Part shown: in pieces, positions 1 through 29,165 of the stretch
Layout of the letters: every line of letters begins with the position of its first letter
Position numbering within the stretch: position 1 is the first letter of the stretch
Virus record (IMG/VR): IMGVR_UViG_3300042526_000719
Coordinates: 1 to 29,165 of that record
Reading direction: 5' to 3' (one strand)
Length of the DNA stretch: 29,165 nucleotides
Origin: a virus
Made by a program: the position numbers and the translations under genes
The notes under the pieces: model-generated
Database searches by the model: none
The model's input: only the letters and a program-made list of their open reading frames with translations
What the model was told of the DNA's origin: nothing

Positions 1-159
1 AGTTCCTATACTAATTTTTTGCCCTACGTTTATAGTGATTCCATTGTCAAATTCAGCTAGAACTATCTTTTCAGATTCATCCAACTTAAACTCTCCATTG
101 CACCCAATAACTCTAAGAGCTAAAGTGTCAGCAATTTCTATTCCTTTGACTGTGTTCAT
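1..159 (-). CDS. Partial unknown protein (N-terminal 53 residues)
   Basis: The minus strand holds an ATG at 157-159 followed by 53 sense codons running off the left edge. The protein begins MNTVKGIEIADTLALRVIGC and is otherwise unrecognised: mixed beta-type composition, no signal peptide, no obvious catalytic motif. Its ATG overlaps the TGA of the upstream exonuclease gene (156-158), the ATGA arrangement typical of translational coupling, so it probably belongs to the replication operon. The fold cannot be judged from this fragment. Confidence 0.7.
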   Translation of the reverse strand, partial: MNTVKGIEIADTLALRVIGCNGEFKLDESEKIVLAEFDNGITINVGQKISIGT

Positions 160-965
160 CCCCATAGCTCAAGCTTTTCTAAAATGTGATGCTTCTGTAT
201 AGGTGGTAAAGTTATCCCTAATCTTTCTAAGTCTGCTGTATTCCTCAGAACATATACTAAATCAAAGGTTTCCTTGAACCTATCAATAGCGACTTTTTCA
301 GTTATACCTGGAATCTCTAAGTAAAGCTTCAGTACTTGCAAAGGAAAATCATCTGAAAAAGTATCTAAAAGAGCCTTCTCTGCTGTCTTCATTCCTGCTC
401 CAGGAACACCTGGAATTCCATCTACACTGTCTCCTGCAATAGATTGTAACCATAAAAACTCTCGTGCTTCAGACTCAGAGGTAATTACAAAATCATTCTT
501 CTGATAATTGTAATGTTTCCCAGGTATCTGTTTCAGTACATCCTTGTCTGGACTGCAAATAGTAGATTCTGTACTGGAATACAGAGCTACTAAATCATCA
601 GCCTCTAAAGGTGCTACTTCATAAAATCCCCAGAATCTTTGTGCATAAGCTTTCAAAGCATAAAACAGGACCGGGGTTTCTCTCCCAGTCCTGTTTCCTT
701 TGTAAGGTCGAGTCTTGCTTATATCTTTTCGAAATACCGCCTTAGAGTCCGTAAAGAACCCTGCATAAGTAGAACACTTTGTTTGCTGAAGTATGCTGAT
801 TACAAACTTATCAAATCCAAGTTTTATATCGTCAAAACTTGTATCCACTTTAAGGCTGTAATATAGCATACTGTCCGCATCAATTAAGGCTATTCTAGAA
901 TCGTCCTTTGAAAATACAGTTACATCTACTTCATTCACCAAATTCCTACTAACTATCTCTAACAT
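156..965 (-). CDS. 5'-3' exonuclease / flap endonuclease (PolA N-terminal-like)
   Basis: A 269-residue FEN-type nuclease that would remove 5' flaps and RNA primers during phage replication. The first acidic motif IDADS lies at about residues 28-32, EADD at 121-124 and SPDKD at 138-142. The helix-3-turn-helix signature GDSVDGIPGVPGAG is at 178-191. These are the classic metal-binding and DNA-backbone contacts of T5 exonuclease and the Pol I 5' nuclease domain. It is a stand-alone protein, consistent with the separate polymerase at 12968-14842, which lacks this domain. It follows the rIIB-like gene by 33 bases, and the start is preceded by a purine run (AGAGGAAG). Confidence 0.93.
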   Translation of the reverse strand: MLEIVSRNLVNEVDVTVFSKDDSRIALIDADSMLYYSLKVDTSFDDIKLGFDKFVISILQQTKCSTYAGFFTDSKAVFRKDISKTRPYKGNRTGRETPVLFYALKAYAQRFWGFYEVAPLEADDLVALYSSTESTICSPDKDVLKQIPGKHYNYQKNDFVITSESEAREFLWLQSIAGDSVDGIPGVPGAGMKTAEKALLDTFSDDFPLQVLKLYLEIPGITEKVAIDRFKETFDLVYVLRNTADLERLGITLPPIQKHHILEKLELWG

Positions 966-998
966 CTTCCTCTATTTTTGGTGAAATAGTACATTCTG

Positions 999-2162
999 TT
1001 AAGATAAAGCGTTCTGTTCGTCAAGTGTTGCTACTACTTTAGCAATCTCATCAAGACGTAATTTAGTAGCTTCCTCCAACATCTTACCCCATTCTTCATC
1101 AGTAAGTTTAGCATACTTAGATGAATGATAGATAGAACCGTTTACACCAGCCAAAGAACTATGTACAAAATACTGCTTGCAACGAATAGCTCCAGTTTGA
1201 TCATCTGGAACAGCACCTACGTGCATAGGGTCGATAAATACATTGTGTATCTCACCTGAATACCCTGAGATGTAAATTAAACCTCCTACATGAAGACCTG
1301 GAACACAACTAACATTATCGTTTGTGTTTACTTGCTCCCATGAATCTAGAGCATGTATACACCCAACTTTAATGAAGTGTCCAAGTTTATCAAAACCATT
1401 AGGCCCAACACAAGAGAATTCATCTCCACCACTACCCATCATTGCAGGTTCGAATAAACGCTCCTCTACAAATTCAGGTAGTCCTTCAGATGTAATTTCA
1501 CCAGTATTCACATCAAATGTGCGAGCATAACGTGGCTTTATAACAGGTTCTCCGTCCTCATCTGCTACAAACTTGTGCAAGATTTCTCTAGAAACTTTAT
1601 ACCCATTCAAAAGACCTTCATTAGTAATCTTCATCTGATACACAGTTGCTTTCTCAGCTGCTATCTCTGGAGAAAACCCTGCATCCAAGAACTCATTGTA
1701 CATCTTTGGATGTTGATACTTCAAGTTTACGAAATTGAAGAACTTCTCTGCAAAATAACTCCCTTTCTTCTTCAAATTAGGGTTACGAAGAAACCTCACC
1801 CACATACGTACGATAGGCATAAAGTCTACCCCTTTGTCTTGACTGTCAAGAATCCTATCCACTAAAGCTTGTGGGAGAGCTACAGAACTTACTACTTTAT
1901 TATGTACTAGATGATAAGTCCCTGTCTTAGAATTGTACTTCAATAATGGACAAGCAGACTCCACCAAGTCTTCAGATGTTTTAGACAAGAAAGCCTTAAG
2001 CTCATCTGCAATTGCATTGTATTCTTTCACGGTTGTTACACCCTCCAAAGTATCTTCGAAAGCCTTGATGGCATCATAAGTTTCTTTAGAGAAAGGAGTT
2101 GAATACGATTCCTCCCCAATTGTTATAGAGATATTATCTCCAATTACTGCATACGTTAGCAT
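999..2162 (-). CDS. rIIB: rIIB-like protein
   Basis: A 387-residue protein resembling phage T4 rIIB. The recognisable part is the central region with a LLNGYKVSREI-type segment, and the later block around residues 270-330 containing VSCVPGLHVGGLIYISGYSG and then VFIDPMHVGAVP, the conserved core of the family. In T4, rIIB acts with rIIA at the membrane in exclusion and lysis-timing phenotypes; the biochemical function is not settled. Here it lies 11 bases downstream of the rIIA-like gene, the same pairing as in T4, which strengthens the call. It is longer than T4 rIIB, with extra sequence at the N-terminus. Confidence 0.85.
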   Translation of the reverse strand: MLTYAVIGDNISITIGEESYSTPFSKETYDAIKAFEDTLEGVTTVKEYNAIADELKAFLSKTSEDLVESACPLLKYNSKTGTYHLVHNKVVSSVALPQALVDRILDSQDKGVDFMPIVRMWVRFLRNPNLKKKGSYFAEKFFNFVNLKYQHPKMYNEFLDAGFSPEIAAEKATVYQMKITNEGLLNGYKVSREILHKFVADEDGEPVIKPRYARTFDVNTGEITSEGLPEFVEERLFEPAMMGSGGDEFSCVGPNGFDKLGHFIKVGCIHALDSWEQVNTNDNVSCVPGLHVGGLIYISGYSGEIHNVFIDPMHVGAVPDDQTGAIRCKQYFVHSSLAGVNGSIYHSSKYAKLTDEEWGKMLEEATKLRLDEIAKVVATLDEQNALS

Positions 2163-2173
2163 ATTTATTTTGA

Positions 2174-4912
2174 TTAAATTGTTAATTCACTTTCTACTAA
2201 TTCCATCTCCATTTCAGAAGATATTTCTTCAGCACCCCACTTCCAACCATCTCTGTTCTTGTACTTCAGATACCCTAAGATTTCTGAAATAGAATCTTGA
2301 TTGTTAAAAGCAGACCTTTCTACTCTTGCCAACAATTGTCCAACACCAAGATTGTAGTCATAAAGCTCCTTTGCAAGTTCCAAATACTCTACATCAATAA
2401 CATCAGCACCTGTTATATCTGTAAAGATAAACCTTTGAAAGCTTTCTTGCATCAATTCCTCTTTAGAAGGATTTGATTCACAGAACAATTGGAAATCATA
2501 TAAACTACGAAGTTTAGTTACAAGTTCGTTAGCATTATATCCCCTATTAAATAAGTTTAAACCATCAACTTTTTTCCTGTAATTTTCGTATTTTACATAC
2601 TTGTCATAAATTACAGAATCTACATTTGAAAATTTATCCATGTAATCTATAGATGGACAATCTTTAAAGATTTCTTGGCAAAGAATCACAGTAAATGCAT
2701 ACTTTAAAGCTGGATGAATAGAAATCTTGCTCCCAACTCTATTGTAAAGTAACTCACTAAAATGTGAAATATTCCCTCCATTTGAAAGCACTTTTTTCAA
2801 TAAAGATTCACTTAATTGTACAACACTAATTTCTGGAAGGTCAATCCTAGAGTTGCGTTTTAAGTTAACGTCATTGTTTCGCATATTTACTGGGATAGAC
2901 AAAGAATAGAATGCAATACTATCTTGATAAGCATACCTACTGGTATATTTAGAAAATCCTATTTGCATTAAAGATAAGAATCCTTGCATTTCTTCTTTCT
3001 CATCAGAAGTATAGTAGTACAATGGGTGAGAAGGATTGATAAGTTCATCCATTTTAGGCTCAACTTTATCTGCAACCCACTCGTATGCCCTACTCTTATA
3101 CTCTTGACGCATTGTAAATGCAACTTCCTTCCCTTCTAAGAACCTTAAGTAAGATGGGGAAAGTGTATCTCCTTTCTGAGACTCAGCTTCTTGAAAAGCT
3201 TCTTCTACATGGTCAGGGACTACAACATCCGCATATCGTTTAACAGACGGGTCTGCTATAAGATACTGCATTGCTGCTCTAGCTACTCCTACCCTGTTGC
3301 TGATGATAAATGCAGAACTTTCTGGATAAGCAATTTTAATTTGAGCTATCCATTCGTCAGACATACTTACATCTTTCACACAAATGATAGTTTCCAATCT
3401 AAGTTCTTTGCACAAATACATATTCTTGGACTTACTGTAATTTCCGTCCTTGATGTAAATGTTTTCAAATGCTCCGAACTCAGTTAGAGAATTCATCTCT
3501 GTAATAGAAACAACTCCTTTGTAGTTTACAGTTACCTTCTCAAACTGTAGGGCCCCAAACACAGTACTTATGTCCTTGTACATAATCTCAGGATTCAACG
3601 GAAATCTGGGGCTAATAGATGTACTTTCTACAATAGCAGATAATCTCCCCAATGTCGTGTTTGACCTAAACCTATGTGTAGAAAAGATTGCAGAACAAGC
3701 TTTTATCCAAGGTATAAATTCTGTAGAACCACTCAACTCTTCAGTTACAATTTGAGTTGCTTCAACTTCAGCTGCTTTAATTACTCCTAAAACGTATGCT
3801 TTTGTTGCATCATCCCAAATGACTTTCTCACGCGAAGGAGTGACTGACACGCCCTCTTGAATTACTACTTCTACTCCATTCTCATCCCTGTATGACTGCT
3901 TAATTGGGCACTTAAATCCTACAGAACCGTGCAATTCTTGTAACTCCAACTCCTTAAAGTCAATCAACCCATAATTTATACCAGCTGGGTCTTTTGGGCT
4001 CTTTACAATTACAATGTGAGGTTTAGTAAACACTTCCCTTTCACTCAAAATAAGAGCGTTAGAAGAATAGATAACTTTCTCTGCAGTCTTTGTACGAGTT
4101 TTACTTGAACCAAATTCATTATCTACAATTTCATAGTAGATGTTGTTGACATACAACAATTGGTCTCGTACAGCCTCTGTAAATAGGTTTCTATTGTGTC
4201 TTTTTACCCCAAATGAAATCGTAGTTCCATTGGTTTCATCTGTATCTTCATAATAGACTTTCAATCCATCTGAAAATACGATAAATTTGTTCTCTTGCCC
4301 TGTAATTAAGTTTAACCTTGGTACAGTAAACATACTCTTATATGGATAACAAGTACAAAGGAATAGTCTCCCATTGTGTACTGTACGCATATTGTATGCT
4401 GGCACTCCAGTTGAGAATGCTGCTTTGGCGCCCAAGCCAAAAGCCCCGAAGCCTTCAGAAGAATTCCTTTTGGAACTGAACCCCAGAGAAAGTATACCTT
4501 CAAGCCTCTTATCTCCCAATCCTACACCTTTATCTATTACTTCAAATAGATCGCAGAATCCACCTCCAGAGTTCTGAGTGTACCGTAATAGTACTTCATT
4601 ATGTTCTGAGTCTAAATGAGGTAGAGAATAGTAAGAACTGTCAAAATTAGAATCTTCGTACTGTTCTCCAGAACGAGTGATGTAATAATCTGATGCTTGC
4701 TTCTGTCCTGACAGTATTTCTATGGCTATTTCCTTCTCTCTTTGTGCATCCCATGCGTTTGCAGCCAATTCTCGAACAGTTGAAGGTATAGGAGTAGAGT
4801 ACTGTGATGCTTGAAGCACATCATAAATCATCTTTTGGGCTCCGACATTTATCTTTTTGTCTACTCCAGAGCCTGAGGAGACAAAGTCTTGATCTATTGT
4901 TTTTATACTCAT
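2174..4912 (-). CDS. rIIA: rIIA-like GHKL ATPase
   Basis: A 912-residue protein with an N-terminal GHKL (Hsp90/gyrase/MutL-type) ATP-binding fold. The N-box is RELAANAWDA at residues 47-56, with E48 and N52 as expected catalytic and Mg-binding residues. The G1 box is DKGVG at 127-131, and the glycine-rich lid GFGAFGLGAKAA is at 154-165. The long C-terminal part is unrecognised, matching rIIA family architecture. Its ATG overlaps the stop of the nuclease gene upstream (ATGA) and rIIB follows directly. In T4 the pair affects superinfection exclusion and the host membrane; the role here is inferred from pairing and fold. Confidence 0.88.
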   Translation of the reverse strand: MSIKTIDQDFVSSGSGVDKKINVGAQKMIYDVLQASQYSTPIPSTVRELAANAWDAQREKEIAIEILSGQKQASDYYITRSGEQYEDSNFDSSYYSLPHLDSEHNEVLLRYTQNSGGGFCDLFEVIDKGVGLGDKRLEGILSLGFSSKRNSSEGFGAFGLGAKAAFSTGVPAYNMRTVHNGRLFLCTCYPYKSMFTVPRLNLITGQENKFIVFSDGLKVYYEDTDETNGTTISFGVKRHNRNLFTEAVRDQLLYVNNIYYEIVDNEFGSSKTRTKTAEKVIYSSNALILSEREVFTKPHIVIVKSPKDPAGINYGLIDFKELELQELHGSVGFKCPIKQSYRDENGVEVVIQEGVSVTPSREKVIWDDATKAYVLGVIKAAEVEATQIVTEELSGSTEFIPWIKACSAIFSTHRFRSNTTLGRLSAIVESTSISPRFPLNPEIMYKDISTVFGALQFEKVTVNYKGVVSITEMNSLTEFGAFENIYIKDGNYSKSKNMYLCKELRLETIICVKDVSMSDEWIAQIKIAYPESSAFIISNRVGVARAAMQYLIADPSVKRYADVVVPDHVEEAFQEAESQKGDTLSPSYLRFLEGKEVAFTMRQEYKSRAYEWVADKVEPKMDELINPSHPLYYYTSDEKEEMQGFLSLMQIGFSKYTSRYAYQDSIAFYSLSIPVNMRNNDVNLKRNSRIDLPEISVVQLSESLLKKVLSNGGNISHFSELLYNRVGSKISIHPALKYAFTVILCQEIFKDCPSIDYMDKFSNVDSVIYDKYVKYENYRKKVDGLNLFNRGYNANELVTKLRSLYDFQLFCESNPSKEELMQESFQRFIFTDITGADVIDVEYLELAKELYDYNLGVGQLLARVERSAFNNQDSISEILGYLKYKNRDGWKWGAEEISSEMEMELVESELTI

Positions 4913-5364
4913 TTTTGTGAATCAATAATGTTTTGAATTGTAATATCCACATCAGCTTTACAAGTAGGGAGGTAAAGAGTTGGGAGGACAAAGAGAACCT
5001 CATTTGGGTCTTCTAAGAACTTCTTAAACAATTTCCATCTCAAAGGAAAGCTTTCATTGGGCCTACCTTTTACTTCAATAATCCACTTCCCGTGTGGGTC
5101 TGTGAAATCTGGAGTGTAAGTAATAGGCTGCACCCTGATGTTGTTCTTTTTCTTGAAAACCTTATTCTTATGCTCCCAGTAATCCAAAGTTGGGAGGAAA
5201 CCAGGGACTAAGCAATAAGAGTTTTGTTCATAAGCAAGTGGAATGTTGTTTGCTTTCAATTGTTTATAGGTGTAAGCCTCAAGCATTGATTTAAAATTTA
5301 TTCCATCCACTATAGTAGGCTTGCTTATTACTATCTGCCTACCTTTCTTCTTTTTAAATGCCAT
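4909..5364 (-). CDS. T7 endonuclease I-like Holliday junction resolvase (PD-(D/E)XK)
   Basis: A 151-residue nuclease with the layout of T7 endonuclease I. A SMLEAY segment carries E29, TPDF carries D86, and IEVKG carries E97 and K99, giving the expected E-(x)n-D-(x)10-E-x-K active site. The basic N-terminus (AFKKKKGRQ) would favour DNA contact. It sits between primase and rIIA, overlapping the primase gene by 11 bases and the rIIA gene by 4. Likely function is cleavage of branched DNA (replication or recombination intermediates). Other small PD-(D/E)XK families cannot be fully excluded, but the spacing of the four residues favours endonuclease I. Confidence 0.8.
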   Translation of the reverse strand: MAFKKKKGRQIVISKPTIVDGINFKSMLEAYTYKQLKANNIPLAYEQNSYCLVPGFLPTLDYWEHKNKVFKKKNNIRVQPITYTPDFTDPHGKWIIEVKGRPNESFPLRWKLFKKFLEDPNEVLFVLPTLYLPTCKADVDITIQNIIDSQK

Positions 5365-6331
5365 GTAATACTTGTTTGAGGGTTTCTAACCCATGATTTT
5401 TAACTAAATCTGAAGGGTCTTTGCTCAGATACTTTGAATCTATACACACATTAAGTAATTCATACTTATCTGCAATCTTTTCCCCCATTACTTGACCTGT
5501 GTTTGGCTCTTTGTGAAAGTCATTGTCATAGATAACTATGATTTTACTGAATTTCTTCTTCAAATGAAGTATGAGCTTTTCTGGTGGTAATAACGTCTCG
5601 GATTGTAAAGCTATAGATGGGATTCCTGCAGAGTGTAGAGACAAAGCATCCTTCAGAGAGGATGTAAGAGCACATATTCGTCCAGAACAAGGTAAAAGAG
5701 AATATCCTTGGATGTCATTCTTACCTGTGTTTGAAAACCATTTACCATCTGTAAGTTCTGGGGAGTAAATCTTAATCCTTGGGTAAAACTCACAATACGC
5801 ATAGCAATGTTTTGGTGCATGATACCTTGTCCCATTTATCCAATAGTGAGATATGGGTTGTATATGCGCTTGCTCTGCTAAGTTTTTGCTTACTCCAAAC
5901 ATACTCCAGAAATCTACATCTGAGGTTTTCCAATCTCTAGATTTGATTAAGAGGATTGCTTTTTGTACTGGCCGTGCAGTGTAAGTTACTGCTCTTGAAG
6001 CTACACTTAAAGTCCCTCCACTTAAACCTAAACAGAAATCTCTGTCTATTAAAACTAAAGCTTCCTTGAAAGTAATCCTGTACTTAAACATGATGTAAGC
6101 AAATACATCAAAGCTATGCTCTCTTGCCCCGTAATCTAAGTATCTTAAACATGTGTCACCTTCAAAGATTACTGCACTTGCAACTGGGTCATTTCTAAAT
6201 TCTGATTTAAACTTAGCCCCAAATTTTATAAAGTTTCTACAGTAATGTCTGAAGATAGTTTCCTCTGAAAGTCTAGCATAAACCTCTTCTTTAGTAAGAT
6301 TTGCATTACTATCTCTGTTAGTTACAGCCAT
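5354..6331 (-). CDS. DNA primase (Toprim domain, zinc-ribbon cysteines absent)
   Basis: A 325-residue phage primase. The Toprim region spans about residues 218-300: ALTSSLKDAL at 221-230, then the acidic YDND motif at 268-271. The N-terminal segment (about 40-95) has the shape of a primase zinc ribbon (FRNDP, then YLDYG, then a helical FAYIMF segment) but lacks the paired Cys/His ligands. In motif I the usual glutamate position before LKDAL reads Ser, a form I recall from other phage primases. It would make RNA primers for the DnaB-type helicase at 8493. It is separated from the upstream SSB gene by a terminator-like hairpin. Confidence 0.85.
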   Translation of the reverse strand: MAVTNRDSNANLTKEEVYARLSEETIFRHYCRNFIKFGAKFKSEFRNDPVASAVIFEGDTCLRYLDYGAREHSFDVFAYIMFKYRITFKEALVLIDRDFCLGLSGGTLSVASRAVTYTARPVQKAILLIKSRDWKTSDVDFWSMFGVSKNLAEQAHIQPISHYWINGTRYHAPKHCYAYCEFYPRIKIYSPELTDGKWFSNTGKNDIQGYSLLPCSGRICALTSSLKDALSLHSAGIPSIALQSETLLPPEKLILHLKKKFSKIIVIYDNDFHKEPNTGQVMGEKIADKYELLNVCIDSKYLSKDPSDLVKNHGLETLKQVLHGI

Positions 6332-6366
6332 TAGAAATTTAGATTAAAAGTGAAATAAAATGTGAA

Positions 6367-6396
6367 GGGGGATAAAAGTAAATACCTCTATCCCCC
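6367..6396 (-). terminator. Terminator-like hairpin after the SSB gene
   Basis: GGGGGATA (6367-6374) pairs perfectly with TATCCCCC (6389-6396), an 8-bp stem with a 14-base loop. On the minus strand it is followed by a T-rich stretch (TTCACATTTTATT). It lies in the only sizeable gap (93 bases) between the SSB-like gene and primase. It could end or attenuate transcription, making the abundant SSB message separate from primase. Confidence 0.6.
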
Positions 6397-6424
6397 AATC
6401 ACATAATTAACTTAACCTAAACTA

Positions 6425-7237
6425 CTAAAAAGGAAGATCGTCTGTGTCGTCATCCCAATCTCCTGCTGCAGTAGTTGCTGTAACAGAAGGAGCAAATTTA
6501 GGTTTAGTATCTGGAGCTGTTGCAGAACCAGTGTACTCAGTCCACTCTATAGTGTAATCACCTTTGATAGCACCATAGTCCTCATTAAGAGCTTTGATGA
6601 ACAAATCTGTTCTCTTTGGCTTGATACGACCAAAATGACGAGTGTAAACTGCTTGGTACTTACCATCACGAACATACACAAGTACATTTACACTATTCCC
6701 AGAAAGTATAGAGATAAGTGCACGTAACTCTGACACATTACCTTTAGAGATTGCATCTACAGTGTCCAAGAAAATCTCGTCACCTGTAGCTACGTTTGCC
6801 CAAGCTCTTACGAACTCAGTCACCATATCCATACCTCTTGGAATGGCATAAGATGTTTCAGGATTCTTGTACCAATCAGGTAAGTTTGAAGCATCTATAG
6901 TACCATCTGATAAGATTGGTGCCCAAGTGTTGTCACCTGTACGGTTGTACCACTTTACTTTACCAGTAGTAGATTTCCAAGGACCTGAATTGACAAGAAA
7001 TTCACAAGGAACTTTTACATCATCATTGCCAAGCCAGAATACTATTTTCTGTACTGGCCCATCACCTTTACCGAAATCTACCACATAGTTAGGTTCCTTC
7101 TGAAACATAACTCCCATTGCTTGCAATGCTGCAAGATTAGGGTTTACAGCTAGAACTTTCATTGCAGTAATACCTGTGTAGAGTTTACCACCTGCTCCTG
7201 CTACTTGATCTTCTGAATTATTAGATTTAATTGCCAT
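6425..7237 (-). CDS. Single-stranded DNA-binding protein
   Basis: A 270-residue protein whose strongest signature is its acidic C-terminal tail, DWDDDTDDLPF, matching the DDxxPF-type tip that SSB proteins use to recruit replication partners. The body is beta-rich with aromatic residues (VFWLGNDD, GDNTWAP, WYKNPE) but no clear OB-fold motif that I can align by eye. It sits in the replication operon between primase and a partner gene 7 bases upstream. It is longer than bacterial SSB, as many phage SSBs are. The SSB role is inferred from tail, size and context. Confidence 0.75.
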   Translation of the reverse strand: MAIKSNNSEDQVAGAGGKLYTGITAMKVLAVNPNLAALQAMGVMFQKEPNYVVDFGKGDGPVQKIVFWLGNDDVKVPCEFLVNSGPWKSTTGKVKWYNRTGDNTWAPILSDGTIDASNLPDWYKNPETSYAIPRGMDMVTEFVRAWANVATGDEIFLDTVDAISKGNVSELRALISILSGNSVNVLVYVRDGKYQAVYTRHFGRIKPKRTDLFIKALNEDYGAIKGDYTIEWTEYTGSATAPDTKPKFAPSVTATTAAGDWDDDTDDLPF

Positions 7238-7244
7238 TTTTAAT

Positions 7245-7727
7245 TTAGTTTAAAGATTCGTTTAAGTTTAAAACTTCCTCTGCAGTATCGTTGCTGTCCC
7301 AATCTGTATCATCTGGAAAAGCTTGTGCCGGTACAAAATCAGAGTTTGTAGTAGTTGATGCTACAGTTGTATCTACAGTTGTTGCACTACGTATGATTGT
7401 AGATGCAGTTGGTGTAGGTGTAGTTGTAGCCTCTGTAGTTCCTCTGAACATGAAAGGCAAGAGTTTCACTTTAGCAACTTTCTTACCCTTCAATGCTGGG
7501 TCTTTGAACATCATATCTACCATCCAATCTTCGAATGGACATACTGTTCCTATAGCGTCAATGTAAGCATATTTCAATGCTATGCCTGGACGGTCAATAC
7601 CCATTGCAAGATCCTGAAGAATCATTCCTGGTGTTACTTCTGTTACTATTGTGCAACCTGATAGGTCACGCATTCCTTCGATTACAGCTGTTGTAGAGGG
7701 CTGTGACTCTGTTCCTTGAACTCCCAT
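7245..7727 (-). CDS. Unknown protein paired with SSB
   Basis: A 160-residue protein of unknown family. Residues 1-95 form a compact-looking domain (VTPGMILQDLAMGIDRPGIA, then CPFEDWMVDMMFKDP). It is followed by a Thr/Ala/Ser-rich low-complexity linker (about 96-127) and an acidic tail FPDDTDWDSNDTAEE. The linker-plus-acidic-tail design echoes the adjacent SSB, which starts 7 bases downstream, so the two may be made together and may share binding partners. No catalytic motif is visible. A replication or recombination accessory role is inference from position only. Confidence 0.65.
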   Translation of the reverse strand: MGVQGTESQPSTTAVIEGMRDLSGCTIVTEVTPGMILQDLAMGIDRPGIALKYAYIDAIGTVCPFEDWMVDMMFKDPALKGKKVAKVKLLPFMFRGTTEATTTPTPTASTIIRSATTVDTTVASTTTNSDFVPAQAFPDDTDWDSNDTAEEVLNLNESLN

Positions 7728-7766
7728 TGTTTAATTGATTTATTGGTTTATTTGTTGATTAAAAGT

Positions 7767-8471
7767 TTAATTTATTCCGTAGTACTCTCGTACTGTTTTT
7801 GTCACAGCATTCAAATCATTACCGATTTTTAAGTCTGTAAACATGCCCATTGGACTTTTCGCTGTTGAATCCCCAGAATTCTGAGTTACAAAGTGATTCC
7901 ATGGGACTTTCTTTCCTTCAGCAAGTTGCATTTCTACATCAGCCATGAGGACGATTGTGAACATACCTTCCAGGGTAACCACATTATCCACCATTTTGCC
8001 AATCGTTTTCGCTTTGAGTCTTCTAACTCCACTTGCATCAGTAACCTCCTCCGTGTGAGTGAGATAGTAAATAATCAGGTCATCTCTTAGATCTTCAGAG
8101 ATTCTTGACATCTCCCAAATTGCTTTGCCAATCTGACTAAACTTATCGAAGCCCTTCACATCTACTTTCCGCATGTACTCATTTGCAGCACAATACTGCC
8201 AATCATCCACTACGATAGTCTTTATATTAGGCATCTTCTCACTCACATGGCGAAGGACCTTGAGAATCGTAGGAACGTCATCAGAACAGAACATATTCCC
8301 TGTACTTGGTGACTTACCAGCTTGCACTTTCACGTATTCTTTCCCCTCCCTGAAAGGAAGAGGTTTACCTTGTACATTGATAATGTACGTACTCTTTGGA
8401 TCAAGCGTTCGCATGGAGGTACTCTTCCCTGCTCCCGATGCTCCGATTATACAAATTCCTATTGCACCCAT
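7767..8471 (-). CDS. P-loop ATPase, Sak4/RecA-like recombination protein
   Basis: A 234-residue nucleotide-binding protein. The Walker A motif GASGAGKS is at about residues 10-17 and the Walker B strand TIVVDDW near 83-89. It matches the short phage AAA_24/Sak4-type ATPases often found beside SSB genes and thought to act in single-strand annealing or recombination. The start is placed at the ATG at 8471; a longer frame to 8480 would need a TTG start. The gene follows the DnaB-like helicase by 21 bases and precedes the SSB pair. RecA-like or RAD52-like subtype cannot be settled by eye. Confidence 0.8.
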   Translation of the reverse strand: MGAIGICIIGASGAGKSTSMRTLDPKSTYIINVQGKPLPFREGKEYVKVQAGKSPSTGNMFCSDDVPTILKVLRHVSEKMPNIKTIVVDDWQYCAANEYMRKVDVKGFDKFSQIGKAIWEMSRISEDLRDDLIIYYLTHTEEVTDASGVRRLKAKTIGKMVDNVVTLEGMFTIVLMADVEMQLAEGKKVPWNHFVTQNSGDSTAKSPMGMFTDLKIGNDLNAVTKTVREYYGIN

Positions 8472-8492
8472 TGGTTTCAATTTTTTAAAGGT

Positions 8493-9455
8493 TTATTTCA
8501 CTCGTTTTCTCTCCGTAATTGTAAATCTGGCGCCATCAAAGTCATAAGGAATCATCCCCAACATACCATCCCTATTCTTTTCCATGTGAATTGCCATCAA
8601 CTTGATTGGGTCTTCATTACAATACGGTTTTACTATCCCATACAGATCATGTGGACGTTGTATTATCATAACAACATGTGCATCTTGACCTATCGAATCT
8701 CCACCAAACAAATCTGTCAGTAGAGGTTGATATTGGTTCTTAGCTCTGTCCTCTTTCTCTATGTTCCGATTCAATTGAGATAGTAAAATATTTATCACTC
8801 CATACTCAGCTTGCATTTTCATACATCCTTTAGAGAGCTTATTCAACTTCTTCAATTCTTCCTCTTCTTTCTCATCAGGCACAAGCCTACTGTGGTCCAT
8901 AAGATTGATAATTAAAGTGTCTGGATTCTTCTCTTTGTATCTTCTTGTAGCTTCCTCGATAAATCCTATACTCTTAGGTCTGTTCTGGAAGTAAATTGGA
9001 TACTTTGTAAAAGGAGAAACACTGGCTATAAAATCTTGAAAGGATTTTTCCCCTAACGTAGAATCTATAGAATAAAGTTCAGATAACTGTTTCCCTGTAG
9101 TCTTTGAAGCTGTCCTGAGAAGTTGCTGATACCCAGGCATCTCAAAAGACCAATAGAACACAATCACCTTTTTGTTTGCCAACATAATCAAATCCAGTAC
9201 ATCGAAAAGAACTTGATTACTAAACGCACTTTTACCTGAGCCAGGTCGACCAGCTATGATATACAATTTGCCTGGCTGAAACCCTCCAAGCAATTGTCTA
9301 TTAAGTCTGGGCCATTTTGTAGGGTAAACCTCTCGTAAACCTTTCCTTGATTGGTCTACAACTGCAATAGATTGTCTTACTGCAGTACGTATAGGTTGAA
9401 ATTGGAGTTCTTGGAGAAGCTCAATCGAGGACTTGGGTGTTTCTTCTTCCATCAT
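8493..9455 (-). CDS. DnaB-family replicative helicase
   Basis: A protein of about 320 residues with the RecA-like C-terminal domain of DnaB helicases. Walker A is GRPGSGKS at 69-76. It is followed by the FYWSFEMPGYQQLLRT block (helicase motif 2 region), then a DHSRLV segment, NILLSQLNRNIE and FGGDSIGQDA, the last matching the family's SxxixQdAD block. The DnaB N-terminal domain is essentially absent. I chose the ATG at 9455, which has a strong GGAGAGCA ribosome-binding sequence unusual for this genome. An ATG at 9488 is possible but would overlap the upstream gene by 68 bases. It should unwind DNA at the fork for the family A polymerase. Confidence 0.88.
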   Translation of the reverse strand: MMEEETPKSSIELLQELQFQPIRTAVRQSIAVVDQSRKGLREVYPTKWPRLNRQLLGGFQPGKLYIIAGRPGSGKSAFSNQVLFDVLDLIMLANKKVIVFYWSFEMPGYQQLLRTASKTTGKQLSELYSIDSTLGEKSFQDFIASVSPFTKYPIYFQNRPKSIGFIEEATRRYKEKNPDTLIINLMDHSRLVPDEKEEEELKKLNKLSKGCMKMQAEYGVINILLSQLNRNIEKEDRAKNQYQPLLTDLFGGDSIGQDAHVVMIIQRPHDLYGIVKPYCNEDPIKLMAIHMEKNRDGMLGMIPYDFDGARFTITERKRVK

Positions 9456-9975
9456 TGCTCTCCTTTCCAAATTCATCCAATTCATCATCGAATTGATCCC
9501 ACTGTTCCCACACTCTATTATTTACCCATACCTCTAATGCATTTAGAAACTGAAGTTTATCTCTTTGATGCTCCAATTGTATGTGCAATAGACTCATGAT
9601 TTTCCTGTGCAACTCTGGGTTTTTGTTTACAATCTTTTTGTACTTCTCCTTAGTCTTGGCGTTCGCTTTTGCGTTTGGGTCATGTGCTCTAAGCATCCTG
9701 TAATTCCCGTGTGTGCCGACTTTCAAAGGATATGCTCCAAGTAGCTCCATAAACATTTTATCAAAGTCACCCTCAATCAAATCCGTAAATTTCTTACGGA
9801 CAGTCACTCCTTCCTCTGTAATCTTGATGTACCCCAATCCTTCCATTTTGTCGATGTCGCAACAGGGGATATAAGGTGTCTCTTCGCCTCTATGTAAACA
9901 CCACAGATGAATATACTCATCAGGTGTCAACTGAAGCTCTTTCAGAGTCTCTAAATTGATTTCAATTGTTGTCAT
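9421..9975 (-). CDS. Unknown replication-operon protein, possible helicase loader or partner
   Basis: A 184-residue, mostly alpha-helical, charged protein. The N-terminal 55 residues (LTPDEYIHLWCLHRGEE, then YIKITEEGVTVRKKF) look like a small winged-helix unit. The middle has a lysine-rich helix (NAKANAKTKEKYKK), and the C-terminus is acidic. It overlaps the start of the DnaB-like helicase, so its translation is probably coupled to it. Position and the helical/winged-helix look suggest a helicase loader or replisome organiser, but no family was recognised. Confidence 0.6.
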   Translation of the reverse strand: MTTIEINLETLKELQLTPDEYIHLWCLHRGEETPYIPCCDIDKMEGLGYIKITEEGVTVRKKFTDLIEGDFDKMFMELLGAYPLKVGTHGNYRMLRAHDPNAKANAKTKEKYKKIVNKNPELHRKIMSLLHIQLEHQRDKLQFLNALEVWVNNRVWEQWDQFDDELDEFGKESNDGRRNTQVLD

Positions 9976-9985
9976 GCGTATTGTT

Positions 9986-10186
9986 TTAAAGTTCTTGATT
10001 AGTTGACCACCTAAAAGTTCCTTTTTCGGTTTGAAATGAGTAGTGGAACCTGTATTTAGGAAACTCAGGCTTATCTTTTACTCTCACAGGTAACTCTAAT
10101 TCTGGCAAATCTTCATCATAATCACTTGCCTCAAAAAATTGAAACACGGCATTACACAACTCTTTTGGTATTTCTTCTTCTGCCAT
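9986..10186 (-). CDS. Small acidic unknown protein
   Basis: A 66-residue acidic protein (SDYDEDLPELELPVRVKDK) with an aromatic, basic C-terminal half (YRFHYSFQTEKGTFRW). It sits 6 bases after the SF2 helicase gene and 10 bases before the helicase-partner gene, fully within the replication operon. No family recognised. It could be a small regulator of one of the helicases; that is only a positional guess. Confidence 0.6.
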   Translation of the reverse strand: MAEEEIPKELCNAVFQFFEASDYDEDLPELELPVRVKDKPEFPKYRFHYSFQTEKGTFRWSTNQEL

Positions 10187-10192
10187 TTGATT

Positions 10193-11371
10193 TTAATTAA
10201 GTTGATACCCATAATCCTCTGCTTTCTCCCAAGATACATTTGTAGGGTCTATGCCAATCAAAGCGTTTCTAAGCCATTTCTCTTCTTGAGAGTCCCTAAC
10301 ATAGATAACTATGACCAATCCAGATTTAGTTGGGTCTTTTGGGTCTATACGAACCAATCGTCCTGTCCTCTGAATCATAGTCAAAGCTTTGCTGGTTAAA
10401 CCACAAACAATACCTAACCCTGCATCAGGAATGTCTAACCCTTGATTAAGCGCTTTTGTGGAGCATAACGTGTCAGTTCTGGAAGTTCTGAAGTCGTCAA
10501 TTGCAGCCTCTCTAAGCTTTGATTTAATCTTTGAGTGATACGTTCTTGAGTTTGGGATAGCTGCTGCGATCTTGTCGGTGAAAGCATTATCTCCACCGAA
10601 GATAAGCTTTTTTGTTGGATTTTTACTCAATTCTTTACAAACAACTATCTTATTTTCTGCATGGTCTACAAGATTCTTTCTCTGCCTGATAGCTCTGAAG
10701 AACCCTAAAGCAGCATTCATTTCCTCTTTAGAGTACCTTGAAGAATTACTGATGATAGTTTGTGCAAAATCGAATGGACTGAATCCAAGTTTACCTTTCC
10801 AATACCCAAAGTTCAAGTTTACTTGCTTGTAATCTACCTGCTCCTTAGATGAGAGTGGAACTGAAATGCATTGTATTTTGTATGGAGCAATTAGTCCCAT
10901 CGTAACACATTCATCCAAAGTGATAGAGTAAACAACTGGTACTAAAGAAAGTAACCTATTCCTGTACTCTGAGTCATCTGGTAAAGTAGCTGTCAATGTC
11001 ACGATTCTGCTGTCAGGACCTGCATTGTAGAACTTCATGCATTGGTCTGTCAATCCAAGGTGTATCTCATCACAAACTATAATTGAATAGTCTAAAGGAT
11101 TAAGCTTTTTGATTGATGCGTAGCATTCCATTTGTATCCTGTCCTTAGGGAAACTCCCCAAGGCATTAAATTCATCCTCAAACCTCTGTTTCAAGTGGTC
11201 AAAGGGGACCAACACTAAAGCTGGTTTATCATCTAAGGAAAGAATTCGGAGAATACATTTAGCTCCTACTCTAGTCTTTCCATAGCCTGTCCCTGCAATT
11301 ATAGCTCCTCTGAACTTAGAACGCTCTAATAGAATGCAGGCTTTTCTCTGTTCAGTGTCTTTAACAGTCAT
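10193..11371 (-). CDS. Superfamily 2 DNA/RNA helicase (UvsW/RecG-like)
   Basis: A 392-residue SF2 helicase. Motif I is AGTGYGKT at about residues 26-33, motif II DEIH at 101-104 and motif III TAT near 127-129. The second domain carries STKALNQGLDIPDA (motif V) and QRTGRLVRID (motif VI with the arginine finger). Phage proteins of this kind remodel replication forks or R-loops, as UvsW does in T4. The ATG overlaps the stop of the upstream gene (TAATG). It is shorter than UvsW, with a minimal N-terminal extension. Confidence 0.9.
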   Translation of the reverse strand: MTVKDTEQRKACILLERSKFRGAIIAGTGYGKTRVGAKCILRILSLDDKPALVLVPFDHLKQRFEDEFNALGSFPKDRIQMECYASIKKLNPLDYSIIVCDEIHLGLTDQCMKFYNAGPDSRIVTLTATLPDDSEYRNRLLSLVPVVYSITLDECVTMGLIAPYKIQCISVPLSSKEQVDYKQVNLNFGYWKGKLGFSPFDFAQTIISNSSRYSKEEMNAALGFFRAIRQRKNLVDHAENKIVVCKELSKNPTKKLIFGGDNAFTDKIAAAIPNSRTYHSKIKSKLREAAIDDFRTSRTDTLCSTKALNQGLDIPDAGLGIVCGLTSKALTMIQRTGRLVRIDPKDPTKSGLVIVIYVRDSQEEKWLRNALIGIDPTNVSWEKAEDYGYQLN

Positions 11372-11772
11372 TACTCAAGAACTATCCTTTCATAAATAAG
11401 GACTAAGTCTGTGTAAGTACTGCATGAAGTCAAAATTCTGCTGCCATTGACTGTAAGAAATACAATTGGAGCTTCACCTTCAACAAGAGTTATTTCAAAA
11501 GCATTGTTGCAAAATCTTCTTTTTTCTTCAAGGTCTCCGAAACTTATGAATCCATCTATTTCAAGTCTCCACTCAACTATCTTGTCTTCAAGTAAGTCTA
11601 AAAAGCGTTGCCCGCTAATTTCAACATTACCTCCCCATTGATAGTGTTTAGTAGATACTAATTTCTCCCCCACTTGTGAGTATAAATGACTGACCAAGAA
11701 AAGTTGAGATTCTTCTATTTCAGGTCCTGGAATGCAAAAAGAATCTTGTAAATAATTTTTTGTTGATTTCAT
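11371..11772 (-). CDS. Unknown 133-residue protein
   Basis: The start is placed at the ATG at 11772 (MKSTKNYLQDSF), just after the stop of the winged-helix gene. A longer frame would begin with TTG and overlap that gene. The sequence alternates short beta-like strands (ISGQRFLDLLEDKIVEWRLE, then FEITLVEGEAPIVFLTVNGS) and resembles no family I can name. Its stop overlaps the start of the SF2 helicase, so it is likely co-translated with it. Confidence 0.65.
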   Translation of the reverse strand: MKSTKNYLQDSFCIPGPEIEESQLFLVSHLYSQVGEKLVSTKHYQWGGNVEISGQRFLDLLEDKIVEWRLEIDGFISFGDLEEKRRFCNNAFEITLVEGEAPIVFLTVNGSRILTSCSTYTDLVLIYERIVLE

Positions 11773-11783
11773 TGTTTTATTGT

Positions 11784-12008
11784 TTAAAATTTGTGATTTG
11801 ATTTGAAATGACGCACAGTATAAACCCAATCTCCTGTGTAATTCTTACCATGAATGGTTTCCTTAGCAGTAACGTATCCCTCTGAATTCAATTGTTTAAT
11901 TGCAGTTGAAAGATTAGGGATATTTAAAAGGGTTTGAGCTTCAGGATGACTTATGGATTTACCTGTGTCGAGATACTCACGAAGCCTTTCTCTTTGGTTT
12001 TTCTTCAT
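11784..12008 (-). CDS. Winged-helix / helix-turn-helix protein
   Basis: A 74-residue protein made almost entirely of a helix-turn-helix: RERLREYLDTGKSISHPEA, then LLNIPNLSTAIKQLNSEGY as the recognition helix, then a beta wing (VTAKETIHGKNYTGDWVYTV). This matches the small HTH_39-type domains found in phages. It may regulate the replication operon whose upstream end it occupies, or act as a DNA-binding accessory factor. A stable hairpin lies just upstream (12031-12064), and an AACCTAAATC leader precedes the ATG. Confidence 0.75.
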   Translation of the reverse strand: MKKNQRERLREYLDTGKSISHPEAQTLLNIPNLSTAIKQLNSEGYVTAKETIHGKNYTGDWVYTVRHFKSNHKF

Positions 12009-12030
12009 AAGATTTAGGTTACAGTAAAGC

Positions 12031-12064
12031 TACAAGGCCCAGTATTAAGAACTGGAACCTTGTA
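12031..12064 (-). promoter_or_regulatory. Hairpin in the leader of the winged-helix gene
   Basis: TACAAGG (12031-12037) pairs with CCTTGTA (12058-12064), and inside it CCAGT pairs with ACTGG around a 7-base loop, giving about 12 bp with a small internal loop. No T-run follows on the minus strand, so it is less like a terminator than an mRNA leader structure or protein-binding site. It lies between the stop of the membrane coiled-coil gene (12081) and the HTH start (12008). Confidence 0.5.
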
Positions 12065-12080
12065 ATTCTACAATTGTGAA

Positions 12081-12605
12081 TTAATCTTCTACTCCTAAGC
12101 TTCTTGGCTTTGTTGCAGCCTTAGACTTTGATGTAGGTTTAGAAGCACGTTTTGCTGGAGCTTTAACTGCTTTTACTTTGCTTGGAGCTGGAACACTTGT
12201 CAAACCTTCCATTCCACTTACAAGAATTTCTGATGCCATAGCTTTTACTGCAGCAATCTCTTCTTTCATGTCTTTAATGATTTCTTCACGATTTTGCAAA
12301 GTTCCTACTACACCATTAGATTTAAAAACTTCCTGCTTTAAGTCATATCTCAAGCTTTTAATCACTGCTTCATTCTCTTTCTCATTTCTTTTTGAAAGTT
12401 CTAAAGCAGAATTTACAAAATTAAGCTTGCTTTGTAGTTCAGTCATCAAAGCCTCTCTTATGCTCAAATCCAATTTAGAATCAGTAGCTTTAAGAGCTGA
12501 TACAGCCCATAGAAATGCAAATATGCACATAAGCAAAAAGAATCCAATTGAAAAGTAAGGATTTGAAAGGAACTCTGGAAATGCAAAAAGTAATTCGGTT
12601 TTCAT
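12081..12605 (-). CDS. Membrane-anchored coiled-coil protein with basic tail
   Basis: A 174-residue protein with three parts. One transmembrane helix lies at about residues 17-38 (YFSIGFFLLMCIFAFLWAVS). A long charged helical region follows at about 42-130, with heptad-like spacing (LDLSIREALMTELQSKLNF). The Lys/Ala/Pro/Ser-rich basic tail occupies about 140-168 (KVKAVKAPAKRAS), resembling histone H1-like or nucleic-acid-binding tails. It could tether DNA or the replisome to the inner membrane; this is inference. It stands between polymerase and the helicase cluster, with an AACCTAAAAC leader before its ATG. Confidence 0.7.
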   Translation of the reverse strand: MKTELLFAFPEFLSNPYFSIGFFLLMCIFAFLWAVSALKATDSKLDLSIREALMTELQSKLNFVNSALELSKRNEKENEAVIKSLRYDLKQEVFKSNGVVGTLQNREEIIKDMKEEIAAVKAMASEILVSGMEGLTSVPAPSKVKAVKAPAKRASKPTSKSKAATKPRSLGVED

Positions 12606-12636
12606 TGTTTGTTTGTTTTAGGTTTTTTAATAAAAT

Positions 12637-12650
12637 CCCTTGCCTAAGGG
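12637..12650 (-). terminator. Possible weak terminator
   Basis: CCCTT (12637-12641) pairs with AAGGG (12646-12650) with a 4-base loop. On the minus strand it is followed by ATTTTATTAAAAAA. It lies in the 132-base gap between the 69-residue gene and the membrane coiled-coil gene. The stem is short, so termination would be inefficient; an alternative GCCT/AGGC pairing overlaps it. Confidence 0.35.
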
Positions 12651-12737
12651 GTTCAGGCGGTATTCGTACTTGATTGAAGTTTAAATTGTTTATCTCATTG
12701 ATTTGCTGGTTTTAAAGGTTAAAACTAAATTTACTTA

Positions 12738-12947
12738 CTATCCAGAACTATCCCAATTATTTGTTATAAATTGAAAATCTCCAGTTTCTTCATTTACTGC
12801 AAGATTGCCAGAGCCCCAATTTGGTTTTCTATGTGCTTGCTCTTCAGTTATCTCTTGGAAACCTTCAAGAGATTCAATAGGAACTTTACGATTGCTATAA
12901 TCAATTCCTTTTGGATTTTTGTCTTGTGTGATATTGAAATATCTCAT
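12738..12947 (-). CDS. Small unknown protein
   Basis: A 69-residue hydrophilic protein (MRYFNITQDKNPKGIDYSN at the start, TGDFQFITNNWDSSG at the end). No family recognised, no membrane segment, no cysteine. It lies 20 bases downstream of the polymerase gene and is preceded by an A/T-rich leader. It resembles the short unknown proteins that phages keep around polymerase genes. Confidence 0.55.
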   Translation of the reverse strand: MRYFNITQDKNPKGIDYSNRKVPIESLEGFQEITEEQAHRKPNWGSGNLAVNEETGDFQFITNNWDSSG

Positions 12948-12967
12948 GTGTTGTGATTTAATTAAAA

Positions 12968-14842
12968 TTAGTGAACTGTACTATAAGACTGACCATACTC
13001 TACTGAGCATCCAACTTGTATGTTCAATTTGAGCTTATCATTTACTTTCTGAATAGCTTCATTTAGAATTTTAGTTGTATTCTCTTTATCTGTAGTGTTG
13101 AACAGAATTTCATCATGCATTTGTAAGGCTACTTTTATTCCCTCAGTACGAGCAAAATACACATATTGGTCAAACACATAAACAGCCGAGCTTTGATTAA
13201 GCGTGGAGAATTTATCTTTGTCATTCCTCAATGAATACCAGAAGCCTGATATGGGGTTCAATAGCCACTTCTGATCGCCTATCTCTTTGATTGAAAGGGA
13301 ATCTTCCACATCTAAGATTGCTTTGTTCCTGGTCCAGTAAATCTTCAAGAGATTTGCAGCTTCAGAAACCTTCATCCCACTGTTTCGAGACAGAGCATCC
13401 TTACCAATCTTGTAAGTTGCTGAGAAATTCACAATCTTAGACTTGGTACGAATAGATTTGATTTTATCGTATCTATCCTTGTCATCGGTCTGCTTGTTGA
13501 AGTTCTTGAAAAAGTCAATGTCATCTTGAGTTAAGAGTCCAGCTAATAGACCAATCTCTAAATGTGCATCGTACCCTTCAATGTTCATCTCCTCCACATA
13601 TTGAGGGTCATAATCATAGATGTAGTGTCTTTTAGTTCTATCCTCAATGTTACTCAAGTCTGAACCACACAACTCTTCACCCTCATTTGCAATCAAGCAA
13701 TTTCTGATGTCTCCTCCGTACTTTTTATCAACTCCTGGAAGATTGACAATGACTGAATGCTTTAATCGTAATGTGTTTGTAAGTCCCAAGCACGAAGGGT
13801 AAAGTCTTCCATCGACTTGATTTTTAAGGAACCCTTCAAATATGCCTATTCTGTGAGAGATGAGGGCCAATCCACTTAATACCTCAAGCTTAGGTTCTTT
13901 ATTGAACAGTTTTACAATACTATTACAAATTTGACCAGGAAAAATCTTAGAACTGATTTGCTCTATCTTTTTGGTTTCTCCTGTAGACTTGTTTCGTACA
14001 TGTTTTATATGTTCTGGAACCCACCCTAAAGAGTAAAGCCAAGCCTTAAGTTGTGTACTGGAATTTGGATTGGAATTTCTGTGTCCTGTGACCTTAGTCT
14101 TTTCGATTTTCTTACAGTCTGTACTCTCAATTGAGTCAAAGAATAAATCTCCTTTCTGAAACACATTTCCATTCTCATCTTCCACTGCATCTTCGTAGAC
14201 TTTCTTTTTCTTAACTTCTGCTTGAGGCATAACCTTCTTCAACTCTTCAAGTTTGAACTTTTTGTCCTCTATCAAAGTGTTTAATACAGTCTGGCAATGT
14301 TCTACGTTGAACTTAATCCCAATTTCTTCTTGTTCTCGGACACAATTCATTTTGAAAGTCAAATACTGGCAGTACTTATATGCTCTTTTTGTGTTATTAT
14401 CATATAAGTTCATTAAGTAATCATGCTGTTTTCTCCAAAGCCTCATATTGATTTTCACATCTTCCTCACATCTATGAATGTAAACACTTATGTCTAAGTT
14501 TTCCCAATCATTTACTTTAGGTTTAGGAACTCCAAAAATCTCTCCCCACTCAGCTAAACCGTGAAGTTTCTGTTGTGGGTAAAGAGTCCAAGATAAAGCT
14601 AAAGTGTCAATTAATCTCCCCTTGATTTTAATGTTTAGCAATCTTTCCAGAACAGGTACATCGAATCTACAAATGTTATGGCCAATGTAAGTATCTGTTG
14701 GGTCTGTTAAAAACTTAATCATTTCTGAGTAAGAAGTTAAACTTGTTATGGTGCCATCAGAAATAGCATAGTAACTTAAACAGTGAATTTTAGTGGCATT
14801 TATAGAATCTGTTTCAATGTCAAAAAGATATACATTGTCCAT
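12968..14842 (-). CDS. DNA polymerase, family A, with 3'-5' exonuclease domain
   Basis: A 624-residue replicative polymerase. Proofreading domain: Exo I FDIETD at 7-12, Exo II GHNICRFD at 54-61, Exo III Y121 to D128 (YIHRCEED). Polymerase domain: motif A GSDLSNIEDR at 393-402, with D395 as metal ligand. Motif B is RTKSKIVNFSATYKIG at 465-480, and motif C is QMHDEIL at 574-580, with the catalytic HDE. There is no 5' nuclease domain, which the separate gene at 156-965 supplies. All catalytic residues are present, so it should be active. Its ATG overlaps the stop of the small gene upstream (TAATG). Confidence 0.95.
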   Translation of the reverse strand: MDNVYLFDIETDSINATKIHCLSYYAISDGTITSLTSYSEMIKFLTDPTDTYIGHNICRFDVPVLERLLNIKIKGRLIDTLALSWTLYPQQKLHGLAEWGEIFGVPKPKVNDWENLDISVYIHRCEEDVKINMRLWRKQHDYLMNLYDNNTKRAYKYCQYLTFKMNCVREQEEIGIKFNVEHCQTVLNTLIEDKKFKLEELKKVMPQAEVKKKKVYEDAVEDENGNVFQKGDLFFDSIESTDCKKIEKTKVTGHRNSNPNSSTQLKAWLYSLGWVPEHIKHVRNKSTGETKKIEQISSKIFPGQICNSIVKLFNKEPKLEVLSGLALISHRIGIFEGFLKNQVDGRLYPSCLGLTNTLRLKHSVIVNLPGVDKKYGGDIRNCLIANEGEELCGSDLSNIEDRTKRHYIYDYDPQYVEEMNIEGYDAHLEIGLLAGLLTQDDIDFFKNFNKQTDDKDRYDKIKSIRTKSKIVNFSATYKIGKDALSRNSGMKVSEAANLLKIYWTRNKAILDVEDSLSIKEIGDQKWLLNPISGFWYSLRNDKDKFSTLNQSSAVYVFDQYVYFARTEGIKVALQMHDEILFNTTDKENTTKILNEAIQKVNDKLKLNIQVGCSVEYGQSYSTVH

Positions 14843-15018
14843 TAGAAAAGAATTAGTTGCACATAAACTTTAAATCCTGCAGTCATATCCATTACATGAT
14901 TTAAATCAACTCCTGTTTGATAATAAACAGTGTTGTCTTGCTCATTGTAATAAACTTTGTTTTGAAATGTTGAGAATAATATCTCTTTGAGTTCTTGTAC
15001 TTTTTTAGGTGACATCAT
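14842..15018 (-). CDS. Small unknown protein upstream of polymerase
   Basis: A 58-residue frame found by reading the gap: it begins MMSPKKVQELKEILFSTFQN and ends VYVQLILF. Its ATGATG overlaps the TGA of the upstream 44-residue gene, and its TAA overlaps the polymerase ATG, so three genes are chained by overlaps. That gapless chaining is the main support for it being real. No family recognised. Confidence 0.65.
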   Translation of the reverse strand: MMSPKKVQELKEILFSTFQNKVYYNEQDNTVYYQTGVDLNHVMDMTAGFKVYVQLILF

Positions 15019-15149
15019 TTCTCTTGATTTTCAAGTTTATTTACTCTTTCAATTAACTTATTTATCTCAGCTCTATTATCTCTAATTTCATCTGTCAAAG
15101 TTTTGATTACTAAGAGTAAGTTGTAATAAAATTTTTCTTGTTGACTCAT
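15015..15149 (-). CDS. Small coiled-coil protein
   Basis: A 44-residue frame (starts MSQQEKFYYNLLLVIKTL) that is one continuous amphipathic helix with heptad spacing in its second half (EIRDNRAEINKLIERVNKLEN). It overlaps the next gene by 3 bases and follows the 98-residue gene by 3. Probably a small oligomerising protein; function unknown. Confidence 0.6.
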   Translation of the reverse strand: MSQQEKFYYNLLLVIKTLTDEIRDNRAEINKLIERVNKLENQEK

Positions 15150-15152
15150 GGT

Positions 15153-15449
15153 TTAACTTTTTAAGATTGTTTCAAAAGAAATTAATTGTGCATCTTCTCT
15201 ATGAGATTTTGTATAATCATACATAAGCTGAACTCTTTGCTCAGGGTCAAGGATTTTTAATTCTTGTGGTGGTCTTACATAATCAAATCCAAAATCAACT
15301 TTTTTAATAGGAGGATTATACTGAGGTTTAGTTTTAACTGGAAACCTTACAGGAGGAATGACTTGCCAAGTTGATTCTTCTAAAAGAACTGGAACTACTT
15401 TACTATTTTTAGAAAATATTTGCTTTTCTATGCTCTTATGTGGATTCAT
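15153..15449 (-). CDS. Unknown 98-residue protein
   Basis: A basic, proline-containing protein (STWQVIPPVRFPVKTKPQYN, then DFGFDYVRPPQELKILDPEQ) with a helical C-terminus. No recognisable motif. Its ATG overlaps the TGA of the small exported protein gene upstream, so it is part of the same overlapping chain leading to polymerase. Confidence 0.6.
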   Translation of the reverse strand: MNPHKSIEKQIFSKNSKVVPVLLEESTWQVIPPVRFPVKTKPQYNPPIKKVDFGFDYVRPPQELKILDPEQRVQLMYDYTKSHREDAQLISFETILKS

Positions 15450-15604
15450 TCCATTATAGATTTATAAAATAATTGCTGTTGCTTAACAGTGAACAGTTTA
15501 ACGTGTACAGGGTCCTCGTGATTCTCTTTGCATACATGTGGTTCGTATGCAAAGATTGGACACAATAGACAAGTAAGATAGTAAATGATGAATAAGACTT
15601 TCAT
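15446..15604 (-). CDS. Small exported or membrane protein with signal peptide
   Basis: A 52-residue frame read from the gap. Residues 1-19 (MKVLFIIYYLTCLLCPIFA) form a short basic n-region, a hydrophobic core and an FA end typical of a signal peptide. The remaining 33 residues are hydrophilic with one cysteine (YEPHVCKENHEDP). The cysteines near the h-region might make it a lipoprotein, though the lipobox is not convincing. Start and stop overlap both neighbours (TAATG and ATGA), supporting translation. Confidence 0.65.
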   Translation of the reverse strand: MKVLFIIYYLTCLLCPIFAYEPHVCKENHEDPVHVKLFTVKQQQLFYKSIME

Positions 15605-15864
15605 TAGAATTGTTTAGTGAATAAATTTATCTCGGATACATCCAACCATTGTTTCCCTTCGTACGGGAATAAGGAGTACTCTTTAGGGCTTAATTCAACC
15701 CCGTCTTTATATACTCCTTCAATTTCAATTTCATCCCATTCTTCTGGTTCTGTTCTTGTTTCAGAACGAACCATTCTTGCAGGGTAATAGATGACTTGAA
15801 GGTCGTAACTTTCTTCTCCAAGTTCATCAATTATGACTGTAATCCAATGTTCTTCTTGTTCCAT
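15604..15864 (-). CDS. Unknown acidic 86-residue protein
   Basis: An acidic, beta-rich protein (HWITVIIDELGEESYDLQVI, later WDEIEIEGVYKDGVELSPKE) ending LFTKQF. It reads like the small acidic proteins common in Bacteroidota phages and prophages, but no function is known to me. It is the first gene after the long non-coding stretch 15865-16399, so its transcript may begin inside or beyond that structured region. Confidence 0.6.
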   Translation of the reverse strand: MEQEEHWITVIIDELGEESYDLQVIYYPARMVRSETRTEPEEWDEIEIEGVYKDGVELSPKEYSLFPYEGKQWLDVSEINLFTKQF

Positions 15865-15971
15865 GATTTTAAAATTAAATGATTAAAAATTCAGTTTTGT
15901 TTAGCACCCTCTTTCTTATACCTTATGACCAAGTATTGCTACAAGACTAGATTTGATAAGAGTAGGGTCAC

Positions 15972-16049
15972 GTAGTTAAAAGATCTTCCGAGATAATGAC
16001 CGAATATACATAAACAGTCCATCATGGGTTCAAACCATGTCTTAACTAC
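15972..16049 (-). other. Four-way junction (cloverleaf-like) element
   Basis: A perfect 8-bp closing stem (15972-15979 with 16042-16049) surrounds three hairpins: 15983-15994 (4 bp), 15998-16019 (5 bp, with a G-U pair only on the minus strand) and 16023-16039 (5 bp, 7-base loop). The last contains GGTTCAAACC on the plus strand, which mimics a tRNA T arm, but a canonical tRNA could not be folded on either strand. Confidence 0.45.
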
Positions 16050-16173
16050 TTGCTGAGAACTCATTTGTGTTGTATAAGCGAATTACTCACCCCATATCTA
16101 TTCTATTCCTTTCTCAAGGGAACAACACATCTAACATTACTGCTAGTATCTTTATGTAAATTTTGCTTACTTA

Positions 16174-16233
16174 GCACATGGTAGGACTTTAACCCACTAA
16201 TTTGTACTGGAATCCCACCAGTTTGCCACATGC
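16174..16233 (-). other. tRNA-like three-way junction without a D arm
   Basis: On the minus strand, GCATGTG and CATGTGC form a 7-bp acceptor-like stem that needs two G-U pairs, which favours this strand. It encloses a perfect 5-bp/7-base-loop arm (ACTGG-TGGGATT-CCAGT) and a second 5-bp/7-base-loop arm (GTGGG-TTAAAGT-CCTAC) at the T-arm position. Only 4 bases lie where a D arm should be. The arm in anticodon position lacks U33, so decoding is doubtful. Confidence 0.4.
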
Positions 16234-16285
16234 CTACTTCTACTTACAAAGGTTTCAATGTTTAGCCTTTATCAATATCTTAAAA

Positions 16286-16320
16286 ATTCAAGTGGTGAGT
16301 TCTGCTCACATCACTTGAAT
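16286..16320 (-). terminator. Strong hairpin with T-run, probable terminator
   Basis: ATTCAAGTG (16286-16294) pairs with CACTTGAAT (16312-16320), and inside it GTGAG pairs with CTCAC around a 5-base loop: 14 bp interrupted only by a 2-base bulge. On the minus strand it is followed by TTTTTAAG. It lies about 80 bases after the stop of the kinase-like gene at 16400 and could end that operon's transcript, so the RNA elements downstream might need their own promoter. Confidence 0.65.
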
Positions 16321-16399
16321 AATACAACTTATCTTACCATTACTGGAATACCTAGTTGTCAAAGGCCCTACATTCATAGGGATTTCTTTTTAAATTGTT

Positions 16400-16759
16400 T
16401 TAATATAAACTTGCTATATATGAATTGACACCGTAATCAAGCAAGATGTATTGGTTACCATCTATTCCCCAATTTGCAGGATTATATAAATCACAGTTGT
16501 TAAAATTAAATTCAGGTATTATTTTTTTAATCTTACTCACTTCCAATTGCGGTATCTCATCAATGGACTCATATCTCTTCTGACATACAACACCCATACA
16601 TACCCACTTTAGTTCTGCTAAGGAAGTAATGTTTTTATACTTGTCCCAAATCTTTTTTTCATTGAGTCCTTGTAGATAACCTTTTCTACTGATTGGTATC
16701 TTTACAACTACATTGTTAAAGATTATTACAAGTCTTGTTGAGTATTTAATTGAAACCAT
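16400..16759 (-). CDS. Possible miniature protein-kinase-fold protein
   Basis: A 119-residue protein with faint kinase-like landmarks in the right order. VVVKIPISRKGYLQGLNE (about 17-34) resembles the ATP-binding lysine strand followed by a helix glutamate. CDLYNPANWGIDGNQYILLDYG resembles a catalytic-loop D-x(4)-N-W-G and a DYG in place of DFG. Similar DxxxxNWG/DYG signatures occur in small phage proteins I recall as kinase-like. It is far shorter than a full kinase, so it may be a pseudokinase or an unrelated fold. It follows the 87-residue gene by two bases. Confidence 0.5.
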   Translation of the reverse strand: MVSIKYSTRLVIIFNNVVVKIPISRKGYLQGLNEKKIWDKYKNITSLAELKWVCMGVVCQKRYESIDEIPQLEVSKIKKIIPEFNFNNCDLYNPANWGIDGNQYILLDYGVNSYIASLY

Positions 16760-16761
16760 AA

Positions 16762-17025
16762 CTATTTCTTTTTAATTCCTTCAAACCATTCTATAACATA
16801 TTTATCATCTACAGATTTACCGTTAAAAGGTTTAACATTAGGATTGTTAGTTATTCTTCTCCAAACATCTCCGTATTTTCTTAACTGATAATTTTCTATA
16901 AAATCATAAAATAGAATTAAATCTTCCTCACTATACATTCTCTTAGCTTGCCATTTAGCACCTGCTTCAAAAGATAAATAATCCCAATTCATAGCAGCTT
17001 CTTCAATTGTTTCTTCAATCTTCAT
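16762..17025 (-). CDS. Conserved phage protein of unknown function (87 residues)
   Basis: The sequence EAAMNWDYLSFEAGAKWQAK followed by RMYSEEDLILFYDF is a pattern I recognise from small proteins of many Bacteroidota phages and prophages, where the function is not known. It is helical, with conserved tryptophans and a basic C-terminus (FEGIKKK). It overlaps the upstream gene by 11 bases, suggesting coupled translation. Confidence 0.65.
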   Translation of the reverse strand: MKIEETIEEAAMNWDYLSFEAGAKWQAKRMYSEEDLILFYDFIENYQLRKYGDVWRRITNNPNVKPFNGKSVDDKYVIEWFEGIKKK

Positions 17026-17599
17026 CTTCTTCTGATTTTAGTTGATAACCAAATTCAATTGCTAAAGCAATGTCATTGTAAATTGATTGATCTTTAAATA
17101 TATTAAGATACTTGACAACTTTTGATCCTCTTAATGTAGTGAGTCTTACTTGCTTTTCAACCTCTTCAAGTGTTTCTTGTGTAGGTTCTTCTTGTGGAAT
17201 GATGATTTTGTATTCAAGAATGGTACCATCTTCAAACCATTTTTGAATTTCAACCTCCTCACAACTTGGATTCTTAATAAACCATTCTAAGAACTCATCA
17301 TCAATAGCTTGTACACCATATAATGATTGGTCTGTTGTTAGGATGATTTTTTTCCAATATTTATGCTCTTTTTTTGTATCGTATAGCCAAGTTAACATGT
17401 CTTTACAAGCATAAAAAACTTTTTTATTAGTGAGATTATAAAACCAATCTCTTTCTTTAACTTCTTCATCAGAAGTGATGTACAACTCATAAAGTAAATC
17501 ACCTGAAGTTTGTTCAGTAGTAAAGAAATCTCTTGTATTAGAGCAATGATATAGTGAAGCTTTTGCTCTATTAACGTGTATTAAGTGTACGTTTTTCAT
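17015..17599 (-). CDS. Conserved phage protein of unknown function (194 residues)
   Basis: The central part (KKIILTTDQSLYGVQAIDDE, then FLEWFIKNPSCEEVEIQKWF) is typical of a protein common in phages and prophages of Bacteroidota, usually next to the GAKWQ-type gene, as here. The N-terminus carries HVNRAKASLYHC and the C-terminus is acidic (LKSEEDED). No catalytic motif is evident. Its ATG is preceded by ATCAAACCACATG, identical to the leader of the next gene upstream. Confidence 0.7.
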   Translation of the reverse strand: MKNVHLIHVNRAKASLYHCSNTRDFFTTEQTSGDLLYELYITSDEEVKERDWFYNLTNKKVFYACKDMLTWLYDTKKEHKYWKKIILTTDQSLYGVQAIDDEFLEWFIKNPSCEEVEIQKWFEDGTILEYKIIIPQEEPTQETLEEVEKQVRLTTLRGSKVVKYLNIFKDQSIYNDIALAIEFGYQLKSEEDED

Positions 17600-17609
17600 G
17601 TGGTTTGAT

Positions 17610-17780
17610 TTAATTTTCGTGAATAAATTTTATCCCAAAGTACATGAATATGAATAGCAAATCCATTGCTAATCCAAGTAATAATCCATTAACAAGGCCT
17701 ATTCCACCAAAAGTAAATATTGCAGCAAACGCTACTGGATAGACTAATGATAGCATGACGTAACCTATTATTTTTTTCAT
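17610..17780 (-). CDS. Small membrane protein with two predicted transmembrane helices
   Basis: A 56-residue frame read from the gap. Two hydrophobic helices (about 4-24, IIGYVMLSLVYPVAFAAIF, and 27-48, IGLVNGLLLGLAMDLLFIF) are separated by a short glycine turn and followed by KFIHEN. The leader before its ATG is nearly identical to that of the 194-residue gene downstream. Small two-helix phage membrane proteins include holins, antiholins and exclusion proteins; none can be preferred here. Confidence 0.6.
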   Translation of the reverse strand: MKKIIGYVMLSLVYPVAFAAIFTFGGIGLVNGLLLGLAMDLLFIFMYFGIKFIHEN

Positions 17781-17792
17781 GTGGTTTGATTT

Positions 17793-18650
17793 TTAAAATA
17801 TATATCTTATTGTATTCCAAGGAATTATCTCATCATGCAGCTTTACAAAAGACTTTATAAAATCACTTTTTAAATGATGCTTATATCTTATGTTAGTACC
17901 ACCATATTGAGATACTTTATCTTCTTGTATTGTAGGAACCCATAAATACTCATCTTCACCAGAGATATTGTTGGCTAGATTGTACTTATGTTTATTTTCA
18001 TTATGAGTTAGAAATATGACTTCACATTTAACTACATCTTTATAGCTTACATAGTCATTAACCATGTGAAATAAATACTCATATTCCTCTAACCAATTAC
18101 CTGCAACTATTACAGGACTAAAGTTTATATGAACATCATATCCTGCATCAATGAATGCATCAATAGCTTTAATTCTATCAATGATTTTAGATGTGTTAGG
18201 TTCTAATTTATCAGACATAACTTGAGGCATTAGACTGAATCTAATTCTAATTTTACCTTCAGGGTCAAATATCGTTAAATCAGGATTTACATACTTAGTA
18301 GCAAAACTACCCATTGCCATAGGATGCTGCTTAAAGAAATTAAATATCTTTTGCCATTCATGGTACTTAGCATGTAAAGCAAAATCTTCATTACAACTGA
18401 TGTCATAGGTAATGTACTCAGGATGAGTTTGATTAGGTTTATCTACAACAGCAAACATACAATGACTGTTAATCTCACTTAATATGTCCATAGTATTCTT
18501 TGCTATATCTAAACCTTCAGGCTTATGTCTTTTCATATAACAGTATGAACAGTTGTATAAACAGCCATGCCCAAAACTTGGGCTAATAAAATCAGTTGAC
18601 CTGCCAGATGGTCTAATTATCATAGACTTTCTTGTTAATTGTTTTATCAT
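17793..18650 (-). CDS. Radical SAM protein, spore photoproduct lyase-like
   Basis: A 285-residue protein with the radical SAM cluster motif CLYNCSYC (C30, C34, C37) binding a [4Fe-4S] cluster and S-adenosylmethionine. The preceding SPSFGHGC and following YMKRHKPEG match spore-photoproduct-lyase family proteins, which in Bacillus repair the thymine photoproduct by hydrogen abstraction. The later IRFSLMPQ and HINFSPVIVAGNW segments fit the barrel strands. The C-terminal cysteine of true SPL is not evident, so the substrate may differ: DNA repair, or another radical modification. It is the only clear enzyme in the accessory region and lies 5 bases before a 58-residue gene. Confidence 0.82.
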   Translation of the reverse strand: MIKQLTRKSMIIRPSGRSTDFISPSFGHGCLYNCSYCYMKRHKPEGLDIAKNTMDILSEINSHCMFAVVDKPNQTHPEYITYDISCNEDFALHAKYHEWQKIFNFFKQHPMAMGSFATKYVNPDLTIFDPEGKIRIRFSLMPQVMSDKLEPNTSKIIDRIKAIDAFIDAGYDVHINFSPVIVAGNWLEEYEYLFHMVNDYVSYKDVVKCEVIFLTHNENKHKYNLANNISGEDEYLWVPTIQEDKVSQYGGTNIRYKHHLKSDFIKSFVKLHDEIIPWNTIRYIF

Positions 18651-18655
18651 TTTAA

Positions 18656-18832
18656 TTATTTTATTTCAACTAACCTAATTTTATAGGTTTTACCATTCTT
18701 TGTAGATACAATACCTTTTAGGTCTATATCTATAATCTCTTTGTAAACTTGAGATTGATGTATCTCTAAGCTTATAGCAATAGCATTTCTAAGATGATGC
18801 CCCGCTTGACCATTCATTTTCCAACTATTCAT
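18656..18832 (-). CDS. Small unknown protein upstream of the radical SAM gene
   Basis: A 58-residue frame read from the gap (starts MNSWKMNGQAGHHLRNAIAI, ends YKIRLVEIK). It has a helical first half (NAIAISLEIHQSQVYKEI) and a beta-type end. It ends 5 bases before the radical SAM ATG, so they probably share a transcript. A role as partner of the enzyme is possible but not shown. Confidence 0.6.
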   Translation of the reverse strand: MNSWKMNGQAGHHLRNAIAISLEIHQSQVYKEIIDIDLKGIVSTKNGKTYKIRLVEIK

Positions 18833-18870
18833 TTGTTCTTAGGATAAAAGATTAAACACTAAATGAGATT

Positions 18871-19112
18871 GGGGAGAATGCCACCTCTGACACTCTCCCC
18901 TGATATGAAACCTAACCACTCTCATCACATCATTTGCAGTCTAAAGAGGAATTGAACCTCTTCGCACTTAATTGTGCGTCCCCGTCTAGACTGATTAAGA
19001 AGAAAGGAGTAAGGGTTAAAGTGACCGGTTGCCTATGTGGTATTTCTACCTTACATGTTCAAAGAACTCTCAGGGCTTTCGGTTTTATTAAGCCACTTTA
19101 ACTTTAACCCTT
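18871..19112 (-). ncRNA. Candidate structured RNA region with three modules
   Basis: The 295-base gap 18833-19127 holds three separate folded modules in a row. In minus-strand order these are a four-way junction (19011-19112), a three-way tRNA-like junction (18937-18993) and a 10-bp hairpin (18871-18900). The four-way junction has a 12-bp closing stem (AAGGGTTAAAGT with ACTTTAACCCTT) around GGCTT/AAGCC, GTTC/GAAC and GGTA-GAAA-TACC hairpins; the GAAA tetraloop exists only on the minus strand. The 10-bp hairpin contains a G-U pair that would be A-C on the plus strand. All indicators agree on minus-strand transcription. Confidence 0.6.
18937..18993 (-). other. tRNA-like three-way junction without a D arm
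   Basis: On the minus strand CAGTCTA and TAGACTG form a perfect 7-bp stem. A 5-bp arm (CGCAC/GTGCG, 6-base loop AATTAA) abuts directly a 6-bp arm AAGAGG-TTCAATT-CCTCTT, and that abuts the closing stem. The last arm is a textbook tRNA T arm (GGTTCAATTCC). The 8-base junction strand GACGGGGA takes the place of the D arm. It may be a tRNA-derived or tRNA-mimicking RNA; a working tRNA would be highly unusual. Confidence 0.5.
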
Positions 19113-19127
19113 ATCCTTTCAATTTAA

Positions 19128-19721
19128 TTACATACCAAGTTCATTGGCAATACCTCCACTGAATACAGCAGGTTTAGCTACAGCTGTAGCATCTGCAATT
19201 AATAGAGTGTGTGTAGGGTCAACACCTTCCTTCAATGGCACCATATTGGTGTTAGAGAAGATGTGTTGGCCTTTGTGCATGATGAACTCCCCATCTTTAC
19301 CCTTGCGTTTTGCAGTTGTATCAATGTTTACAGCTTGGTAATCATCAGCTACAATAGTTTCACGGATTTGTATACGCATACGGTACTCACCGATTTTTGG
19401 ATTAAGAATACCCAATTCAAGGTATTCATGTCCACTCTCAGGCTCAAGTACCCATGCAGCATCATCTCCACAATTGATATTGAGTAGACGAGCCACATCA
19501 GCAATTTGATAGGTTTCGTAGCATCTACGAGCACCTGATGTGAAACGAGAGTCTGATTGGTTCAACATACTCAATAGAGCATTTGAATTACCTTCAGTTG
19601 CAGTTACTTTTTCTGCAAATTCGAATTGAACCTTTGCTGGATTCTTTACTTTACGTGCTCTTACTAATAGAGTTTGTCCTTGAGTAAGATTAGCGATTTG
19701 GGCAGTTAATGATTGTGTCAT
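19128..19721 (-). CDS. Unknown 197-residue protein, possibly abundant
   Basis: A soluble, beta-rich protein (TQGQTLLVRARKVKNPAKVQ, then YRMRIQIRETIVADDYQAVN) with a helical insertion (LLSMLNQSDSRFTSGARRCY). Compared with its neighbours its codons and composition are less AT-skewed and richer in Ala, Gly and Arg, as in well-expressed proteins. The family is not recognised; a nucleic-acid-binding or minor virion role would be guesses. It is flanked on both sides by gaps holding RNA hairpins. Confidence 0.65.
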   Translation of the reverse strand: MTQSLTAQIANLTQGQTLLVRARKVKNPAKVQFEFAEKVTATEGNSNALLSMLNQSDSRFTSGARRCYETYQIADVARLLNINCGDDAAWVLEPESGHEYLELGILNPKIGEYRMRIQIRETIVADDYQAVNIDTTAKRKGKDGEFIMHKGQHIFSNTNMVPLKEGVDPTHTLLIADATAVAKPAVFSGGIANELGM

Positions 19722-19748
19722 TGTAATTGATTTTTAAATGGTTTTTAT

Positions 19749-19842
19749 GCAATTGGAGGGCAATTGCAACCCTGCACTCGTACTAAAAGTGTTTTACTTA
19801 TAACGAAGTCTTTCGCTGTAATAGAATCTCTGTTCTAATTAC
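19749..19842 (-). ncRNA. Cluster of four hairpins in a short gap
   Basis: The 117-base gap 19722-19838 is almost filled by hairpins. GTAATAGAA pairs with TTCTAATTAC (19818-19842, 9 bp with one bulge, covering the stop codon of the upstream gene). CGAA/TTCG is at 19804-19815, TAAAA/TTTTA near 19777-19795 and GCAATTG/CAATTGC at 19749-19767 (7 bp). Minus-strand sequence after the last stem is ATAAAAACC, not a T-run. This may be a small RNA, an RNA-processing site or an untranslated leader for the 197-residue gene. Confidence 0.4.
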
Positions 19843-20189
19843 TCTGCTTTCCCTTCACTAATTTCTACACTCGCATTGTAATTGATTATAATCATACCCC
19901 ATATTGGGAAATGAATTGTAACCATTTTTTGTTCATAGAATACAGTTATGTTGGGGAGAAGATTCCAACATTTATGAAACTCTACAAATTCTTTGGATAC
20001 CAATAATGCTAAATGTCCAAACTTTAGCATCATAATGAAATTGGCAACAGGAACATACTTAGCTCTGTCTTCAAAGTTTTCATACATGTCTACATAGTTT
20101 GCTTGTTTCCTCATTTTGTAAAAGATGAAGCTATTTACACAGACCGGAACAAGGTAAAACACACAGATGAAGATGGTTATGTTGTTCAT
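19839..20189 (-). CDS. Small membrane-anchored protein
   Basis: A 116-residue protein with one strong N-terminal transmembrane helix (about residues 4-25, ITIFICVFYLVPVCVNSFIF) followed by charged KMRKQ, so the rest probably faces the cytoplasm. A second, weaker hydrophobic segment (FPIWGMIIINY) lies near residue 97. Family unknown. Its ATG overlaps the stop of the 191-residue gene upstream (ATGA). Confidence 0.6.
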   Translation of the reverse strand: MNNITIFICVFYLVPVCVNSFIFYKMRKQANYVDMYENFEDRAKYVPVANFIMMLKFGHLALLVSKEFVEFHKCWNLLPNITVFYEQKMVTIHFPIWGMIIINYNASVEISEGKAE

Positions 20190-20761
20190 ACTGTCCCTAT
20201 TCTAAAATTACCTGTGATTTGAACTGTTCCTACAAGAGTGATATTCAAAGTTTCTGATGTAATTTTTACTTTTCCATCAAATAGATGTATTTGAATACTT
20301 GGCTCAGTACTTAGTTTAACAGCATTTACTTTAGGTCCAAGCCATACCTTTTCTTCTGGAAATGGTAATTTAGGTTCTTCTGTAACTATTGGAGCTGTTC
20401 TGATAATCTTAGATACTTCTTTAACTTTATCAGCTAAAGGTCTTCCTCCATAGCGTTGTTTATAGGATTTGTTGTGACTTATCCTATACTCGAACACTCT
20501 TTTCTGAAGTTCTCTTAGCAAACCTACTTTGAATGGGTCTGTACCAATCTTTAATCCTTGTTCTGAGTAAATAATAATACCCATATCAATCATTTGATTG
20601 ATGGTGACTACATCTACCTTACAATCCTCTTCTCTTAAGAGTAGTGTAAGTTTTTGTGGTGAAAGGACGATAGTGTCTTTTTTAAGTATTCCTTTAATCT
20701 TGTTGGCTGTATTGCACAGCTGATTAAACCCTCTGAGGGTTATTGGATTATTCTCTTTCAT
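20186..20761 (-). CDS. Unknown 191-residue protein
   Basis: The N-terminal 75 residues read like a winged-helix unit (LSPQKLTLLLREEDCKVDVV, then INQMIDMGIIIYSEQGLKIG). The middle is basic (RISHNKSYKQRYGGRPLADK), and the C-terminus is beta-type (IQIHLFDGKVKITSETLNIT). DNA binding is plausible from the basic segment and wing but unproven. It overlaps the membrane protein gene downstream by 4 bases, so the two may act together. Confidence 0.6.
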   Translation of the reverse strand: MKENNPITLRGFNQLCNTANKIKGILKKDTIVLSPQKLTLLLREEDCKVDVVTINQMIDMGIIIYSEQGLKIGTDPFKVGLLRELQKRVFEYRISHNKSYKQRYGGRPLADKVKEVSKIIRTAPIVTEEPKLPFPEEKVWLGPKVNAVKLSTEPSIQIHLFDGKVKITSETLNITLVGTVQITGNFRIGTV

Positions 20762-20766
20762 TTTAG

Positions 20767-20946
20767 TTAATTGTTAGTTGTTATTACTAAGTTAAGGCAT
20801 TCCCATTCCATTATTAGAGAGTCTATTCCCCTCAATCCCCTGCCAGAGAGGGTTACAGTTTCCTGTATCCCCTCTGATAGAGCATTGTTAAGCATTTTGA
20901 TTGGAGTACATTTTAGCACCATTAATCGTTTATCCAGTTTACTCAT
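20767..20946 (-). CDS. Small unknown protein (59 residues)
   Basis: I place the start at the ATG at 20946 (MSKLDKRLMVLKCTPIKMLN), which overlaps the stop of the upstream gene by 8 bases. A longer frame begins at 20958 inside that gene. It has a basic amphipathic N-terminus and two cysteines. No family recognised. Confidence 0.5.
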   Translation of the reverse strand: MSKLDKRLMVLKCTPIKMLNNALSEGIQETVTLSGRGLRGIDSLIMEWECLNLVITTNN

Positions 20947-21127
20947 TTCTATGACCATATCTGATTTCTTGAATGATTAGTTTAGTTGTAATCTTATCAA
21001 AATCACATACTCCAAGTAAATGGTTCCGTAATTTAGCGGGTCCATGAAATTGGAATATTTGTTCATACTCTTTAACAGCATTAGGATTAAGACTGTCAAG
21101 GATTGATACTTCTTTGATTTCAAACAT
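20939..21127 (-). CDS. Small unknown protein (62 residues)
   Basis: A helical protein (MFEIKEVSILDSLNPNAVKE, then HGPAKLRNHLLGVCDFDKIT). No family recognised. The ATG is preceded by TCCTAACCTAAA, a good example of the CCTAACCTAA leader seen at several genes in this region. Confidence 0.55.
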   Translation of the reverse strand: MFEIKEVSILDSLNPNAVKEYEQIFQFHGPAKLRNHLLGVCDFDKITTKLIIQEIRYGHRNE

Positions 21128-21148
21128 TTTAGGTTAGGATTAAATGGT

Positions 21149-21325
21149 TTATTCTGCGAATTTTGTACCCTTGAAGAGCTTTTTAGCTTCTTTTAAAGCT
21201 AATTTCTCTTGACTGTTTTTTGTGAAACAGGTTCTGTCAATACTGACCTTTGTAGATGGGTCATTGACTTGAGCTGCAACGATAGCTCTGTTACGAATTT
21301 GTTCTGAAGTGTGATCTTGTTTCAT
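21149..21325 (-). CDS. Small basic unknown protein (58 residues)
   Basis: A frame read from the gap, starting MKQDHTSEQIRNRAIVAAQV and ending KKLFKGTKFAE. It is basic, with a long C-terminal helix (NSQEKLALKEAKKLFKG). The leader AAACCTAATCCA before the ATG follows the local pattern. It fills what would otherwise be an unexplained 240-base gap. Confidence 0.6.
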   Translation of the reverse strand: MKQDHTSEQIRNRAIVAAQVNDPSTKVSIDRTCFTKNSQEKLALKEAKKLFKGTKFAE

Positions 21326-21364
21326 TGGATTAGGTTTATTTAAAGGTTAATTAAGATTTTTTAC

Positions 21365-21598
21365 TTACCATTGATTTCCACGACATTCATCATCATGGAA
21401 TTTGTATCCATAATATTTTTCTCTTTCTTCTGGCTCTAAGTCGTATGCTTCAAATATGTTTGTTGGACAAGTTTTTGGCATTTCTTGATTGTTTTTGACA
21501 ATCATTTTAAGCGTATTACGAAGATGTTCTATGGTCATTTCATCTATAGAGATTTTATTTCCATTTTTTGTGGTCCAGTAAACAATGTTTTTAGTCAT
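21365..21598 (-). CDS. Conserved phage protein of unknown function (77 residues)
   Basis: The start YWTTKNGNKISIDEMTIEHL followed by RNTLKMIVKN is a pattern I recognise from short proteins of many phages, where it recurs as a W-T-x-DG-x-I-x-I-x-EM-x-x-x-HL-x-NTLKM signature. The C-terminus has DDECRGNQW. Function unknown; the conserved Asp/Glu/His and Cys could suggest metal binding, but this is speculation. Confidence 0.65.
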   Translation of the reverse strand: MTKNIVYWTTKNGNKISIDEMTIEHLRNTLKMIVKNNQEMPKTCPTNIFEAYDLEPEEREKYYGYKFHDDECRGNQW

Positions 21599-21601
21599 TG
21601 G

Positions 21602-21820
21602 TTAAGATTTGATTGGTTGATAAAATGGTGAGCCTATTCTGTTGAATGCAACAAATCCTTCTGGATTTTTTATGTATTCAATTCCTGCACTTGTTTCAAT
21701 TAGACTAAATAGTAATTGATTACTTTTTTTTGCTTCAAACTTAAGTTTGGAGTGTATTTCTCCGCTTGTAGTGTGGTATATTTTACCAATAACAAGGTTT
21801 TTTCTTTCTACTTTTTTCAT
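21602..21820 (-). CDS. Small unknown protein (72 residues)
   Basis: A beta-rich protein (VERKNLVIGKIYHTTSGEIH, then LLFSLIETSAGIEYIKNPEG) resembling the small barrel-like proteins of phages, but not assigned. It ends 3 bases before the 77-residue gene and overlaps the 136-residue gene by 4 bases. Confidence 0.55.
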   Translation of the reverse strand: MKKVERKNLVIGKIYHTTSGEIHSKLKFEAKKSNQLLFSLIETSAGIEYIKNPEGFVAFNRIGSPFYQPIKS

Positions 21821-22227
21821 GGTTTAAGATTGATTAGTTTAAGAGTTTCTTGTAATCCAATTTCCAATGCTTGCTCATATCTAAGAAAATATCTATCAGC
21901 AAATTCTTCACTTCCAGTGTTGGTAATTTCCATCTCTCCTCCATCTGGTGTGTAGCGCCCATAAATTGAAATACTGTAAGTCATTCCATCAAAATTAATG
22001 GTAATCCACATATCCATTTTTTCTCTCAACCATTTCTGTAGTAATGATTGGGTTGGAGCTGAGAAATTTTCTTTATAAATATTGTGATTCTTAGCAGATG
22101 TATCTTCATTAGAAGAGTAGTAACCTAAAGATTTTAATTGTTCATTATAAAATCTTTCAGTTTTTACATCAAAACCTTTTTCTTTAGCTATAATAGCAGT
22201 TTCAAATGATATTAGTTGTTCTTTCAT
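21817..22227 (-). CDS. Conserved Bacteroidota phage protein of unknown function (136 residues)
   Basis: The signatures ISFETAIIAKEKGFDVKTER, APTQSLLQKWLREKMDMWIT and YEQALEIGLQETLKLI are familiar from a protein widespread in phages and prophages of Bacteroidota. Its function is unknown. It is the first gene after the long non-coding region 22228-22967 and carries a TCCTAACCTTACA leader before its ATG. Confidence 0.72.
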   Translation of the reverse strand: MKEQLISFETAIIAKEKGFDVKTERFYNEQLKSLGYYSSNEDTSAKNHNIYKENFSAPTQSLLQKWLREKMDMWITINFDGMTYSISIYGRYTPDGGEMEITNTGSEEFADRYFLRYEQALEIGLQETLKLINLKP

Positions 22228-22249
22228 TGTAAGGTTAGGATTTAAAGGT

Positions 22250-22960
22250 TTAAAAGTAAGCAGTTTGTCTTCATGCTTAGGAATACGACGAATATCACGT
22301 CCTTTCTAGTGTGATTTCAGGCTGTACAACCTGTGATAGCGCGCATCATAAAGATGGTAGCGTTTCATTTCGAAACTTTAGTCAAAGTGATTTGGAATAG
22401 CTATCCACACTCAGGTCTCTTATCATACCACTCCTCTCTATCCTTTTTGGAGTGGTGTTGGCTGTTGCATTGTTGTAGACCTTATGCTTAGTCCCCATGC
22501 TCTATTGGGTTTCATCCAGTATTATGTACTGGCAACTTAAATGGTATTATTCTAAGAGTTATCTGTACCATTACCACCACGGTATAATGTTTTAGATAGT
22601 ATTATTACTAAATGTGTTTTCAGCAATCTTTTAGAACCCGGTGTTATTATCCCCTTCATACAGTTATGTTCATACTGGTTAGATATGAGTAACTGCATTA
22701 ATGATAATATGTGCTTTACGCACCAGAACAGCTAAAGAATTATAGCTAATACTTATTACACCTTTGTAAACCATATTGTATCCCTCTGCACTCAGTTGTA
22801 ATAGGCTTTTTTTAGATGTGTTCTTAACAGCGTTCTTAGATTTCTAATCCTTAGACTGAGCTGCCACGAGACCTTATTAAGAATGTACGTCACTACATTC
22901 CCTATTTACAACTGCTCACCCTTGGGAAGTGAGTTGTGCATTGGGAAATGGTAATGTTTT
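22250..22960 (-). ncRNA. Candidate large ornate structured RNA (GOLLD/ROOL-like class possible)
   Basis: The 740-base gap 22228-22967 has no ORF of note. The best-supported domain is closed by CAGTTGTAATAGG (22793-22805) with CCTATTTACAACTG (22901-22914), 13 bp with one bulge. It contains TTCTTAA 22821/TTAAGAA 22877, CAGC 22828/GCTG 22860, and GAATGTA 22881/TACATTC 22894. A second domain has AGGTCT 22413/AGACCT 22477 enclosing ACCACTCC 22427/GGAGTGGT 22449 (8 bp). Further hairpins include 22516-22532, 22597-22610, 22711-22723, 22756-22769 and 22915-22933. Length, phage setting and nesting resemble the GOLLD and ROOL RNA classes, but no class-specific motif was verified. Strand is inferred from the neighbouring genes. 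Confidence 0.6.
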
Positions 22961-22967
22961 GTGATTT

Positions 22968-23168
22968 TTACATGTCATCACATTCAATACAACATGCAAC
23001 AAATCCCATAAACATCATTATAGCTGTTATAAACATAAACATACCATGATGTATAGTATTTATAAGCTCAAAACTACCAAGTGTTAGACACCACAGTAGA
23101 ATAGTTAATACTAAAGGCATTGCTGATACACATAAGAATATCAATAATAATTTAAAGAATCTGTTCAT
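22968..23168 (-). CDS. Small membrane protein with two transmembrane helices
   Basis: A 66-residue protein (starts MNRFFKLLLIFLCVSAMPLV) with two hydrophobic helices, about 5-32 and 41-60, and an acidic C-terminus with three cysteines in the end region (ACCIECDDM). The start is the ATG at 23168, preceded by AACCTAACCTAACA; the longer frame would need a TTG. It sits between two structured non-coding gaps. A holin- or exclusion-type role is possible but unproven. Confidence 0.6.
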   Translation of the reverse strand: MNRFFKLLLIFLCVSAMPLVLTILLWCLTLGSFELINTIHHGMFMFITAIMMFMGFVACCIECDDM

Positions 23169-23322
23169 TGTTAGGTTAGGTTTGTGTTTTACACCTAAAA
23201 CTTTGATAAACTGTCGTTGCAACAATTAAACTAAAGTCGTTCCAATTACGGTCTTTACAATAGTATTTATCAAAGAAACTGGTGTCCTCAACAACTTGGA
23301 AAGTTATTAAGTTTTTTAGTTA

Positions 23323-23452
23323 GTTGTAATGTTCCGTGACCTTTACAGGCGAGTGAATGACCCAAGGATGCAATGCATCTGTAATCCTTCTGCTTTACGT
23401 CTACATTACAACCGTATTTAAAAGTTCAGGTTTGAAGTTATCTCCCCTGAAC
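23323..23452 (-). ncRNA. Candidate structured RNA with a 10-bp closing stem
   Basis: In the 292-base gap 23169-23460, GTTGTAATGT (23323-23332) pairs perfectly with ACATTACAAC (23403-23412). This encloses TTACAG 23343/CTGTAA 23379 and the hairpin GATGC-AAT-GCATC (23367-23379), which share one base and so compete at their edge. Next to it GTTCAGG 23424/CCTGAAC 23446 forms a 7-bp hairpin. No ORF longer than a dozen codons crosses this stretch in the minus frame I read. Confidence 0.5.
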
Positions 23453-23460
23453 TCAAAGTT

Positions 23461-23652
23461 TTAAACAAGTCTATCACCTGCTATTTCTACAAACTGTTCT
23501 CTTGTTATTGTAGGAGTTCTAGCATTCATATCTGAAGTGCCAAATGAATTTCTACAAGACATTTCATAATACCAATTAGTATCAGTATTATGGTAAAAGA
23601 ATGTAAAAGTTTCAGTTTGTTTGTCGTAGTTTGAGCCGATTAGTTGTATCAT
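23461..23652 (-). CDS. Small unknown protein (63 residues)
   Basis: A small aromatic-rich protein (YDKQTETFTFFYHNTDTNWY, then PTITREQFVEIAGDRLV) without a recognised family. It lies isolated between two structured gaps, with a TTTAAA leader before its ATG. Its likely fold is a beta hairpin plus helix. Confidence 0.55.
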   Translation of the reverse strand: MIQLIGSNYDKQTETFTFFYHNTDTNWYYEMSCRNSFGTSDMNARTPTITREQFVEIAGDRLV

Positions 23653-23691
23653 TTTAAATGTTTTTTGAGTTTGAGTTGGAATGCAAAGTGC

Positions 23692-23881
23692 TATACTTAT
23701 TAAGTATAACAGGTGATTTTGTATTGATAAGAAAAGATGAGATAAAGGGTTGGTATGACTAACACCCTAAGCATCAACAACTTACGATGTAAAACACACC
23801 CAACAGTTGACTCACTTATACTGTGTTACAGTAAGTTACCAACACTTATACTCTGTGTTATACACAAAGCATAGGTGTTGG
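23692..23881. ncRNA. Candidate structured RNA region, strand unclear
   Basis: The 292-base gap 23653-23944 holds several hairpins. TATACTT/AAGTATA is at 23692-23708. GTTGGT/ACTAAC near 23749-23763 has a G-U pair only on the plus strand. ACTT-ACTGT/ACAGT-AAGT is at 23814-23836 (9 bp, 2-base bulge). CCAACAC 23839/GTGTTGG 23875 encloses TGTGT/ACACA (23854-23866). The one strand-informative pair points to plus, unlike the other gaps, so orientation is left open. Confidence 0.35.
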
Positions 23882-23926
23882 TTTCAGATTGTCCAAACTC
23901 TATTCAAGAGTCTGCAGTTGAAAAGG

Positions 23927-23948
23927 GTAAGGCCCCTTCAGGCCTTAC
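23927..23948 (-). terminator. Rho-independent-type terminator overlapping a stop codon
   Basis: GTAAGGCC (23927-23934) pairs perfectly with GGCCTTAC (23941-23948), an 8-bp GC-rich stem with a 6-base loop. It is followed on the minus strand by CTTTTC. The stem includes the TAA stop of the 75-residue gene at 23945-23947, so translation to the stop would compete with hairpin formation. Confidence 0.65.
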
Positions 23949-24172
23949 GCTTTTGAACCAGTTAAAGACAGGTACCATTCCGCAGGAACAACCGCGTCTT
24001 TAACTAAGATAGCCTCTGCTTTTGCATTCCTTGCAAAGGCATGCAAAGTAGAGACAATTTCCGTTACAGGACAGAACTCATTTTCAATGAGATTCTGCCC
24101 GCCTTTAACGGATACATAAAAGAAAGAACCATCGGTAGATGGTTTGGACCACATTATTTTGTAAGTGTTCAT
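23945..24172 (-). CDS. Small unknown protein (75 residues), first minus-strand gene
   Basis: A beta-alpha protein (MNTYKIMWSKPSTDGSFFYV, then VSTLHAFARNAKAEAILVKD) of unknown family. It is the first leftward gene after the divergent region, so probably early-expressed, and it ends in its own terminator. The leader AACCTAACCTAATATC precedes the ATG. Confidence 0.6.
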   Translation of the reverse strand: MNTYKIMWSKPSTDGSFFYVSVKGGQNLIENEFCPVTEIVSTLHAFARNAKAEAILVKDAVVPAEWYLSLTGSKA

Positions 24173-24228
24173 GATGATATTAGGTTAGGTTTTTAAACTT
24201 AACCTTAAGCCGGGGTGACATTTGGCAT

Positions 24229-24297
24229 AGGATCACATAAAAACATAAATGGAATTTTTTTTTGAAATTTTTGAGGACAGGATCACGTGAAAACACA
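24229..24297. repeat. Imperfect 19-base direct repeat, 50 bases apart
   Basis: AGGATCACATAAAAACATA (24229-24247) recurs as AGGATCACGTGAAAACACA (24279-24297), three differences, with starts exactly 50 bases apart (close to five DNA turns). The spacing and the AT-rich surroundings suggest binding sites for a regulator or replication initiator on one face of the helix. Confidence 0.6.
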
Positions 24298-24301
24298 TTT
24301 T

Positions 24302-24351
24302 AAAATTTTTTGGATTTTGAATTTAAAGGGGTGTCAAAAAAATTTTTTGGA
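24302..24351. repeat. Exact 13-base direct repeat AAAATTTTTTGGA
   Basis: The 13-mer occurs at 24302-24314 and again at 24339-24351, 37 bases apart, inside a stretch of T and A runs that should be bent and easily melted. It could be part of an origin or an operator, or it may simply reflect low complexity. Confidence 0.5.
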
Positions 24352-24758
24352 ATTTTTTAAGCTGAACCAACATTCGGGCAAAACTTTGACATACCTTTGC
24401 CACCATGCACCATTCGCAAGAATGATCACCCATGAGGATTCGAAAGAAGCAGTAATGGGTCAGAAGTTGGATTAGGAGTTCTAAATAAGAACAGAGGTTT
24501 TCTCCGATAGTGCATGAAAGTGAGGGTATAATAGTTGGTATGGGGGGTTTCCAAAGAAATACAAACAGAGGAAACATACAGGTAATTGTAGGTGAATTAA
24601 CACCATTTGACCCTCCTTGGCAGATTGAAAATTAAACAGTTCAATCAACACTTGCCAACTGAAATCCCAAACGTAAAATAAAAAAGATGTGAGGAAGGTT
24701 CACAAGGGATTTTTCATATACTTTTGCAAGGTATCTACAATCAAAGTTCAAACTCAAA

Positions 24759-25259
24759 ATGGGAATCACCGAAACAAACATAAGGAAGCTCTTATCAATC
24801 TTTGGAGTTAATCAAACAACTCCTCAAACTCTTAAGGGAGTAAAAGGAATTTTAGATACAGCTTTACCTCCTGTACCATTTTCATTTTCTGCTTTAGCTC
24901 AATCTGACGCGGGAGGATATGTTGCAGGTTTAACATTTATTGGTCCTGGTTCTTTAGAATTAGATGCTGCTCAAATTGGAAGCGGAGAAGGACAACTTAC
25001 CGCATTTGTAGTTTACCTAGATACTCAAAGAGGTACTTATTGGGGAGATATTGACATATCTGTAACTGCCGATGCTATCTATGATGTAACAATAGCTCTT
25101 CCAACCATTGATGCTACTCAATGTAATAATTTAGTGACTCTTGCATTTAATGGGGCGGCTAGTGCAGGTCAGAGTTACCCATTTACTATTACTGCTGAAT
25201 CAGGAAAAGACTTTAGTATCTCAAGAACCTTTACAATAAATACAATAACTGAAGCTTAA
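24759..25259 (+). CDS. Putative tail-fibre or virion protein
   Basis: A 166-residue protein. A helical N-terminus (GITETNIRKLLSIFGVNQTT) is followed by a Gly/Ser/Thr/Ala-rich beta domain (SALAQSDAGGYVAGLTFIGP, later SYPFTITAESGKDFSIS) typical of phage fibre or adhesin modules. It is the first gene of the plus-strand block and runs with 3-base spacing into the next. Virion role is inferred from composition and neighbours; no specific family recognised. Confidence 0.55.
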   Translation: MGITETNIRKLLSIFGVNQTTPQTLKGVKGILDTALPPVPFSFSALAQSDAGGYVAGLTFIGPGSLELDAAQIGSGEGQLTAFVVYLDTQRGTYWGDIDISVTADAIYDVTIALPTIDATQCNNLVTLAFNGAASAGQSYPFTITAESGKDFSISRTFTINTITEA

Positions 25260-25262
25260 GCT

Positions 25263-25580
25263 ATGACAACAGAAGAAGGATTACTCAAAGGAATACTTCA
25301 GACTCTTAACAGTACTCTACGGAGGATGTCTGGAAGTCAGAAGACTACCATATATGGGGGAGTTGCGGCTCACACAGGTCTTAACCATGAAAGTCTAAGT
25401 ATCCGAGAAGATGCTACAGTTTTCTCAGCCCTTGTATGTACAAATGGTACAACTACATTAGGATTTAGTGATTTCTATAAAGGAACTACAGGCACATTAA
25501 TAGGTGACCTAATAGCTGCTCCTGATGGTTATAGATTTACTTCATTTACTTTGACAGCTGGTTCTGTTACTGGTTCTTAG
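25263..25580 (+). CDS. Putative tail-associated protein
   Basis: A 105-residue protein. Residues 1-30 form a helix (GLLKGILQTLNSTLRRM) that could trimerise; the rest is Gly/Thr-rich beta sequence (VCTNGTTTLGFSDFYKGTTG, ending TLTAGSVTGS). It is likely a small virion or fibre component. Its N-terminal helix echoes that of the preceding gene. Confidence 0.5.
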   Translation: MTTEEGLLKGILQTLNSTLRRMSGSQKTTIYGGVAAHTGLNHESLSIREDATVFSALVCTNGTTTLGFSDFYKGTTGTLIGDLIAAPDGYRFTSFTLTAGSVTGS

Positions 25581-25605
25581 GATAACAGATATAACTTAGG
25601 TAACT

Positions 25606-25842
25606 ATGAATTACCCTTTTATATTCGGAGCAAGGGGAGGGGGTGGAGTCACCCCTTTCCCAGTTCGTTGGGATTATATAGAGGTATCTGAAACTCAGTA
25701 CATAGGTTTTGGTAAAACAAGTACAACTAATAGCGATATTATCACAATCAAAAAGAATGTGAGAAATCCAAGTACAGGAGTAATCACAACAGCATACGCT
25801 ACAGATACTTGGACTAATCACTTAACAGCAACTTACTCTTAA
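25606..25842 (+). CDS. Small protein with NYPFIFGAR N-terminus
   Basis: A 78-residue protein starting MNYPFIFGARGGGG, nearly the same N-terminus as the 649-residue fibre at 27078 (MSNYPFIFGARSG then a glycine run). The rest is beta-type (VRWDYIEVSETQYIGFGKTS). The shared start suggests a common docking or assembly segment on tail fibres. Confidence 0.6.
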   Translation: MNYPFIFGARGGGGVTPFPVRWDYIEVSETQYIGFGKTSTTNSDIITIKKNVRNPSTGVITTAYATDTWTNHLTATYS

Positions 25843-25852
25843 TTAAACTACA

Positions 25853-26029
25853 ATGAAATATCAACTAATTCTAAATGGAGAAGATAATAACTTCTCAATC
25901 GTGTTTCAAATTACTCAAGTAGTAGATGGTGAAACCGTAGTGGTAGCATCTGACATTAGAAGCGGATTAACTAAAGAGCAAGCAGTTGCAGCAGCCGAAG
26001 CAGCGTTAATTCAAATTAGCGAAAACTAA
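25853..26029 (+). CDS. Small unknown protein (58 residues) between fibre genes
   Basis: Read from the gap: MKYQLILNGEDNNFSIVFQI at the start and a helical end (SGLTKEQAVAAAEAALIQIS). It ends one base before the ATG of the 347-residue fibre gene, and starts 10 bases after the preceding stop, so it fits the operon. It looks like a small beta-plus-helix accessory or chaperone-like protein; function unknown. Confidence 0.6.
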   Translation: MKYQLILNGEDNNFSIVFQITQVVDGETVVVASDIRSGLTKEQAVAAAEAALIQISEN

Positions 26030-26030
26030 G

Positions 26031-27074
26031 ATGGCAAATAGATACGCAGTAGCAACAGGTAATTGGTCGAACACAGCCACATGGGATGGTGGTACATTAC
26101 CACAGGCAGGTGATGTAGTAAGACCTAATGCTTTTACAGTTACGATTGACCAAGACATAACAGTAGGTAGTTTACGAAATGATGCAAGCAGTCCAGCGGT
26201 TGCAGGTGGTTCATTTGTGATTACGGCTACCACAACAAGAACATTGACTTGTGGGTTTGAATCTACTGGTTCGGCTGGTTTACTCTTGCGATTACAATCT
26301 ACAGGCATTGTGAATTTGATTGGTGCAGTTACAAATACTGGTAACAGTTCAGGATCTGCATCGGCCGCAATAATTATAGAAGCTAACTGTACAGTTAATC
26401 ATACTGGTAATGCTACTGGTGGTAGCAACGTAGCAGGTTATGCCGTATCTTGTTCAGCAATTAAAATCATTAACACTTGTACTTTCAATGGCGTTGGCAC
26501 ATATACAGGTGGAAGTGGTTATGAGGGTACAACTTATGCTGCTAATCCTGCTATAGAAGTAACTCCTGGGGCTGGTGTGGTAACATTAAATATAACTGGA
26601 AATCTAAATGCAGGTACGGCAATACTAACAGCAGCAGTTATTATTACAAATAATAACAATAGTGCATTAAATGTTACAGGTATTGTACAAGGGTCATCAC
26701 TTGCTCCAGCTATAATAGCACAAACACTTGGCTATTATAGTGTAGGAATCCTAAGGCAGATTTTTATATCGGGTACAATAATAAATGTAGGCGGAATTAA
26801 TGCTGTATTTTCTTCAAACCTTAAAATAAGTAGCGCAAGTAACGTCACTTGGCTTTTTCAAACTGAAAATGCGTTAGTGAATAAAACACTTTACTCTGCC
26901 AATCTACTCACAGGTTTCCCATTAGTAGCTAAAGTAGAGAGTGGAACAGTGTATGGCCCTACTAATGAATTTACAGGAACTATGGTGCCGTGGGATACAG
27001 CTTTTGCACAAGCATTAGCAACAGCTCAAAGTAACTTACAATTACCAGCAATTTTAGGCGCAATAACATCATAA
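26031..27074 (+). CDS. Tail fibre-like beta-helix protein
   Basis: A 347-residue protein. The N-terminus NRYAVATGNWSNTATWDGGT followed by LPQAGDVVRPNAFTVTIDQD is a module seen in phage tail and surface proteins. It is followed by a long stretch of short beta strands rich in Asn, Thr, Gly and Ile (about 80-260), consistent with a right-handed beta-helix. The C-terminus is helical (AFAQALATAQSNLQLPAI). Probably binds the host surface or glycans. No catalytic site visible. Confidence 0.68.
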   Translation: MANRYAVATGNWSNTATWDGGTLPQAGDVVRPNAFTVTIDQDITVGSLRNDASSPAVAGGSFVITATTTRTLTCGFESTGSAGLLLRLQSTGIVNLIGAVTNTGNSSGSASAAIIIEANCTVNHTGNATGGSNVAGYAVSCSAIKIINTCTFNGVGTYTGGSGYEGTTYAANPAIEVTPGAGVVTLNITGNLNAGTAILTAAVIITNNNNSALNVTGIVQGSSLAPAIIAQTLGYYSVGILRQIFISGTIINVGGINAVFSSNLKISSASNVTWLFQTENALVNKTLYSANLLTGFPLVAKVESGTVYGPTNEFTGTMVPWDTAFAQALATAQSNLQLPAILGAITS

Positions 27075-27077
27075 AAA

Positions 27078-29027
27078 ATGTCTAACTATCCTTTCATATT
27101 TGGAGCAAGAAGCGGAAACACAGGAGGTGGTGGAGGAGGCGGTAACGCTGGAATAGAAGAAATCATTTATTCAGAACTTTACAATAAAGTTGTAAGTTCA
27201 ACCTTAGTTCCATTACAATGGTACAGGCTTACAGATTATAAGTCAGTCAACTTCTTAAATGGAATTGACATTGCAACAAGCAATCCAACTCCAGTAGACC
27301 CTAACTTTAATCCACAAGAAATTTATACAGGTGAGACTGAAGTTCTTTTACTTCAAGCAATTTCTGAATCAGAGATTTCACCAATAGGATATTCTGAAGA
27401 TTTTGAAGGTGAGTTTGTTGAATACCGACCTTACACTAATAAAATTGGAATTAATACTGAATTTCACAATGGACAAATTCTTCCTGATTCAGTAGTATTA
27501 TCAGGATTTGATTTACAATGGGATGGTGATAATGTTTTCTTTGAAATGCCTGAAGATTATCCTTTATTATATGGATATGTATTTTATTTCAGTTCCTCAT
27601 TTGATAGTGCAAATTATAGAGTAAGTCAAGCTTATTCACCACTTACCCCTGATCTTAAATTAGTATTTGCTGAATATTTTGATGCTCCTAATATAACTAC
27701 TAATATTCGTATTGAAAATAATGGTTTAAAAATTGTTTTATTAGATTTAGTAGAACAAGATTTCTTGGATTATGATTTAGATTCTCTTTATGTTTATACT
27801 TATTATGCTTTAGGTGATGCTTATGGACAAGTAGTCAGAAGAATTGATACTTTTAAAGATATTGATGTACCATTTGATTTTAGAGGTATAAAGCACCGAA
27901 GATTTGAATGTGAAATTTTAGGATTTATTACATCTATAAGTTATACTGCTACAGGCTCAACTGCTACTGATGGTATTTACATTAGAAAAAGCGGAGATGA
28001 TACTACCGATACTGTAGAAGGTCAAAATGCAGAATTTAAAATTGTTGTTATTGGTGGTTTAGTAACAGATATTCAAATAAATATTCAAGGTAGATTATAT
28101 GTTATTGGTGAAACATTTACAATTGATGGAACTATAATAGGAGGTGTATCGGGAGATGATGATATAGTAATTACTATTACTGATATAATCTCTAATATTA
28201 ATTATTGGGGGCAAGGAGATGTATTTAACGCTGCGACTACAACTGGTAATTATCAAGATTTTCCAGTTTTCAATTATACTAATGAAGATTCAAATAATAT
28301 TAACTGGTTAAAAACATCTCAACTTGGCGTTATTGAAGATAATAATGTATTTGGTGATATTTCTTTTGTAGAGTTTAAAGGTGTTGTAGTAAATAATACT
28401 GTAGGTAATCTTGGTAATGTCACAATAAATGTTGGATTTCAATATAATACATTAGGTGGAATTATCTATAGCACAATAGGTAGTAGCTTTTATGGTAACG
28501 TAATAGGTTCATTATATAGTAGTGTAATAGGAAATGAGTTTTCAAATAATACAATAACTTCTTTTGGTGATAATACAGTTGGTAATTCATTCAACGATAA
28601 TATAGTTGGTAATGACTTTAACAATAATACCATAGGAAATAGTTTCTACGATAACATAATAAGTGATAATTTTAGATATAATAAAATCGGAGATAATTTT
28701 GGCTACAATATAATTGAGGAAGGTTTTGGGTATGGAATATCTACAAGTCAAGGTAATGTGATTGGTAATTATTTTTATAGCAACACAATTGGTGAATACT
28801 TCTACAATAACACTATTGCAGATGGTTTCTACAATAATACAATTGGTGATTATTTCCAATTAAACAATGTTAAAACATCAGTAGCTTATATAGATTTTAC
28901 AGCTACTCCAGCAACTTATGTTTATGGAGCATACAATTGTGATATTTTCAGAAGAAGTGATTTTGATTTAAGATTGAGTTATTATGATAGCTCCGATGTA
29001 TTAAACATTGATGACATTACTAACTAA
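27078..29027 (+). CDS. Tail fibre / receptor-binding protein with beta-solenoid repeats
   Basis: A 649-residue protein with an assembly-like N-terminus (SNYPFIFGARSG plus a glycine run, residues 2-23). A mixed domain of about 270 residues follows (QWYRLTDYKSVNF near 55), then a beta-rich section, then a solenoid of 9-residue repeats (N-x-I-G-x-x-F-x-x), ten of them regular, at about 499-595. The C-terminal tip is YVYGAYNCDIFRRSDFDLRL then SYYDSSDVLN, a tip pattern I recall from fibres of Bacteroidota phages. Base composition is more AT-rich than the preceding fibre gene, hinting at modular exchange. Confidence 0.72.
   Translation: MSNYPFIFGARSGNTGGGGGGGNAGIEEIIYSELYNKVVSSTLVPLQWYRLTDYKSVNFLNGIDIATSNPTPVDPNFNPQEIYTGETEVLLLQAISESEISPIGYSEDFEGEFVEYRPYTNKIGINTEFHNGQILPDSVVLSGFDLQWDGDNVFFEMPEDYPLLYGYVFYFSSSFDSANYRVSQAYSPLTPDLKLVFAEYFDAPNITTNIRIENNGLKIVLLDLVEQDFLDYDLDSLYVYTYYALGDAYGQVVRRIDTFKDIDVPFDFRGIKHRRFECEILGFITSISYTATGSTATDGIYIRKSGDDTTDTVEGQNAEFKIVVIGGLVTDIQINIQGRLYVIGETFTIDGTIIGGVSGDDDIVITITDIISNINYWGQGDVFNAATTTGNYQDFPVFNYTNEDSNNINWLKTSQLGVIEDNNVFGDISFVEFKGVVVNNTVGNLGNVTINVGFQYNTLGGIIYSTIGSSFYGNVIGSLYSSVIGNEFSNNTITSFGDNTVGNSFNDNIVGNDFNNNTIGNSFYDNIISDNFRYNKIGDNFGYNIIEEGFGYGISTSQGNVIGNYFYSNTIGEYFYNNTIADGFYNNTIGDYFQLNNVKTSVAYIDFTATPATYVYGAYNCDIFRRSDFDLRLSYYDSSDVLNIDDITN
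28572..28862 (+). repeat. 27-base coding repeat (9-residue solenoid units)
   Basis: Ten units with the consensus N-x-I-G-x-x-F-x-x, such as NTIGNSFYD and NKIGDNFGY, run from 28572 to 28862. A 7-residue insertion (GISTSQG) falls after the sixth. Diverged units precede it from about 28440. The unit length of 9 residues suggests regular beta-solenoid turns. Confidence 0.8.
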
Positions 29028-29033
29028 GAAATT

Positions 29034-29165
29034 ATGGCAAAAACAATATATAAAACAGATTCATACCCATATCAAGTATATACAGCTCTATTCACACAGA
29101 GTGGTGAAGAAGAAATAATTCGTATTGATACAGGTACTTTAACTGTTGGAGTAACGTATTCAATA
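29034..29165 (+). CDS. Partial unknown protein after the fibre gene
   Basis: An ATG at 29034 opens a frame of 44 codons to the right edge (starts MAKTIYKTDSYPYQVYTALF). It follows the fibre stop by 6 bases, in the same operon. It could be another fibre or a fibre-associated protein; too little is visible to assign it. Confidence 0.6.
   Translation, partial: MAKTIYKTDSYPYQVYTALFTQSGEEEIIRIDTGTLTVGVTYSI

Follow-up and report, generated by a model that had tools for sequence, protein, structure and literature searches.

Twister ribozymes depend on the stems P1, P2 and P4, which are essential, and may carry P0, P3 and P5, which are optional; the fold has two pseudoknots and cleavage takes place at a U-A step, the U of which is less conserved than the A, and is possible even in molecules without P1 (PMC5408937). 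Self-cleaving ribozymes are reported, with reference to earlier work, to be enriched near other ribozymes and near phage genes, and the role behind such associations is described as an open question (PMC10085705). The locus analysed here lies in an IMG/VR virus record of 29,165 bases, taken over its whole length and referred to below as the window. In the window and in other phage loci, twister-type modules with a long side arm (module A) accompany a second, compact RNA (module B), which provides concrete sequences for the role of ribozymes in phages.

Genomic setting of the gap

The window contains RIIA/RIIB-like genes, a helicase and a family-A DNA polymerase. Up to ~24.2 kb its genes lie on the minus strand, and beyond that point on the plus strand. 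Its small proteins have relatives in Flavobacterium, Cellulophaga and Bacteroides phages, which makes a Bacteroidota host likely. The gap under study (22228-22967) is flanked by small minus-strand genes and was read on the minus strand, the same as the genes; it had been described as having no ORF, and it contains none above 52 aa. The downstream gene (21817..22227, minus strand, 136 aa) belongs to the PHROG 12005 family (E 5e-24), and starts 30 nt past module B; its protein, too, has relatives in phages of these three genera. The upstream gene, recognized by translation (22968..23164, minus strand, ATG at 23164), encodes a small hydrophobic protein of 65 aa and carries ahead of its start codon the leader AACCUAACCUAA, which is common to the neighbouring genes. 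Several small minus-strand genes (at 24188, 23180, 22239 and 21137) share a leader close to AACCTAACCTAA(C) before their start codons, perhaps a signal for translation or regulation peculiar to the phage. When the gaps of the window were compared with one another, no similarity stood credibly above shuffles. Elsewhere on the minus strand, a radical SAM gene akin to spore photoproduct lyase was recorded at 17793-18650 (Pfam E 8e-21).

Relatives of the locus were sought by several routes. Homologue searches with the DNA polymerase, RIIA, the 136-aa protein and a 347-aa protein gave no locus spanning the gap, and blastn of the gap against phage and plasmid collections returned chance-level pieces only. 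One record (L026) is 88% identical over 4-9461. A distant relative found via a 197-aa protein (L119), the contig of which starts inside module B, matches the 3' end of the gap with 94% identity over 48 nt. A 22-mer from module B occurs exactly in 14 other, diverse viral contigs, and two further pattern scans enlarged the set to ~58 distinct members; two look-alikes (L233 and L234) were excluded by hand, and the weakest few members retain part of the element only. Matches in the phages pT24 and phi19:3, aligned with B, were rejected as short chance matches within protein genes, and a 14-mer shared with Flavobacterium phage FPSV-S29 was set aside as weak, the gap of that phage holding a tmRNA instead. 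This tmRNA (Rfam 58 bits; L116 3344-3758) occupies an unannotated gap of 1.1 kb.

Folding of the gap

The original prediction was of one structured RNA of about 700 nt in a phage accessory region. Structured non-coding RNA is indeed present, as two covarying modules, whereas a single 700-nt molecule is not supported. All the stems that had been listed occur in the sequence where they were said to be: the 13-bp stem consists of 9 bp (22914-22906/22801-22793) and 4 bp (22904-22901/22805-22802), with one base bulged out between them, and encloses a 7-bp stem (22900-22894/22887-22881), and a second nest holds 8 bp (22456-22449/22434-22427) within 6 bp (22482-22477/22418-22413). The gap contains 11 Watson-Crick stems of at least 7 bp against 9.1 +/- 2.7 in shuffles, and its longest run, of 9 bp, was equalled in 85 of 200 shuffles. 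The nested long stems on which the prediction relied are each at chance level, and only the 13-bp stem is conserved; comparison between phages supports it as part of module A, whose side arm it forms.

The minus strand of the whole gap folds at -185.9 kcal/mol against about -157 for shuffles, none of 100 being as low (z ~-3.6), and the plus strand, also more stable than its 100 dinucleotide shuffles, gives z ~-2.8; an earlier z of -6.9, based on 20 shuffles, was overstated. Windows of 370 nt at 18871 and 23681 fold equally well or better relative to shuffles, and the stability of the whole gap is modest evidence for RNA. The strongest folding of the contig lies at 23681-24150 (z ~-8.7 for a 370-nt window), a region that includes a 75-aa gene (23945-24172) and a terminator-like hairpin at ~23925-23950.

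An Rfam scan of the gap gave nothing at gathering score and only chance-level matches at E<=10, and neither ARAGORN nor Rfam found a tRNA or tmRNA in it. The resemblance to the GOLLD and ROOL RNAs, put forward on size and location, was not upheld: the covariance-model search for these and other large RNAs matched no known large RNA, and modules A and B are independent. One ornate RNA of the GOLLD/ROOL type across the gap would suit its size, its place in a phage and a fold better than that of shuffles, but we regard it as highly improbable, for A and B are found apart from each other and in varying order, the middle of the gap is unconserved, its single stems are at chance level and Rfam offers no match. 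Compensatory changes, proposed as a check on the helices, are present in modules A and B; the middle of the gap (22412..22772, minus strand) has no credible homologue in the collected loci or in the phage and plasmid collections, so the 8-bp/6-bp nest within it (22413-22482) is neither supported nor refuted.

Between this stretch and module B, directly 5' of the latter, lies a hairpin domain (22308..22411, minus strand) with an AGUGUG/CACACU end stem and a CAGGUUGUACAGCCUG arm. Its fold has a z of -3.2, the domain having been chosen after the fact; no homologue was found, and its description as tRNA-like is speculative. A reduced tRNA-like structure also occurs at 18938-18992 (minus strand), with an acceptor-like stem AGTCTAG/TTAGACT, a T-arm GAGGTTCAATTCCTC and no D-arm, and a similar mini-tRNA stands directly before B in L200 and L171.

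Module A, a twister-type RNA with a long side arm

Comparison of the rest of the gap with B-bearing loci revealed two conserved blocks, 22906-22943 and 22774-22805. They form either side of a junction, and the 13-bp stem is the start of its third arm. Module A (22782..22944, minus strand) was delimited from homologous copies and their covariation. Its P2 pairs UGCAC with GUGCA (22940-22936/22791-22787), P4 (22933-22929/22919-22915) closes the loop UUCCCAAGG, and a T1 pseudoknot joins CCC (22926-22924) to GGG (22784-22782). The 13-bp stem (22793..22914, minus strand), composed of CAGUUGUAA/UUACAACUG plus UAGG/CCUA, forms the base of the side arm; its 9-bp part is kept, with 6 of the 9 pairs changed on both sides, and the content of the arm, ~45-200 nt long, differs between phages. 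Eighteen copies of A were found in 16 loci, the window and 15 others, all on the strand of B and mostly 5' of it, at ~0.15-1.4 kb from B in 16 of the 16 loci showing both; these loci were fetched for carrying B, so that the association is partly selected, which does not apply to the fixed strand and the short distance. A recurrent module, CTCTCATC.AATTGCAGG...AAGGGTTGCAACCTTGTGAGAG, was seen upstream of B in L139 and inside the arm of A in L149.

In the alignment from which the arms were trimmed, the 22 pairs, those of the pseudoknot counted, are paired in 98.4% of cells (0 of 500 shuffles), and 13 of them show double changes. An alignment that takes in the outer stem P1 has 17 pairs at 97.3% pairing, 11 of which carry double changes, and 0 of 500 shuffles reached this on the main measures; in both alignments the variable arm was cut out of the sequences by the analyst's choice. 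The helices of A, like those of B, covary across phages, which establishes both as RNAs; both modules are under structural selection.

The order of elements in A is that of twister: P1 lies outside, followed by U↓AA (the arrow marks the cleavage step), P2 (UGCA), the P4 loop CCCAAGG, the variable arm, P2', GAGGG within UGCAGAGGG, and P1', with the T1 pseudoknot CCC:GGG. Among the relatives of A, P1 shows double changes in 4 of 4 pairs (90% paired) and P4 in 5 of 5 (100% paired), and P2 is 98.7% paired. T1 varies from CCC:GGG to CAC:GUG, with 100% pairing and 5 double changes, one C-G pair being replaced by A-U in 5 of 15 copies, and it is retained in the window copy. The second pseudoknot, T2, could form from CC/GG in the relatives, as judged by eye only. 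What sets A apart from twister-P1 (RF03160) and Twister-P5 (RF02684) is the long arm, variable between phages, that separates P4 from P2'. Neither these two models nor a scan with all of Rfam gave a match on A, and A is for this reason termed twister-type and is not filed as an Rfam member.

Two phages that also bear modules A and B (L188 and L180) contain near-canonical twister-P1 ribozymes at 3715-3779 and 7390-7454, respectively, outside A, which RF03160 matches with 57 bits (E 2e-14) against a cut-off of 67.2 bits. The A-core model, which has an E of 8.7e-8 in the window (R2), matches these sites at E 6.5e-5, the next match being at 0.27; it was built from arm-trimmed sequences, and the fit is not independent of that choice. 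Since the model also finds near-canonical twisters in two of the same phages, a twister fold for A, as a variant of the known ribozyme, is strongly suggested by the sequences.

The copy in the window departs from its relatives: all 15 copies from the relatives have U↓AA, and the window copy has C↓AA, a P1 of 0 bp and a shortened P2-P4 linker. On these three grounds the window copy may be slow, impaired or dead; inactivity is likely, not certain, since a twister lacking P1 can still cleave and the U is the less conserved base. It is also conceivable, though on balance unlikely, that A in general is a non-catalytic twister look-alike, for example a scaffold presenting the variable arm. The failure of the Rfam twister models, the unusual length and variability of the arm and the window copy without P1 would agree with such a scaffold, but the conserved U↓AA, P1, P2, P4, CCC:GGG pseudoknot and CAAGG/GAGGG signature, together with reciprocal matches to twisters of the same phages, argue for the ribozyme fold.

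Module B, a compact two-hairpin RNA

Module B (22252..22311, core 22258-22307, minus strand) is an RNA of ~50 nt defined by covariation, its covariance model R1 scoring 88.5 bits in the window. This conserved two-hairpin element was missing from the list of predicted stems. It comprises, in order, UAGAAAGG, P1, the linker GUAUUCCU and P2. In the window P1 pairs GACG with CGUC (22301-22298/22290-22287) and P2 pairs AAGCA with UGCUU (22278-22274/22262-22258) around the loop UGAAGACAAAC; the P2 loop of the family is NGAAGACAAAC. Type 1 members have a P1 of 4 bp that closes a 7-nt loop, and in type 2 members the loop is longer, often with a hairpin of its own ahead of GGCAA; P1 loops range from 7 to ~90 nt. 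Among 26 type-1 sequences, 9 pairs are paired in 99.1% of cells (0 of 500 shuffles), with 6 pairs and 41 cells changed on both sides, P1 passing from GACG/CGUC to GCAG/CUGC, GUAG/CUAC, GUCG/CGAC and GACA/UGUC. A wider alignment of 64 rows to the model is 98.1% paired with 87 double-change cells, a few of the rows being weak or spurious and the alignment leaning to structure.

No match to B at gathering score was obtained with Rfam 15 in the window and 14 B-bearing loci, and relaxed thresholds gave no credible match. B is thus a separate RNA family without an Rfam match, in agreement with the suggestion that the gap might hold a new class. A short string of the hatchet ribozyme (RF02678), AUUCCU...GACAAAC, resembles B; hatchet was rejected, as its model had no match at E<=10 in any of 16 records, the covarying stems differ and B is shorter. 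A short ORF with a GTG start was likewise rejected on account of a stop codon in that frame in L119. Published papers found with the B loop sequence were unrelated ones only, subscription papers and preprints lying outside the search, and B may conceivably have been described already in some metagenome-scale RNA survey.

Distribution and surroundings of module B

With the covariance model, one full copy of B was found in each of 23 whole phage records (<=172 kb), with one partial second copy among them; an exact-pattern search agrees with a single copy per record, and its reversed-pattern control gave zero. The window's polymerase was matched in 3 of 22 B carriers, weakly. B was not found in 397 (family) and 395 (class) bacterial genomes around L120, a Flavobacteriales-type genome (Lacinutrix MAG), ~790 in total, two sets that may overlap and were searched with strict filters, viral records serving as the positive control. 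A one-copy RNA that is absent from Rfam and recurs across uncultured phages with unrelated or weakly similar DNA polymerases points to a putative shared phage step.

The 5' edge of B lies at the stop codon of an ORF of at least 50 aa in 19 of the 58 members, directly after a tRNA in L151, and, by eye, directly after tRNA-like 3' ends in L230, L239, L171 and L200. In L142, L144 and L150 it accompanies one and the same gene, each time close to the 3' end but not at the same point, and in L144 and L150 it supplies the stop codon of that gene; these differing positions suggest that B has been moved by recombination. Such displacement would also be compatible with B as a DNA-level signal (a promoter, or a recombination or integration site) with incidental hairpins; we consider this improbable, as the changes are two-sided and compensatory with invariant loops, no mobile element is attached, and a P1 loop of such variable length would be unusual for a DNA site. 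One B-bearing contig contains a group I intron (Rfam 53.6 bits; L142 9067-9294).

Beyond the small-gene cluster of the window, there is a further conserved non-coding element, C (24387..24533), taken provisionally in plus orientation, opposite to A and B. It was detected by blastn, is common to many B-bearing phages (for example L227, L235 and L145), with E values down to 5e-16 (in L227 and others), and has two stems that appear, by eye, to change on both sides.

Proposed role and comparison with known systems

A and B are independent modules: either may come first, the spacing between them varies, and most occurrences of B have no A. The gap is, by a narrow preference of ours, probably a co-directional minus-strand spacer in an accessory operon, with A and B as separate cis-acting modules. 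Both would act on the transcript carrying them: cleavage at U↓A by intact copies of A would free the part downstream, and B would set or shield an RNA end beside A, tRNAs or stop codons, by cleaving itself at its 5' edge or by serving as the binding site of a host nuclease or ribonucleoprotein. The favoured reading of B is that of an RNA-processing element acting in cis; a shared processing role is a guess, because B is unlike any known ribozyme and has no constant neighbours.

Alternatively, B could be a trans-acting small RNA, or could bind host RNA polymerase or ribosomes, for instance as a put-like antiterminator; there would then be one such RNA per genome, directed at conserved machinery of the host and not at the ends of its own transcript. 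This is a tentative alternative with which the single copy in nearly every record would agree, as would a distance to the next ORF of 23 to >500 nt and the unpaired UAGAAAGG, GUAUUCCU and GAAGACAAAC, which are kept across phages with unrelated or weakly similar polymerases. However, a Bacteroidota-type promoter motif searched for in the window is not above chance and no promoter was found next to B there, many members abut or overlap an ORF end, and no target was identified. A 17-base 16S rRNA 3' tail, taken for pairing with B, matched 0 of 21 genomes, the tail being possibly wrong or the rRNA possibly unassembled or masked, and this result carries no weight for either reading.

The nut and put antiterminator RNAs are short two-hairpin RNAs that act in cis in phage operons and have conserved unpaired bases, features that B shares. 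Unlike them, B is present in a single copy and is not beside a recognized promoter, and the likeness is one of general description. The gap resembles GOLLD and ROOL in being a large non-coding region of a phage, but it is unmatched by them and is built of small independent modules.
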